DNA of 64,000 nt from Bdellovibrionota bacterium. GTDB taxonomy: Bacteria > Bdellovibrionota > Bdellovibrionia > Bdellovibrionales > JAMPXM01. A program made the translations under genes and the position numbers. Under the pieces are notes generated by a model. It saw nothing but the letters and a program-made list of their open reading frames with translations. It searched no databases and was not told the DNA's origin. Each line of letters opens with the position of its first letter. The first letter of the stretch is position 1. The stretch lies in contig CAUJGS010000033.1 of assembly GCA_963170185.1 (NCBI GenBank), positions 62,001 to 126,000 of the forward strand, read 5' to 3'. Positions 1 to 64,000 of this stretch are shown piece by piece.

Positions 1-945
1 CAAGATCGCGATTGCGCCGTCTTTTCCAAAATACGAGATCACTTCGACAGTTCCCTTTAAACGCCCAGGAACGCGGCCGATATAGGAGCCCGTCTCGGGG
101 TCGTGAACGTCTTCCCCTTCCTCTGAGATCCGAAGAATATCGCCGACTTGAATTCCAGAAAGACGGCCGGCGTTTAAATACACCCGTTCGCCTTTCACCA
201 TCGCCACTCGGCCCTCCCAAGAGAGCTTCTCAACGGCGTTTGTGATACGCGGGATGGTTGCGACAAACGCACGATTGATGACGGATTGGATGAGAATCGG
301 ATCGTCTGCTAAATCGCGATCATTTTCCGATCGTTCCGCCACGCGTGTCGTCGACTCTTCGGTTTCCGCTTCACGGTTTTCGCTTAAGATAACGCTGCCG
401 TTTCGAGTGTTGACCATGCGCACTTGCACACGGGCGTTCATGCGAGCGCGCACCTTGCGAACGAGACCAACTTCGTCGCCGACTCGACGAGCGCGTACGT
501 CGATGATTCGCCCTTCAACGATGGCCGAGATCCCCATCCCGCTTGCGATCTTGGCCATGGCTTCGAGATCGTATTCGGGGCCCTTTAGAAACGCGCTCAC
601 TTCTTTAGGGAAATCCGTGTTTGCCACGACGACGAACTCGTCTGTTCGACGTAGAAGTCTTAAAAAAGCTTCGCGAGCAACGAGGCCGGCATTTTCCGAC
701 TGAGTTGGTCCGCTTATAAAGGGCAAAACCATGATGCGTTTTCTAAGTGGCGCTTCTTTGGATTCGCGCGCCGCAAACGGCACATCACGTATTTCCGGCG
801 CGGCCGATTTTTGAATTCCAACCTGTCGATTGGCGCCGATCAAAGAGCAGCCCGTAAGCCCCCACGAGCCGAAAGCAAGCAGACCGACGACCAAAACCAC
901 CCGCACGATGTCCATGGCGTACGCTAAATTCTTACGTGAATTCAT
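1..945 (-). CDS. Exported lipoprotein, 3' end cut by window edge; CsgG/FlgT-like accessory protein
   Basis: Minus-strand reading frame open from about 945 to the window edge (not in ORF track because truncated). Translation includes MDIVRVVLVVGLLAFGSWGLTGCSLIGAN (lipobox LTGC) then RIMVLPFISG...; start could be 957, 945 or 915. Confidence 0.7.
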   Translation of the reverse strand, partial: MNSRKNLAYAMDIVRVVLVVGLLAFGSWGLTGCSLIGANRQVGIQKSAAPEIRDVPFAARESKEAPLRKRIMVLPFISGPTQSENAGLVAREAFLRLLRRTDEFVVVANTDFPKEVSAFLKGPEYDLEAMAKIASGMGISAIVEGRIIDVRARRVGDEVGLVRKVRARMNARVQVRMVNTRNGSVILSENREAETEESTTRVAERSENDRDLADDPILIQSVINRAFVATIPRITNAVEKLSWEGRVAMVKGERVYLNAGRLSGIQVGDILRISEEGEDVHDPETGSYIGRVPGRLKGTVEVISYFGKDGAIAIL

Positions 946-1058
946 GCTTCTATTCATGTCTCTTGTCATGTCTCATAGTTTACATGAAAGCCTGCGCGAT
1001 AAGATGAATCCGTGGTCTAGGTCTCGACCAACGGCGCGCCCACTAAAAACAGAATCGA

Positions 1059-2294
1059 TTAAACGCCCTTAGGTTTAACTTCCAGGGTAAACGGCGTGCT
1101 GAGTCCGTCCGCTCCGGCTTCTTGCACGAATTTTTCGTGGAAGGTCGAAAGCTCGAGACTTTTTAGTTTCTCACGGAAGTCTTCTGGCGAAGCGGCATAG
1201 TCGATTTCATACGTCACCTGCCCTGGCTCGAACAGACGCTCGCGAATCGCTTTAATGTCTCGCATCGCCTTAGATTTCAAGAGCTGCGTTCGAAATTCTC
1301 CTAATTGCTTAGGAGTGAGATTGCCTTTTACCGCGAGCTTCAACGTCGTCGCTGCCAATGTGCCACGTGTCCAGGCTTCAAAGACCTGGGTTGAAAGATC
1401 GCGGGCGAGATCACCAGATTCTTTTTCAAGTTTCTTTTTCACGACGATCGCGGCAGGTCCCGAATCTGTTTCCAACGTGCGGCTGATCTCCGCAACCGTG
1501 CGGCCGCCTTGTACGGGAATGACCTCGAGCTTGACTTGAATCTGCCAGGCGCCCGGCAGCTCTCGCGAGTCTTTGACGCGAACATCGCCACGGACGACCA
1601 TCGAAATTCCCAAGTAGTCCCCGATCATTTTCAAATCTTGGCTGGAAGCTCGGTCGACTCGAAATGGTTGCGGCAGTTGGTTAGAAACCGTGCCTTCCAG
1701 AGGTAGAAGAAGATGAAAGCCCTGTTTCATCAATTCCCGGTGAAGCTGATTTTCCAATGCTCGAGACCACTCGACCAAGGGTTTTCTGACTTCGTCCTGC
1801 GAGTCGCCCATCCACCAGCGGTAACTGACAGCTTTCATGCGATCCGTGAACGTGATCATCGGCATCACTGTCACCGGCGTATCGGCATCCGAAAGAAGTC
1901 CGGTGTCGATGACCATTTTTCTCAAACTGCCAACGGAGAGCTTGAGGTCGACTTTCATTTTCCAGGTGCCGTCTGGCTGTTTTTGGATGTCTCCAGGCTG
2001 AACAAACGGGATGAATTTCGCTGCCTCGCGTACGATACGGTTTTCCACCATCGTGCGATTCTTCTGATAGCGTTTTTCACCGATGATTTCGATGACCTGA
2101 CTGCGAGCAACTCCGCTGATGAGCTTTCCCTGAATCTCTCGTTGTGCCTCGACCTGCGACGTCGCTTTCGAACTTCCTTCCTCGGTGATTGGAAGCAGTT
2201 CGTCTTCAAAGCCCTGGGCAAAGGAATTTGAGGAAATGAGTCCTGAGATGACGACCAGGAAAGTGAAAATTGTCGCAAAGAAATTATGTTTCAC
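1059..2294 (-). CDS. Exported protein of unknown function, 411 aa
   Basis: ORF with signal peptide MKHNFFATIFTFLVVISGLISSNSFAQ; lies 3 nt downstream of dnaE. Confidence 0.8.
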   Translation of the reverse strand: MKHNFFATIFTFLVVISGLISSNSFAQGFEDELLPITEEGSSKATSQVEAQREIQGKLISGVARSQVIEIIGEKRYQKNRTMVENRIVREAAKFIPFVQPGDIQKQPDGTWKMKVDLKLSVGSLRKMVIDTGLLSDADTPVTVMPMITFTDRMKAVSYRWWMGDSQDEVRKPLVEWSRALENQLHRELMKQGFHLLLPLEGTVSNQLPQPFRVDRASSQDLKMIGDYLGISMVVRGDVRVKDSRELPGAWQIQVKLEVIPVQGGRTVAEISRTLETDSGPAAIVVKKKLEKESGDLARDLSTQVFEAWTRGTLAATTLKLAVKGNLTPKQLGEFRTQLLKSKAMRDIKAIRERLFEPGQVTYEIDYAASPEDFREKLKSLELSTFHEKFVQEAGADGLSTPFTLEVKPKGV

Positions 2295-2296
2295 GC

Positions 2297-5200
2297 TTAG
2301 CCTCTGATTTCGACAAAGTCCGTTTGTCCAAAGAGTCCATGTAGGTCTTCAAAGAACGCATTGGTCACTTGAATCCCTTTTGGTTCCTCGACTTCCATTG
2401 TGATCATCTTCTTGAGGATTGTCGACTCTCTCGAGTCGGATTTTTCCGCCGAATCGTCCGTTTCTACTTCAACTTCCATCTGAAGTTCGACGCCGGTTTT
2501 TCCTGGAAATCTCGCCATGAGTGTTTTTAAGTCCTCAAGCTTCTCTTGCATCGAGTGATCAATTCGAATCGTCATGGACTTTGATTTACCCATGACTTCT
2601 TCCAGCGGAGCCACTCGATCCACCATGATTTTATGTGAGTCGTTTTCCTTTTTCAAATTTCCACCCACAAGGAGTGGCTGATCGCTCTTGAGTGCGATCT
2701 CCCCTTTGGCATAGGCCTCAGGAAACACGATCAGTTCCACCTGTCCGGTGAGATCTTCCAGCGAAGCAAACGCCATGCGTGCCCCTTTTTTGCTTATGAT
2801 CTCGCGAAACGATGTCACAAGCCCGGCAATGACAACACGTTTGTCAGCGGCCTCGCCTCCAAGTTTTCCGATGTCGCAACTGACCCAGATCTTAAATAGC
2901 TTATCGAGGCCCGCAAGCGGGTGATCGCTGAGATAAAACCCGAGGACCTCTTTTTCGTACTGAAGTTTCAAAGCGCGAGGCCATGGCTTGCGCGCATCGA
3001 GTACGATCTTCTCGACACCATCACCACCGGCATCATCCAACATGGCAAACAAGGAGCCTTGCCCGATCTCGCGATCGCGCCGTGCGTTCTCCGCCCGCTT
3101 AAAGAAGAGCTCATAGCCTTCCATCAACTGAGCTTGATGATAACCAAAGCCCTCAAAGGCGCCGGCTTTGATCAGACACTCGACGACCTTCTTGTTGATC
3201 TTTTTGATGTCGACGGTTTCAAAGAATTGCTCCAGCGACTCGAACTTCCCGCCGATTGTGTTTCTGGCGTCGACAATCGCTTGGACAGCGCCTTCGCCGA
3301 CGCCCTTGATCGCTCCCAAGGAAAAGAAAATCGTGTCGCCTTTCACAGAGAATTTGTATTCCGAGTGATTGATGTGCGGCGGTTTAACTTCAATTCCACG
3401 GGACTGGGCGTTTTTCACGTAGCGAACGATGTTGTCGGTGTTCGACATCTCGGTCGAAAGCAAGGCGGCATAGAACTCGACAGGGTAATAGCGTTTAAGC
3501 CAAGCCGTCTGCGCACTGACGACACAGTAGGCGGCCGCATGCGATTTGTTAAATCCGTAGTTGGCGAATTTCGCCATCAATTCGAACAATTCATCGGCCT
3601 TGGACTTATCAAAACCATTCTTCGCCGCACCGGCCATGAAGCGTTCTTTTTGGCTGGCCATCTCGGCGGCGATTTTTTTACCCATCGCCCGACGAAGCAT
3701 GTCGGCTTCGCCAAGCGTGTAGCTCGCGATTCGGGAGGCGATCGCCATAACCTGTTCCTGGTAGACGATAATCCCGTAGGTTTCTTTTAAGATCGGCTCA
3801 AGTTCCGGGAAGAGGTATTCGACCTCTTCCTCGCCATGCATCTTGCGCGTGTAGTCCGGGATCATATCCATCGGACCGGGACGATAAAGAGCGTTGATCG
3901 CCGTGATATCTTCAAAGCACTTGGGCTTAATCGACTTCACCGCGTTCGTGATGCCCTCACCTTCGAACTGGAACACCCCTAGGAGATCACCCTTCGACAT
4001 GAGTTCGTAAATGCCATGATCATGAATCGGAATCTCGCTTGCGGCGACAGTCCTTCCGCGGTTTTCCCGAATCAAGTCGAGGGCATTTTTGATGTGCGTG
4101 AGAGTTTTTAGACCGAGGAAGTCAAACTTGATAAGACCGATTTTTTCGGCCCATTTCATGTCGTACTGAACAACCCGTTCGTCCGCAGCTCCCCGATACA
4201 TCGGCGCATAGCTAACAAGTGGCGCGTCACCAATGACAACCCCGGCTGCGTGAATACCGGCGTTTCTAACAAGCCCTTCGATTTTTTTCGCAAGCTCAAT
4301 GAGATTCGCGATCTGCGGGTTTTGCTCGATCTGTTCACGAATTCGCGGCTCTTCTTCGATCGCCTCATCGATAGTGATTCCAAGCTTTTCTGGAATGAGC
4401 TTTGAGATCACATCAACTTCGGCAAACGTCATTCCAAGCACACGCCCGACGTCTTTGATCGCGGCACGGGTTTGAAGCTTTCCGTAAGTGATGATCTGCG
4501 AGACGTTTTGATCGCCATACTTCTGGGTCACATACTGAATGACTTCCTGGCGACGATCTTGGCAGAAGTCGATGTCGAAGTCCGGCATCGAAATACGCTC
4601 GGGATTCAGAAATCGCTCAAAGAGAAGCGAATACGGCATCGGATCAAGGTCCGTGATACGAAGGCAATACGCGACAAGCGAGCCCGCTCCGGAGCCCCGT
4701 CCTGGTCCGACTGGAATTCCGTTTTTCTTAGCCCAATTGATGAAGTCTTGGACGATCAAGAAGTAGGAGGTAAAGCCCATCTTTTCGATGACGCCAAGCT
4801 CGTACTCCACCCGCTTTTTGTACTCAGGTTTCTTTTCCTCGGGAACAGGTGAACCCACCTGCTCGGCCTCCGAGAACCGCTCGGTGAGGCCGGTTTCCGT
4901 CATCTCTTGGATCAGGGTTTGCGGCGATTTTCCGTCGTCACTCGTGAAATACGGAAGATGGTAAATCATCTTGCCGGCATCATCTTTGAGTTTGAATTTC
5001 ACATCACAGCGGCTGGCGACTTCGAGTGTTCTTTCGCAGGCCTCAGGGAAATCCTTAAACAGGGTTTTCATCTCCCCTGGAGATTTGAAATAGAACTGAT
5101 CACTGCCCAGGCGATAGCGGCTCTCGTCGTGAAGAGTCTTGTTGGAACCAATGCAGATCAAAACCTCTTGTCCGATTTGATCGGCCTGATCGAGGTAGTG

Positions 5201-5824
5201 GACATTGTTTGCCGCAACTAGCGGAACACCAGTGATTTTCGAAGCTTCCGCTAAAAACGGAACCAACTCGTTCCACTCTGGCGTGCCGGTGCGATTGATC
5301 TCGAGATACAAGCGATCATCGAAGATCTCTTTCATCTCGCGAATTTTGTCCAACGCCGCCTCTGGACCAAAGCGAGAGAAGGCGTAACCAGGCTCGCCCA
5401 TCGATCCGCCGGTCAGTGCGATCAGGTGTTCGCTATACTCCTTGATCACTTCCCAATCGAGGCGAGGCTTGTAGTAAAAGCCCTCTTGATACCCAATCGA
5501 CGAGAGTTTGCAGAGATTCTGATAGCCTTGAAAGTTTTGAGCGAGAAGAACGATCCGTCGGTTCGGCATCTGCGAAGCTTCGCGATCCTCACCCTTTACG
5601 TGTCGGCTCTTCGGAGCGATGTAGGCATCAAGCCCAATGATGGGCTTGAGATCGAAATCTTTCGCGGTGAAATAAAACTCGGCCGCACCAAACAAGTTCC
5701 CACTATCGGTCAACGCGACAGCCGGCATCTCGAGTTTTTTCGCTCGATCACAGAGCTTTTTAACTCGAATCGTCGACTCCAAAAGGGAGTACTGGGAATG
5801 GACGTGAAGGTGCACAAAGGACAT
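2297..5824 (-). CDS. dnaE: DNA polymerase III subunit alpha
   Basis: 1175 aa; MSFVHLHVHSQYSLLE PHP start, PMPYSLLFERFLNPERISMPDFDIDFCQDRR catalytic region, GLKTLTHI, YRPGPMDMIPDY. Confidence 0.98.
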   Translation of the reverse strand: MSFVHLHVHSQYSLLESTIRVKKLCDRAKKLEMPAVALTDSGNLFGAAEFYFTAKDFDLKPIIGLDAYIAPKSRHVKGEDREASQMPNRRIVLLAQNFQGYQNLCKLSSIGYQEGFYYKPRLDWEVIKEYSEHLIALTGGSMGEPGYAFSRFGPEAALDKIREMKEIFDDRLYLEINRTGTPEWNELVPFLAEASKITGVPLVAANNVHYLDQADQIGQEVLICIGSNKTLHDESRYRLGSDQFYFKSPGEMKTLFKDFPEACERTLEVASRCDVKFKLKDDAGKMIYHLPYFTSDDGKSPQTLIQEMTETGLTERFSEAEQVGSPVPEEKKPEYKKRVEYELGVIEKMGFTSYFLIVQDFINWAKKNGIPVGPGRGSGAGSLVAYCLRITDLDPMPYSLLFERFLNPERISMPDFDIDFCQDRRQEVIQYVTQKYGDQNVSQIITYGKLQTRAAIKDVGRVLGMTFAEVDVISKLIPEKLGITIDEAIEEEPRIREQIEQNPQIANLIELAKKIEGLVRNAGIHAAGVVIGDAPLVSYAPMYRGAADERVVQYDMKWAEKIGLIKFDFLGLKTLTHIKNALDLIRENRGRTVAASEIPIHDHGIYELMSKGDLLGVFQFEGEGITNAVKSIKPKCFEDITAINALYRPGPMDMIPDYTRKMHGEEEVEYLFPELEPILKETYGIIVYQEQVMAIASRIASYTLGEADMLRRAMGKKIAAEMASQKERFMAGAAKNGFDKSKADELFELMAKFANYGFNKSHAAAYCVVSAQTAWLKRYYPVEFYAALLSTEMSNTDNIVRYVKNAQSRGIEVKPPHINHSEYKFSVKGDTIFFSLGAIKGVGEGAVQAIVDARNTIGGKFESLEQFFETVDIKKINKKVVECLIKAGAFEGFGYHQAQLMEGYELFFKRAENARRDREIGQGSLFAMLDDAGGDGVEKIVLDARKPWPRALKLQYEKEVLGFYLSDHPLAGLDKLFKIWVSCDIGKLGGEAADKRVVIAGLVTSFREIISKKGARMAFASLEDLTGQVELIVFPEAYAKGEIALKSDQPLLVGGNLKKENDSHKIMVDRVAPLEEVMGKSKSMTIRIDHSMQEKLEDLKTLMARFPGKTGVELQMEVEVETDDSAEKSDSRESTILKKMITMEVEEPKGIQVTNAFFEDLHGLFGQTDFVEIRG

Positions 5825-6195
5825 GGGTGAAATCTATAACAGGAGGTCTCTTGATGTTGAATCCTTGTTGCAGAAATCGGAATTCAAGTCTCGCTGCATC
5901 CGCCGTGCGTTAAGAGCCTGATTTCATGGTGCTTCACGCATTGCGAAAAACTCTTCCGACAGCCCTCAGCCGACGCCTCAAAGAAACCCACAGAAACTGC
6001 CCGCAGATTAATCAACAGGTTAGCGATTAGACTCCTTATTAGATTCCTCCAGAAATCATACCACCTGTCCATTCACCGCGACCAACCGGCACTCTGGTCC
6101 TGTTCTATCGGACCGACTTGAATTCAAGCAACCTTCCCGCATCCTAGAAACATTCAAAAAAACCCTCGCCTTGAAGAGGGAGAAAGATATCGATC

Positions 6196-6684
6196 ATGAA
6201 GACATCGTTCATCGTCACTCTGCTTGCAGGATTGTTTCTCACGACTCACGCGCATGCCGACCAATGTGCTTGGATCGAAAACGGCGACAAATATGTCGTG
6301 AAGTCGGCAAAGAAACTTTTGAATCCCGATGCCGAGTTTGTTGAATACTGCGCACCCTGCGGCGACAAACCAAGCAAGGTTCAAAAGGTTGAAGATTCAA
6401 ATATCGAGTTCGCGAAAATGGGGGCCGATGTCTACAACGGCACGGGTGGAAAACCAGCGTATCGCGAAGTCAACGTGAACGGCCGCGGTCAGGATCTTGC
6501 CTATATCTATGTCCGCACCGGCACGCGTGTTTTCGCCAACGTCGCCATGCTCACGGGCTGCCCTGTTTCAGGCGTTCCGCCATTCCTCTACACGGCACCA
6601 GGAAAATCGCCTTCACCGGTGACAATCGAAGACCTCGAAAACGGTCGCAAACCTGCCAGCGAAACTCCGGCGAAGAAAAAATAA
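6196..6684 (+). CDS. Small exported hypothetical protein
   Basis: 162 aa with signal peptide MKTSFIVTLLAGLFLTTHAHA; GGGAG-type RBS upstream; terminator hairpin downstream. Confidence 0.75.
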   Translation: MKTSFIVTLLAGLFLTTHAHADQCAWIENGDKYVVKSAKKLLNPDAEFVEYCAPCGDKPSKVQKVEDSNIEFAKMGADVYNGTGGKPAYREVNVNGRGQDLAYIYVRTGTRVFANVAMLTGCPVSGVPPFLYTAPGKSPSPVTIEDLENGRKPASETPAKKK

Positions 6685-6706
6685 GGACGACATGTCTGAA
6701 AGCAAA

Positions 6707-6741
6707 AGAGCCAAGCTTGTTTAAAGCTTGGCTCTTTTTTA
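6707..6741. terminator. Rho-independent terminator
   Basis: agagccaagctt-gttta-aagcttggctctttttta: 12-bp perfect stem followed by T run. Confidence 0.85.
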
Positions 6742-6757
6742 TTGGAAAAGCGTTCGA

Positions 6758-7114
6758 CTACGGATTGCTGCTTTTCTTTTCCATCTCCATTTTTTTCATT
6801 TCGATCTTCGCTTTGCGAGCATCAAGACGCTGCATCTTTTTGTCCATATGCTCGTGACGCATAGCCATGCGGTCCTCTTTCAACCCTTCGTGACACTTCT
6901 TCATCGCGTCGTGATCTTGAGCTGCCGAGACGCATGTCTTCGCCTCTTGAAGAGCGGAAATCCGCTTGTCCATGTGGGCCAAAACTTCCTGCTTGTGTGC
7001 CTCAACTCCGCCACCTGCGGGAGCGCCACTGCTTCCCTGCGCCTGAGCGCCACTAGCCATCAATAAAATGAGCGATGTTGTAACCGATGCGAGAACTCTC
7101 GAAGAAACGAGCAT
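6758..7114 (-). CDS. Small exported Met/Lys-rich hypothetical protein
   Basis: ORF 6758..7156; signal peptide begins at internal Met (MLVSSRVLASVTTSLILLMASGAQA), so start 7114 preferred. Confidence 0.65.
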   Translation of the reverse strand: MLVSSRVLASVTTSLILLMASGAQAQGSSGAPAGGGVEAHKQEVLAHMDKRISALQEAKTCVSAAQDHDAMKKCHEGLKEDRMAMRHEHMDKKMQRLDARKAKIEMKKMEMEKKSSNP

Positions 7115-7159
7115 GTTTTTACTCCTGGTAGTCGCCCCCAACCTTGGGGACGACATGGT

Positions 7160-8740
7160 TTATTCCCATTCTATCGTTCCAGGAGGTTTCGACGTCACGT
7201 CGTAAACCACACGATTTACACCTTTGACCTGGTTCGTGATGCGGTTTGAAACCTCGCGCAAAAACGCGAACTCAAACGGATACCAATCGGCCGTCATGCC
7301 GTCTAGCGACGTCACAGCCCTTAGCGCCAATACGCGGTCGTATGTGCGCGCGTCCCCTTGTACGCCGACTGTTCTGACCGGCAAAAGCACACAAAATGCC
7401 TGCCAGATCTTGTCATAGAGTCCAGCTTCACGAAGTGCCGAAATAAAAATATGATCCGCTTCCTTGATGATCGAGAGCTTCTCTCTTGTCACATCTCCCA
7501 TACAGCGAATCGCCAATCCTGGACCAGGGAATGGGTGGCGTCCCAAGATATCCTGCGGGAGATCGAGCTCGCGCCCGATCTGACGAACTTCGTCTTTAAA
7601 GAGCTCGCGAAGCGGCTCAACAAGCCTCATGTTCATTTTCTCAGGCAAGCCACCTACATTGTGATGGGACTTGATCGTGACACTTGCTCCTCGTGGCGAA
7701 ACGCTTTCGATGACGTCGGGATACAGCGTCCCCTGAGCCAACCATTCGTAGTGTTCACCTTTGGTTTTAGCCGCTTCCATAAAGACGTCGATAAAAACTT
7801 TGCCGATCGCTTTACGTTTAGCTTCCGGCTCTTCTAAGCCAGCCAAGGCCGAAAGAAACTCTTCTTCCGCATCGACGCCCGTCACATTAAGACCGATGAG
7901 GCGATACTGTCTTAAGACATCTTCGTATTCATTTTTACGAAGCAGACCGTTGTTCACAAACACGCAGTGAACACGCGAAGGTTCTAAAGCTTTCGTAAGA
8001 AGCGCCGCCACGACCGAAGAATCCACGCCTCCAGAAAGTCCGCATAAAACCTTGTCAGTCGGTCCGACGCGCTCTCGAATCCCTTGAATCAGATGTTCGA
8101 CAATAGAATGCGAACTCCAAGTCGGAGTCGCCTCACACATCACCGACGCAAACTCCTTTAGGATATCGGTCCCATGGTCTGTGTGCGCGACTTCCGGATG
8201 AAACTGCACAGCCCAGACTCGCGGCCCACGCATGGCGGCGGCATGTTTTGAATCACTCATGCCGACGATCTTAAACCCTGGTGGCGGCACTCTCACGACA
8301 TCGCCGTGACTCATCCACACACGCTGCGAAAGTGGAATCCGGGGTGCAAAAGGTTCGCTCCAAGAAACATAGTTATGCCCGTATTCACGGCTCGAAGCCG
8401 CTTCGACTTTTCCACCAAGCTCTTGTGCGATCAACTGCATGCCGTAACAGATTCCCAACAGAGGCGCGATCTCATTAAGAGCCCGAACGTCGGCTTTGGG
8501 ACTTCCATCTTCGTGAACCGATGATGGCCCGCCCGACAAGATAATGCCCTTTGGCTTTCGGCGGCGAATCTCTTCTACCGGAGTATTAAACGGCAAGAGC
8601 TCGGAATAGTAATTGAGTTCCCGTAACCGACGAGCGATCAGCTGCGTGAGCTGACTTCCGAAATCGAGAACAACAAAACCGCCTTCGATGGTTTGATTCC
8701 AACCCGACTTTGATTGATCATGCTGTGATCCAGTTGCCAT
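7160..8740 (-). CDS. guaA: GMP synthase (glutamine-hydrolysing)
   Basis: 526 aa; GGPSSVHEDG, GICYGMQL amidotransferase, LSGGVDSSV PP-loop, GRHPFPGPGLAIR, C-terminal KPPGTIEWE. Confidence 0.98.
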   Translation of the reverse strand: MATGSQHDQSKSGWNQTIEGGFVVLDFGSQLTQLIARRLRELNYYSELLPFNTPVEEIRRRKPKGIILSGGPSSVHEDGSPKADVRALNEIAPLLGICYGMQLIAQELGGKVEAASSREYGHNYVSWSEPFAPRIPLSQRVWMSHGDVVRVPPPGFKIVGMSDSKHAAAMRGPRVWAVQFHPEVAHTDHGTDILKEFASVMCEATPTWSSHSIVEHLIQGIRERVGPTDKVLCGLSGGVDSSVVAALLTKALEPSRVHCVFVNNGLLRKNEYEDVLRQYRLIGLNVTGVDAEEEFLSALAGLEEPEAKRKAIGKVFIDVFMEAAKTKGEHYEWLAQGTLYPDVIESVSPRGASVTIKSHHNVGGLPEKMNMRLVEPLRELFKDEVRQIGRELDLPQDILGRHPFPGPGLAIRCMGDVTREKLSIIKEADHIFISALREAGLYDKIWQAFCVLLPVRTVGVQGDARTYDRVLALRAVTSLDGMTADWYPFEFAFLREVSNRITNQVKGVNRVVYDVTSKPPGTIEWE

Positions 8741-8752
8741 GTGCTTGAGCTC

Positions 8753-10219
8753 CTATTCCAGTCGGTAATTTGGGGCTTCTTTTGTGATGCTCACGTCATG
8801 CACGTGAGACTCACGAAGACCAGATGAAGAAATCTGAACGAATTTTGCCTTTGCCTGAAGATCCGCAATCGACTGCGACCCCATATAACCCATTCCACTT
8901 TTGAGGCCACCCACCAGCTGATGAAGAATCGCCGAGGCGCTGCCTTTGTAAGGGACTTTGCCTTCGATCCCTTCGGGCACGAGTTTTTCGAAGTCCATAA
9001 TATCGCCCTGGAAGTAGCGATCTTTCGAACCTTTTGCCATCGCACCAAGAGACCCCATGCCGCGATAAACCTTGTACGTGCGCCCTTGATAAAGCAGCGT
9101 TTCGCCCGGACTCTCATCGGCACCAGCAAGCAAGTTTCCGATCATGACACTTGAAGCACCAAGTGCTAGTGCTTTTGTCACGTCACCCGAATATTTGATT
9201 CCACCGTCGGCGATAATGGTTTTGCCTTTCTTCTTGGCGGCCGCTGAACATTCGATGACAGCCGAGATCTGAGGCATACCGACACCCGCCACGACACGAG
9301 TTGTGCAAATCGAGCCTGGCCCGATTCCCACCTTCACGACATCTGCGCCTCGATCCATTAACGCGTTTGTCGCGTCTGCGGTGACGACGTTTCCCGCCAC
9401 CACGACCGTGTCTTTAAAGCTCTTTGCAACCCATTCGACCATCTCCAAGACATTCTTCGAATGCCCGTGAGCCGTGTCGACACAGATCACGTCGCAGCCC
9501 GCAGCGACCAAGGCCTGCACGCGCTCGCGTGATGTCTGATCGATACCGACCGCCGCTCCGACCACAAGACGTCCGTGCGCATCTTTTGTCGCCAGCGGGT
9601 ACTCTTTCGCTTTTTCGATATCCTTGATTGTGATGAGACCCTTTAAGCGTCCCTCTTTATCGACGATCGGAAGTTTTTCGATACGATGGCGCTGAAGAAT
9701 CTCTTTTGCTTTCTCAAGCGTCGTTCCGACTTCCGCCGTGACGAGTTTATCTTTCGTCATCACATCTTTGATAAGCTGGCGAGTGTTCGTCTCGAATCTG
9801 AGATCGCGATTGGTGAGAATCCCAACAAGCTTACCTTCGACGGTGATCGGAATTCCCGAGATCGAATACTTACGCATGAGTTCAAGCGCGTCAGCGACCT
9901 GCTTGTCCGGGCCAATCGTGATCGGGTCACGAATCATGCCCGACTCGTACTTTTTCACTTTCTCGGCCTCCAAAGCTTGTTCTTCGACCGTCATGTTTTT
10001 ATGAACGATGCCAAGACCACCTTGCTGCGCCATCACCCGCGCCATCTTGTTTCCCGTTACCGTATCCATGGCCGCTGAAATCACTGGCGAATGAAGAGTT
10101 ATGTCACGCGCAAAGAAGGACTTGGTGGTGACCATGCTGGGCACAATTTCCGAGTACTGGGGAACAAGCAAAATATCATCGAAGGTAAGGGCAAATGTGA
10201 CATCTAGCTGTTTACTCAT
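8753..10219 (-). CDS. guaB: IMP dehydrogenase
   Basis: [27 protein letters not shown] domains; [17 protein letters not shown] active-site loop. Start at 10219 overlaps the upstream stop (ATGA). Confidence 0.97.
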
Positions 10220-10764
10220 TTCGGACGCTCCTGGTGTTTGGCGGGGTTCTGATACCAATCTTTGTACATGAGGTAGTTGTCAGCGGACTTGTCGAGAAAC
10301 GCGAGTTCCTCGGGCTTAAGTGGCCGCACGGCTTTGGCGGGGCGACCCAAGATCAACCATCCCGATTCAAACGTGGCGCCCTCGGTCACAAGACTTCCGG
10401 CACCGACGATCGAACGTGATGGAATCACAGCGCCATCCATGATGGTTGCACCCATACCGATGAGGCAGAGATCACCGATATTGCATCCATGTAGCGTCAC
10501 GTTGTGACCGACCGTCACACGCCGCCCGATCTTGGCAAACGCCTTATTGAACGTGCCGTGCACGACCGTTCCGTCTTGGATATTGCTCTCGTCGCCAACT
10601 TCAATCGGCCCAACGTCGCCACGTAAAACGCACGAGTACCAAACCGAACAGTTTTTTCCGAGTTTAACTTGGCCGATCAACGCGGCCGTGGGAGCGAGGA
10701 AAGTCCCCTCGCCAACTTCGGGCGTGTAGCCCAGAAGGGATTGGATGACAGCTTGAGTGTTCAT
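10216..10764 (-). CDS. Gamma-carbonic anhydrase family / hexapeptide repeat protein
   Basis: 182 aa; left-handed beta-helix hexapeptides, GDVGPIEVGDESNIQDGTVVHG, VGHNVTLHGC. Confidence 0.9.
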   Translation of the reverse strand: MNTQAVIQSLLGYTPEVGEGTFLAPTAALIGQVKLGKNCSVWYSCVLRGDVGPIEVGDESNIQDGTVVHGTFNKAFAKIGRRVTVGHNVTLHGCNIGDLCLIGMGATIMDGAVIPSRSIVGAGSLVTEGATFESGWLILGRPAKAVRPLKPEELAFLDKSADNYLMYKDWYQNPAKHQERPK

Positions 10765-10773
10765 CCTTCGGGA

Positions 10774-11463
10774 TTACATCACGTAGCCGGTCTTCTTGGA
10801 ACCTATTTCGAGTTCCGGGAACGCTTCTCCGGCTATCCCTGTCAAAAGGCCCTCTTGGAGTTTCTCGAGTTCCTGGTTGAGCACACGGCACTGTGCAATA
10901 AACTCTTTCGTACTGAAAAAATGCACTTTCATCGCAAGACTGAAGCTAATCGCTTCGTCCGCACGCACACGAAACGGACTCCCCGGAAGCTCGATCCCCG
11001 TCGCTGTCGCCAAATGGAGATGAACAAACTGGTGATGCCCGATGCGCTCAACAAAGTAGCAGCGCCCGACTGTGACCCCAAGCTGCGCCAGAATCTGCTT
11101 CGTCACAGCGTGAGGCGACCCTTGCCCGCCTTGCCCGAGCTCCTGGAGAGCCACCGAGGCATCGAGCGGTCCCATCCATACCGGAAGTGTTTCGCCCGAG
11201 GCTTCATGTTTCAATAAAAACACGGGTCTTGCGTCGCCCGGCAGGATCATCACGCCCGAAGGCACCATCGTGAGCCATTCGGGCCCATGCGAAGAGACCA
11301 CGTCAGCCACACCGACCGACGTCTCCTCCGCGTTTGAGGAAATTTTAACTTCAGGGGCATTTTCCGTTTTCGTCACGGCCGTTTGTGGCACCGCCCGCTT
11401 TACCGGCGGTTTCCGCGTCCGAGACTTCGATTTTTTTGCCGACTCGCGAGACTTCACTGTCAC
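10774..11463 (-). CDS. Bifunctional nuclease (DUF151/BFN) family protein
   Basis: MILPGDARPVFLLKHEASGETLPVWMGPLDASVAL...FRVRADEAISFSLAMKVHFFSTKEF; GTG start overlapping miaB stop (GTGA). Confidence 0.8.
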   Translation of the reverse strand: MTVKSRESAKKSKSRTRKPPVKRAVPQTAVTKTENAPEVKISSNAEETSVGVADVVSSHGPEWLTMVPSGVMILPGDARPVFLLKHEASGETLPVWMGPLDASVALQELGQGGQGSPHAVTKQILAQLGVTVGRCYFVERIGHHQFVHLHLATATGIELPGSPFRVRADEAISFSLAMKVHFFSTKEFIAQCRVLNQELEKLQEGLLTGIAGEAFPELEIGSKKTGYVM

Positions 11464-12824
11464 TGCAAGAACCTGCTGGTATCGCCGCGCTCGCCGGAAA
11501 CAAGTATTTCGCCACGGCAAACCGAAGGGAAAGCCTTTAGGACTTTCACCGGTACCGTTTGTCCGATCAAAGACTTATCGCCATAGGCAAATACGAGTTT
11601 ATTCTGCGTTGAACGCCCTTGGATCTGCCCTTCGACATCCGTCGTGTTTTCAAACAAGACGTCCAAAGTCTGCCCATCAAGAGGTTTTGCTAGTTCAAAA
11701 CTGATCTCTCTTTGACGATCTAGGAGCTTTTGCAGACGACGTTGTTTTTCGTCTTCTGAAAGCTGGTCTTCGTAGCGTGCCGCTTTGGTAAATGGACGCG
11801 GGCTATAGCGGAAGGCGTAGATATTCTCGTAGCGAACTTCTTCTAGAAGTGTGTACGTGTCCTCATACTGCGCCTCTGTTTCACCCGGGAAGCCGACGAT
11901 CAGATCAGTCGTCAAAGTCACCCCTGGGATGCCTTCGCGAATCATTCGGACTTTATCCAAGTACTCTTCGCGCGTGTAACCGCGGTTCATGCGCTTAAGC
12001 ACTTCGGAGTTTCCGCTTTGCGCCGGCAAATGAATGTAGTCGCAAATTTTTGAACGATACTTGGCCGAGATATCAACCAGCTCTTGGTTGAAATCTTTCG
12101 GGTGCGATGTCGTGTAGCGAATGCGTTGAATTTCGGTATCTTCAGCCAACGCTTTTAGCAATTGACCAAAGTCCGCGCCACAGGTGCTCTTGTAGCTGTT
12201 GACGTTTTGCCCGAGCAGCGTGACCTCTTTTACACCACGGTCCGTAAGCGTTTTGATATCTTTTAAGAGCTCTTTCATATCACGGCTGCGCTCGCGCCCA
12301 CGCGTGAACGGAACGACACAGAACGTGCAGAAGTTGTCACACCCCTTCATGATATTCACGAAGGTCGAAACACCTGGGTTACGAACCATCGTCTCAACGG
12401 AATACGGCCTATCGTTTTCAAATCGCGCCGAGACCTGCTTTTCGCCAGTTTGATAAGCGCGCATGACGATCTCAGGAAGCTGATCGATCGCATCGGTGCC
12501 AAAGACGAAGTCCAAAACCGGAATGTCTTTTAAAAGCTTCTGCTTTTCTTGTTGAGCCACGCAGCCGCCGACGCCGATCTTAAGATCGGGGTTTTTGGCC
12601 TTCATTTCTTTGTATTTGCCGGCTTCCGACCAGACCTTGTGAACCGGTTTTTCACGAACCGAGCAGGAATTGATGATAATCAATGACGCCTTGTCTGGAG
12701 ATTCGACAGGTACAAAATTCACCATCTCCAGAAGCGAAAGCATCCTCTCGGTGTCATTCTCATTCATTTGGCAGCCATAGGTGGATATATAAACGCCCCG
12801 GCCGCGACCCAAATCTTCGTTCAT
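11460..12824 (-). CDS. miaB: tRNA-2-methylthio-N6-dimethylallyladenosine synthase
   Basis: 454 aa; ISTYGCQMNENDTERM, radical SAM CDNFCTFCVVPFTRGRERSR, C-terminal TRAM-like region. Confidence 0.97.
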   Translation of the reverse strand: MNEDLGRGRGVYISTYGCQMNENDTERMLSLLEMVNFVPVESPDKASLIIINSCSVREKPVHKVWSEAGKYKEMKAKNPDLKIGVGGCVAQQEKQKLLKDIPVLDFVFGTDAIDQLPEIVMRAYQTGEKQVSARFENDRPYSVETMVRNPGVSTFVNIMKGCDNFCTFCVVPFTRGRERSRDMKELLKDIKTLTDRGVKEVTLLGQNVNSYKSTCGADFGQLLKALAEDTEIQRIRYTTSHPKDFNQELVDISAKYRSKICDYIHLPAQSGNSEVLKRMNRGYTREEYLDKVRMIREGIPGVTLTTDLIVGFPGETEAQYEDTYTLLEEVRYENIYAFRYSPRPFTKAARYEDQLSEDEKQRRLQKLLDRQREISFELAKPLDGQTLDVLFENTTDVEGQIQGRSTQNKLVFAYGDKSLIGQTVPVKVLKAFPSVCRGEILVSGERGDTSRFLQ

Positions 12825-12910
12825 TTTGAGGCTTTACCCTTTCGCTTTGAACTGCTTCGCGTTATAGTCCCGCCGTCCGAAACAAGTCAAACCAGCCAGA
12901 AGGAAACGGC

Positions 12911-13534
12911 ATGACACCTCGCAACCCGTCGCAAAAGAAATGGACCGCTCTCCCATCGGAATTCCGCGAGAAAGCCGCTCAGGTCTTTGCGCAGAACTTC
13001 ATCCGTGAGAGCAAACAAGGTTCTTTTCTCATCGATGGCAGGATTTATCCTGGAGAGGTCGTCATGCGAGCCGGTTATGTTGAAAACGGCCGCCTCAAAC
13101 AAACGAATTTCGAAGTCTCACTCGACACTTCTGCTGGGGCCTCAGCTCCGAACTCCTCCGTCATGGATAAGCTCTTCTTGGGAATCGATGTTTTGGGGAG
13201 CGTTTTTGAAACGCATTTCGAGCATCTTCAAGAGGAAGAAGCTGACGAGATCGAATACCCAATGGCCTGGGAAGAGTACGAGTTTGATGACGCCAAAGTC
13301 TTCCTGCGCTTCTCGACCGTGAATACGGCTCTGGAAGAGGCTGCCGATCGTCTTCTTGGCGAAAGCTCTTCACCACTTTTCCAAGACGACTCCGAGGTCG
13401 AAAACCCAGACGCACTGGCGCTGGCGACGATCGACACTGATCTTGCGCAAGACGTGAGCCGCGCGATCCGTGAGGGCCGTTATAAGCCACAAGGCCACGA
13501 GGCCATCGAGCCAACCACCGAAGACCTGCACTAA
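12911..13534 (+). CDS. Conserved hypothetical protein, 207 aa
   Basis: Long ORF with consistent codon usage, divergent from miaB. Confidence 0.7.
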   Translation: MTPRNPSQKKWTALPSEFREKAAQVFAQNFIRESKQGSFLIDGRIYPGEVVMRAGYVENGRLKQTNFEVSLDTSAGASAPNSSVMDKLFLGIDVLGSVFETHFEHLQEEEADEIEYPMAWEEYEFDDAKVFLRFSTVNTALEEAADRLLGESSSPLFQDDSEVENPDALALATIDTDLAQDVSRAIREGRYKPQGHEAIEPTTEDLH

Positions 13535-13537
13535 AAG

Positions 13538-13590
13538 AATCTTTCCGTGCAGACGCACGGAAAGCAGCACCACCCAGAGGGTGGTGCGAC
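13538..13590. repeat. REP-like extragenic palindromic element, copy A (inverted relative to copies B/C)
   Basis: Reverse complement gtcgcaccaccctctgggtggtgctgctttccgtgcgtctgcacggaaagatt aligns with gtcgctacgccctccgggctgcgctgctttccgtgcaggagcacggaaagatt at 20049-20100. Confidence 0.75.
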
Positions 13591-13680
13591 GCAATCCGAC
13601 CGACGCAAAAAGTTTCAAAGCCATTTGATTCAGATGACTTGGCAAGATGCCTACCGTTATAGCATCGCCAGTTTGTTCAA

Positions 13681-14130
13681 ATGGAGGGACTTTCGGTGAC
13701 CAAGTCGCAAATACCGAGCTTAATACCACGAATGGTGCTCAGCCTATTGGCATTCCTTGCTTTCGGAGGCCTCTCTTTGAAAGCTCATGCTCGCGATCTC
13801 GAGCTCACCTGCGAAACTGAACCGCGCTTTGCCGCGCATCAGATTGCGCAAACGGCCCGCGTTCAATTTGATGACGCCAAGGCCCGCACAGGAGCGCCGA
13901 CGACGGTAAAAATCGACTGGATTCAACCGGATCGAACCAGCCGCTTTGGAGGCCTTGCCGCCGAACGCAAGGTTCGCTGGAGCGGGCTTCTCATTCGATC
14001 GATCGAATTCTCTATTAGCCCGAAGGTGAGCTTCGAGCTGCTCTTTAGCCCAACGGATGACATTTACGTCGTGCGCCGAAAAACAAATGGGCAACCCGTC
14101 ACCGAGCTGCCCTGTCGTATCGAACTATAA
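13681..14130 (+). CDS. Exported hypothetical protein
   Basis: Signal-like hydrophobic segment MVLSLLAFLAFGGLSLKAHA; start may be GTG 13696 after the GGAGGGA RBS. Confidence 0.65.
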   Translation: MEGLSVTKSQIPSLIPRMVLSLLAFLAFGGLSLKAHARDLELTCETEPRFAAHQIAQTARVQFDDAKARTGAPTTVKIDWIQPDRTSRFGGLAAERKVRWSGLLIRSIEFSISPKVSFELLFSPTDDIYVVRRKTNGQPVTELPCRIEL

Positions 14131-14218
14131 CCACGAACGATCTATAGCCACGAACCGTACGATTTATTTCGGCGCGCAGCTGCGCGCTCGAAAGCTTCCG
14201 AAGCGCTTGCGCGATATA

Positions 14219-15061
14219 TTAGAACCGGTCGTCTTCCTCGGAGCGAGCACCGCCGCCGCCCGAATCAGAGACGCGCTGGATCTCGAAAAGGTCGGATTGC
14301 GACTCTTCGTCGTCGAATTCCGCTTCAACCGCCGACTCGTCGATCTCAAGCTCTTGAATCGCCGCCAGAAAGTCTTTTTCGCTACGCAAATCCTTCTTCA
14401 GGATTTCCAAGAACTTGTCTGGGTAACGTGCCGTGAGCTCCTCGATATAACGCTCAAGCTTTCCTTCTTGCAGGATGTGACGACGTGTTTGGATGTTCTT
14501 CCACAAAAGAATGTAGTGATAACGGCAGTACGCATCGACTTCCGCCAGACGATCGCAATCTTTTACGCGGCAGTAACGCCGGCCTTCCGCATCGGTTAAA
14601 ACGACGTCTTCAGCCTGTTCAGGCTCTTCCACGACAATCGGTTTCGTGTCGACTTTTGCCGTTTTGGGTTCGACAACCTTCGCCGCTTTTTTGTCGAGCT
14701 TCGTGTCGGCCTTTTCCGGCGCCTTTGCGACCTTGCCAGGCTTCACCGGCTTTGCCGGAGCAGACGCCTTTACCGCGACAGCTTTTGCCGGAGTTGTTTT
14801 TACGGAAGAGGCTTTTACGGGAGCCGCTTTCACAACAGGTTTAGCTGGCGCTTTGGCCACTTTGCCTTTTACGGGAGCCGCTTTTTTAGGTGCCGCCGCC
14901 TTCACCGGCTTAACCGCTTTCACGGCTTTAGCCGCCTTAGGCGCCGCCTTTGCTGGCGCTTTTGAGGCTTTTGCTGGAGCGGCTTTTACCGCGGCCTTTT
15001 TTGAGGCTGCGGCTGTCTTTGCTGGTTTGGCAGGCTTGGACGTAGGCTTCGACTTTTTCAT
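14219..15061 (-). CDS. Lys/Ala/Pro-rich (histone H1-like) repeat protein with C-terminal C-C-C-H zinc-finger-like domain
   Basis: About 150 aa of KAxPAKxxxKAAPVKA low-complexity sequence, then RYCRVKDCDRLAEVDAYCRYHYILLWKNIQTRRHIL. Confidence 0.8.
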   Translation of the reverse strand: MKKSKPTSKPAKPAKTAAASKKAAVKAAPAKASKAPAKAAPKAAKAVKAVKPVKAAAPKKAAPVKGKVAKAPAKPVVKAAPVKASSVKTTPAKAVAVKASAPAKPVKPGKVAKAPEKADTKLDKKAAKVVEPKTAKVDTKPIVVEEPEQAEDVVLTDAEGRRYCRVKDCDRLAEVDAYCRYHYILLWKNIQTRRHILQEGKLERYIEELTARYPDKFLEILKKDLRSEKDFLAAIQELEIDESAVEAEFDDEESQSDLFEIQRVSDSGGGGARSEEDDRF

Positions 15062-15104
15062 AGGGGCCCAAGCTCTCTCATTTTCCCAGCCCTTGTCAAA
15101 GCTC

Positions 15105-16172
15105 TTATCGAATACGAATCACGCCGCGCTTCGAGCGCACGATGATTTGCCCTTTTGGTGTGCCATCAAGGCGTGCGACGACCGATTTCGGCCCCGTGAC
15201 CCGAGGCACTCGAATCGATTCGGGCGCCTGGATGATCCCGTCCTCCGACGAGAGCCTCAAAAGCGCCCCTGTTCCACCCGGGGGCTTTACGGTAACCGAG
15301 CCATCATCTGTTTCGACCGAAACATCGGTTTCTCCAGCCAGCTGGAGGTTAATGGCACCATCTTCCGTCGAGCCGCGCACCGCACCGTTGAGTGCCGTGG
15401 CTGCAATACCACCTCGGCCATTTTCAAACTGAAAATCGCCGTCAATTTTATTGAGATTCAACGAACCAGCTTTTCCGCGATATCTGAGTTTACCCGTCAA
15501 CTGCTGCACCGAGGACTCCGCCGCAAATGCAAAAAGTCGTACGTCACCCTGAACCTGGGACAAGCTGGATTTCCCACCGTGAATTTCAAGCTCCGCATCC
15601 CCTTTGTGTTTGTTGAGCTGTAGCTCACCGCGGGTCAGCAAAACACGAACACCACCGTCACCATCGGAAAGCAGAACCTTGCCATCGCTCATCGTCACCG
15701 CGAGAGAGTTTTTCCAGCCATTGGCAATCACGTTGCCTGAGTGCATGTGAATTTCCGCCGGTGTCGACGGACTTTCTATGTCGAAACTGAGTTCAGGGGC
15801 GCCTGGTTTAGCCAGGGCGATATAGCCTTGGCGCGAGTCAGGCCCTTTGATCTCGACAAAAACCGTCGAGCCCTCGCGGCGAGTTTGAAAAGAGATGGAT
15901 TCAAAAAGCGCGGTCGTTTCACCCAGTTTGTCATTGGTGACTTTGCGTGCGCGAACCACGGGGCTTCCCGTTTTGCCACCGGCTTCTCCCAAAGGGATCA
16001 AGCGAACTTGACCGCGCACTCCGGAAACAACCAGGCGATCACCTTTTGTGATCTCTAGAGGGTAGTCTTTAAACTTCACCTCGCGAGCCGCTTCAGCCGA
16101 AAAACCGCTCAAGATGCAGGCAGCAAAAACTAGAGCTGCTGCTCGAAAATCCATTCGCTTCTCAATTGTCAT
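15105..16172 (-). CDS. Exported beta-repeat protein (DUF4097-like adhesin fold suspected)
   Basis: Signal peptide then repeated short beta motifs (MSDGKVLLSDGDGGVRVLLTRGELQLNKHKGDAELEIHGG...TDDGSVTVKPPGG). Confidence 0.65.
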   Translation of the reverse strand: MTIEKRMDFRAAALVFAACILSGFSAEAAREVKFKDYPLEITKGDRLVVSGVRGQVRLIPLGEAGGKTGSPVVRARKVTNDKLGETTALFESISFQTRREGSTVFVEIKGPDSRQGYIALAKPGAPELSFDIESPSTPAEIHMHSGNVIANGWKNSLAVTMSDGKVLLSDGDGGVRVLLTRGELQLNKHKGDAELEIHGGKSSLSQVQGDVRLFAFAAESSVQQLTGKLRYRGKAGSLNLNKIDGDFQFENGRGGIAATALNGAVRGSTEDGAINLQLAGETDVSVETDDGSVTVKPPGGTGALLRLSSEDGIIQAPESIRVPRVTGPKSVVARLDGTPKGQIIVRSKRGVIRIR

Positions 16173-16321
16173 CCTGATCGTCCCCCTGTTTCAGAACTAA
16201 GCCTCTCAATTTTTCTCGAGACTCGCAATGTTGGCGACAAGTGTCATCAGGTGACGGACCTCACGACTTAGTCGAAAACTTTCCGGCTTTCGTGTTTTCT
16301 CATCTGAAAGAGGAGAGTTTT

Positions 16322-17503
16322 ATGTCTACATCATCTGTATTCATCACCGCGGCAGTTCGCACCCCTGTTGGCGCCTTCCAAGGAGCGTTCTCGGATGTTC
16401 CCGCTCCACGACTCGGGGCAGCGGCTATTCGCGAAGCTCTCGCGAAAGCGCAAATCAAAGGTGATGTCGTCGACGAAGTCATCATGGGCGAAGTTCTCAC
16501 CGCAGGCGTTGGCCAAGCTCCTGCCCGACAAGCAGCTCTTTATGCGGAACTTCCAAACTCGGTTCCTTGCCTCACGATCAACAAAGTTTGCGGCTCTGGT
16601 TTGAAAGCTGTGATGTTGGCGGCCGATGGCATTCGGCTTGGCAACACGCAAGTCGCCATCGCCGGCGGACAAGAGAACATGACGCTTGCTCCACACTTGC
16701 TTCCAAAGGCCCGCACGGGTTTTCGCATGGGAAACACGAACCTCATCGATTCGATGATCAACGACGGTCTTTGGGATCCGTACAATAACTTCCACATGGG
16801 CGTGGCCGCGGAACTTTGCGTGAAAGAAAACAGCTTCACACGCGAGCAACAAGACGAGTTCGCAATTAACTCGTATAAAAAGGCGCAAAAAGCTCAGGTT
16901 GAGGGTTACTTTAAAAACGAAATCGTCGGCGTCGAAGTCGCTTCGAAAAAAGGTCCTATTAAATTTGATCAAGACGAAGAGCCTACGAAGACTGATTTTG
17001 CGAAAGTGCCCGGCTTAAAACCAGCCTTCGACAAAGCTGGAACAATCACGGCTGCAAACGCATCGAAGATCAACGACGGTGCTGCAGCTTTGGTTTTGAT
17101 GGGCGATGCCGCACTTAAAAAACATGGCTCAAAACCGCTTGCGAAAGTGATCGGCTACGCGCATCACGCTCACGATCCAAAATGGTTCACGACAGCTCCT
17201 GCCGGTGCGATGACAAAAGCTGTGCAAGCAGCTGGTCTATCGATGAATCAAATCGACCTTTTTGAAATTAACGAGGCATTCGCGGCCGTCACCATGGTTG
17301 CGATGAAAGAACTGAAGCTCGAAGAAGCACGCGTGAATGTTCACGGCGGTGCTGTGGCGATCGGTCACCCGATCGGTGCCTCCGGAGCTCGTATTTTGAC
17401 GACGCTCGTGCACGCCCTTCACCTACATCAAAAGCGCTATGGCCTAGCGACTCTTTGTATCGGTGGCGGCGAAGCCGTAGCCCTTGTTGTGGAGCGTGTA
17501 TAG
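16322..17503 (+). CDS. Acetyl-CoA C-acetyltransferase (thiolase)
   Basis: [72 protein letters not shown]. Confidence 0.95.
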
Positions 17504-17504
17504 T

Positions 17505-18215
17505 ATGACGTCGAATTCGCACTCAAAGATCTATCAAGATGCCGCTAGCGCTCTTCAAGGTGTGAAAGATGGCATGACGATTCTTGTTGGAGGCTTCGGT
17601 CTCTGCGGAATTCCTGAGAATTTAATTCTGGCACTTCGCGACTCAGGCGCCAAAGGTCTCACTTGCGTTTCCAATAACGCCGGCGTTGACGACTTTGGTC
17701 TCGGACTGCTCTTGCACACGCGTCAGATTAAAAAAATGGTTTCAAGCTACGTCGGCGAAAACGCGACATTTGAAAAGCTTTACCTCTCGGGCGAACTCGA
17801 ACTCGAATTCTGCCCCCAAGGAACACTTGCAGAACGCGTTCGCGCTGGGGGCGCAGGAATCCCAGCTTTCTACACTCCGACAGGTGTCGGGACTTTGGTT
17901 GCCGAAGGCAAAGACGTTCGCGAATTTGATGGTCGCCCTTACGTGATGGAGCGTGGGATCACAGGTGAATTTGCATTGGTTCGCGCTTGGAAAGCCGACA
18001 CATTTGGAAATCTCATTTATCGCAAAACGGCTCGCAATTTTAACCCGATGATGGCAACTGCTGGAAAAATCACGGTTGCGGAAGTCGAAGAAATTGTACC
18101 TGTTGGTGAACTTGATCCTGACGAGATTCACACCCCTGGAGTTTACGTTCAGCGAATCATCAAAGCTCCGAAACTTGAAAAGCGTATCGAACAACGCACA
18201 ACCCGACTGAAATAA
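17505..18215 (+). CDS. scoA: 3-oxoacid CoA-transferase subunit A
   Basis: [31 protein letters not shown]; start 2 nt after thiolase stop. Confidence 0.92.
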
Positions 18216-18226
18216 CGAGGCGAAAC

Positions 18227-18889
18227 ATGCCACTAACACGTGATCAAATTGCCAAACGTATCGCCAAAGAAGTTCAACCGGGTTTCTGCGTGAATCTTGG
18301 TATTGGAATTCCCACTCTTGTTGCCAACTTCATTCCCGAAACTATGAATGTGATGCTGCAAAGTGAAAATGGACTCCTTGGAATGGGCCAGTTCCCATTG
18401 GAAACAGAAGTCGATGCCGACCTTATCAATGCCGGCAAACAAACTGTAACGGCCGTGAAAGGCGCATCATTTTTCTCGAGTGCCGATAGCTTTGCGATGA
18501 TTCGCGGTGGACATATCGACCTCACGGTTTTGGGCGCTATGCAAGTCGACCAAGACGGTTCGATTGCCAACTGGATGATTCCTGGAAAGATGGTCAAAGG
18601 CATGGGGGGCGCGATGGATCTCGTCGCCGGTGCTCGCCGTGTGATCGTCGCCATGGAACACGTGGCAAAAGACGGTTCACATAAACTTATCAAGAAATGC
18701 ACGCTGCCTTTGACTGGCCAGAACTGCATTGATCGAATCGTATCCGACTTTGGCGTGATGGATGTTGTGAAAGGACGCGGATTCCGCTTGATCGAGTGGG
18801 CGCCTGATCTGACTCCGGAAGCCATCGTGAAAGCGACAGGTGCGCCGGTGGAAATCGCGCCTGATGCCAAGCCAATGTCCTTTTCATAA
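18227..18889 (+). CDS. scoB: 3-oxoacid CoA-transferase subunit B
   Basis: VNLGIGIPTLVANF; LQSENGLLGMG; SSADSFAMIRGGHIDLTVLGAMQVD. Confidence 0.94.
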   Translation: MPLTRDQIAKRIAKEVQPGFCVNLGIGIPTLVANFIPETMNVMLQSENGLLGMGQFPLETEVDADLINAGKQTVTAVKGASFFSSADSFAMIRGGHIDLTVLGAMQVDQDGSIANWMIPGKMVKGMGGAMDLVAGARRVIVAMEHVAKDGSHKLIKKCTLPLTGQNCIDRIVSDFGVMDVVKGRGFRLIEWAPDLTPEAIVKATGAPVEIAPDAKPMSFS

Positions 18890-18902
18890 GGGAGTGCCCT
18901 CT

Positions 18903-20045
18903 ATGCGAGCGCAAACACGGATCCTATTGGTACTATTGGCGACTGTCTTTGCGTCTCCGAATATGGCAATCGCGCAAACATCGACGAAAATCGCCGAGCC
19001 GGTGGAGATAGCCAAACTTCCGAATGTGATTTGGGGGTTTGATTTCTTAGACGAGAACAACGTGCTACTGAGCACACGTGACGGCCAGATCCACCACCTC
19101 AACCTCCCAAGCCGAAAACAGCGCGTGCTTTCGGCCAAACCCGAAGTCGTGGCCAATGGCCAAGGCGGCCTTCTTGATCTTCGCATCGTGAAGGATGGCG
19201 ACAAAACGTTGGTTTATCTGACGGCCTCCGTGCGTCCTTCGACGGGCACAGAAAAGGAGAAAAAATCCAACACCACGACGGCGGTTTTGCGTGGTGAATG
19301 GACAGGCGGCTCTGCAGATGGCGACCTGAAGTCTCTTGCTCGCATCTTCGAAGCCGTTCCAAGCGTCGACTCGGCCCTGCACTTTGGTTCACGCCTGGCG
19401 TTTCACAAAGACGGCTCACTCTTTATGACTCTCGGCGAACGTAACGAGCGCGAGCGCGCCCAGAAAGTCGATCAGCATTGGGGCAAAGTTCTCCGCCTCA
19501 CGAAAGACGGCAAGGCCTTCCAGCAGACGTCTCCCATCAAAGGGGCTTTGGCGGCGGTCTACACATACGGACACCGCAATCCACAGGGTATTGCGATTAG
19601 CCCGGAAACAGGCGATGTCTTCGTCAATGAACACGGCCCTCGTGGCGGTGACGAGATCAATCTCTTAAAACCCGGAGCGAACTACGGCTGGCCTCTTGTC
19701 TCCCACGGCCGCGAATACTGGGGTCCAAAAATCAGCGACAAAACAGAGCTTCCGGCGGTTGAAAAGTCGCTGAAGTATTATGTTCCATCCATTGCACCTA
19801 GCTCGATGCACATCCTGAGCGGAAAGAAATACCCCGCGATGAAAGGTGCCTTACTGCAAGGGGCGCTCGTTCTTCAGCATCTCAACATCGTTCCTCTGAC
19901 TCGAAAAGGAGATCAGTGGGTTCTCGGCGAAGAAAAGCGACTCTTCGAAAAACTTGGCGAGCGCATTCGCTCCGTGAACGAATCGCCAGCGGGCGAACTC
20001 TACTTCGGAACCGACTCCGGCCGCTTTATGCACTTCCGGCTATAG
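18903..20045 (+). CDS. PQQ-dependent sugar dehydrogenase family protein (YliI-like)
   Basis: Signal peptide; GGLLDLRI, GHRNPQGIAISPETGDVFVNEHGPRGGDEINLLKPGANYGWPL. Confidence 0.9.
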   Translation: MRAQTRILLVLLATVFASPNMAIAQTSTKIAEPVEIAKLPNVIWGFDFLDENNVLLSTRDGQIHHLNLPSRKQRVLSAKPEVVANGQGGLLDLRIVKDGDKTLVYLTASVRPSTGTEKEKKSNTTTAVLRGEWTGGSADGDLKSLARIFEAVPSVDSALHFGSRLAFHKDGSLFMTLGERNERERAQKVDQHWGKVLRLTKDGKAFQQTSPIKGALAAVYTYGHRNPQGIAISPETGDVFVNEHGPRGGDEINLLKPGANYGWPLVSHGREYWGPKISDKTELPAVEKSLKYYVPSIAPSSMHILSGKKYPAMKGALLQGALVLQHLNIVPLTRKGDQWVLGEEKRLFEKLGERIRSVNESPAGELYFGTDSGRFMHFRL

Positions 20046-20147
20046 GTGTCGCTACGCCCTCCGGGCTGCGCTGCTTTCCGTGCAGGAGCACGGAAAGATT
20101 GGAGAGGTGTCGCTACGCCCTCCGGGCTGCGCTGCTTTCCGTGCAGG
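20045..20147. repeat. Two tandem copies (B, C) of REP-like element; 42-bp exact direct repeat, period 61 bp
   Basis: ggtgtcgctacgccctccgggctgcgctgctttccgtgcagg at 20045-20086 and identical at 20106-20147. Confidence 0.9.
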
Positions 20148-20257
20148 TCCTAGGTCTCGCTGTTTGGCATTGTGGCCGAGATCACTCCCACATTTCCTCG
20201 GCGACCTGATAGCCTATTTCTGGTTCTCTCTTAACCGAGACACGGGGCTTTTTAACA

Positions 20258-21247
20258 TTGGCTGATCCGAAAGTTCTAAAGAAGGGCGAATACTTGTTCA
20301 GAGAAGGCGATGCTTCTCTTGCGATGTACGTCATCAAAACCGGAAAACTTGGAATTTTGAAATCCAAAGGGAACTCTGAGATCTCACTGGCCGAACTCGG
20401 GCCAGGCGACATGGTCGGCGAGATGGCGTTTTTCGATCAAAAGCCAAGATCGGCATCCGCACGGGCGGTCTCCGACACCACCGTTATAGAACTGCCGTTT
20501 AAAGCGCTTAATGCTCAATTTAAGACGTTTCCAGAATGGTCGAAGGCGATCATGCGAACGGTGAACAATCACTTAAGAAACGCCAACCAGAGAATCAAGG
20601 CCTTGGAAAAATCGGAAGAAGAATCCAACGCCGTCTTCCCGCCTCACACTGTCACCCGACTCTGCGCGATTCTCGGCACCGTTGCAAAAGTCTACGGAGA
20701 AAAGACTCCCGACGGATCGGGCACGCTCGTGCCGCCAGGCACTTTGCGCAAATACACGATTCAGATTTTTCAGCAGCCGACCAATAAGATGCAAACCATG
20801 CTCGAGGTTCTGCAGGGGCTCGGGCATCTCAAGGTCGAGGAACTTGGAGAAGGTCGCCAGCGCATCACTGTCTTTCAGCCAGATTTTCTGATCCGCTTTG
20901 TCGACTTCTACAACGATTTTCTATTCAAGAGCGAAGACAAGCGGACCTCTATCGAAGAAAAAGAAATGAAGGCTGTGAAAGCGCTTCTGTTCTACGGAAA
21001 AAAGGCGACTCCCAACGAAAAAGGCGAGGTCAAACTCAACCTCACGCAAATGCAAAACGATTCGATGCGAGATCTCGGGGCGCTTTTCAATGTCGACGAC
21101 GTCAACTCGTTGGCCGAAAAAAAACTTGTCGGAGAAAAATTCTCTCTCGAAGGCGCTCTCGGCATGAGTTTCAACTTTGCCGAGCTTGAGACCCAATACC
21201 CGTACTGGGAACTCATTCACGCCTGCCGCAAAATCACACGCACCTAA
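20258..21247 (+). CDS. Cyclic nucleotide-binding domain (Crp/Fnr-like) protein
   Basis: TTG start; LKKGEYLFREGDASLAMYVIKTGKLGIL...LGPGDMVGEMAFFDQKPRSASARAVSDT cNMP fold; no classical Crp HTH obvious. Confidence 0.85.
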   Translation: MADPKVLKKGEYLFREGDASLAMYVIKTGKLGILKSKGNSEISLAELGPGDMVGEMAFFDQKPRSASARAVSDTTVIELPFKALNAQFKTFPEWSKAIMRTVNNHLRNANQRIKALEKSEEESNAVFPPHTVTRLCAILGTVAKVYGEKTPDGSGTLVPPGTLRKYTIQIFQQPTNKMQTMLEVLQGLGHLKVEELGEGRQRITVFQPDFLIRFVDFYNDFLFKSEDKRTSIEEKEMKAVKALLFYGKKATPNEKGEVKLNLTQMQNDSMRDLGALFNVDDVNSLAEKKLVGEKFSLEGALGMSFNFAELETQYPYWELIHACRKITRT

Positions 21248-21279
21248 GCACTTAACAAAACGCCTTGTCGGCAGCGTGC

Positions 21280-22749
21280 CTATCGATAGCGCGTTGGAAG
21301 CTGCTCTGGCGAAAGCCTTCGGATATCCTCACGGCCGATCGTGTAAACACGAAGCGCATTGGTTGTTCCACGCTCCAGCACAGGAACCCCAAGCGTGAGG
21401 ATGACCTTGTCACCTGGCTTCACGAGGCCATACTCCAAAAGAAGCCGCTCGATCTGCTGCATAGCCTCGTCTGACGAGTTATACGGATCGATCTTCAATG
21501 TTTGAATACCCCACACGAGCTCAAGGCGGTTCAGCGTCGGAAGAATATGAGTCACCGCGATGATACGAGCTTTGGGGCGATAGCCGGAAATGATAGTCGC
21601 CGTCTTTCCCGAAGTCGTTAGACACACAATCGCTGTGGCATTGAGCTTCATCGCCGTCAGCGCACTGGCCGCGCCAATTCCATCGGCGACCGATGAGAAC
21701 TGTTCATCCATGCGCATGTCATAGAAATAATCCCCGTTGCGCTCGACCTCGACAATGATGTCGTGCATGGTCTGAATACAGCGAAACGGAAAACGTCCGC
21801 TTGCCGATTCAGCAGAAAGCATCAAAGCGTCCGAGCCATCCAAGACGGCGTTTGCGACGTCCGTGATCTCAGCGCGCGTCGGACGCGGGTTTTCGGTCAT
21901 TGAGTCAAGCATCTGCGTCGCCGTGATAACAGGTCGACCTACTGAATTACATAGCTTTACAATTTGTTTTTGAATTTGCGGAAGCCTGGTCTGTCCAACT
22001 TCAACCGCCAGGTCCCCACGAGCCACCATAACTCCGTCGGAAAGACGAACGACTTCTTCGAGGTTCTCAATCGCTTCCAACATCTCGATCTTCGCTACGA
22101 TTCTTGCCGACGAGCCCTGTGCTTGAATCAACTCCCGCAGCTTTCTAATGTCGTCACCACGACGGACGAAACTCAAAGCCACGTAATCCACACCATGTTT
22201 GAGGCCAAATTCGAGATCCTTAAGATCCTTCTCCGTCAGGCAGTCCACCGAGAGTTCGCCACCGGGAACGTTCATTCCTTTGCGGTCCTTTAAAACACCG
22301 CCGTAGATGACCGTGCAGTGCACTTCATCGCCGTCGACGGCGTCGACACGAAGCTCTAGAAGACCGTCATCCAGCATGATGCGTCCGCCGACACGGCTAC
22401 TTTGAGGAAGTCGCTTAAAATCAGATGGGATCAATCCTGGTTTACCCAAGACGTCTTTCACCGTGATGACGACTTTCTCACCTTCTTCGATTTCGATAGC
22501 CCCGTTTTCAAAACGGCCGACACGAATCTTAGGCCCCTGAAGATCTTGAAGAATCGTCAACGGTGCATGCATCTCTACTGAAAGAGCTCGCAAGTCTTTG
22601 ATCACCTCAAGATGATCTTCGTGACTGCCATGTGAGAAATTCAGACGAGCCACGTTCATGCCGGCGGCAATCGCTCGTCTTAGATTGTCTTTACCTCGAA
22701 TTGCAGGGCCAATAGTTGCAACAATCTTCGTACGGCGATCTGCCAGCAT
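21280..22749 (-). CDS. pyk: Pyruvate kinase
   Basis: RRTKIVATIGPA, MNVARLNFSHGSHEDH, DLQGPKIRVG, MVARGDLAVEVG, TATQMLDSM. Confidence 0.97.
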   Translation of the reverse strand: MLADRRTKIVATIGPAIRGKDNLRRAIAAGMNVARLNFSHGSHEDHLEVIKDLRALSVEMHAPLTILQDLQGPKIRVGRFENGAIEIEEGEKVVITVKDVLGKPGLIPSDFKRLPQSSRVGGRIMLDDGLLELRVDAVDGDEVHCTVIYGGVLKDRKGMNVPGGELSVDCLTEKDLKDLEFGLKHGVDYVALSFVRRGDDIRKLRELIQAQGSSARIVAKIEMLEAIENLEEVVRLSDGVMVARGDLAVEVGQTRLPQIQKQIVKLCNSVGRPVITATQMLDSMTENPRPTRAEITDVANAVLDGSDALMLSAESASGRFPFRCIQTMHDIIVEVERNGDYFYDMRMDEQFSSVADGIGAASALTAMKLNATAIVCLTTSGKTATIISGYRPKARIIAVTHILPTLNRLELVWGIQTLKIDPYNSSDEAMQQIERLLLEYGLVKPGDKVILTLGVPVLERGTTNALRVYTIGREDIRRLSPEQLPTRYR

Positions 22750-22809
22750 TTTGATGTCCTAGCTTCTGTTCTATAAACTTCGCCGAAGCTCGGCGAACTT
22801 CGGCGTTTT

Positions 22810-24477
22810 TTAAGCCTTCGGTTTTTGTCGCGTCATATTCACGAGGGACTCCTCATGTCGACGCTTCAACCCATCAAGCTCTCGCCGATGGGATTCTTCA
22901 AGCTTCGCAATTCTATTCTCAAATTGGGAAGCCTGACGCTGCATTTCAACACTCTTTTGTTCGGTCAAAGCCTTCTTTTCGCGCTCGGCGATCGCGTTTT
23001 GATTCTTCAATAGAGATTGCTGTTCAGCCTTTAACCGGTCGACCTCGTTTTGATGCCTTTGATTGAGCTCCAAAAGCTTTTCTTGAAACTTCAATTCCCG
23101 CTCATTGGAAGCCTTCGAGAAGTTTTGAAAAATCAAACCCTGGTCACGCTTGTTTTGTTCGCGAATCTCGCGAAGTGAGGATTCAAAGTTCTCGCGATTG
23201 GCCGAAAGCGAATCGTTATAAAAATCTTTGAGATACACTTCTTCACGTTGATTCATATCTTTAAGGCGCGTTTCACGGTTCATGACCTGAAGCTCTTTCG
23301 CGGCGATTTCTCGCTCGTGCTGCACCTTGGTGTTCCCCATGTGCTCCTTGGCCTTAGTTCTCTCCATTTCGATCTTGTCTTGGAAATTACGGTTCGAAGT
23401 CATCAACTGCTGATCCTTTTCCCGAATCACATTCGAGACGACCTTCGCATTGCGCGCGTTGGAAATCTTCACCGTCTCTAGACGATCTCGTTCAAGAGAC
23501 TCGATATTCTCGCTCATCGCGGCACGTGTGTTACTCACTTCACGGTTTTTCTGGCGATTGAGACTCTCCTGCTGCCGTACGAGCTCGTTCTTCAATCGGC
23601 GATTCTCAGCACCGGCGGAATCAACCTCGTTTTCGATCCGATCCTGAATAGTATTTCGGAAAGATTCACTGCTAAGAGAATTGGCATCCGTATGTTTTTG
23701 AAGCGCTTTCTCATAGCGTGCACGATTGTTCTCGATTCCGTCTTGAAACTGCTCCCGCGCATTTTGAAGATTGCCGGCATGTTCGGCCGACTGATTGCTA
23801 AGAGCTTCCATATGGACCTTGGAAAGCCGCTGTTCTGTTCGTCGTTTGTTATTTTCCAAATCGCCAAGCTGGCGATCTTTCGACGTCCGCATCGCCTGAT
23901 AATCACGCTGAGCCTGATCCAGTCGGCGATCACGATCCCCACGAACGATTTCCATTTCTTTTTTATGAGCTTCGTTGAGTTTCTCGCGCTGACCCGAGAT
24001 GGACTTCTGGGCTGAGTCACGAGTTTGGTTCAAACCCTCGAAGTAGTCGTTCTGACTTTTTCCTAGCTGAGACTCATACTGCCTCTTTTGCTCGGCCGCC
24101 TGCCGATCTTTGATCAGCGAGGATTTTTCCATCTGTTGGCGCATTGTATCTTCGGTCAGCTTCTGCTTTTGTTCGGCTTCGACCGCCGCTTTTCTAACTT
24201 GGTTTTGATGAAGAGATCTTAGGTCTTCGATCTCTTTTTGGTAGCGCATGTCGCGCGTCGAAATCGCTTCGCGAGTTCTTTCACGAAGATCATCCATCTG
24301 ACGACTATGTGCTTCTTCCATTTGCCGAAGTTCCGTCTGATGAACCTCGTTTAAACGTTTGATCTCTTGAGAATGTTTTTTTGCCTGATCAACATCACGC
24401 TCTTGGTAAGTCTCACGAGCTCGACGCAAAGCTTCGTCCTGCTGGGAACGTTTGTCAGCGGAACCTACTGAAGACAT
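22810..24477 (-). CDS. Long coiled-coil protein (~555 aa)
   Basis: Nearly uninterrupted Glu/Lys/Gln/Arg heptad-like sequence; internal ATG at 24477 preceded by GGAG RBS (track ORF starts 24615). Confidence 0.8.
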   Translation of the reverse strand: MSSVGSADKRSQQDEALRRARETYQERDVDQAKKHSQEIKRLNEVHQTELRQMEEAHSRQMDDLRERTREAISTRDMRYQKEIEDLRSLHQNQVRKAAVEAEQKQKLTEDTMRQQMEKSSLIKDRQAAEQKRQYESQLGKSQNDYFEGLNQTRDSAQKSISGQREKLNEAHKKEMEIVRGDRDRRLDQAQRDYQAMRTSKDRQLGDLENNKRRTEQRLSKVHMEALSNQSAEHAGNLQNAREQFQDGIENNRARYEKALQKHTDANSLSSESFRNTIQDRIENEVDSAGAENRRLKNELVRQQESLNRQKNREVSNTRAAMSENIESLERDRLETVKISNARNAKVVSNVIREKDQQLMTSNRNFQDKIEMERTKAKEHMGNTKVQHEREIAAKELQVMNRETRLKDMNQREEVYLKDFYNDSLSANRENFESSLREIREQNKRDQGLIFQNFSKASNERELKFQEKLLELNQRHQNEVDRLKAEQQSLLKNQNAIAEREKKALTEQKSVEMQRQASQFENRIAKLEESHRRELDGLKRRHEESLVNMTRQKPKA

Positions 24478-24664
24478 GAGTTCTCCTCCATGAGAAATCG
24501 TCCAGAGAAAACATAGCAAGTGTCTATCAAAACACCTGAAAGTCCGCCTCGTCGGCCGACACCCATAGAATACATCAAGTATCGATTTTGGCTGAAGAAA
24601 GCTCTGGCGATTCACTTAAAAGGCCAGACTTAAGGCCTGCTACCGCAAAAGACTTTGAAGGATT

Positions 24665-25537
24665 TTATTCGACCGACAAGACCTTGCGACGAAACATCGC
24701 TCGAATTTCACGGTCTTCCGCTTCTCGCTTCGCCGCTTCACGACGTCGTTTCTCGGCCGCTGCCTCTAGCGAGGCCAGTTTGCGGTTTACTGCGTCTTGG
24801 TGAATCTGCGCCGCTAGTTCCGCAGCTCCTCGCTGCAACACGAGGATCTGATCCACTCGTTCGGAAAATTTCTTTTTCTCGCCAGCAAAAAGCTTGGCCT
24901 CTCGCACCACTTGCGATTCGAGATCCAATGGAAGCGGAGCTCCCACTTCATACCTTCCGCTGCGACGATCCGGCTTGCTGAAGCGAACTTCCATCCCGGA
25001 ACCGATCCAGCCCTCATCGCGCCCGCCGGAAAAAAGCTCCACCTTTCGACTTCCCGTATTCACAACCGAAATGCTGTTGTTATAGCGCTCGACAAAAAAT
25101 TCGCCCTCACCTTGTACTCTCGCCGCCTGTTTCCAGTTGGAAGAGCTGGAAACCAAAAGCACGGTTTTTGCCGCCAAGCCCGCCGTAGAACCCGCTTTCG
25201 CAGGATCCGCCCCATCCCCTGGTCCGACACGCACGAAGCCCTCAACCAGGCGATAGCGATCGGCGGCCTCGCGAATCAAAATCGTGTTGTCGCCCACGGT
25301 AAGTACTCGGCCTTCTGACTTCAGAACCAGCTTTCTTCCTTGTCCGACCCGAAACGAACAGGGATTCACGCTGGGCGCCGCTTGCGTCAGACAGCCTTTT
25401 GGCTCTTCCAGCAAGTCGGACGTGTACTTGAGGCCATCGGAATCATAGGAAACCTCACGAAGCTGAACGCGCTCCGCCGCTTTCGCCGTGGCGGCCGCAA
25501 AGATCGCCAGGGCCACAATGAAAAACCGAAGCATCAT
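24665..25537 (-). CDS. Exported protein, FecR-like central region
   Basis: Signal peptide; GQGRKLVLKSEGRVLTVGDNTILIREAADRYRLVEGFVRV; Arg/Glu-rich C-terminus. Confidence 0.6.
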   Translation of the reverse strand: MMLRFFIVALAIFAAATAKAAERVQLREVSYDSDGLKYTSDLLEEPKGCLTQAAPSVNPCSFRVGQGRKLVLKSEGRVLTVGDNTILIREAADRYRLVEGFVRVGPGDGADPAKAGSTAGLAAKTVLLVSSSSNWKQAARVQGEGEFFVERYNNSISVVNTGSRKVELFSGGRDEGWIGSGMEVRFSKPDRRSGRYEVGAPLPLDLESQVVREAKLFAGEKKKFSERVDQILVLQRGAAELAAQIHQDAVNRKLASLEAAAEKRRREAAKREAEDREIRAMFRRKVLSVE

Positions 25538-26226
25538 ATATCCACGGCCTTCAGAGAAAGCTCAGCTTGGCGCTTGAGCTCGGCTTGGCTAAAGTTTTGG
25601 CTGATCGAGCGGTAGATCTCAGCCGCATCTTCGATGCGATCTCGTCGCTCATAAATTTTCGCCAGACGAAGCAGTGAAAACCCAGTTAACTCACTCTCTG
25701 GATACAAGCGAATCATCTGTTCGACAACTTCGATACAGGCCTCGTAGTCCTTGGACTGGTAGTAGCCCTCAACCAATAAAAAACGCGCCTCTGGACCATG
25801 AATCGAGTCCGGATACGATTTCAAAAGGCCTTCTAACCGAACATTCGACTCATGATAATTATGAGCACGAAACTCCTCCTTGGCGCGCTCCAGGAGGCTT
25901 GATGCACGCTCAAACTTCAAAGTCTTTGAAGAGGAGTTCACGACACTTGCGATGGTACGCAGCTGATAGGTCTTCGATGTTTCCGGCAGACCCTTTAATA
26001 GGCCCGGCAGATTCTGAGCAATCACTTCGCGTGTTTCTTGATTGTCCTCTTGCGCCAAACGTTCCCGGAAGTAGGATTCCGCAAGACGCTTTTCCGCCAA
26101 TTGCAGACGTTCACGCAAAACCTCTGTTTCGGTGTGGTCTTTCAAAACCGATTCACGAAGCCCGAGAATCATCAGGCAGATGATTAAGATCGTCGAAGAA
26201 AAGAGTGCTGGAGAAAGTCGTGCCAT
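25534..26226 (-). CDS. TPR-like (YbgF/outer membrane lipoprotein-like) repeat protein with N-terminal TM
   Basis: FRAHNYHESNVRLEGLLKSYPDSIHGPEARFLLVEGYYQSKDYEACIEVVEQMIRLYPES; ATGA overlap with next gene. Confidence 0.7.
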   Translation of the reverse strand: MARLSPALFSSTILIICLMILGLRESVLKDHTETEVLRERLQLAEKRLAESYFRERLAQEDNQETREVIAQNLPGLLKGLPETSKTYQLRTIASVVNSSSKTLKFERASSLLERAKEEFRAHNYHESNVRLEGLLKSYPDSIHGPEARFLLVEGYYQSKDYEACIEVVEQMIRLYPESELTGFSLLRLAKIYERRDRIEDAAEIYRSISQNFSQAELKRQAELSLKAVDI

Positions 26227-26275
26227 CCCGAATATTTATCGGACGTTCTTCGATCTTTTTTTAAACTTAGAACAA

Positions 26276-26298
26276 GGCTGTCTCATCATAAGACAGCC
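26276..26298 (-). terminator. Hairpin downstream of argS
   Basis: ggctgtct-catcata-agacagcc perfect 8-bp stem between argS and the next minus gene; T-tract is imperfect. Confidence 0.45.
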
Positions 26299-26340
26299 AC
26301 ATCCTTATCCTGGTCCAATATCTAGGTCAGATTCGTCGAT

Positions 26341-28122
26341 TTACATCACATCCGGAGCGCGAATCGAGAGTTTCGCAAGGCCCTCGTGCAAGACCGCCTG
26401 GGTCGCCGCCACCAATGCCATTCGAGATTCCTCGATCTCGGCCGCCTCTCCCAGAATTCGATTGTTGTGATAAAAGCGCGAGAACACACCGCAAACTTCG
26501 AGGAGATACTGAGCCAGAATATTTGGACGGAAGCCACGGAAAGACGCTTCCAGAATTTCGTCGTACGAGAACAACAGGCGAATAAGCTCACGTTCGTCTT
26601 TTTCGCCCATCACGCGTGCCGGATTCAGTTTCGGCGGCAGCCCACCGTTTTTCTCTGCATATTTTCGCAAGAGGCTCTGACAGCGCACATGCATGTACTG
26701 CACATATGGCCCGCTATCGCCTTCGAAACTCAAGATCCGATCCCAATCGAACTCGACGTTTTTCACACGGTCAAAAACGAGATCACCGAAGATCACGGCA
26801 CCGACACCGACATCCGTCGCGATCTGCGTACGCTCCGCCAGCGAGAGATGCGGGTTCTTTTTTTCGATCAATTCCGAAGTCCGCTCGATCGCTTGTTTCA
26901 AAATGTCTTCAAGGAAAATGACGTTTCCTTTGCGAGTCGACATTTTTACGCCGTCTTTAAAACGGTAGAGACCAAACGAGATGTGGTGACACTCTTTTGC
27001 CCACTCAAACCCCGCAAGTTCCAGTACTTTGAATACTTGTTTAAAGTGCAAGGTCTGATCGACCCCGACCACGTAGAGGCAAAGATCCGCGCCAAGTTCC
27101 TCTTTGCGATAAATCGCAGAAGCGATATCGCGCGTCGCGTAGAGCGAAGCACCATCGCTTTTTCGAATCAAGCAAGGCGGCATATCGTCACCCATCGGGA
27201 CAACCATTGCACCTTCGCTTTCCGTCAAAAGCCCCTTTTTCTCTAAGAGATTTTCAACAGGCTTTAAGCGATCGTTGTAGAATGATTCACCACGAACAAG
27301 GTCATGTTTAACACCCAAAAGGTCCCAAAGCTTTTGATCTTCCACCAAGGTGATGTCGACAAACATCTTCCAGATTTTCTCGATCTCTTTATCACCCTGT
27401 TCAAGGCGTTTAAATACGAGCGACCCTTCGGCGTCCAACGCAGGGTCTTTTGCCGCCTCGTCGTGGAATTTCACATAGAGGTCAAACAAGCTCTGAAAGG
27501 GCGCGTTTTTGAAATCGTATTGATCGCCCCACTTTTGATAAGCCCAAGCAAGCTTCCCGAACTGAACTCCCCAATCGCCTAAGTGATTCAGCCCAATCAC
27601 CTCGTAGCCTTGGGTTTCGGCGATGTTGCGAATCGCCTGGCCGATAACAGTGGCGCGCAGTGTACCCACGTGCATGGGCTTTGCGACGTTTGGCGACGAA
27701 TAGTCGATGACGATTTTTTTCCCTTTTCCGTCGGCAGAAAAGCCCAACTTCCCCTTGGAGTCGCGGATCGCCGCAAACAAACGATTCTGCAGAGCAAGGC
27801 CTGAGAATGTGAGATTGACGTATCCACCGACCGCCATCGCCTTTTCAAGCCCCAAGTCTTTGGCGACCTGATTTCCATCAATCAGGCTCTGAAGATGCGT
27901 CGCGATTTTCAGCGCAATAGGTGGTGGTCCCTGTCGCATGAGTTTCGCTAAGCTAAAGACCGGAAACGCTAAGTGACCGTGCTCAAGGTTTTTAGGCTGC
28001 TCCAATACGTTTTCGAGTTTTGCGACTGACACGGCCTCGTTGTCAGAAAATTCCGGCGGCAAGAGTTTTCGCAACTCGTTACTCAAAAAAATAGCGGTCT
28101 GATTTCTTAGTTGTCGCAACAT
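26341..28122 (-). CDS. argS: Arginyl-tRNA synthetase
   Basis: 593 aa; VIDYSSPNVAKPMHVGTLRATVIGQAI; MSTRKGNV; GPYVQYMHVRCQS. Confidence 0.97.
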   Translation of the reverse strand: MLRQLRNQTAIFLSNELRKLLPPEFSDNEAVSVAKLENVLEQPKNLEHGHLAFPVFSLAKLMRQGPPPIALKIATHLQSLIDGNQVAKDLGLEKAMAVGGYVNLTFSGLALQNRLFAAIRDSKGKLGFSADGKGKKIVIDYSSPNVAKPMHVGTLRATVIGQAIRNIAETQGYEVIGLNHLGDWGVQFGKLAWAYQKWGDQYDFKNAPFQSLFDLYVKFHDEAAKDPALDAEGSLVFKRLEQGDKEIEKIWKMFVDITLVEDQKLWDLLGVKHDLVRGESFYNDRLKPVENLLEKKGLLTESEGAMVVPMGDDMPPCLIRKSDGASLYATRDIASAIYRKEELGADLCLYVVGVDQTLHFKQVFKVLELAGFEWAKECHHISFGLYRFKDGVKMSTRKGNVIFLEDILKQAIERTSELIEKKNPHLSLAERTQIATDVGVGAVIFGDLVFDRVKNVEFDWDRILSFEGDSGPYVQYMHVRCQSLLRKYAEKNGGLPPKLNPARVMGEKDERELIRLLFSYDEILEASFRGFRPNILAQYLLEVCGVFSRFYHNNRILGEAAEIEESRMALVAATQAVLHEGLAKLSIRAPDVM

Positions 28123-28177
28123 TTAAACACCGCTCCCTCGTACATGCGCTTGTTCGAGTTAGAAAATATCAGAAGCC

Positions 28178-28206
28178 TTGACGATAAACCAGACCGAACC
28201 TAAATA
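28178..28206 (+). promoter_or_regulatory. Sigma70-type promoter for the HU gene
   Basis: TTGACG - 17 bp - TAAATA about 35 nt upstream of the HU start. Confidence 0.6.
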
Positions 28207-28240
28207 CTGGCGCTCCAGATCTTGCGAGGGGGGCCCGTAA

Positions 28241-28513
28241 GTGAACAAAGCAGAACTCATCGATAAAGTCGCATCCAAAACGAAGCTCACAAAAGTTCAG
28301 TCGGAAGACGTGATCGACGCCGCTCTTGAGATCATCTCGAAAGCGGTCGCAAAGGGTGACGAAGTGAAACTCGTGGGATTCGGGACATTTTCGATGACGT
28401 CGCGTCGCTCACGCACTGGCCGCAATCCCAAAACGGGAACAAAGCTCGTTATCCCCGCTGCAAAAGTGCCTAAATTTAAACCAGGCAAGGACTTCAAAGA
28501 CCTCGTGAAGTAG
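28241..28513 (+). CDS. hup: HU family DNA-binding protein
   Basis: 90 aa; NKAELIDKVASKTKLTKVQSEDVI...GFGTFSMTSRRSRTGRNPKTG; GTG start. Confidence 0.96.
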   Translation: MNKAELIDKVASKTKLTKVQSEDVIDAALEIISKAVAKGDEVKLVGFGTFSMTSRRSRTGRNPKTGTKLVIPAAKVPKFKPGKDFKDLVK

Positions 28514-30479
28514 GCTCCGGTTCGCCGCTCTCGGGCCGCACGGAAATCGCTCCGATTGCGGTCTTTTGACGCGCCAGCTCGGCGATTAAGTCCGTCAAAC
28601 CATCACTGGCGACATCACGGCTGGCGCCGACACCGCTCTGAAATTGATCTGCGGTTTCTTTTAAAACCTTCGCAAGCCCCATGAGGCGTTCGACCTCTTC
28701 CGGATAGGCCTGCTCGCTTGCTTCGCGGCGCCCAAGTTCCGAAACCGACTTTTCAACGGCCGAAACTTTGGCTGTCCACTTCTGATAGAACTTCCCCCAA
28801 AGATCCGCCCGCGAACGAAGCTGCCCATAGTTCAGCCCAAGATCGCGCGCCAACACATCTAGCTCCTGAGCGGCATAAAAAAGCACCTTCTTCTGAGTTT
28901 GTAGCTCATACGAATGCTCTCGCAAGTGGGCTTCAAGACGATCCAAAAAACGCGCATCGCGTTTTCCGACAAAAATATCCGCCTTGGCAACGGTCTCTTC
29001 TCCAAGCCCAACCTCGACCGTGTAGGAGCCCGCAGGCAGCGCCAATTCCTTTAAACGCACTGTCGGAATCTCGCCACCTTTGCGAGTCACAGAAACGGTT
29101 TTACGCACATTGAGACTGCCTAAAACCTCTCCCACCCGACCACGGAAAGTCACCGCGACCGGCTTGCCAACTGGAAGCGCACCTTGAAGCAAAATAGAAG
29201 CATCCGGCTCTTGAAGCTTAAGCCCAACTATTTCGACTTCCAAAACCGGAGCACTTGGAGGTGCTACAGGCGTGGATGGCGACACTGCGTCCGCCGCAAC
29301 TGCGGAAGCCTCCGCCGGTGCCGAGTTCAAAGCCTCCGGAGCCATCGCGACACTTCGGTCGACCTCTGGAGAAATCAAAGGCTTCGCTTCCACAACCTGT
29401 CGCTCCACACGAATCTTCGGCGTCGTCGCCGCGTGCAGAACAAATGTTCCCGCCACGAATGCAAAGCCAGCCGCACTTGCGTAACGCCCCCAGCGCGACC
29501 AACCATCCGTAGGCTCCGATGCAATCGCCGGCTCTTTGGAAACCGCCACATAAGGCGCCTCCTGAGGCTTTGGGCCTTCGTAGTAAGCCGTATGAGACGA
29601 AACATCGTCTTGATCCTCGCCCTGATCAAAGTCCGCAACGGAGCCATTGGATCGCGCCTCAACACCTGCGACACTCGACTCGTCGTCAATCAGCTCAACG
29701 GCCTGCGTGAAGACGCCCGATTGCTCAAAGCGATCTTCCCACGGAACGCCGGCCAGATCTTTGCTCGATTCCGGTGGCGAGCCAAAAGCTTCCGAACGCT
29801 CCGGGCTTTTGGCCGCGGCCCCACCGACAGCGAATGCCTCTTTGCCAAGATTAAAAAAATCGACAGGCGTGAGATCCGTTCGCATATGCGGATTGACGGA
29901 AACGTGAAACTCTTCGCTTTCAAAATCCCCATCATCTTCCAACAAAACAGAGGTGATCGGATCAGGCAGCGGCGGTGGCACGTGCGGAGTTCGTTCGCGT
30001 GGCGTTGATCGACGATCAAACTCCCGCAAGTCTCCAATACGCATCCACTGCGACATCCCGATATGCCACGCATACTGTCCAAAGTTAAAGGCCCCGCGCT
30101 TTAGACCCTCGCGAATCTGCTCGGTCTTAAATGGTCCCTCTTGAAGATATGTACTGCCGTGCGGTCGAAGCACGATCCAAGCGTGAGCTCCACCAGATCC
30201 CGCCTCTGTACCATCGCTTGTGGAGTTGGCCGAGTTGGAGGGGGTGAAGTCCGGAAGGTTCGCGGCCGCGCGAAAGGCCTTCGCCATTTCTGCATCCGCA
30301 GTTTCCGGCTGAAGTTCGCTGAACATAGAGGCGGGGCGCCACTCATCGTCGCCTTCCCGAAACACAAGATCAAGAGGCTTGAGACGCTGATCGCGCACCA
30401 TCGCGCGCATGAGATCTGTCGCAAAAGGACCTTCGGCCCCTTTGGTTGAATTGATGTACCACGCATTTACTCGAGACAT
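28494..30479 (-). CDS. Protein with two N-terminal GYF_2-like domains and a single TM segment
   Basis: AWYINSTKGAEGPFATDLMRAMVRDQRLKPLDLVFREGDDEWRPASMF and AWIVLRPHGSTYLQEGPFKTEQIREGLKRGAFNFGQYAWHIGMSQWMRIGDL; TM YASAAGFAFVAGTFVLHAA. Confidence 0.75.
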   Translation of the reverse strand: MSRVNAWYINSTKGAEGPFATDLMRAMVRDQRLKPLDLVFREGDDEWRPASMFSELQPETADAEMAKAFRAAANLPDFTPSNSANSTSDGTEAGSGGAHAWIVLRPHGSTYLQEGPFKTEQIREGLKRGAFNFGQYAWHIGMSQWMRIGDLREFDRRSTPRERTPHVPPPLPDPITSVLLEDDGDFESEEFHVSVNPHMRTDLTPVDFFNLGKEAFAVGGAAAKSPERSEAFGSPPESSKDLAGVPWEDRFEQSGVFTQAVELIDDESSVAGVEARSNGSVADFDQGEDQDDVSSHTAYYEGPKPQEAPYVAVSKEPAIASEPTDGWSRWGRYASAAGFAFVAGTFVLHAATTPKIRVERQVVEAKPLISPEVDRSVAMAPEALNSAPAEASAVAADAVSPSTPVAPPSAPVLEVEIVGLKLQEPDASILLQGALPVGKPVAVTFRGRVGEVLGSLNVRKTVSVTRKGGEIPTVRLKELALPAGSYTVEVGLGEETVAKADIFVGKRDARFLDRLEAHLREHSYELQTQKKVLFYAAQELDVLARDLGLNYGQLRSRADLWGKFYQKWTAKVSAVEKSVSELGRREASEQAYPEEVERLMGLAKVLKETADQFQSGVGASRDVASDGLTDLIAELARQKTAIGAISVRPESGEPEPTSRGL

Positions 30480-30564
30480 CCGTGTCTCCTCCAAGCGTTG
30501 CTAGATCAAGCGTTGCCGGACCAAGCGTTCTTTAGACTCTTTCCAGACTCTCTTCAGGCTCACT

Positions 30565-32346
30565 CTAAATTCTCTCTCGGCGGCTACGTAGCGGATACAC
30601 CGACACCTGTTCCAAAGCTGCGTGTCGTGAGGCCCCGTCGCGTCCTCGCTGAGAGATCGACCTTCCCTGAGAAAGCGGCGCGATCTCCGTCCCAATCGCT
30701 CGCGCCAGTCGCTCGACGATTTCATCATATTCCCGACCAAAATCGCGGGACAAGACATCTGTCTTGAAAAGTCGAACAATCTCCCTTCTTGAAATCTTAC
30801 GGGCATGATAGGCGGCATACAATCTTTCTCCCATCATACGCCCCAAAATTAATGCGGCTTCGAGATAACTTGCCGACTTCTTCGGTTTCACAAGAGTTTT
30901 CCGTTTGCGACCCTGATGAAAATACACGAGCTCCGACATGCGCTGATCAAGTGCCAAACGCAGCGCTTCTCGACCTTCGTCCGTAGGTGGAATCGTCTGA
31001 AGCGATGTTCGCAGATCCGTAAAAGTCTCCGCCTGACGTTTGTGATTCACTTGTTTCGAACCAAAGTAAGCTAGTGCTTCGACAAGAATCGCCGCGTGAA
31101 AGTCGCGAGGAAACTTCCAAAGCTCACGATCGCGCCCACTCGTCTTCATCTGTAAGAACTCGCTCGCCAAGTGAGCCGCATGATTCACCGTCGTCTGCGC
31201 CAAGCAGCCCACACCGAGACTCGGAAGCATAAAACTCGCGCCCTTCATCATCAGCCGTCTCGCGAAGTCTCGCTCACGCCCCGCATGAGCCGACTCAATC
31301 TTTCGCCAAAGTGTAGCGTCTTGTGCCGCATAAACACTTAAACCATCCAACATCTTCTCGAGCTTTTTTCCTGGCTTACCCTCTTGCGACGGCAGGAGTT
31401 TTAAATCCTCTGCAATCCAAGTCGCTAAACGCTTCACGTGATCTGTCGGGTCAAAGTCCCCTTCGCCGCCCTCCGCCTCAACCCACTCAAGCTCAAGCGT
31501 TTGGTCGAGATAAAGAAGATAGCTTTGCCATGGAACCCACGGTGGCGAACTCAATACACAAAATCGTGTCGGTCCCGAGCTTGAACTAGGCGTGTTGTAA
31601 CGAATGACATCCACCGAGTGCTCCAAACCCTTTCGCGCCAATTGAAAGTAGACGGACTCCGTATTGATATGGATCGCCACTTCTCGAAGCTGCCGCGCCA
31701 CTCGCCGGACTGATTTAAACTGCCTTCTAACCAGCTCCGGCAAATGAGAAAGATGAAGCTCTCCGATAACGACATAGATCAGTGCATGAGGCGAATTAAG
31801 CATGATGGCCCGCAAGGCCTTCGCCGTCACAACATCTTGACGCTGCAATCCCCCTTGGCCCTCAGTCCGCTTCGCCTCAAGGCCAATCGCTTGCACGCGC
31901 CATCCACGCTTTTTCGCCAGCTCCAACAAAGCCTTGTAATTTTCGTAGGGAAATCCCCAGCGCTCGTCCCACTTGACGCGCATCTTCAACTTCTCGGCGT
32001 CGATTCTTCCAGCGAGGTAGAGATCGAGATATTTCTGCGCTCGCGGCTCAAAACATTCGAGCGCCAAAACAACCGGACGCTCGGGCGCTAGGTGCCGCAA
32101 GATTTTAAAGTGTGTCCGCTGAGCCGGTCCATGGGCATGAAAGTCTCCGCCGTAAACGATATCGGCCGACTCCACCTCGGCCATGATTTCAGATTTTGAT
32201 GAAATGCGGTAGCGCCCTCGAGCCAGAAGACGGGCCTCACGTTCGTAGTTTGTCAAATCCGCAGGCATTTTCCCTAGCCGACGGCCGACCTCCTCCTTCA
32301 CATTTTTCAGCAAACTCTTCCGGGCCTTCAACCACTCGCGATCCAT
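30565..32346 (-). CDS. ChaN/Tiki-like (haem-binding uptake superfamily) domain protein
   Basis: ADIVYGGDFHAHGPAQRTHFKILRHLAPERPVVLALECFEPRAQKYLD...VVIGELHLSHLPE; start chosen at internal Met 32346. Confidence 0.75.
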   Translation of the reverse strand: MDREWLKARKSLLKNVKEEVGRRLGKMPADLTNYEREARLLARGRYRISSKSEIMAEVESADIVYGGDFHAHGPAQRTHFKILRHLAPERPVVLALECFEPRAQKYLDLYLAGRIDAEKLKMRVKWDERWGFPYENYKALLELAKKRGWRVQAIGLEAKRTEGQGGLQRQDVVTAKALRAIMLNSPHALIYVVIGELHLSHLPELVRRQFKSVRRVARQLREVAIHINTESVYFQLARKGLEHSVDVIRYNTPSSSSGPTRFCVLSSPPWVPWQSYLLYLDQTLELEWVEAEGGEGDFDPTDHVKRLATWIAEDLKLLPSQEGKPGKKLEKMLDGLSVYAAQDATLWRKIESAHAGRERDFARRLMMKGASFMLPSLGVGCLAQTTVNHAAHLASEFLQMKTSGRDRELWKFPRDFHAAILVEALAYFGSKQVNHKRQAETFTDLRTSLQTIPPTDEGREALRLALDQRMSELVYFHQGRKRKTLVKPKKSASYLEAALILGRMMGERLYAAYHARKISRREIVRLFKTDVLSRDFGREYDEIVERLARAIGTEIAPLSQGRSISQRGRDGASRHAALEQVSVYPLRSRRERI

Positions 32347-32433
32347 AAAATCATTGTGTAGATTGAAAGCCTTGCCATCAACTGCTGAATCCGGTCTTAT
32401 GTTTCGAGCTACACTTGAAGCGAGGTGATCATC

Positions 32434-33645
32434 ATGAGCAGCACATCCACAAACCACACCCCGTCCAACGTCTCGCCTGCCGCCCAGAAGAATATGAAAC
32501 TGATGGCGGCCGGCGCTGCAGTTTTAGCCATTGGCTTTCACGGCTACCTGCTAAAAAGCCACTACGACCTCCGCTACGGCGAAGCCACAGGTCAGCTTCT
32601 TTGCGACCTCTCTGCGAAGCTTTCCTGCTCTGCCACCAGCGCCAGCACATGGTCCGAGCTTCTCGGGGTCCCTATGGCGCTTTGGGGACTTCTTGCCAAC
32701 CTCGCCTATCTGACATTTGCCGGCTGGGACCTCGTCACGGAGTCTGAAAATCGTGATGCCAACCGCACCTCACTCCTGTCGGTCGCGACTGTTCTCGCAC
32801 TCGCAAGCGTGGTCATGGGTGGCGTCTCGGTTGTTGCACTCAACACGGTTTGTCCGTTTTGCGTCGTGACCTACGTTCTCTCTGTCTTTACAGCTGTCGG
32901 CGCATTCTTAGGTTATCGCCAGGGCTTAACTCCTAAACTTAAAATGTCACTTCTATGGGCGGTTCTCGGGTTTGGGATCTCCGCCTTCATTCTCAATGAT
33001 CAATTCCGCACGTCTTATTCCACGCGCGGAGGAGACGCGATGGCAAAAGCCGCTGTCTCCGAATGGAGCCAGAACCCGACCATTGAAATCGCGGAAACCG
33101 ACCCCCTTGCGATCGGACCAAGTCGCGCGGATGCTAAAATGACAATTGTCGAATTCGCCGACTTCCGCTGCATCCACTGCAAACTGGCCGCTCCGCCATT
33201 AAAAGCTTTCACAGCCGCTCACCCCGACGTGCGCCTCGAGTTTTATTCGTGGCCTCTGGACGGCGAGTGCAACACTTCGATCCAACAGCCAAACGGTGCC
33301 TCGTGCTTGCTCGCGCGCACGGTTTGGTGCGCACGAACAAAAGGCGACAAAGGTTGGGAGGCCCATCAAGCTGTGTTTGAGCGCTTTGAAGAGTGGCGAA
33401 CAGCGGAGAAGATTCGCGAGCTACTTCCTTCGCTTGCGGGACAGATTGGAATCCCAGCCGAAGACCTAAAGTCGTGCGCGGATTCCGCAGAGGCCAAAGC
33501 GGCCGTCGAAGCTCAAGCGCAGCTCGGCACGTCGCTAAGCCTTCGCGGCACTCCCGCGATCTTCGTAAACGGCCGAGTGCTTCCTGCTGGATCTTCGATT
33601 CCAGTACTGAACGCCGTCCACAAGGCCATCAAGGAAGCGAAGTAA
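32434..33645 (+). CDS. Vitamin K epoxide reductase fused to DsbA-like thioredoxin domain
   Basis: 4-5 TM region with LLCDLSAKLSCSATSASTWSELLGVPMALWG and CPFC; then FADFRCIHCKLAAPPLKAF and GTPAIFVNGR. Confidence 0.93.
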   Translation: MSSTSTNHTPSNVSPAAQKNMKLMAAGAAVLAIGFHGYLLKSHYDLRYGEATGQLLCDLSAKLSCSATSASTWSELLGVPMALWGLLANLAYLTFAGWDLVTESENRDANRTSLLSVATVLALASVVMGGVSVVALNTVCPFCVVTYVLSVFTAVGAFLGYRQGLTPKLKMSLLWAVLGFGISAFILNDQFRTSYSTRGGDAMAKAAVSEWSQNPTIEIAETDPLAIGPSRADAKMTIVEFADFRCIHCKLAAPPLKAFTAAHPDVRLEFYSWPLDGECNTSIQQPNGASCLLARTVWCARTKGDKGWEAHQAVFERFEEWRTAEKIRELLPSLAGQIGIPAEDLKSCADSAEAKAAVEAQAQLGTSLSLRGTPAIFVNGRVLPAGSSIPVLNAVHKAIKEAK

Positions 33646-33668
33646 AACGGCCGCTTAGCCCAAGTTAC

Positions 33669-34283
33669 CTAAAGCTTTAATTTATCAAAAACGAAGTCGA
33701 CGACATGACTCGTCGTCGACTCAAGAACCGTGTCAGCCGCCGGAATTACTCCGCCGGTCATCTCTTTCACAAATACGATGAACAGCAGCACGGAAACAGC
33801 ATAGACCACTGCTTTTACGACCCAAACCGTCGAGCGCACGTCCTCCATTCGAACTTCTCGCTCGATCACTTCGATCTTAACCAGGGTGGCTTTCAAATCT
33901 TCAAAGTGATGCAGAGCTCTTTCGAAAAGCTCTTTTTGTTTCGACATGTTGAGCGCATTCCATCCAGGAAAACTTCGTTTCGTACGAATCGCCTGAATCA
34001 ACTCAATCGCATACTCCGCATAACGCTCGCAGCGCTCTTTGAAGTCCGGATACTCGGGCTTCGATGACATGTATTCATTTAAACCCGAGATCGCCTTGTC
34101 ATACTTTTCTTCCACGACCGCAGACAAAATCAACTGACGAAGACTGTCAGGTGTCGCACCAATCCCACCAGCAGAGGCGATACTGGCTCGCATCTGCGAC
34201 TTCATCGAGGAAATCACTTCTTCTTTTTGTGATTTTTCCGCGATCTCAACGAGCTCGGATTTCACTATTTTTGCTGCACCCAT
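33669..34283 (-). CDS. Hypothetical protein with C-terminal membrane anchor
   Basis: 204 aa; TM segment TVWVVKAVVYAVSVLLFIVFV near C-terminus. Confidence 0.65.
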   Translation of the reverse strand: MGAAKIVKSELVEIAEKSQKEEVISSMKSQMRASIASAGGIGATPDSLRQLILSAVVEEKYDKAISGLNEYMSSKPEYPDFKERCERYAEYAIELIQAIRTKRSFPGWNALNMSKQKELFERALHHFEDLKATLVKIEVIEREVRMEDVRSTVWVVKAVVYAVSVLLFIVFVKEMTGGVIPAADTVLESTTSHVVDFVFDKLKL

Positions 34284-34455
34284 CGTTCTACCTATCGGTT
34301 TTCGCCCTCCAAGCCTTGACCTGCGTCCAGGAACGAGACGTCGAACACTTCAAAAGTCCAGGTCCTTAAGCACTCTAGACCTCGGTCTAATTGACCAGAC
34401 TCGACTCGCCTGAGAGCCTGAAAACAGCAGCTCTTCACGGACGAAGAGGAGGACA

Positions 34456-35688
34456 ATGGATCCAGTCAATATTCCCCTGCCCAATCAGATTCCCCCAGCG
34501 CCCAAGCTCGACGAGCTACCCGCTCGCGTTTTGCACACGGCGACCGTCGAAACTCTGATCGACTACTCGGAGGATCTGGCAAGCCGTCTCAAAGTGCATC
34601 TCCGTCGCGGAAGCCAGCTCGAGCAGCAGATCATCGATCTGGAGATTCAGATCACAGACTCCGAACGCATGCGGGCCGCGCTTCAGGCGCAAATCGAAAT
34701 TCTGCGGGAAAAGGATCGCTCGATTTCCGACAAACACCACGCTAGCGAAACTCGCTTCCAGCGTGTGAATGAAGAACTCAACCTGTCCAAGATCGAAGGC
34801 GCAGAGCTTCAGCGCCGCTTACAGGAACAAAAGCGCATCGGCGAACGCCTGCAAACCTATCAGCGCCGCGTACGCCGCTGGGTACAACCGGGTCTCGCAG
34901 CTCGCGAGCGCCAAACGGAAGACCTGCGTTTAAAACTTCTCGACCAAGAGGCCGAGATCCTACGCCTGACGTCGGCCTGCACCAATCTTCGCGACGAACT
35001 TCAACACGTGAAATCCGAAGCGGACCGCCGTCTCACGGCTGGCGAACGCGATCGCGCACGACTGGTCGACCAATATGAAAAACGCATTCAGACGATCGAG
35101 TCGGAAAACACGTCGCTTCGTTCCGATCTCGTGAAAGCCCATGAACGCGTCGCCGTTCTCGACCACTCGACAAACGAAAGTGCTCGAGCAAACAATGAGA
35201 AAGTTTTCTTCGAGCGCCGATCCGAAGAACTAGAATCTCAGCTACGCACAGAGACTTCCCGCCTCAAGGGCGCGATGAACGACCTCGCTCAGGAATGCGC
35301 AACCCTACGTGCCTCGGTCGAAACGGCTCGCAAACAAGCCGACTCCGCAGAACGCACACGAATCGAAGCCGAAGAAGCACGCATGAAAGCCGAGACTCAG
35401 CTGCGAAGCCTTCGTGAAATCTGGCAAGAAAACAGCATTCGCATGCAAACTCTCGAAAGCCAAAACGAAGCCCTTGAGCAGCTAAATGCCGAGCTTTCCA
35501 AAAAACTCACGGCACAGCGCGAATCCAATCGTGTCAATGTCGCGGATCAAGCGTTGGAAAAGGTTGGTTTCGTCGAAGACGACAGCGCTCGTCAGGCAAA
35601 GCTGAAGAAGCTCGATATCATCTTAAGTGACCTTGAGATGAAGGCATTTGGCATTCAGCCGCCGACGGACAGATCTCCGTCGCCGTGA
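34456..35688 (+). CDS. Coiled-coil protein, 410 aa
   Basis: Extended heptad-like sequence; GGACGAAGAGGAGG RBS region. Confidence 0.75.
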   Translation: MDPVNIPLPNQIPPAPKLDELPARVLHTATVETLIDYSEDLASRLKVHLRRGSQLEQQIIDLEIQITDSERMRAALQAQIEILREKDRSISDKHHASETRFQRVNEELNLSKIEGAELQRRLQEQKRIGERLQTYQRRVRRWVQPGLAARERQTEDLRLKLLDQEAEILRLTSACTNLRDELQHVKSEADRRLTAGERDRARLVDQYEKRIQTIESENTSLRSDLVKAHERVAVLDHSTNESARANNEKVFFERRSEELESQLRTETSRLKGAMNDLAQECATLRASVETARKQADSAERTRIEAEEARMKAETQLRSLREIWQENSIRMQTLESQNEALEQLNAELSKKLTAQRESNRVNVADQALEKVGFVEDDSARQAKLKKLDIILSDLEMKAFGIQPPTDRSPSP

Positions 35689-36119
35689 TCCGACGCTTCG
35701 TCGGCCAGTTCTTCTGTTAAAGAAATATAGTCTTGCTGAGACGCTTCCGATGGAGGCGTCTCATTATTTGGTGCCGAATAAGAAAATCCAACCAATGCCG
35801 AATCCAAGTCCGGCAATATCGGCCGCAACCGAAGTGGTGTCGCCGCCAGGACCATTAAGAAGTCCGCGCTAACACCGCAAAATCTGACATCGGTATCAGG
35901 ACGCTGCGCGAGCGCATGCAATGCTTCCAAAAAGCCCCTTAACCCCATCGAGCCAACAAACGAAAGCTTTTGAAAGTTAAACAACACAGATTTCCCAGGA
36001 AGCACATGCCTGCATGCTTCACGAAAAAGCGCGACCGATTCGGTCTCAGTACGCCCTACAAGATGAACGACCAAAACCGATTTTCCGTCGACGACCACTG
36101 TTTGAATTGATGCTTCCAT
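35655..36119 (-). CDS. STAS-domain (anti-sigma factor antagonist-like) protein
   Basis: MEASIQTVVVDGKSVLVVHLVGRTETESVALFREACRHVLPGKSVLFNFQKLSFVGSMGLRGFLEALH. Confidence 0.75.
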   Translation of the reverse strand: MEASIQTVVVDGKSVLVVHLVGRTETESVALFREACRHVLPGKSVLFNFQKLSFVGSMGLRGFLEALHALAQRPDTDVRFCGVSADFLMVLAATPLRLRPILPDLDSALVGFSYSAPNNETPPSEASQQDYISLTEELADEASDHGDGDLSVGG

Positions 36120-36230
36120 GTCGATAATCTTGATTAAGTTTTGCTCGGCAAGCAAAGCCCCTGAGGACCAGATTTCATGAATCATCTCGACGCATGTCTG
36201 GCGGTTTATCTAAGATAAGCCTCACACACT

Positions 36231-39200
36231 ATGAGCTCAGGCGAATCGAAACGGACCGGAAAGTTAAGCAAAGTTTGGGATGCCCTCAGTTCACCGATGA
36301 CGATCGGGATCGTGATCACATCGGCGATGACGTATCTAGCGATTCGCTTTTATGAGAGCCAGCACCACGTATCCGACATCAAACAAGGTTCTCTGATCGG
36401 CATCCTCGATCAGATCCATCGCAAGACCATCGACTTTCGCCTGATCACGCGCGGAGAAAACCACGGAAGCGATCGTGTCGCTATCTTATCTATCGACGAC
36501 GCCTCTATCGAACGAGAAGGCCGCTGGCCCTGGCCGAGAGAAAAAATCGGCAAACTGATTGAAAACGCCGTCGACGGCGGTGCCAAAATCGTGGCGTTCG
36601 ATATCGTCTTCTCCGAGCCGGATCCAAACTCCGCGATTCGCGCCCTAAGAAACGTCCAGTCCGACTTGCGCGGACTAGGCAATCGCGATCTTCCAACCAT
36701 CTCGGCCGTGTCCGAACTCATCTCCAGCAAAATTCGAGTCTCCAATAGCGATAAAAATCTCGCTGAAACCATCGATCTCTATTCGGACAATGTCGTCATG
36801 GGGTCGTACTTCGACATCGAAAGCTACAACGTCGGCGAGTCACTCAATCCGTTTCGCGATCAGTGCATTGACGCTCACTACGGCCGCTACTTCGAAAAAA
36901 AATACTGGCTCCCCCACAAGAACCAAAAAGCCGCTTTATTGCGAAAAATCGATCCTTTTATCTCGGCGGAACGCTCGATCCCACAAGAGCTTATCGAAAC
37001 ACTGGCCAACTACATGAGTTCCTTGGACGACGACGCCATTAAAATATGGCTTAAGTCGAACTCTCAGGCTGCCACCAACATCCGCGAAGCCCTCCGCCTC
37101 ATCGATATCAATCTGCCGGACAACTCGGAGTCCCCGATCATCTATGGCTCGATACTGGGTGATACCGACATCATATTCTACGTTCTCGACCAAACTCCCG
37201 AATTAAAGAGTTACGCCAACGCGTTCATGATCAATCAGATCATCGACACGGTTCTGACTACCTTAACTCCAGCCCAGCAAGCCGACATTCGCGCCATCAT
37301 CAATCGCGTGCTGAATGAATATTGTCGACGCTTCCTGACGGCAGATGACGAGCTTCTCGACCACCAGAAAATCGCGAGCCTACTAGGCGTCGAAGAGGTG
37401 GACGAAGCCACTTTGGATACCATTTCCCTGCAAGAGGCCTGGAAGAAACACCAAAAGAACCACCCGGCAGCGGCTGCATCAACAGCGACGGCGGCTTCTT
37501 CGGAGCCTCTTTCTCAAGCCATCGAACGCTGGAGAGCCGCCACGCTTCCTCACTCAATGAGAAACTACGAACGTGCGTGGATCAGCACCGGCGAACTCGC
37601 GCGCAAGACCAAGCACACCGGTTTCTTTAACGCCGACCTCGATCCCGACGGAACAGTCCGTCGGGCCATGTTAATCGCCCGACGCGGCAATCACTACATC
37701 CCGTCCCTGGCGCTTCAGACATTCCTTCTCGATCGCGGCTACAATGCCGAATTTGAATTCACCGCGGAACGCGCGAGCGCGCGCAACAAGCGTGCACGCA
37801 AAGTGATTCAAAATTTTTCCATCACAAAGCCGAATAAGGAAACCTCAGGGGAAACCAAGGTCTTCGATATCCCTGTCGACCAAACAGGCCGTATGCTGAT
37901 CAACTACGCCGGTCCTCAACAGATGTTTCCCTACATCAATGCCTCATCACTTTTGCAAAACACCGATAAACTAGAAATTTCCTATCGCGCCACAGACCCG
38001 GCTTCCGGCGTTCGAGGTACAAAAAAAGAACTCGTCGACAAAAAAACTTTCCTCAAAGACAAACTTCTCATCGTCGGCGCGACCGCTATCGGAGTCTACG
38101 ACCTTCGCCTGACACCGTTTGAGGAAAACTATCCGGGGGTTGAAACCCACGCCAACACGCTTTCCAATCTCTTAACCGAAGACGCCAAAGCTCAGGGGCT
38201 TTCGCTAAATGCCAATCAACCCGGTTTTTTAAAGATCCATCCCGCCGAAGAGTCATATATGTGGATCTTTATCTTGGTCGGCGGCCTGTTAATGGCGGCC
38301 GGCCTTACCTGGTTTGGCCCAGTCGCCGGCCTCGGGCTCACCGTCTTCGGCCTTTTCCTGGTTTACGCAATCGACCGTTATGCACTCTTCGACAACGGAT
38401 TTCTCGTAAATGTCTCGATTCCGATTTTCACGATCTTCTTTAATTTCGTCGGAATCACGTCCTACAAATACTTCACCGAAGAACGAAAGAAACAAGAGCT
38501 CAAAGGCACGTTTGCCAAGTACGTTTCTCCGGCCGTCGTCGACGAGATTTTGAAAGATCCAGAAAATATCGAACTCGGCGGAAAAAAGGTCGAACTCACC
38601 GTGATGTTCTCCGATGTGCGCGGCTTCACCACGATTTCCGAAAAGCTTGATCCACGAGCTCTTTCCGATCTGCTCAATAGCTACCTCACTCCGATGACCG
38701 ACTTGGTTTTTGAGACCAAGGGCACTTTGGATAAATATATGGGTGATGCCATCATGGCGTTCTGGGGAGCCCCGATTCCTCTAGAAGACCACCCAAAACG
38801 AGCGGCGACCTGCGCCCTCCTCATGCTCAAAAAACTAAAAGAGCTCCAAGCCGAATACGCACAAAAAGGCCTGCCCTCGATCGATATCGGAATTGGTCTT
38901 AACACCGGCGACATGAGTGTCGGGAACATGGGTTCCAACACCGTACGCAGTTACACCGTCATGGGAGACGCCGTAAACCTGGGCTCTCGCCTCGAAGGGA
39001 TCAACAAGGAATACGGAACCCGTATCATCATCAGCGAATTCACTCAGAAGCGGGTTGCCGACGAGTTTGTTACGCGAGAAGTCGATTGGGTTCGAGTCAA
39101 AGGTAAAGCACAGCCGGTTCGCATCTTTGAACTGATCGGAAATCGTGCACCTGGGCCTTTGCAGGCCGACCCAAATCTCCTTCGACTGCTTCCAGATTTC

Positions 39201-39383
39201 GAGCTCGGCTTTAAGCTCTACCACGAACGCCATTTCGCGGAAGCCCGCCAAGCCTTCAATGCCGCGCTAGAGATCAAACCCGACGACGAGTGCTCGAAAC
39301 TTTATATCGAACGCTGCCAAGAGTACTTGGAAACCCCACCCGGCGAGGATTGGGACGGCGTCTATACGATGAAAACAAAATGA
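36231..39383 (+). CDS. CHASE2 domain-containing class III adenylate/guanylate cyclase
   Basis: N-terminal DRVAILSIDDASIEREGRWPWPREKI; three TM; VELTVMFSDVRGFTTISEKLDP, DKYMGDAIMAFWGAP, NTGDMSVGNMGSNTVRSYTVMGDAVNLGSRLEG. Confidence 0.95.
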   Translation: MSSGESKRTGKLSKVWDALSSPMTIGIVITSAMTYLAIRFYESQHHVSDIKQGSLIGILDQIHRKTIDFRLITRGENHGSDRVAILSIDDASIEREGRWPWPREKIGKLIENAVDGGAKIVAFDIVFSEPDPNSAIRALRNVQSDLRGLGNRDLPTISAVSELISSKIRVSNSDKNLAETIDLYSDNVVMGSYFDIESYNVGESLNPFRDQCIDAHYGRYFEKKYWLPHKNQKAALLRKIDPFISAERSIPQELIETLANYMSSLDDDAIKIWLKSNSQAATNIREALRLIDINLPDNSESPIIYGSILGDTDIIFYVLDQTPELKSYANAFMINQIIDTVLTTLTPAQQADIRAIINRVLNEYCRRFLTADDELLDHQKIASLLGVEEVDEATLDTISLQEAWKKHQKNHPAAAASTATAASSEPLSQAIERWRAATLPHSMRNYERAWISTGELARKTKHTGFFNADLDPDGTVRRAMLIARRGNHYIPSLALQTFLLDRGYNAEFEFTAERASARNKRARKVIQNFSITKPNKETSGETKVFDIPVDQTGRMLINYAGPQQMFPYINASSLLQNTDKLEISYRATDPASGVRGTKKELVDKKTFLKDKLLIVGATAIGVYDLRLTPFEENYPGVETHANTLSNLLTEDAKAQGLSLNANQPGFLKIHPAEESYMWIFILVGGLLMAAGLTWFGPVAGLGLTVFGLFLVYAIDRYALFDNGFLVNVSIPIFTIFFNFVGITSYKYFTEERKKQELKGTFAKYVSPAVVDEILKDPENIELGGKKVELTVMFSDVRGFTTISEKLDPRALSDLLNSYLTPMTDLVFETKGTLDKYMGDAIMAFWGAPIPLEDHPKRAATCALLMLKKLKELQAEYAQKGLPSIDIGIGLNTGDMSVGNMGSNTVRSYTVMGDAVNLGSRLEGINKEYGTRIIISEFTQKRVADEFVTREVDWVRVKGKAQPVRIFELIGNRAPGPLQADPNLLRLLPDFELGFKLYHERHFAEARQAFNAALEIKPDDECSKLYIERCQEYLETPPGEDWDGVYTMKTK

Positions 39384-39415
39384 CATCCAGCCAAAGGCCT
39401 CGGTAGGCTTTTTCC

Positions 39416-41896
39416 ATGCTCATGCCTAGGTCCAATGGCGCGCGCACCGGCGTGCATATCGTTTCTCTCGCGCTACTGGTTTCCTGCTTATCAGTTCTCG
39501 TTTTGTGCGCTTCAAAGGCCTACGCAGTTTCCTCCACGAAACTACTCACCAAAGATGGCAAGGCTGTCCAGATCATCGCCGAATCTATGTTTGGCGATTA
39601 CGAGCGCCAAACCGTCAATCTCGTCGGCAACGTTCAAGTTTCGTTTGATACCCAAGTTTTGCGTTCTGATCGCGTGATCCTCGATAAAAACACCGGCCGC
39701 TTTGTCGCCGAGGGCAATGTCATCATCGCGTCTCCAACCGCCTATGTCGAAGGCTCGCGAGCCGAGATCTCGTATGAAGATAACACCGGCCTCATCTACG
39801 ATGGCTTCGTCAAATCCGGCCAAGTTTTATTCCAAGGTAGTGTCATTCGAAAAACCGGCCCAGAGACTTATGTTGCAGAAGAAGCTTCTTACACGGCTTG
39901 TACAACTTGCCCACCGGCATGGAGCTTTAGCGGCTCCCACATCGACGCGGAGATCGGAGCTTACGCGTACATCAAGAGCGCATGGTTCTACTTAGGAGGC
40001 GTTCGGTTCTTCTGGCTCCCTTATCTGATCGTTCCTTTGAAAAGCGAACGACAAACTGGAATGCTTTTTCCTTCGTTTGAATTTCAGCGCGAATCTTTTG
40101 GAATCGCCCTCCCTTTTTTCTGGGCCATTTCCCGCAGCCAAGATCTCACGATCACGCCAAAGTTCTACCTAGCACTTCCAAACTCCGAGACCCCCAGCCG
40201 CGATCCAAAATTTTTGTTCAATTACCGCTATATCTTTTCCGAAGAAAGCGGCGGCGAAACCAATTTCGGCTTCGGTAATGACAATATTTTCGCCTCAGAC
40301 AAAAACCTTCCCAACAAGCCCGGCTCGGATAGATCCAACCGTTGGTTTTTTAGCCACGATCATCTCTACTCTTTGCCCGGCGGTTTCATCAATCGCGCCC
40401 AGCTTGGCTTGGTATCTGATCTTCGATACTCACGAGATTTCCCCGAAGAGATCAAAGGCCTAGGGGATCCTGCACTGGAAAACCGCGTTTCTTTGACCAA
40501 AAACTCCGAAACACTGCACTCCAGTATCGAAGCCGCCTACTATGTAAACCAACTCAAGTCCGACCCGCTTGAAGGAAACTCCGACAGCGTCCATCGGTTT
40601 CCCGAGATCCGCCAATCCGGCGTCGATCGAAGCCTCTTTGGTTCTCGGATATTCTTTCGTTGGGATTTCAACTACGTGAACTTCGCGCGCGAAGACTTCT
40701 CGTATGACGACGTCATCGTGTCGAACGCCTCCCCACCGCGAACAATCGATCGAACACGAGGCGCTGGCGGAATCGGGAGCGGCGTTTACGATCCCGACAA
40801 AGACCAAATCCGAACAGGCCAACGCCTTGACCTTCGCCCCGAGCTATCGGCTCCGGTTCGAATCGGGAAATACTTAGATCTTCTTCCCACACTCCAGTTC
40901 CGCCACACTCAGTATTCCTTCAATGTGAGCGTTCCGGACGGCACGGCCTTCGACGTGATTCCGACTCGTCAATATATCAGAGGTCGTTTGGCGCTTCGAA
41001 CTCAGCTCTCACGTGTTTACGATCTCTCGGAAAATGAGACAGAAACGGAAATCAAATCCGATGCTGCAAATGCCGGAATTTTTCAATCCATGCAGCCGCC
41101 ACCTCCGATTCGTCGACCCGAAAAAATGAAACACGAAATCGAGCCCGAGATCTCCATCTCCGGAATCCCGTGGCTTCAGCAAACCGATTCGACTTTCTTT
41201 GGAGATAACTCGCTGTCGCCGATTTTCGTGGAAGGCCAACCCGTTTCCGACTCTGATTTCTATTCAAGCAAGCGTCTGCAGTTCGACTACGAAGACCGCA
41301 TCACGAGCCGCAATATCATTGCGGCTCAGGTTCTCAATCGATTCGTAAAAAAGACCTGGAACGGCGACACACCCTCGTATCGGCAAATCGTTCTTGTCAA
41401 AAATGGTATCAGCTATGAATTCGACAAGCCCAACCGCAACGCAAACGCAAATCTCTCGGATTTTTACACGACTATCGACGCGCGTTTCGCCAATTTCGAC
41501 ACCAACACATCCGTTCGCTACTTTCCGCTTCACCGTGTGTTTAACACCTCTTCGCGCGCGGCCGTTCGCGATGCAAAAGGCAACTTTCTTCAGCTCAGTT
41601 TCTCGCAAAACTTCCTGATCACCGAAGCCGTCGAAGAAGCCTACGAAAAGCGCGAAGAAAACATCGGGATCGCGGTCGGCTTCGTTCATCGACACGCCAC
41701 GATCTCCGGCGAGCTCAACTATCTGCCTTCCGCCTATTCACCTATAGATTTTCGTCTAAAGAGCTGGTCGACCATGCTTGATCTTCGTCCACCGGGCGAC
41801 TGCTGGGGGCTTCGACTGGCAATTAGCCATATCTTAAGCGAAGAGAAACCTCGCTTCACTTTCGGATTCGACTACAAATTCGGCGGCACCAACTAG
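39416..41896 (+). CDS. lptD: LPS-assembly protein LptD
   Basis: 826 aa; OstA-like N-domain (GNVQVSFDTQVLRSDRVILDKNTGRFVAEGNV), YLGGVRFFWLPYLIVPLKSERQTGMLFPSF, beta-barrel C-domain. Confidence 0.92.
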   Translation: MLMPRSNGARTGVHIVSLALLVSCLSVLVLCASKAYAVSSTKLLTKDGKAVQIIAESMFGDYERQTVNLVGNVQVSFDTQVLRSDRVILDKNTGRFVAEGNVIIASPTAYVEGSRAEISYEDNTGLIYDGFVKSGQVLFQGSVIRKTGPETYVAEEASYTACTTCPPAWSFSGSHIDAEIGAYAYIKSAWFYLGGVRFFWLPYLIVPLKSERQTGMLFPSFEFQRESFGIALPFFWAISRSQDLTITPKFYLALPNSETPSRDPKFLFNYRYIFSEESGGETNFGFGNDNIFASDKNLPNKPGSDRSNRWFFSHDHLYSLPGGFINRAQLGLVSDLRYSRDFPEEIKGLGDPALENRVSLTKNSETLHSSIEAAYYVNQLKSDPLEGNSDSVHRFPEIRQSGVDRSLFGSRIFFRWDFNYVNFAREDFSYDDVIVSNASPPRTIDRTRGAGGIGSGVYDPDKDQIRTGQRLDLRPELSAPVRIGKYLDLLPTLQFRHTQYSFNVSVPDGTAFDVIPTRQYIRGRLALRTQLSRVYDLSENETETEIKSDAANAGIFQSMQPPPPIRRPEKMKHEIEPEISISGIPWLQQTDSTFFGDNSLSPIFVEGQPVSDSDFYSSKRLQFDYEDRITSRNIIAAQVLNRFVKKTWNGDTPSYRQIVLVKNGISYEFDKPNRNANANLSDFYTTIDARFANFDTNTSVRYFPLHRVFNTSSRAAVRDAKGNFLQLSFSQNFLITEAVEEAYEKREENIGIAVGFVHRHATISGELNYLPSAYSPIDFRLKSWSTMLDLRPPGDCWGLRLAISHILSEEKPRFTFGFDYKFGGTN

Positions 41897-42315
41897 AAGC
41901 GGTAGACGGAATAGCTGACTTGGCCACCCTCAAGACCGCGATCGCCGATCACAGGTGCAACGACCAAGCGAAGGTCCATGGGCTTGGTCTCTTGATAGCC
42001 AAGCTGATCGCGAATCGCAGCCTCTTCTTGGTTGGGAACTCCGTAAACGACGTAAAGGCCCAGCAAAATTCCCGCATAGAGACCAAACGAAGCACCGCGC
42101 GCTACTTTATTGAGATTGTCGCCAGGCTTATCAGAAAACGCGAGTGTCGCAGCCCCAACAAGCGTCCCCGCCAAAACACCATAGCTGCAGCTCATAATGA
42201 AATCTCGAAGCGGCTCGGCCTGCGCCCTTTGTGGAGTCAGAGCCACCATCGCCGTGGAAGAAATAAGAGCCGCAACAATCCATGCCTTCGAGTATCTGAG
42301 AAGCTGTTTCGCCAT
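41893..42315 (-). CDS. Small membrane/exported hypothetical protein
   Basis: 140 aa with hydrophobic N-terminus and second hydrophobic segment. Confidence 0.65.
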   Translation of the reverse strand: MAKQLLRYSKAWIVAALISSTAMVALTPQRAQAEPLRDFIMSCSYGVLAGTLVGAATLAFSDKPGDNLNKVARGASFGLYAGILLGLYVVYGVPNQEEAAIRDQLGYQETKPMDLRLVVAPVIGDRGLEGGQVSYSVYRF

Positions 42316-42354
42316 ACTGGCTTCAAGCTTAACTGATCTGGAGAAAGCTTTGAG

Positions 42355-42789
42355 TCAAAATATGGGAAGAATTCGAAACCCTACGCGATGCATCAATCCA
42401 TCTTCCCGCACCAACAAAGCCAAACTCAGTCGTGCACCCGAGGAGCTTGCCTCCACGACACGAGAAATCTCGTCTTGAATCCAATAACTCGCTCGCCAAA
42501 GCCGCGCTCTTTGCCGATAGCTGAGCCCCAACGCCAATCCGTCCGGCCAGAGACTGGATTTCACTTCGACAACAAACCACTCCTGTAAGTTCGGACTTCG
42601 GATCAAGAGATCCACTTCCGCATACGGCGTCTTAAGTCGTCTCGCGACGATCGAAAAGCCCCGCGCCCTTAGCCAATCGATGGCCAAAAGCTCGGTCTCT
42701 TCACCACGACTTGGTTTTCTATTTGTGCTAGCGCTGCAAGTACTCTCGAACCCCGCCAAATGTCTTTCGATGCACTGGCGAAGGACCAT
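42355..42789 (-). CDS. yraN: UPF0102/YraN family endonuclease-like protein
   Basis: SRGEETELLAIDWLRARGFSIVARRLKTPYAEVDLLIRSPNLQEWFVVEVKSS; start uncertain (track ORF to 42870). Confidence 0.8.
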   Translation of the reverse strand: MVLRQCIERHLAGFESTCSASTNRKPSRGEETELLAIDWLRARGFSIVARRLKTPYAEVDLLIRSPNLQEWFVVEVKSSLWPDGLALGLSYRQRARLWRASYWIQDEISRVVEASSSGARLSLALLVREDGLMHRVGFRILPIF

Positions 42790-43501
42790 ACTCTTTGATG
42801 GCCGTGCGGTGGATTTCCGCGGCGTAACCCTTATGCCCTTTGAATCCATACTGCGGGAACTCCTGATCAAGATCGATCATCAGACGATCCCGAGTCACCT
42901 TTGCCACGATCGACGCCGCCGCGATGGGAAGAGCGCGCGAATCACCCTTCACCAAAGTCGTTTGCGGAAGCTTCGACCAAGCAAGAAACTTTTGAATCTC
43001 CGACTTCACCGAACACGCTTCAAAAGCCGGTCCCGCAAACGGAAGCTTTTGATTGCCGTCGATCAAGATATGTCCATTTGGAAGTCCGAAGCTCGTGACT
43101 TCAGGTCGGTCGTGATTTTCCACATTCACAGCAAGACTCACTAGCGCTCTTCGCATGGCCAAAAAAGTAGCCTGTAGGATATTGATCTCATCGATCTCGT
43201 CACTCGTCGCAAAACCGAGCCCGACGAAGCAGTGTTCGACAATGACATCGGCAACCGCGTCACGTTTCTTTTCAGAGATTTTTTTTGAATCCGTCACGCC
43301 GGCCCGTTCAAGTATCTCGACCGCGTGTTCCGGGATGATGACAGCACCGGCATAAACCGGCCCAGCCAAACAGCCGCGACCAACTTCGTCGACACCGATC
43401 ACGGGTTGGTCCTTCAGTTCTCGCCATGGAAATATCTGATTTTCGAGAGAGACTTCTAGGGAGTTTTCTTTGACAGATGATTTCGCGGTCTTCGATGTCA
43501 T
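42728..43501 (-). CDS. rnhB: Ribonuclease HII
   Basis: VIGVDEVGRGCLAGPVYAGAVI, DSKKISEKKRD, AASIVAKVTRDRLM. Start at 43501 rather than 43627 because a terminator lies at 43567-43592. Confidence 0.95.
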   Translation of the reverse strand: MTSKTAKSSVKENSLEVSLENQIFPWRELKDQPVIGVDEVGRGCLAGPVYAGAVIIPEHAVEILERAGVTDSKKISEKKRDAVADVIVEHCFVGLGFATSDEIDEINILQATFLAMRRALVSLAVNVENHDRPEVTSFGLPNGHILIDGNQKLPFAGPAFEACSVKSEIQKFLAWSKLPQTTLVKGDSRALPIAAASIVAKVTRDRLMIDLDQEFPQYGFKGHKGYAAEIHRTAIKEYGPSPVHRKTFGGVREYLQR

Positions 43502-43566
43502 CGCGCTATCACACTCGATATCAGAAACGCTCTCAAGTCCTATGCCTCGCGCAATCAAAAACAAAA

Positions 43567-43592
43567 AAGCCCTCGGATTTCTCCGAAGGCTT
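43567..43592 (-). terminator. Rho-independent terminator after rplS
   Basis: On minus strand aagcc-t-tcgga-gaaa-tccga-g-ggctttttt: 10-bp stem then T run. Confidence 0.75.
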
Positions 43593-43643
43593 TTATTGTT
43601 TCTCGACCCGGAGATCGAGGAGACCATAAGGTCATTTCGAAAC

Positions 43644-44165
43644 TTAAGCTTCTGTCTTTGCTTCTTCAGCAGTTTCAGCAGCCGCCGAGTTATCTACCAG
43701 GCCAACGAGTTCCGAAGTCAAACGAGCCGCTTTTCCTTTGAGGCTACGGAGGAAGTAGAGCTTCGAACGGCGAACTTTGCCTTTCGCGATAACTTCAACA
43801 CGATCAACCGATGGGCTGCGGAAAGGGAATGTTCTTTCAACGCCAACACCAGCCGAGATCTTGCGAACTGTGAACGTACGAGTCACGCCTTCGCCTTGAA
43901 CTTTGATACAAACACCTTTGTAAAGCTGAACGCGCTCTTTGTCGCCTTCGCGAACTTTCACGTAAACGCCAACAGTGTCACCAGCCGAGAAGTCTTGGAT
44001 CTTCGCGTTTGCGCCAACTTTTTTCATGCCGACTTTGCGAAGCAAATCTGTCTCGCCTTGTGGCTTAGCTGCTTTCGCTTTTTTAGGAGCTTTAGGAGCC
44101 GCAGCCGTTTTAGCTTTCGTTTTTCCTGCTGATTTAGATGCTGTTTTCTTTACGGTTTTTGCCAT
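43644..44165 (-). CDS. rplS: 50S ribosomal protein L19 with ~40-aa Lys/Ala-rich N-terminal extension
   Basis: [67 protein letters not shown]; preceded by [36 protein letters not shown]. Confidence 0.96.
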
Positions 44166-44247
44166 GGCTCCACGTCCCCAATTTCAAAATCGCAACCATC
44201 AAAATCGCGACCAATTTTCTGCAAAATCTGCTGTAAGGTACGCGAGG

Positions 44248-44829
44248 CTACCACGCCCCGCGCAACCGGTCAAGAATGATGCTAACCGCCGACCTCACCG
44301 ACAAGTGGCGATAATCGTCCGGCGGCGCCCCTTTTACAGGCTCTAAAAGCAGGTCGCAACCCCTCATAAACTCGTCCGTCAGGCCATATCCGGTGCCAAA
44401 GATCAAAAATAAGCGGTCCTCCGGCTTGGCCGACTCGATTTTCGCCCTCAGGTCCCGAAAACTCACTTGCGGCACCCCATCTAGGGCTCTGGCATGCGTC
44501 GAAACAATTATGGGCCGATCCGAACACCCCTCGTCCCGATTCCAAGCCTCAATTGCGGCCTCCAGGCTCTCGGCTGTCTCCACCATCGTCAATGCTGTCT
44601 TCCGTTTGGCGTTGTAGCGCGCTCCCTCGCCCACTCGCCAGTGATCGAGCATACGGTGAACAAACGCCCTTTGATCCTCCATAGGATGGATCACAAAGTA
44701 CTTCGAGACGCCAAACACCCGCGAAGCTCTGGCGATGTCATGGACATCGAGATTGGTGATATTGGTGGCGACCACGTTCCCTTTGGAGTCGCGGATAGGA
44801 TAGTGAAGCAAGCCGACTGCGATCTTCAT
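44248..44829 (-). CDS. SPOUT-type RNA methyltransferase (trmD-associated family)
   Basis: KIAVGLLHYPIRDSKGNVVATNITNLDVHDIARASRVFGVSKYFVIHP...LFLIFGTGYGLTDEF. Confidence 0.85.
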   Translation of the reverse strand: MKIAVGLLHYPIRDSKGNVVATNITNLDVHDIARASRVFGVSKYFVIHPMEDQRAFVHRMLDHWRVGEGARYNAKRKTALTMVETAESLEAAIEAWNRDEGCSDRPIIVSTHARALDGVPQVSFRDLRAKIESAKPEDRLFLIFGTGYGLTDEFMRGCDLLLEPVKGAPPDDYRHLSVRSAVSIILDRLRGAW

Positions 44830-45707
44830 CTTTCGGGCCTCTTTGCCTCTAGTTGAGAGATTCTCACCTCGTTCAAAAGCCCGGCGACATCGCGAGCCAC
44901 TGTTTCAAGCTCAAGGGCTGCCGACTTACGCACAGCGGGTACCCCTGGTTCGCGAAGAACCGACGCCAGTCGGCCGAGAATCTCCGCGACCAGAGCCTGT
45001 GCCTGATCAAAACCAAACCCATGCAACAAGTCTGGTCGACGCTCGGCTGTCACCTTTAACGATTGCAGCTTTTCATAGTAAGAAATCAGCTTTTGATCGC
45101 CACACAGCAAGACTCCGGGAACTTCGCGCCCACGCCACGTCTGCGGTCGTGTGTACTGAGCTCCTTCCAGTAGGCCGTCGTGAAAACTATCTTTCACGCT
45201 AGAAGTGGAATTGCCTAAAACACCGGGTACATGCCGGGCTACGGCCTCGATCACGATACAAGCCGGAAGCTCTCCACCGCTTAAGACATAGTCCCCGATC
45301 GAAAGCTCATCGACTTCATATTCCTCTAGCCAGCGCTGATCAACGCCAGCGTAGCGTGAAGCCACCAATACGATATCCCTACCCGACAGCGCCATCTCAC
45401 GAGCCACCTGATCGGTGAACAGCGCCCCTCGTGGCGAGAGATGAAGTAATTTGGGCTTCGCCTTTGGCGGTTTATAAGCGGAAAGTATGTGATCCAGACA
45501 TTTCGCCAAAGGCTCTGCCTGCATCAACATGCCGTCGGATCCGCCAAACACTCGATCATCGACGGCGCGATGAACGCCTTCGCCAAATTCGCGAGGATTT
45601 TGTGTCTCAAGACCAACAAGGCCTTTTGCAATCGCCTGTCCCACCAGCCCATGTTGAAAGGCGGACCGAACCAATTCGGGCATGAGCGAGACGACCATGA
45701 ACTTCAT
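44826..45707 (-). CDS. trmD: tRNA (guanine-N1)-methyltransferase
   Basis: DDRVFGGSDGMLMQ, LSPRGALFTDQVAREMA, YAGVDQRWLEEYEVDELSIGDYVLSGGELPA. Confidence 0.97.
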   Translation of the reverse strand: MKFMVVSLMPELVRSAFQHGLVGQAIAKGLVGLETQNPREFGEGVHRAVDDRVFGGSDGMLMQAEPLAKCLDHILSAYKPPKAKPKLLHLSPRGALFTDQVAREMALSGRDIVLVASRYAGVDQRWLEEYEVDELSIGDYVLSGGELPACIVIEAVARHVPGVLGNSTSSVKDSFHDGLLEGAQYTRPQTWRGREVPGVLLCGDQKLISYYEKLQSLKVTAERRPDLLHGFGFDQAQALVAEILGRLASVLREPGVPAVRKSAALELETVARDVAGLLNEVRISQLEAKRPER

Positions 45708-46426
45708 TCGTCCTCGTCACCAAACATCTCGTCTTCAGCCGACTCCGCATCCTCTGACTCAACATCCTCTGACTCCGTATCGCCCGGCTCATCACGGTCA
45801 AGCCCAAGCTGAACTTCGATCAGCCCCGGCGGAAGTTCAACCTCAAGACTCTCGCTTTCCGCATCGACACCCACCACGATGGCTTCGACAAAAGGGATCT
45901 CGATCTCGTCGCCGCTTTTTACTCCGGGCCGAGCGTCCTTCTCTAAACTCACAATCAAAAGATCTTGAGCGACATTGCTGGTGAAACCAACGACTTGCCC
46001 TAAAACTTTGTCACCTTCCACTATCTTGAAGCCTTCAACTTCGCTTAAGTAAAACTCTTCGCCTTCATCGGCCTCGAGATAGCAATCCGGAATGACTAGG
46101 AACTTACCGCGAAGCTTTTCAGCAGCTGTTCGATCCGCGAGATCCGGACTCTGAAGAATAATTCCGTTTTTGTGTGGCTTAGCGCCCTTAAGAGTATACT
46201 CCGTCACAGCGCCCTTGAGATCGTCCTCCGACGACACGTCCTCTGTCGCCGCCAACAAAAACCCGCCGGTTTCGCGAAGTTCCTCCAACCAATCAGCATG
46301 CCCAGCGAAGAGTACCACCCAGATTTCGCCCTTTAGCCCGTGCGCATCTTTCACTCGCCCGACCGTGCGGTATCCGCCTTCCGGGTTCATCGCTTTCAAC
46401 TTTTCCAACAAAGGCTCGTTCGACAT
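45704..46426 (-). CDS. rimM: Ribosome maturation factor RimM with acidic C-terminal tail
   Basis: TVGRVKDAHGLKGEIWV; EIEIPFVEAIVVGVDAESESLEVELPPGLI; tail DEPGDTESEDVESEDAESAEDEMFGDEDE. Confidence 0.93.
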   Translation of the reverse strand: MSNEPLLEKLKAMNPEGGYRTVGRVKDAHGLKGEIWVVLFAGHADWLEELRETGGFLLAATEDVSSEDDLKGAVTEYTLKGAKPHKNGIILQSPDLADRTAAEKLRGKFLVIPDCYLEADEGEEFYLSEVEGFKIVEGDKVLGQVVGFTSNVAQDLLIVSLEKDARPGVKSGDEIEIPFVEAIVVGVDAESESLEVELPPGLIEVQLGLDRDEPGDTESEDVESEDAESAEDEMFGDEDE

Positions 46427-46521
46427 ATTTCCTCTAAGGTTGGTCCACAAACTGTTCATAAAGAAAAGGGGCAAGCGATTAAGCCTGCCCCCTCTAGCTT
46501 TCGGACTTCGTCAGCGTGAGA

Positions 46522-46773
46522 TTACTCTACGATGTCGAGAACCGAGCGACGATCAAGCTTCGTGCTTGCCGCCATCAGAATCGTGCGAAGCGAACGCGCC
46601 GTGCGCCCAAGCTTCCCGATGACTTTTCCCAAGTCCTGTTTATTGACATAGAGCTTGTACATCGTCGTTTGCTCATGGACTTCCTCGACGACTTTTACAT
46701 CATCTGGAAAATCAACGAGCGACTTTGCCATGAACTCGATCAGGTCTTTCAGGTTCGATGGATCCACTGCCAT
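46522..46773 (-). CDS. khpA: KH-domain RNA-binding protein
   Basis: DLGKVIGKLGRTARSLRTILMAAS; position between rpsP and rimM. Confidence 0.92.
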   Translation of the reverse strand: MAVDPSNLKDLIEFMAKSLVDFPDDVKVVEEVHEQTTMYKLYVNKQDLGKVIGKLGRTARSLRTILMAASTKLDRRSVLDIVE

Positions 46774-46823
46774 TCAACACCCCTCCAAGAGAATTAATTG
46801 GGCCTATGGCCGAGATTGAAATC

Positions 46824-47072
46824 TTAAGAACCTTTTTCTGCCATGCGGATCAACGAACGAACGCGCTCGGTAGGTTGCGCGCCATTTTTTATCCAAGTCT
46901 TCGTCTTCTCGAGATCGAGAACGAGCTTCTTTTCCTGACCGCGTGGGTTCGGATTGTAGTTCCCGATAACCTCGAGGAACTTACCGTTCAACCAAGCGCG
47001 CGAATCAGCGACAGTGATACGATACTTTGGACGTTTTTTTGAGCCACCACGGGCCAAACGAATAACAACCAC
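46824..47072 (-). CDS. rpsP: 30S ribosomal protein S16
   Basis: VVIRLARGGSKKRPKYRITVADSRAWLNGKFLEVIGNYNP; GTG start. Confidence 0.97.
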   Translation of the reverse strand: MVVIRLARGGSKKRPKYRITVADSRAWLNGKFLEVIGNYNPNPRGQEKKLVLDLEKTKTWIKNGAQPTERVRSLIRMAEKGS

Positions 47073-47086
47073 GTTTTTCTCCTAAC

Positions 47087-47137
47087 CCCGGTTTCCGGGA
47101 TGCCCCGATACAATGTCCGTTTCCGGACGTTATCGGG
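47087..47137 (-). promoter_or_regulatory. Structured 5' leader of rpsP (two tandem hairpins)
   Basis: cccgg-ttt-ccggg (47087-47099) and cccgata-ca-atgtccg-tttc-cggacgt-tatcggg (47104-47137) just upstream of the rpsP RBS. Confidence 0.6.
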
Positions 47138-47256
47138 CCGCCTCCAGCTTGGTCACCATTGACCAGCGATCTTGGGCGGTACGTGTGAGCCAAAAGGGTT
47201 ACCCTTTGAGTCATGAAACTGGCAAGTTAAAATCTCTAAACTACGGTCAAAGCCGA

Positions 47257-48660
47257 TTAAAAAGGGAACCGGCCGCCGCCGGGACCTCTAAAAGGCGGCA
47301 TTCCACCTTTGCCGCCGCCTTTGCCAAACATCCCACCCAAGGCTCCACCCATGCCCATCTTCATGAGCTGCGACATGGCCTTTTGGCTCTGCTCAAAACT
47401 CTTGATGAACTTGTTCACTTCCGAAACTTGGGTGCCCGAACCTTTGGCAATTCGAGCCCGTCGAGAGCCATTGAGGATGCGATGATCCTGGCGTTCTTCT
47501 TTGGTCATCGAACGGATGATCGCTTCAATACGCTTCATCTCATCATCTGGCTTGGTTTGGTCTTTGAGCTGCTTCATGGCCTGTCCCATACCAGGCAGCA
47601 TGCCCATAATGCCCTCTAAACCACCAAGCTTCTTCATCATCTGCATCTGCACTAAAAAGTCTTCGACGGTAAATTGCTTGGTCGCAATTTTCTTGGCCGA
47701 TTCCATCGCCTGCTTTTCGTCGATCACCTCTTGCGCTCGCTCGACCAAGCTCAAAACATCGCCCATGTCGAGGATGCGCGAAGCTAGGCGATCCGGATGA
47801 AAGATCTCAAGCGCATCGCTCTTTTCACCAACACCCAAGAATTTAACCGGGATCCCCGTCGTCTCGCGAATCGAAAGAGCCGCACCACCGCGCGCATCGC
47901 CGTCGACCTTCGTAAGCACCAAGCCTGACAGCCCCAAGCGCCCATGAAAGCCTTCCGCGACTGCAACCGACTGCTGCCCAAGCATCGCGTCCGCGACCAA
48001 CAAGATCTCGCGTGGGTTTGCGATCGCTTTTAGACGCTCAAGCTCTTCCATCAGTTGATCGTCGATCTGTGAGCGACCGGCGGTGTCGAGAATCAGAACT
48101 TCGACCATGTTTTCCCGCGCCCAAATGAGCGCCTTCTCCAAGATGGCCTCTGGCTTTTGCGAGGCTTCGGATGGAAAAACCGGAACTCCAAGATTATTTC
48201 CAAGAGTCTTTAGCTGTTCGATCGCGGCCGGGCGGTAGATATCGGCCGGAACAAGGCCTGGCTTCTTCTTGTACTTTTGACGAATGAAGAGCGAAAGCTT
48301 AGCCGACGTCGTCGTTTTGCCGGCCCCTTGAAGACCGACCATCATCACGATCGCGGGGCGGCCATCGCTGGATTTGAGATCAAGCTCCACGGCTTCTGAA
48401 CCGAGGACACGAACGAGTTCGTCGTGAACGATTTTAACAAATTGCTGGCCAGGATTTACGCCTTGAAGAACTTCCGCGCCGATCGCTTTCGCGCGAACGG
48501 CATCGATAAAGCTCTTCACCACTTTGAAGTTCACGTCGGCTTCAAGAAGGCTTAGGCGAATCTCTTTGATCGCCTCTTGGATGTTCTCCTCCGAGATCTT
48601 CGACTGACCGCGGAGTTTCTTAAGACTTCCCAATAACTTATCGCTCAATGAATCAAACAT
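47257..48660 (-). CDS. ffh: Signal recognition particle protein Ffh
   Basis: MMVGLQGAGKTTTSAKL, DTAGRSQIDDQLM, TKVDGDARGGAALSI, Met-rich M domain. Confidence 0.98.
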   Translation of the reverse strand: MFDSLSDKLLGSLKKLRGQSKISEENIQEAIKEIRLSLLEADVNFKVVKSFIDAVRAKAIGAEVLQGVNPGQQFVKIVHDELVRVLGSEAVELDLKSSDGRPAIVMMVGLQGAGKTTTSAKLSLFIRQKYKKKPGLVPADIYRPAAIEQLKTLGNNLGVPVFPSEASQKPEAILEKALIWARENMVEVLILDTAGRSQIDDQLMEELERLKAIANPREILLVADAMLGQQSVAVAEGFHGRLGLSGLVLTKVDGDARGGAALSIRETTGIPVKFLGVGEKSDALEIFHPDRLASRILDMGDVLSLVERAQEVIDEKQAMESAKKIATKQFTVEDFLVQMQMMKKLGGLEGIMGMLPGMGQAMKQLKDQTKPDDEMKRIEAIIRSMTKEERQDHRILNGSRRARIAKGSGTQVSEVNKFIKSFEQSQKAMSQLMKMGMGGALGGMFGKGGGKGGMPPFRGPGGGRFPF

Positions 48661-48903
48661 GGTCCGAAATTCATAACGTGGCCCATGGGGGTTTGGCTAG
48701 GCCCGAGTGCGTGTGGCTCATGGCTTCCCGACACGGTTCCACCATGTAACCAAAATGTAGAGATTTCGAACCTTTCCAAGCGCCCTGAGGCTCCAGCTGA
48801 GCCCTAAAAGGCCCTGAGGGCAAGAAGGCGGTCAGATCTTACCGCCCTCCCCTGGCCCATCCCTTGCCCCTAAAACCAGCTCTTGAACGTACTTGGAGGA
48901 CTT

Positions 48904-49365
48904 ATGTTTCAGTTTGGAAAACTCGAACGCCTTGCTCTTGGAGCCTTTGCCGCCACCCTCTTGATGCTCGCAGCGACAATCGCTCTTGCTCGCCCCGCGC
49001 TTCTCATGCCCAACGGCGAAGAGTACCACGAGGTATCCGCTCCGTTTCGTTCGGTCTTAAACTGCACGAATTTAGATGATTCCAGCGACGTGGTTCGCAC
49101 AAGCTTCATTTTGGAGATCACTCCAAGCGGGCTCGTCACAAGCGGCGCTGTTCACAACGAAAAACTGGGAACTTGCTTCTCGGACTCACCTTCTGCACCT
49201 CAGTCGATGGGCTTCTTGAGCGCGTATGTTTTCACGGCTGGTGGAAATACCTGCAAAGCGACCGAGGGCGATGTTTCGTTTAGCTTCATCCATGATACAC
49301 GCCTTGGCACGGGTCAAACAGCGACCCTCACTGTGAAGGACGTGAACTACAGCTGCCGCCGCTAA
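48904..49365 (+). CDS. Exported hypothetical protein
   Basis: Hydrophobic signal LERLALGAFAATLLMLAATIALARP; GGAGG RBS before 48904. Confidence 0.65.
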   Translation: MFQFGKLERLALGAFAATLLMLAATIALARPALLMPNGEEYHEVSAPFRSVLNCTNLDDSSDVVRTSFILEITPSGLVTSGAVHNEKLGTCFSDSPSAPQSMGFLSAYVFTAGGNTCKATEGDVSFSFIHDTRLGTGQTATLTVKDVNYSCRR

Positions 49366-49392
49366 GGCAACAAAAGCAGTTTAGTAACTTTG

Positions 49393-49426
49393 CGAAAGCC
49401 TCCGGTGTTCGACCCCGGGGGCTTTC
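49393..49426 (+). terminator. Hairpin terminator-like structure
   Basis: cgaaagcc-t-ccgg-tgttcgac-ccgg-g-ggctttcg followed by tgttt; downstream of 48904-49365. Confidence 0.6.
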
Positions 49427-50134
49427 GTGTTTCAGAAATCTTTCAACGCTTTTCTTCTCTTCATTTCGTTCGGACTTTCCATAGGCTACTCTTTTCTTTT
49501 GCCGAACGATTCAGAGGCCTCATCAAGAACCGCAAAAGTCGACCCTCTCTCGATTGGTCCACTTTCACTGACTCCAAAAGAACTCGAAGATACTAATCAG
49601 AGTCTCGCCGAAGCGTTCTTGTACCGAGACAAAGACTGTCATCTTTCTTTAGAAAATCAGCGACTCACGTATCTTGATCCCACCGATGTGCCTGCGGTGG
49701 AGGCTCTTTGCGAAAAACGCGACAAGCTCATCGTCTACACGCCCAAACACTCGACCCTCGTCGCATGTGTCGGCGGTCAGGTGGCTTGGACCGCTAAGGC
49801 CGCAATCGGCAGCAAAGGCCTTGGAAAGAAAAAAGAAGGTGACCGCAAAACGCCGGTTGGCACCTACTGGTTAGGTTATCCACGCAAGTCGAACCTCTTT
49901 GGGATCTTCATTCCCGTGGGCTACCCAAACAAAGAAGAGTTAAAACTTGGTTATACGGGTTATGCGATCGGGATCCACGGGCCGATGCGGATTTTCACCT
50001 GCCTTCCCAAGAAAGGCCTCGAAAAAAACTGGACCGCCGGCTGCCTCGCGGTCGCCCGAGACGAACAAATCCTTAACATTTCAAGCTGGGTTCTCGAGAA
50101 TTGGCCCGTTCAACTGGAAGTACGAGCGAAATAG
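49427..50134 (+). CDS. L,D-transpeptidase (YkuD) family protein
   Basis: GDRKTPVGTYWLG, AIGIHGPMRIF, NWTAGCLAVARDEQ catalytic His/Cys motif; GTG start. Confidence 0.85.
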   Translation: MFQKSFNAFLLFISFGLSIGYSFLLPNDSEASSRTAKVDPLSIGPLSLTPKELEDTNQSLAEAFLYRDKDCHLSLENQRLTYLDPTDVPAVEALCEKRDKLIVYTPKHSTLVACVGGQVAWTAKAAIGSKGLGKKKEGDRKTPVGTYWLGYPRKSNLFGIFIPVGYPNKEELKLGYTGYAIGIHGPMRIFTCLPKKGLEKNWTAGCLAVARDEQILNISSWVLENWPVQLEVRAK

Positions 50135-50194
50135 TCTCGCCTCAGCTTAAAACTTGGTCGACGTAGCGAGGACTCGTGTTGTAGCTCTAGACGT

Positions 50195-50842
50195 ATGTTC
50201 GAGCTCACGCGATCGGCCCTTTTAAAAGACCTCCAGTTTGAACAAGAGCGACATCCGGCAGCTTTCTTGGCCGCTTCGCTACACGAAAATGTGCTCCACG
50301 ATGTCCTTGACCTCGCCCCTTCCGAAATGACTTTCGAAGGCGTTTCTCAAAAGGATCTCACGACTCCACTCTCCGAAAAGAAGATTCACCGTCTCGAGAA
50401 AGTCCATAGCCGTGATCTCCTAAAGTGCTATTTGCGCCGACTCGGCGTCAGCATCGACTCGCAACTTCTGTTTGATGTGACCATCGACTGCGATTTTGAA
50501 ATCTGGAGTCCGACGATGCAGTTCATCGGGTGCTCGCACGGGTTCATGCGCGCTTCGAGCTATAGCTTCCAGGACCTGGCCGAACGCAATTGGTCTGAGC
50601 TCTTTGCCAGAGAGCCGCAAATCCAGGGACAAATCGTGACCGCAATCTCTTGGCTCATGCAAGATCCTCGAAACCGACGCTACGTCACGGGCGTCACAGA
50701 CTGGCATTTCGTAAAAGAAACTTCGGCCCGCGGTCACGCCATCGAAATTCGTGTAAAATCGGGCGGCATCGCATTTGATCCAAACGGACAGCCGCAGGCC
50801 ATCGTCGCCGTCACGCAGCTCCGCTCACCTTCGCGCGCTTGA
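50195..50842 (+). CDS. Hypothetical protein, 215 aa
   Basis: Long ORF with consistent codon usage. Confidence 0.6.
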   Translation: MFELTRSALLKDLQFEQERHPAAFLAASLHENVLHDVLDLAPSEMTFEGVSQKDLTTPLSEKKIHRLEKVHSRDLLKCYLRRLGVSIDSQLLFDVTIDCDFEIWSPTMQFIGCSHGFMRASSYSFQDLAERNWSELFAREPQIQGQIVTAISWLMQDPRNRRYVTGVTDWHFVKETSARGHAIEIRVKSGGIAFDPNGQPQAIVAVTQLRSPSRA

Positions 50843-51449
50843 GACCTGATCGAAGACCTACCTCATGCGAAATCTCCGCTAGCATTTCGGCGTAAAGATC
50901 GACGGTCAATCGGGCGTTGGCCAAAATGTCTTCTTGATCCGATCGCGGTAAACTTTCGACCTGGTCCAAAGCGCGTTCAAGATGCTCGACATCCTCTCCG
51001 GCATGAAGCTCGAGAAACTTGGTTGAGCCATGCGCCTTGGCCTCCTCAGTCTTCTCTTCTCCACAAAGCACGGCGAGCGCCTCTAGAACAGAGATGTACC
51101 CCAAAAATGACACCGGGTTTCGATGCTCGATCCAATAGTACTGTGTCTGATAGAGAGCCGAGGCCGTGGCTAGCTCGGGGTAATCTTCCAGTTTCGCGCC
51201 GATCGCCGCAAGATCTTGTAGCAAAAGACGATCGTGCGCCCTTTCTTCTCCAAGATGAGAGATGCACCGCAGATGATACTCGGGCCGATTGACTGATCGA
51301 CCACAAGAAAGCGCAAGCAGCGGCGCAGAATGCCTGACAAAGTAATACGCCTGAGCCAGCCAAAATGCGTAAACTTCGCGTTCTCGAAACGAAACCTTCG
51401 CTGCTTCGTTTTGCAGTTTTTCAAAACACTTTACTAGTTCATGCCGCAT
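50811..51449 (-). CDS. Haem-oxygenase-like / iron-containing redox enzyme family protein
   Basis: HLGEERAHDRLLLQDLAAIGAK...FLGYISVLEALA...STKFLELHAGEDVEHLERAL; GGAGG RBS before ATG at 51449. Confidence 0.7.
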   Translation of the reverse strand: MRHELVKCFEKLQNEAAKVSFREREVYAFWLAQAYYFVRHSAPLLALSCGRSVNRPEYHLRCISHLGEERAHDRLLLQDLAAIGAKLEDYPELATASALYQTQYYWIEHRNPVSFLGYISVLEALAVLCGEEKTEEAKAHGSTKFLELHAGEDVEHLERALDQVESLPRSDQEDILANARLTVDLYAEMLAEISHEVGLRSGLKRAKVSGAA

Positions 51450-52137
51450 TTTTAATTCCTCCGAAGTCATTCCGTTCAACCTGAGCCACATCTGAAAACA
51501 TCTCCGCCAACACGACCCGTTTCGTCTGCCAGAGTTCTTCTATCGCTTTCTCCACGACTGCAAACCGATGCGCGCCTATCCATTCTTTGCGACCGAGCAT
51601 GACTCGACACAGAATTCCGTGCAGAGAGATTTCCGCGAACCCACGTCCGCCAAAATTCATCGCGATTCGATCGGCACCGACATCAGTTCTTGAAAAGCCG
51701 ATCGCCATTGAATGATCGGTCGTGCGAAACACACGAAAAGAAACGCCCATCAACAAATCAGCGATTTGTACTTTTCGAAATTTCGCTCGGTGTTCGGGAT
51801 GCACCGTGACCCATTCGATGGAAAACATTTTTTCCTGGCTCTTTCGTAACTGCTCCAGAATTTCAAGCGGCAGCGCATGAAAGTACGAACAGTCGCTCGT
51901 CCCAGGAAGCCCCAGATGCCGCGAGTTCAGAAGGCAAAAGCCAATCGGCGTGTGCCCCTCGTGAAGAATCATCGCGGCTCGCGCGGCGAAGAAGTCATCG
52001 GCCCTTAAGTCTTCCCCGGCATTCTTGAGAATCGCGGAGTAAGTTTCCTTCCACAGGTCGATTACGTTGGAAAGCAGTCGAACGTCGTCAGATGACAACG
52101 CTGTAAGATTTTGAAGATTGATACACGTCAGTTGCAT
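51439..52137 (-). CDS. GNAT-fold (N-acyltransferase-like) protein
   Basis: AAMILHEGHTPIGFCLLNSR...FSIEWVTVHPEHRAKFRKVQIADLLMGVSFRVF; start at internal ATG 52137. Confidence 0.6.
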   Translation of the reverse strand: MQLTCINLQNLTALSSDDVRLLSNVIDLWKETYSAILKNAGEDLRADDFFAARAAMILHEGHTPIGFCLLNSRHLGLPGTSDCSYFHALPLEILEQLRKSQEKMFSIEWVTVHPEHRAKFRKVQIADLLMGVSFRVFRTTDHSMAIGFSRTDVGADRIAMNFGGRGFAEISLHGILCRVMLGRKEWIGAHRFAVVEKAIEELWQTKRVVLAEMFSDVAQVERNDFGGIKNAA

Positions 52138-52355
52138 GGGCGAACGACATTCGGCGACACGACAAAGAGTAAGACTCTTCCAACAACACCGGTCTCTCCG
52201 TAAACCGCCAAAGCCCTTCCCACAGCTGGAATACGGGTACCCCCAGAAGAAGTGGCTCCGAGTTCGCGACCGAGATCCTCGGTCGACCAACCATAGCGCT
52301 CGACGGAAACCTTCCAGCGCGTACATATTTTGTCGAATGCGATCTTTACTGCCAT
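52128..52355 (-). CDS. Small ORF (75 aa) overlapping start of the GNAT gene
   Basis: MAVKIAFDKICTRWKVSVERYGWSTEDLGRELGA...; stop lies inside the downstream gene start, consistent with coupling. Confidence 0.4.
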   Translation of the reverse strand: MAVKIAFDKICTRWKVSVERYGWSTEDLGRELGATSSGGTRIPAVGRALAVYGETGVVGRVLLFVVSPNVVRPCN

Positions 52356-52434
52356 GCTAGCAGTATCAGTGGCACCAACGCGAATTCCCGAATTTAAGAT
52401 TTCCGCTTTACCGACCTAAATCGAGTGCCGAAAT

Positions 52435-54087
52435 CTAGAGCGAATAACCGGGAGTTCCTTCTCTCACTTGCAAAATACTCGTGGCGAAATCCACTCCTGG
52501 GTTTTCTTTGTTAGCCCAATTGAGATCCCATATTTGTTCCATCAAAACGACCGGATGGCCGGCGGCATCCTCAAACACGCGAAGCCCGCCATTTAGATTT
52601 TTGACCGGCTTACCCTCTCTATCACGTGGCCAACGCGCGACCGTGAACGGTGTTCGAACAAGTTTGACGTCAAGACCGTATTCGTCTTCTAGGCGGTAAA
52701 GCAAAACCTCAAACTGAAGCTCACCAACGACACCGATAATAGGATCCTGCGGACCGACGAAGGGATCGATGAAGAGCTGAATAGCGCCTTCTTCTGAAAG
52801 CTGTTTTACGCCTTTTTGCAGCTTCGTACGCTTCATGGCATCGCTCACATGCAAACGAGCAAAAAGCTCTGGCGGAAATTTGGGAATGTCTTCGAAAAGA
52901 AGCTTCTTCCCTGTGGTGATCGTGTCACCGATTTGAAAGTTTCCGGTGTCGTTGACGCCGACGATGTCTCCCGCGAACGCTTCATCCACGGTCTCCCGCT
53001 CTTGGGCGACAAACTGATTGGAAAACGCCAAACGAACTTCTCGATCAAGACGCATATGATGCACCTTCATTCCACGCTCGAACTTGCCGCTGCAAATGCG
53101 AACAAACGCGACACGGTCGCGGTGCCGTCGATCCATATTGGCTTGCATCTTAAAGACAAACCCAGTGAAGGCAGCATCAAGCGGCTGAACAACGATCTCG
53201 GACTTGGTCTTTCGCGGTCCCGGTCCCGGCGCCCAGTCTTTGAAGAGATCCAAAAACAAATCGACACCAAAATCTTGTTTGGCGGAGCCAAATGTCGCAG
53301 GGCTCAGTTTTCCATCCAAAAAAGCCTGATGATCAAAGTCACCGAGAGTTCCATCAATCAGCTCAATTTCTTCTTTAAGAGCCTGCAAGACTTCTGGACG
53401 AATCGTCTCTGCGAGCTTGGGGTCGTCAAGACTCGCCACGGGAATCGGTGTGGTGTCGAGATCGCCGTCCTTTCCTTGGTAGGGATAAATCACCTTCTTT
53501 ACCCGGTGATAGAGCCCATGAAAGAGCCCACCTAAACCAACCGGCCATGTCACCGGCCAGCATGACATCTTCAGCGTCGTTTCGATTTCATCGATGAGCT
53601 CAAGTGGCGCCTTCCCCTCTCGGTCACATTTGTTGATGAAAGTGAAAATCGGAATATTGCGATACCGACAAACTTCGTAGAGTTTTTTCGTTCGTTCCTC
53701 GACACCCTTTGCGACGTCGATCAACATCACGGCCGAGTCAGCGGCGACAAGCGTGCGGTACGTGTCTTCCGAGAAATCTTTGTGGCCCGGTGTATCGAGC
53801 AGGTTCACACGCAGCCCTTTGTAATCAAACTGCATCACGCTCGACGTGATCGAGATTCCGCGCTGTTGCTCAAGAGCCATCCAGTCACTGGTCGCGGCCT
53901 TCGTGCCTTGCTTCCCCTTGACCTCACCGGCCTCATGAATGACGCCCCCATTGTACAAGAGCTTTTCTGTGAGCGTGGTTTTGCCGGCGTCCGGGTGAGA
54001 AATGATGGCAAATGTACGACGACGTAGGATTTCGCGATCAATCGGGTTCTTGGCGGAATCGGAGCTGGGACTTTGTGACTCAAGCAT
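52435..54087 (-). CDS. prfC: Peptide chain release factor 3
   Basis: RRTFAIISHPDAGKTTLTEKLL; DTPGHKDFSEDTYRTL; FINKCDREGK; C-terminal RF3 domain. Confidence 0.97.
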   Translation of the reverse strand: MLESQSPSSDSAKNPIDREILRRRTFAIISHPDAGKTTLTEKLLYNGGVIHEAGEVKGKQGTKAATSDWMALEQQRGISITSSVMQFDYKGLRVNLLDTPGHKDFSEDTYRTLVAADSAVMLIDVAKGVEERTKKLYEVCRYRNIPIFTFINKCDREGKAPLELIDEIETTLKMSCWPVTWPVGLGGLFHGLYHRVKKVIYPYQGKDGDLDTTPIPVASLDDPKLAETIRPEVLQALKEEIELIDGTLGDFDHQAFLDGKLSPATFGSAKQDFGVDLFLDLFKDWAPGPGPRKTKSEIVVQPLDAAFTGFVFKMQANMDRRHRDRVAFVRICSGKFERGMKVHHMRLDREVRLAFSNQFVAQERETVDEAFAGDIVGVNDTGNFQIGDTITTGKKLLFEDIPKFPPELFARLHVSDAMKRTKLQKGVKQLSEEGAIQLFIDPFVGPQDPIIGVVGELQFEVLLYRLEDEYGLDVKLVRTPFTVARWPRDREGKPVKNLNGGLRVFEDAAGHPVVLMEQIWDLNWANKENPGVDFATSILQVREGTPGYSL

Positions 54088-54181
54088 AGGGTGTAGGACT
54101 AGCAGATTCCGCCCAGAAAAGGCAATTCTCCTTGGTCGCCAGTGGACATTCCGCCAAATCTCGGGTTATTTTTTAGCCCCT

Positions 54182-55171
54182 ATGATGCCGCCTGTGCCTC
54201 GTGCAGAAAACCGAATCGAAGTTAAGACGTTTTATCACTTCCTCACCCTCTCAGAGGACGACGTAACACGCGTCAAAGCCGACATGGAGGCAGCGGCCGA
54301 ACGGCTGCACATAGCTGGCCTCGTCATTCTTGGAAAAGAGGGCCTCAACGCGACAGCTTCGGGACCTAGCGAAACCCTTCCGACTTTTCTAAAAGAAGTC
54401 GGAAACATGCTTGTTCCTGGTTTTGAGTTTTTCAATGTCAAAACGAGCTGGGTTGAGCCTGGCGAGAAAATCCCTTTCAAAGGCTTTTTGGTCAAAGTCC
54501 GCCGCGAAATTGTCACCTTAAAGCGCCCCGACATCCTTCCTCACGAACCCGGGTCCAACACTCACATTTCGCCGGAGGAGTGGCACAAAGGCATTCAAGA
54601 TCCCGATGCCATCATCATCGACACTCGGAACACCTACGAAACCTCCATCGGCACATTCCGTGGAGCCATCACACCAGAGATCGAAGAGTTCTCGGACTTT
54701 CCAGAATGGCTCGATCAAAATGTGAAAGACAAAGCCAAACCCACCTACATCTTTTGCACGGGCGGAATCCGTTGCGAAAAAGCGATCGTCGCGATGGAAG
54801 AACGTGGCTTCACAAACGTGAAACAGCTAGACGGTGGAATTTTAAATTACATCGACCAGTTTCCTGCCTCCAAAACTTCGTCACTTTGGGATGGCGAATG
54901 TTTTGTTTTCGACAATCGCATCGCGGTCGATGGCGATGGGCGTGCAAGTCAGAAGTACAGTGCTTGCCCTCATTGCGGCCAACCGGCCGACCACTCGATC
55001 TTCTGCGTTCGTTGCGACAGCCCCGCCGTGCTTTGCGACGACTGTTACAACAAAAAAGCGGAAACGGGCTCCGAGACCTGCTCAAAGAACTGTGCGAATC
55101 AATGGACTGTCCATCCCGGCAGAAAAGGCCGTCCTCAAATCCTCACGCCTCCGACCAAACGTGTTGAATAG
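54182..55171 (+). CDS. trhO: tRNA uridine(34) hydroxylase (rhodanese-domain TrhO)
   Basis: FYHFLTLSEDDVTRVKADMEAAAERLHIAGLVILGKEGLNATASG; IIDTRNTYETSIGTFRGAI; YIFCTGGIRCEKA. Confidence 0.93.
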   Translation: MMPPVPRAENRIEVKTFYHFLTLSEDDVTRVKADMEAAAERLHIAGLVILGKEGLNATASGPSETLPTFLKEVGNMLVPGFEFFNVKTSWVEPGEKIPFKGFLVKVRREIVTLKRPDILPHEPGSNTHISPEEWHKGIQDPDAIIIDTRNTYETSIGTFRGAITPEIEEFSDFPEWLDQNVKDKAKPTYIFCTGGIRCEKAIVAMEERGFTNVKQLDGGILNYIDQFPASKTSSLWDGECFVFDNRIAVDGDGRASQKYSACPHCGQPADHSIFCVRCDSPAVLCDDCYNKKAETGSETCSKNCANQWTVHPGRKGRPQILTPPTKRVE

Positions 55172-56021
55172 AAACTATCCGCCTTGGCTAAAGGCGACTC
55201 TCGTGATTTTTTGGCTGGCTGTTCTAAGCCTCGCTCTCCCAAAGGAGCCTATCGATCCTTGGGGTCTCATTTCTGCGCGTAAAATCACGCAACTGGTTCT
55301 TGTGATGGTGACGATTCAAACTTTGGGCGGTGCTTTGAGCCGAAAGATCGGGTCGCGCGCGGGAAGCTTCATCAGCGGTTTCATGGGCGGCATCTTTTCC
55401 AGCACGGCGGTGACCGCGCAGATCGCCCGAGCCAGCTCCAAACTCAGTGACGACGAAAATCGCGTGGCGGCGCTTTCCCTTCTAGGAGCGATACTGGCGC
55501 AGCTTTCGCTAGCATTGGTCATTGCCATGGTTAGCCTTGAAGGCCACGCGCCCCAAGTCCTTGCCTTGCTTCTCACACCTATCTTGGCAACTGCTTCACT
55601 GACGGTTTTAAGGTCGAAGAAAGTAAAAGTCGAAACCTCGCCTCCGGAAACTAAGGATCCGTTAGGTGAACTTCTGGATATTGCGAAGCTAAGCCTGATA
55701 ATCGTGCTCTTCATCGCTCTGGCTAAGCTTGCGCAATCACAGTTTGGCGAGACTGGCCTTTATGCCCTCACGTTTCTGGTCTCTCTTTTTGAAGTTCACG
55801 GCTCGATCATCGCCAATCTTCAACTGCACGAACGCGGTAGCATGAGCTTTGAGATTCTGGCTGGGCTTATGACCCTGGGGCTGATCGCCTCGCTGGTTTC
55901 AAAACTTGCGATCGTGCTGGCAATTGGAAATCGCTACCTGCGCATCCGAATGACCGTCTGGTCGGCTCTCCTAGGATTTTCCATGGCGGCCGGATACTTC
56001 ATCAGCCGTAGTCCGTTTTAA
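55161..56021 (+). CDS. DUF4010-like multi-pass membrane protein
   Basis: VITQLVLVMVTIQTLGGALSRKIGSRAGSFISGFMGGIFSSTAVT...; only the part after ~55161 is hydrophobic and does not overlap trhO, so GTG/TTG start proposed. Confidence 0.7.
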   Translation: MLNRNYPPWLKATLVIFWLAVLSLALPKEPIDPWGLISARKITQLVLVMVTIQTLGGALSRKIGSRAGSFISGFMGGIFSSTAVTAQIARASSKLSDDENRVAALSLLGAILAQLSLALVIAMVSLEGHAPQVLALLLTPILATASLTVLRSKKVKVETSPPETKDPLGELLDIAKLSLIIVLFIALAKLAQSQFGETGLYALTFLVSLFEVHGSIIANLQLHERGSMSFEILAGLMTLGLIASLVSKLAIVLAIGNRYLRIRMTVWSALLGFSMAAGYFISRSPF

Positions 56022-56032
56022 GCGAAGGCTAA

Positions 56033-57379
56033 CTACGCTTCCGGTTTGTCGAGTTTCAGAATCCGTTTCCGATATTGATACCGAATAAAGAAGTACGGTT
56101 TCCAGAAAACTCGCGCGTAAAAGACCCGAATCAAAAAACGCATAGTCCAAACCCGCGTGTAAACGAAAACCCGTAGAATAAAATACCACGTTCGGTACAA
56201 CACCATAGGTGCAAAGTTCATCAGCTTGCCAGTCGCCGAAAGAGTCATGTCTGAAATATCGTTTGTACCTTCCCGCTCGATTCGAGTGATTTGCGTCATC
56301 CAGTCATATCGAATCGAGTTAAGGTATGTCACAGCCCGATCGCCAATCGACATGCTCTCGTTCTCGATCTTGGCCAACCATTCAGGCGAACGTTTTGTCG
56401 TGAGTATATCAGTAATGCAGTGACAATATTGCTTTGGGCAATAAACGGCTTTGGTCGGAAACCGAAATACGCCTTTGCTGAGATAGCCAATCTCGCCACC
56501 TACACGGCAGCCAGCTCGGACCACCTGGCCCAGATGATCAATGAAGAGCTGCTCGATTCCTATGTCACACTTCCAGCCGTAGAAATTGGTCTTCTCGCGA
56601 GCAATCAGCTCGTTTGGCTCAAACCAATTTTCCTGATCCGGATGATCTGTTCGATAAGCGCGTAATTGGCTGATTGGCATCGCTTCAACCGCGAGTTTTT
56701 CTGTATTAAACTCACGAATAGAATTAAATAAAACTTTATCCTGTTCGTCGTTATACTTCGCAGGACTCGTGAACTCGGTACCGAATCCCACCGCGATGGG
56801 TACTGACTCGACCTTCACAAAGCCTGGAATCTCGCCCTGCTCTTGTTTTTGTACCAGTCGATCTAAGAAACTTTTAGACTTGGCAAAGAGCGCTGGATTG
56901 GGTGGGAACATCACTCGCACAGTTAAGTTTGTTGAGGCCGAGCAGGCGATGACATTCTCAAAAAACTTTTCGTCGCGTGTGAACTCCGGATGATAACTGA
57001 AGCTGATCCAATCAAAATACTTCGCTATCTCTTTAAAATACGAAATATGTCGAGTTCCATTTGAAGTCATCATCACGACGGCGTTTACGTCTTCTTTTAA
57101 CCAGCGAACGAGTTCACCAAAGTTCGGCCAAAGTGTGGGCTCCCCACCGGTAAATGAAACCATTAATTTGCGATCGTGAAAGTGATCGCGGGCCTGCTGA
57201 ACAAAGTTCTTACAAGCCTCTAAAGAGAGGTTCTCAAAATTGCCGCCCCAATTGATCTCTGCACAGTAAGAACACTTGTGATTGCATTTATTGTGAAGCA
57301 ACCAGCAAAGATGCAGAAACGGTGTTTTCCCAGCAGGAAGCTGAATGGCATCAAAATCCGGGCGACTGAGTTCAGACAT
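56033..57379 (-). CDS. Radical SAM protein with SPASM-like C-terminal cysteines
   Basis: WLLHNKCNHKCSYCAEINWGG; MVSFTGGEPTLWP; CDIGIEQLFIDHLGQVVRAGCRVGG...CPKQYCHC. Confidence 0.88.
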   Translation of the reverse strand: MSELSRPDFDAIQLPAGKTPFLHLCWLLHNKCNHKCSYCAEINWGGNFENLSLEACKNFVQQARDHFHDRKLMVSFTGGEPTLWPNFGELVRWLKEDVNAVVMMTSNGTRHISYFKEIAKYFDWISFSYHPEFTRDEKFFENVIACSASTNLTVRVMFPPNPALFAKSKSFLDRLVQKQEQGEIPGFVKVESVPIAVGFGTEFTSPAKYNDEQDKVLFNSIREFNTEKLAVEAMPISQLRAYRTDHPDQENWFEPNELIAREKTNFYGWKCDIGIEQLFIDHLGQVVRAGCRVGGEIGYLSKGVFRFPTKAVYCPKQYCHCITDILTTKRSPEWLAKIENESMSIGDRAVTYLNSIRYDWMTQITRIEREGTNDISDMTLSATGKLMNFAPMVLYRTWYFILRVFVYTRVWTMRFLIRVFYARVFWKPYFFIRYQYRKRILKLDKPEA

Positions 57380-57493
57380 GGCGTTATTCTAAACGGACCG
57401 CGACCTGGTGCAAGGATCCCTGCCACCCGAACATTTTCGCGGTCTTTTTGAGCAAAATTGAGGTTTTAGACCCAATTATATTCGAGTTTAAGT

Positions 57494-57522
57494 TTGACCA
57501 TGGGGTTTCGCGGGACTAAGCT
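57494..57522 (+). promoter_or_regulatory. Sigma70-type promoter for tRNA-fMet
   Basis: TTGACC - 17 bp - TAAGCT, 28 nt upstream of the tRNA. Confidence 0.5.
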
Positions 57523-57549
57523 CACCTCTCTTACAGGTATCACTTCTGT

Positions 57550-57626
<77 letters not shown>

Positions 57627-57692
57627 ATTTAACTCACTAAAATTACTAGCTAAATCGGCGCCGCTCTCGGCTCTTCGTTTTGCATTTTTCCT

Positions 57693-57719
57693 CTCGATGG
57701 TCCACCGATGGTCCACGAG
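57693..57719. repeat. Direct repeat DR-L
   Basis: ctcgatggtccaccgatggtccacgag, identical to 63932-63958; contains tandem gatggtccac(c). Confidence 0.95.
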
Positions 57720-57748
57720 AAAACAAACTCGGTCGCACTTGTCCGCTC

Positions 57749-58870
57749 TCAGTCGCGCTTGGACACAATCGGAGTAACTGCAAAGATCTCGGCCACGCGC
57801 TCGACGGCTCCAGAGATCAAATGCACATACGTCATTGTGGTTGCGATGTCGGCATGGCCGCAGATCTCTTTCACCGTTTTTAGATCGATTCCGCTGGCAA
57901 TCATCATCGTCGTCGCCGAGTGCCTGAGATCGTGAAACCGAATCGATCGTCCGCCCCAAGCCTTCACGTCGACTAAGAACTGCCGCTTTACGAAGTTTTC
58001 GTGGCAGACAGGTTTTCGAAGTTCGTTCATGAAAACCGTCTCGTCCGGATTGATCGACTTAGTTTGGATCAAGCATTCGAGCTCTTCGCGAAGTTCATCG
58101 TTTAGCGGAGCAAGCCGCGACTTCTTCGATTTCGTCGGCGCCATCGCAAGTGTGACGCGGTTGAACTGCCGTCTCACTTGAATCGACCTTCCGTCCCGAG
58201 AAAGATCCGATGGCCTAAGCCCCCAGATCTCGCCAGCCCGCATCGCGGTGTTCAGTGCCAAAAGGTAAACCACATAGACCCAGCGATCTTCCGAGTCCTT
58301 GGGATAAATCCGGTTAGCGAAGGTAAGAAAATCCGCAGCTTCATCTTGATCCCAAAAATCCATCTCGGTCGTCGACTTCTTTAGCTTCCTAAACCCGTTG
58401 GCCGGATTAAACGGAATCCGCCGCTGCTTCACCGAAAAGTTCAAGATCGTCGTGAACACTTCGGTTTTTCGATTCACAGAAGCGTTCTCAAGACCTCTGG
58501 CTTTTTCTTCCTGCTGATACTTCGCAAGAAATTCTGGTGTGAACTTGTCCATCGTGAGATCACCAAAACGCGGCAAGACTTCGTTAAGAACTCCCTTCAC
58601 TCGCACCAAGTGCGATGCCGAAAAGCGAAGCTCGCCGTCTTTTAGCCAGTTCACGGCTTCGTCACGAAAAAATCGATTCTCAAACGAACAGCCCTTAAAT
58701 GGACTCTTTCGTTCTTCTTCAAGCTTTGATTCGAATTCCAGCAAAAACGCCTCGGCATCTGTTCGTCGATCAAACCTTCGGTTGATGCGACGACTGCCGC
58801 GGCCATTTTCCCAAACTCGAACCTGCCATTTGGTTTCGCCATTGGCAATTTTCAGTTTTGATATCCCCAT
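57749..58870 (-). CDS. Tyrosine recombinase / phage-type integrase
   Basis: LNTAMRAGEIWGLRPSDL; RFHDLRHSATTMMIASGIDLKTVKEICGHADIATTMTYVHL (R..HxxR..Y). Confidence 0.96.
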   Translation of the reverse strand: MGISKLKIANGETKWQVRVWENGRGSRRINRRFDRRTDAEAFLLEFESKLEEERKSPFKGCSFENRFFRDEAVNWLKDGELRFSASHLVRVKGVLNEVLPRFGDLTMDKFTPEFLAKYQQEEKARGLENASVNRKTEVFTTILNFSVKQRRIPFNPANGFRKLKKSTTEMDFWDQDEAADFLTFANRIYPKDSEDRWVYVVYLLALNTAMRAGEIWGLRPSDLSRDGRSIQVRRQFNRVTLAMAPTKSKKSRLAPLNDELREELECLIQTKSINPDETVFMNELRKPVCHENFVKRQFLVDVKAWGGRSIRFHDLRHSATTMMIASGIDLKTVKEICGHADIATTMTYVHLISGAVERVAEIFAVTPIVSKRD

Positions 58871-58890
58871 TAAGACTCACTCTTCTGGCG

Positions 58891-59238
58891 TTAGCGTCTA
58901 GTTCGACGATTCGCCTGCTGAGTCATCCAGAGATTCAGTGCTTCGGTACTTAGAAATAAATGACCATTAAACTTATTAAAGAGCCCAGGGGGCGTGTTTC
59001 GCCGGTGAGGTCTGTGGTGCCAGTCGTAAACTGTGCGCACAGAAATCCCGAGCTCACGCGCAACATCCTGCGCCTTTATCCACCTCTTTCGATTGTCAAA
59101 GACCGATGTGGGCACTTGCTCGCTTGAATTTGCCCGAACTGCATCGTCTTTGAAAGTTTGAGTGAGAATCTCATCAAACGCTTTTTCATCAACGACCGAA
59201 TGACTCTTCAACAACACCAAGTGCTTTTCGTTCTTCAT
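58891..59238 (-). CDS. AlpA/excisionase-like HTH protein
   Basis: KRWIKAQDVARELGISVRTVYDWHHRPHRRNTPPGLFNKFNGHLFLSTEALNLWM. Confidence 0.75.
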   Translation of the reverse strand: MKNEKHLVLLKSHSVVDEKAFDEILTQTFKDDAVRANSSEQVPTSVFDNRKRWIKAQDVARELGISVRTVYDWHHRPHRRNTPPGLFNKFNGHLFLSTEALNLWMTQQANRRTRR

Positions 59239-59507
59239 GACTACCACCTCACGACATTTCGTTCGAGCGCAAACTTCTCGAACCGATTGCCTGAGATTTT
59301 TTAAAGAGAAAAGCACAAAATGCGTGCGAGATTTTCGCCAGCATTGTTCGGGAATTGAACCCAGCTACCAAGCGCTACCTAGCGGAACTCCGCGGACCTT
59401 AGCGATACCCTCTAAGGTCCCTCAAGCTGCCTATTTCCGTTCGAAAAGCCGCTGCAAAATTTTTAAGTTTATAGCAGCCGCGTCGAAAAGATGTAGCCCG
59501 CTCGCAC

Positions 59508-60326
59508 TTATCGCTCAAGTTCATCTAAATCAGCCTTCCATCGCTCGATGAAGCCAGCCAGCTTCGCAGCTTCACCGGTGGCATATGGCGATAGCCAACT
59601 CAAATCAAAATCTGGCCCACCGGAAGATCCTGTCGGCCGACTTTCGTCAAAGAGAGGCATCATGTTTCGCGCTAAATTAGAAACGCAGTTGTGAAGTTCC
59701 ATTATTTCTCCAGACTCATCACTTGACTGCTCCTGAAGCGCCAACGTCCTCGACTTCAATTTTGACCCTGTGTGAATTTCGGCTGTCCTGAATTTTTTGT
59801 CGTGACGTCTTGAAACTGCGAGGAACGGGATCAGATATATGAGCCGATCCGTTGAGTCTTTCTCGATCAGCCATTGTTTAAAGAGTTTGAACGTTGAATC
59901 GCCGCGAACTTCGTTTCCTTCGAAAGCAAAATAAATGAACCGCATTAAACGTTCAAATTCCACGCGACTACCGATTATCACTGCCTGGGTAAGCGAATTG
60001 TAGAAGACGTGATTCGATGGCGAGTTCCATCCCGCCAACTTAAATCCACCAGAGTCGAGAGTCGTATTTTTAAATCCGAAATAAGAATTCACGTACTCAA
60101 TCTGAAGGACTAGATCGAAGAAGTCCCAAAGTAGCTTTGACTGATCTCCATGTTGCAAAAATATTTTGGTCGAGCACAGTGGCTTTACAAACGGACCCAA
60201 GTCATATTTGCGTTCGTAGAATGGATTTCGTTCTGACCTGAGTCTTTCTAGAAAAGCGTCCATCCGAGCTGCTTTTTCGAGGACTGACATTGTTGCGAAT
60301 TTTTCAAGCGAAATGGGTGAGATCAT
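59508..60326 (-). CDS. Island protein of unknown function, 272 aa
   Basis: Clean ORF; stop of an upstream small ORF overlaps its ATG (TAATG). Confidence 0.7.
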   Translation of the reverse strand: MISPISLEKFATMSVLEKAARMDAFLERLRSERNPFYERKYDLGPFVKPLCSTKIFLQHGDQSKLLWDFFDLVLQIEYVNSYFGFKNTTLDSGGFKLAGWNSPSNHVFYNSLTQAVIIGSRVEFERLMRFIYFAFEGNEVRGDSTFKLFKQWLIEKDSTDRLIYLIPFLAVSRRHDKKFRTAEIHTGSKLKSRTLALQEQSSDESGEIMELHNCVSNLARNMMPLFDESRPTGSSGGPDFDLSWLSPYATGEAAKLAGFIERWKADLDELER

Positions 60327-60451
60327 TATGTTGCGTCCTTTGTGTCACTTCGAAGATCTGAACTATTCACCCCTGGCTTCGCTATATCATCCCAGTTCTT
60401 CTCAAAACCGAGGGCAAGGCGATAGAAATCGAAAGCGCGCTCATAAAACAA
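60326..60451 (-). CDS. Small ORF or gene remnant coupled to the 272-aa gene
   Basis: Frame 60487-60326 reads LPIANRLLSISKLFYERAFDFYRLALGFEKNWDDIAKPGVNSSDLRSDTKDAT*; only start candidate is TTG 60451; stop overlaps next ATG. Confidence 0.4.
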   Translation of the reverse strand: MFYERAFDFYRLALGFEKNWDDIAKPGVNSSDLRSDTKDAT

Positions 60452-60518
60452 TTTCGAAATCGATAAAAGCCGGTTCGCGATGGGAAGTTAAGTCTCTACG
60501 AAGCTACTAATCTAAGAT

Positions 60519-60887
60519 CTAGGCCACTTTGAGATCAAATTCGATTTGTTCGTATTCAACTAAAGGCGTCTTCACCGTGCGCCCCGCGACTGTCGAAGTC
60601 TTGATTTTAATCGCGCCGATAGATTCGAAAAACGAAACGAGCTTGTTAAGATTCGACACATCCATGTCGAGATGTTTTGCGAGCTCGTAGACCGACTTTG
60701 GTTTGTGAACAAGTATCGCCGACAGAACGCTGAGGTTCTTTACAAATCGGTCGAAGTCTTTCTTTGTGTCGAACGCGAGTTCGAAGTGATCGCCTTTGAG
60801 GCGTCCCTTGCGCGCGTCCTTCAATGCCTTTTTGAAACTAGAGAGCGATTCGCCTGAGGACTTAATGGAAACAATCAGCTTTTTCAT
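60519..60887 (-). CDS. TumA-like antitoxin (HVO_A0114-type winged HTH)
   Basis: HKPKSVYELAKHLDMDVSNLNKLVSFFESIGAIKIK; overlaps toxin stop (ATGA). Confidence 0.7.
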   Translation of the reverse strand: MKKLIVSIKSSGESLSSFKKALKDARKGRLKGDHFELAFDTKKDFDRFVKNLSVLSAILVHKPKSVYELAKHLDMDVSNLNKLVSFFESIGAIKIKTSTVAGRTVKTPLVEYEQIEFDLKVA

Positions 60888-61174
60888 AGTTTCACTCCCA
60901 ATTTTTTTAGAACCAACTTTTCGAAATCCTCAATTAACTTCTCGTCATCAACGTAGGTATACGAAAACTCTTGATCGTTGACATGAACATGCGGCCCCTT
61001 TGGGTGATGATTGTCGAGCAGAACGAACTCACCGCTTTTTAAATCTTTGCAGATCAATCCGTATTTAATGCCGTCTGGATACTTGGAAGACTTCCCAATT
61101 TCATGAATAGAAAGCTCGACCACATACCGGCCATGAAGGAAATTTTTAAGAAAAAACCTAACCTTTGCCTTCAT
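60884..61174 (-). CDS. TumE-like toxin (DUF6516 family)
   Basis: 96 aa; FVLLDNHHPKGPHVHVNDQEFSYTYVDDEKLIEDFEKLV. Confidence 0.7.
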   Translation of the reverse strand: MKAKVRFFLKNFLHGRYVVELSIHEIGKSSKYPDGIKYGLICKDLKSGEFVLLDNHHPKGPHVHVNDQEFSYTYVDDEKLIEDFEKLVLKKLGVKL

Positions 61175-61354
61175 GTTGGTATCCTAAAACACATATAGGT
61201 AAAATACAACCCATACCACACGTTATTTCGAATATTGCCTATTTCAGCACTCATTTCGTATACACCGCAAACCCATTTCCGACCCGCCAAGAGTTTGCTT
61301 TCCAATTCAACGCTTCGCCATCACCAATCTCTTTTCTTACTTCTTCTTCCCCTC

Positions 61355-61419
61355 CGCATCTCTGCTCCTGACCACCTGCCCTTATTCGTGGAGGGCGGGT
61401 GGTCAGGAGCAGAGATGCG
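61355..61419. repeat. 27-bp inverted repeat, 11-nt loop
   Basis: cgcatctctgctcctgaccacctgccc ... gggcgggtggtcaggagcagagatgcg, single T/G wobble position. Confidence 0.97.
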
Positions 61420-61469
61420 CTTCCCGGATTTTAGAAACCAGCAATTTCAACGATTTGAACTGAACACCG

Positions 61470-61521
61470 TGGACCCAAAGCATCCCACCTCTGAGATGAG
61501 CAAAGGGATGCTTTGGGTCCA
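61470..61521. repeat. 17-bp perfect inverted repeat, 18-nt loop
   Basis: tggacccaaagcatccc ... gggatgctttgggtcca. Confidence 0.97.
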
Positions 61522-61573
61522 GCAACTTTTCACGCTTTAAAACCAGTACAACCTTCGGCTGGACGCCGCCTGA

Positions 61574-62389
61574 TTAGAATTCAAACCAATCAATGTTGAG
61601 GCAGCGAACCACCTCGGACTTTGAGGGCCCAAGGTCCTTGTAGAGCTCATCTAGAAACGTCGGAATCCGGCGTCGCACTTCTTGGGCTAGTTCGCGCGAC
61701 AGCGACATTGGCCCCGTGTAGAAGAGGTCACTCTCATTGCGCGCTCGCATTGAATCAACTGCCTTAAGTCGCCAGTTACGATGATGTGACAAAACAAATG
61801 GGGAACTTGCTGCGACATGCGTCTTTTGAGGCCCCACTGACACAATGCCAGATTGACTTTGACAGAGGCCAGTTTCGACCAAAAAGTTTACGATCTCGCT
61901 CATGGTTGATCGAGAAATACCAAAACGTAGCGCAAGGCTCTCTGCAGTTTGTTTTTCTTCAAGTGCCGATGCATTCCTAACTGCTGAGTAAATCCAATCA
62001 GAGTAGAAAGTTGCTTTTGCTGCGTCTGTCATGGCTTCGTCGACCTTGAGTCGCTTAGTAAGAGTTTGGGCGCGACTTTGTGATTCAATGACTTGATTTC
62101 GCAAACGAGTTTTCAAGCGGGTCGACCCGGCGCGAGCGAAGTCGACCAGAAGTAAGAAGTGTCTCGCCTCGTCTTCAGCAAAACCGATGTAATCACAGAG
62201 ATCGTTCGCAAGTTCTAGACTTAGGTTTCGATCCCCTCGCATCACTTGGCTGATCATAGTCGAAGTAACGCCGATCGCCTTCGCCATGCGACTCCACTGA
62301 CCTCGCTGGGTTACGGACTTCTCTTTCACCCAACCCTTCAAAAAAAGCCGATAATCTAGAAACTCAAAAACAGACTTTAAGTTATTCAT
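61574..62389 (-). CDS. TIGR02147-family (DUF4423-like) regulator
   Basis: FEFLDYRLFLKGWVKEKSVTQRGQWSRMAKAIGVTSTMISQVMRGDRNLSLELANDLCDYIGFAEDEARHFLLLV; second HTH, AESLALRFGISRSTMSEIVNFL. Confidence 0.82.
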   Translation of the reverse strand: MNNLKSVFEFLDYRLFLKGWVKEKSVTQRGQWSRMAKAIGVTSTMISQVMRGDRNLSLELANDLCDYIGFAEDEARHFLLLVDFARAGSTRLKTRLRNQVIESQSRAQTLTKRLKVDEAMTDAAKATFYSDWIYSAVRNASALEEKQTAESLALRFGISRSTMSEIVNFLVETGLCQSQSGIVSVGPQKTHVAASSPFVLSHHRNWRLKAVDSMRARNESDLFYTGPMSLSRELAQEVRRRIPTFLDELYKDLGPSKSEVVRCLNIDWFEF

Positions 62390-62412
62390 TTCATGTATTT
62401 ATATCATATCAT

Positions 62413-62439
62413 GCATCATTTGATAAACAATTATGATGC
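62413..62439. promoter_or_regulatory. Inverted-repeat operator candidate between divergent genes
   Basis: gcatcat-ttgataaacaatt-atgatgc in an AT-rich intergenic region. Confidence 0.45.
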
Positions 62440-62488
62440 TTTTTAACTTTATAGATCTATTGCGACGAGTCAGAGGCGGATATATATG

Positions 62489-62554
62489 CCCTCACGCCGA
62501 ATTTGGCACTTCTGAATGAAGAAATTCAGAGACGTCCCAAGGGAGGCCGTGAGG
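62489..62554 (+). promoter_or_regulatory. Structured leader RNA candidate
   Basis: Nested helices cctcacg(62490-62496)/cgtgagg(62548-62554), ttgg(62503-62506)/ccaa(62537-62540), tctgaat(62511-62517)/attcaga(62524-62530). Confidence 0.4.
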
Positions 62555-62653
62555 ATTATGTCTGGCTTGCAACCAAAGCGCTCTAGCAAGGCGGGTGGCA
62601 AGAAAAGATCACCTCATTACTTAACCCTAATGGGCACAAATGTTGCCCCTTGA
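62516..62653 (+). CDS. Small basic ORF, 45 aa
   Basis: MKKFRDVPREAVRIMSGLQPKRSSKAGGKKRSPHYLTLMGTNVAP*; below the ORF-track length cut-off; ends 31 nt before the lipoprotein ATG. Confidence 0.4.
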   Translation: MKKFRDVPREAVRIMSGLQPKRSSKAGGKKRSPHYLTLMGTNVAP

Positions 62654-62684
62654 AGTGGCCGATGGGCCAAGAAATGAGTTTGAA

Positions 62685-63902
62685 ATGAAGCACCTAGCGA
62701 TAGCGAGCTTAACGATTGCGATGACCGCAACCACCGCTTGTTCCAATTGGGAGCGATCAGGGGGCACTGCTGGCGCCGGTCAAGGCGTGATTTCAGCCGG
62801 ACCACCGCTTGCACAAGGAACGGTTGACGGCGGCGGCGGGAATTCGGTTTTACTGTCCTCTTCAGTTCTTGAAGTAAACAGTGTAATGGACCGGATTAAG
62901 GAGCTAAGTAAATCCCCAGCATATTTCAATGTATATTCGATTGGCGACGACTGGAAGTTTGCTCGAGAAAAGAAGTATCAAGTTCTCCTCAGGGACGTTT
63001 CAGAAAAAGCATCCCAACTACTGCTCAGTCTTGTGCTGAACGACAAAGTCGTCTTACAAACGGACGCCTGTACCGACCCCCACTCTGGTGTGCCTCGCGA
63101 CGGATCCGCACATGGAGTTGGAAAAAATGGAACAATTTGTTTGAGTACAAGTCGTCTTCAGCGAATTCCACCTGGCGAACTAAAAAATCAGATATTGGCA
63201 CTGCTTCTTCACGAGGTTGTCCATCTCTTAGGTTATGGCGAACATTTCGCCCAGTATGCGCAAGACTATTACTTGCGAGATATTGCAGGTTCGCTTGACG
63301 TCATTGGTCTAATTAACTGTTCTCAATGGCACCAATCCCCGTACTCGGCGCGTTGCATGTTGGGAAATAGGCCATCACTGAATCCACAGTATGCAGTTAG
63401 TCCAGATCCACAACTTGCCAAACTTGAATCAATTAAAACTTTTTTGGATCAAAAAGGAATCAGCTGCAACTCTCCAGATGGTAGGCCACTTACCTGGGAA
63501 GAGTTAATAAAACGCATTGCAGATCCAGATTCTCGAACGAAATTCGGATTTACTGACCTACCTCTTTCTGAATATCGCACGCGCGAATACATGGAACTTA
63601 TCAACAGGCTCATGAGGGATTCACTGGCCTATGGGCACCATTTTGAGACTCCAAAACAATCTGTTTTGGAAGAATCATTCTTCCCGAAATTCAAGATGGG
63701 ATGGGCTGATCGGGCGATCAAGATCGATCAAATACTCGCTGAAACAGCAGCGAAGTGGGCTGCCTTTTACCCAAACAGCACCTATGAGGAGAGACGATTT
63801 AGCGCGTGTCAGATTGATAGCTTTCGTGAGCGGTTAACCTTTTTCAGAAAACTCGAACTCGAAAGGGACTCAAGCATCCAAACTGTGCTCGAGTTCGAGT
63901 GA
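62685..63902 (+). CDS. Exported lipoprotein, putative zinc metallopeptidase
   Basis: Lipobox TTAC; LLHEVVHLLGYGEHFAQYA (HExxHxxGxxEH). Confidence 0.7.
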   Translation: MKHLAIASLTIAMTATTACSNWERSGGTAGAGQGVISAGPPLAQGTVDGGGGNSVLLSSSVLEVNSVMDRIKELSKSPAYFNVYSIGDDWKFAREKKYQVLLRDVSEKASQLLLSLVLNDKVVLQTDACTDPHSGVPRDGSAHGVGKNGTICLSTSRLQRIPPGELKNQILALLLHEVVHLLGYGEHFAQYAQDYYLRDIAGSLDVIGLINCSQWHQSPYSARCMLGNRPSLNPQYAVSPDPQLAKLESIKTFLDQKGISCNSPDGRPLTWEELIKRIADPDSRTKFGFTDLPLSEYRTREYMELINRLMRDSLAYGHHFETPKQSVLEESFFPKFKMGWADRAIKIDQILAETAAKWAAFYPNSTYEERRFSACQIDSFRERLTFFRKLELERDSSIQTVLEFE

Positions 63903-63931
63903 TCATATACTTGCTCAACTGTTTTCGCGCC

Positions 63932-63958
63932 CTCGATGGTCCACCGATGGTCCACGAG
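63932..63958. repeat. Direct repeat DR-R
   Basis: ctcgatggtccaccgatggtccacgag, identical to 57693-57719. Confidence 0.95.
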
Positions 63959-64000
63959 GGGTCGAAAAGGGTCGTTTTTCGTCGTCATCCGTCGCACTAA

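What the first reader, a model, noticed from the sequence alone, without database searches (positions are those of the whole stretch)
61355..61521. Two adjacent very strong hairpins in an otherwise empty 400-nt intergenic gap
A 27-bp stem (one wobble position, 11-nt loop) and a 17-bp perfect stem (18-nt loop) lie 50 nt apart between the TA operon and the TIGR02147-like gene. Neither is followed by a T tract on either strand, so they do not look like simple intrinsic terminators. The first is preceded by a pyrimidine tract (tctcttttcttacttcttcttcccctcc). Possibilities: structured ncRNA, replication/transfer origin, folded recombination substrate, or remnant of a MITE-like insertion.
Basis: seen in the sequence. 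Interest (0 to 1): 0.65.

Follow-up and report, generated by a model that had tools for sequence, protein, structure and literature searches.

The report
Orphan conjugation transfer origin (oriT)
The two hairpins are the DNA 'start transfer here' site (origin of transfer) of a small tRNA-inserted genomic island that has no transfer enzyme of its own, so in a Bdellovibrio-like bacterium it probably moves between cells by borrowing the enzymes of other elements, some of them in the same genome.

Summary
In detail: these are the two strongest inverted repeats in the window. They form a MOBC-type (CloDF13-like) origin of transfer, inferred from sequence only.

Hairpin 1 carries CTGACCACCTG...GGGTG|GTCAG. 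Across Bdellovibrionales the same hairpin lies within 0.6 kb of genes for a Replic_Relax/MobC relaxase and a VirD4/TrwB-like coupling protein, the CloDF13 mobB-mobC arrangement. Its arms covary (21 of 27 pairs change on both sides; 0 of 500 shuffles match). A model trained only on relaxase-adjacent hairpins finds the window copy at 59.8 bits. Plasmid CloDF13 has the same core.

Hairpin 2 sits where autonomous elements carry RRGATG-N6-RRGATG repeats, about 86 nt past the core, so it is probably the modified protein-binding part of the oriT.

The window copy is an orphan. It lies in a 6.5-kb integrase island in an initiator-type tRNA-Met gene with 46-bp direct repeats and no relaxase. The same genome holds a mobC-mobB element with a near-matching oriT and a VirB-type T4SS. 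Two same-genus islands share the oriT with swapped cargo.

Most likely it is an 'iOriT' hitchhiker, nicked and mobilised in trans: a new member of a known kind. Many further relaxase-less copies appear in the order.

The parts
61355..61419 (+). Hairpin 1: MOBC-type oriT nick hairpin; core CTGACCACCTG...GGGTGGTCAG at 61368-61406; predicted nick GGGTG|GTCAG between 61401 and 61402 on the + strand
   Evidence: Inverted repeat; out-of-sample covariance-model match 59.8 bits, E 2.8e-12 for the genome; arm covariation in 25 homologs; same core in CloDF13. Nick position is by analogy with MOBC1 nic sites.
61470..61521 (+). Hairpin 2: region downstream of the core on the transferred strand, holding GAGATG (61493-61498) and GGGATG (61505-61510) spaced by 6 nt; probable relaxase/accessory-protein binding region, here folded into a 17-bp stem
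   Evidence: Inverted repeat; repeats at the same distance from the core in mobC-linked oriTs of 5 other loci and ungapped zero-offset alignment with G000:C49. Binding role is inferred.
57550..57626 (+). tRNA-Met (CAT, initiator-type sequence), insertion site of the island; attL 46-bp repeat 57581-57626
   Evidence: ARAGORN and Rfam; exact 46-bp second copy at window-equivalent 64074-64119, just right of the window in L016
57693..57719 (+). 27-bp repeat inside the left island end (probable integrase arm site)
   Evidence: exact match to 63932-63958
63932..63958 (+). 27-bp repeat inside the right island end (probable integrase arm site)
   Evidence: exact match to 57693-57719
57749..58870 (-). 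tyrosine integrase of the island
   Evidence: PF00589 4e-29; homologs on the two sister islands of G004
58891..59316 (-). small HTH protein next to the integrase (excisionase-like candidate), kept on both sister islands
   Evidence: HTH_23 9e-7; cluster 7
60519..61174 (-). cargo: two-gene HVO_A0114-like HTH + small protein (TA-like) pair left of the oriT
   Evidence: PF25212 7.4e-9
61574..62389 (-). cargo: TIGR02147/DUF4423 regulator right of the oriT, shared with G004:C16
   Evidence: TIGR02147 2.1e-23; PF14394; cluster 23
62640..63902 (+). cargo: lipoprotein-like metalloprotein (HEVVH motif) between the oriT and attR
   Evidence: ORF and motif; shared with G004:C16; no family match

Best explanation
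Window 61355-61521 is an origin of transfer (oriT) of the MOBC relaxase family. Hairpin 1 presents the nick site GGGTG|GTCAG in its 3' arm. The region of hairpin 2, 65-110 nt further along the transferred strand, carries 12-nt-spaced repeats and probably binds the relaxase or an accessory/coupling protein. The oriT is an orphan: it sits in a 6.5-kb integrase-bearing island inserted in the 3' end of a tRNA-Met gene, and the island has no relaxase. Proposed mechanism: the integrase excises the island as a circle; a MobC/MobB pair from another element (for example G000:C49 in the same genome) nicks the + strand at 61401|61402; the strand passes through a VirB-type T4SS (for example G000:C51); it recircularises in the recipient and reintegrates at tRNA-Met. 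Shown by sequence: the hairpin family, its link to mobC, the arm covariation, the island ends, the presence of candidate helpers. Inferred: nicking, the exact nick position, which helper acts, and actual transfer.
For: Hairpin beside a two-gene operon in 13 loci: Replic_Relax/MobC and TraG-D/TrwB coupling protein. PF13814 is the MobC relaxase superfamily and its IMEs carry VirD4 coupling proteins (PMC5357655). Starting from MobC alone, 23 of 30 loci have a strong inverted repeat upstream, nearly all with the same core. Covariation 0.445 vs 0.140 in shuffles, 21 of 27 pairs with double changes. Model built only from mobC-adjacent hairpins finds the window at 59.8 bits; 42 of 105 non-training sites lie within 0.6 kb of MobC, about 0.15 expected. 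Same core IR in CloDF13; MOBC1 nic of ICEKp1 GGTTG|GTCGCG (PMC7755788). Downstream repeats at a fixed distance, as for pAD1 TraX (PMC12857230). Bdellovibrio plasmids carry it. Island ends; sister islands; T4SS genes and mobC-mobB in the own genome.
Against: No experiment. The nick is placed by analogy. Pfam scores of the nearest MobC relatives are below the curated cut-off, and NCBIfam scores too for the member shown in full. The genome is in 136 contigs (draft, 2.45% contamination), so island, helper and T4SS may not share one cell. Whether the G000:C49 relaxase accepts the window arms beyond the shared core is unknown. No clean empty site was established.
Confidence: 0.88

Rival explanations
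1. A dead oriT relic: the island descends from a mobC-bearing element that lost its relaxase, and the hairpins are no longer used.
For: No relaxase in the island. Hairpin 2 departs from the autonomous form by gaining a stem.
Against: Three copies in two genomes keep near-perfect stems, core and repeat spacing (94-97% DNA identity) although their cargo differs, and integrase and att sites are intact in the window copy. Orphan sites are frequent in the order.
Confidence: 0.08
2. Transcription terminators or a structured RNA of the TIGR02147 or TA transcripts.
For: The hairpins lie downstream of the TIGR02147 gene on the - strand and fold very stably as RNA.
Against: No T tract and no terminator hit at the stems; no Rfam family; homologs lie upstream of mobC, not at gene ends; in G004:C10 the pair has other neighbours on both sides. 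A side effect on termination is not excluded.
Confidence: 0.03
3. A dispersed palindromic repeat (REP/MITE-like) or a folded recombination site.
For: The element recurs with unrelated left flanks and several times in some genomes.
Against: Low copy number (three sites in the own genome), fixed position next to mobC in many genomes, covarying arms, and the core shared with CloDF13. The island's own recombination sites are at the tRNA, 3-4 kb and 2.5 kb away.
Confidence: 0.01

Closest known systems
oriT of plasmid CloDF13 (MOBC1; mobB coupling protein + mobC relaxase)
   Same: Same core inverted repeat CTGACCACC...GGGTGGTC, nick-type motif, MobC with P-D...E.E..K, and a coupling protein in the mobilization module.
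   Different: Loop about 50 nt in CloDF13 against about 10 here; arms differ; the window copy has no mob genes and has a second hairpin over the downstream repeats.
oriT of pAD1 (TraX, MOBC)
   Same: MOBC relaxase binding direct repeats 70-120 bp downstream of nic (PMC12857230), like the repeats at +86/+98 here.
   Different: Two repeats were seen here against five; sequences were not compared; host is Gram-positive.
iOriT integrative elements (relaxase-less islands mobilised in trans; PMC11389934)
   Same: Integrase plus att sites plus oriT, no relaxase; depends on helper MOB and T4SS.
   Different: The oriT is of MOBC type and the possible helper relaxase sits on another probable mobilizable element in the same genome; lineage is Bdellovibrionota.
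Bdellovibrio sp. HAGR004 plasmids pBdHAGR1/4/5
   Same: Same oriT family; pBdHAGR4/5 with mobC-mobB beside it.
   Different: Autonomous plasmids; pBdHAGR4/5 cores carry a compensatory C/G swap.

Membership tests
MOBC-type oriT | nick-type motif GGKTG|GTC in the arm of an inverted repeat | tested here: met
   GGGTGGTCAG at 61397-61406; compare ICEKp1 GGTTG|GTCGCG and CloDF13 GGGTGGTCGGG
MOBC-type oriT | family members lie next to a MOBC relaxase gene | tested here: met
   mobC within 0.6 kb for 62 of 125 listed sites; 23 of 30 mobC loci have the hairpin upstream. The window copy itself has none.
MOBC-type oriT | direct repeats 70-120 nt downstream of nic | tested here: met
   RRGATG-N6-RRGATG at +86/+98 in the window and in 5 mobC-linked loci; not seen in all oriTs of the set
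MOBC-type oriT | strand-specific nicking and mobilisation | not testable with these tools
   needs an assay
MOBC relaxase (proteins linked to the oriT family) | PF13814 / NCBIfam MobC match and PD-(D/E)XK-type residues | tested here: met
   PF13814 over cut-off for two proteins, weak for two; NF041423 matches 8 of 8; invariant P-D...E-x-E...K; best PDB fold match EcoO109I, weak
iOriT integrative element | integrase and direct-repeat att ends | tested here: met
   PF00589, 46-bp exact repeats at tRNA-Met
iOriT integrative element | no relaxase inside the element | tested here: met
   ORFs of the island with Pfam/NCBIfam; PF13814 and the MobC profile hit only C129 and C49 in this genome
iOriT integrative element | transfer in trans by a helper | not testable with these tools
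   candidate helpers exist in the genome
intrinsic terminator | stem followed by a T tract | tested here: not met
   and sequence
known structured RNA | Rfam family match at gathering score | tested here: not met
REP/MITE repeat | high copy number, position-independent | tested here: not met
   three sites in the own genome, two of them beside mobC

The most novel reading that the evidence does not exclude
Bdellovibrionota host a large layered network of relaxase-less integrative hitchhikers mobilised by MOBC elements, matched by a hairpin 'address' whose covarying arms set which relaxase recognises it; orphan sites such as this one add a second hairpin over the binding repeats, perhaps to recruit a resident element's relaxase better.
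Probability: 0.3. Interest if true: 0.75.

Novelty: new member of a known kind. Interest (0 to 1): 0.57.

Why it matters
[quoted passage not shown] This gives a covariance-supported oriT model for a whole order of predatory-type bacteria, explains small islands that seemed to have no transfer route, suggests that pBdHAGR plasmids typed 'non-mobilizable' may be mobilizable, and names a testable helper/hitchhiker pair in one genome.

Tried and rejected
Rfam and the terminator scan gave nothing at the stems. The exact-core scan of viral contigs found no match, and blastn of 61340-61525 found none in plasmids or phages: the site is recognised by core and structure, not by overall DNA similarity. 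The genome contigs pattern scan also returned isolated hits in other phyla, many probably chance. Two actinobacterial hits (L035, L036) have a nested palindrome and weak model scores (24-25 bits); one of those genomes has a clear Replic_Relax gene elsewhere, but no link to the hairpin was established. tblastn of one MobC against plasmids found only a weak hit; the coupling protein was the better probe. The PDB sequence search with MobC found nothing meaningful. CloDF13's MobC was reached only as a weak, frame-split match holding the PD...E.E..K motif, so no protein tree with CloDF13 was made. A clean empty site was not established: other genomes of the genus carry different sequence after this tRNA. 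The pyrimidine tract left of hairpin 1 is not conserved and was dropped.

Full report
Observation. The two stems exist at the stated coordinates: 61355-61382/61392-61419 (28-nt arms, one T/G position) and 61470-61486/61505-61521 (17 bp, perfect). They are the strongest near-perfect inverted repeats of the window, and the gap folds far below shuffles on both strands. There is no Rfam match and neither stem is scored as a terminator.

Related copies. In the same genus, G004 has two copies of the pair (C16, 97%; C10, 94%), and the core of hairpin 1 recurs in other genera. C16 continues on the right into the same TIGR02147 gene; C10 shares only the hairpin pair. The pattern CTGACCACCTG N8-38 GGGTGGTCAG occurs in 12 of 141 genomes of the order and 14 of 369 of the phylum, with no match to the reversed control pattern. 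The non-Watson-Crick position inside the stem and a CGT in the loop are conserved in most copies.

What lies beside it. ORFs around 20 loci clustered into two families next to the hairpin in 13 loci: about 260 aa and about 440 aa, adjacent and on one strand. Pfam assigns Replic_Relax (PF13814) and TraG-D_C/TrwB. NCBIfam MobC matches all 8 aligned small proteins (below the curated cut-off for the one member shown in full). They share invariant P-D...E-x-E...K residues. PF13814 is the MobC relaxase superfamily, and IMEs with it carry a VirD4 coupling protein (PMC5357655). MOBC relaxases are PD-(D/E)XK-type enzymes (PMC12857230). CloDF13 MobB is the coupling protein of the rare MOBC1 mobilizable plasmids (PMC7431656). 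An AlphaFold model of a MobC (pLDDT 85.9) has as its best PDB match the restriction enzyme EcoO109I, weakly (E 3e-3, TM 0.36), and winged-helix regulators match part of it.

Converse and blind tests. Starting from MobC alone (78 of 141 genomes), 23 of the 30 best loci have a strong inverted repeat upstream, nearly all with the same core but different arms. Over 25 hairpins 90.3% of cells pair, 21 of 27 pairs show changes on both sides, and the covariation score is 0.445 against 0.140 in shuffles (0 of 500) and at most 0.11 when slid. A covariance model built without the window or its two sister copies, from hairpins beside mobC, finds the window hairpin at 59.8 bits and sites in 62 of 141 genomes. 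Of 105 listed sites not used in training, 42 are within 0.6 kb of a MobC gene; about 0.15 were expected over all listed sites.

Prototype comparison. The CloDF13 sequence itself contains GCTGACCACCCGCAAAATC...GATTTTTGTGGGTGGTCGGGC. I recall the published CloDF13 nic as GGGTG/GTCGGG (Nunez and de la Cruz 2001); that paper was not held, so this is from memory. A held paper lists the MOBC1 nic of ICEKp1 as GGTTG|GTCGCG (PMC7755788). Bdellovibrio plasmids pBdHAGR4 and pBdHAGR5 have mobC-mobB homologs with an upstream hairpin whose core carries a compensatory swap (CTGAGCACC/GGTGCTCAG), and pBdHAGR1 carries the canonical core.

Hairpin 2. At +86 and +98 nt after the core the window has GAGATG and GGGATG. 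The same RRGATG-N6-RRGATG occurs at +86 to +88 in the mobC-linked oriTs of G000:C49, G012, G034, G069 and G073; 8 of 26 flanks have it (three are the window family) against 0.014 expected in mononucleotide shuffles. The window flank aligns with that of G000:C49 without gaps and at zero offset (33 of 46). pAD1's MOBC relaxase binds direct repeats 70-120 bp downstream of nic (PMC12857230). I infer that hairpin 2 is a protein-binding region that has gained a 17-bp stem in the orphan lineage; which protein binds is not known.

The carrier. The last 46 bp of tRNA-Met (57581-57626) recur exactly at window-equivalent 64074-64119, and 27-bp repeats lie inside both ends. The 6.5-kb island holds a tyrosine integrase, an HTH gene, a gene without family match, a TA-like pair, the oriT, TIGR02147, and a metalloprotein-like gene, but no relaxase. 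G004:C10 has a relative at the same tRNA and G004:C16 has the same attR segment. C16 combines the left cargo of C10 with the right cargo of the window, with the oriT between. The own genome also has G000:C49 (mobC, T4CP cut by the contig end, oriT), G000:C129 (mobC with a weaker hairpin), and on C51 a VirB4 homolog, a VirB10 homolog and a coupling protein in one cluster.

Prevalence of orphans. Of 20 sampled sites without a listed MobC, 6 turned out to have a divergent MobC plus T4CP beside them; 14 had neither in the fetched stretch, 4 of these with an integrase of this family within 2 kb and several with a tRNA 1.6-2.8 kb away. Some lie near contig ends. G044 has the oriT but no MobC match in its genome.

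Verdict. This is an orphan MOBC oriT on an integrative island, a new member of a known kind (iOriT, PMC11389934). Excision, nicking in trans, transfer and reintegration are inferred.

Noticed in passing
L075, L076, L077 (Bdellovibrio sp. HAGR004 plasmids pBdHAGR5, 4, 1): Typed 'non-mobilizable' by MOB-suite, but pBdHAGR4/5 carry MobC and coupling-protein homologs with an oriT hairpin, and pBdHAGR1 carries the hairpin near a coupling-protein gene that looks interrupted by an insertion sequence.
   Followed up: partly
L067, L068 (G004:C10, G004:C16): Sister islands are mosaics: same integrase and oriT, left and right cargo exchanged on either side of the oriT (TA systems, a TIGR02147 gene, secreted proteins).
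   Followed up: partly
L111 (G000:C51, locus 7992-17022): VirB4/TraC-like ATPase, VirB10-like protein and coupling protein, with other T4SS-like genes between them, in the same draft genome; a possible mating pore. No relaxase was looked for beside it.
   Followed up: partly
L110 (G000:C129, 8498-11385): A second MobC-like gene followed by a large serine recombinase, with a weaker oriT-like hairpin at 10500-10538, on the downstream side of mobC.
   Followed up: no
L035 and L036 (Solirubrobacterales / Paraconexibacter): A nested palindrome with the same CTGACCACCTG...GGGTGGTCAG core in Actinobacteria; it may be a distant oriT of the same type.
   Followed up: partly
L123 (CloDF13, NC_002119): The mobilization genes seem broken by frame shifts in this record (MobC matches split over two frames), and it is typed non-mobilizable.
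   Followed up: no
L016, right of the island (window-equivalent 64120-64700): Just right of attR, repeated GGCTGCCAAG-type sequences and a further small gene suggest another mobile segment beside this island.
   Followed up: no
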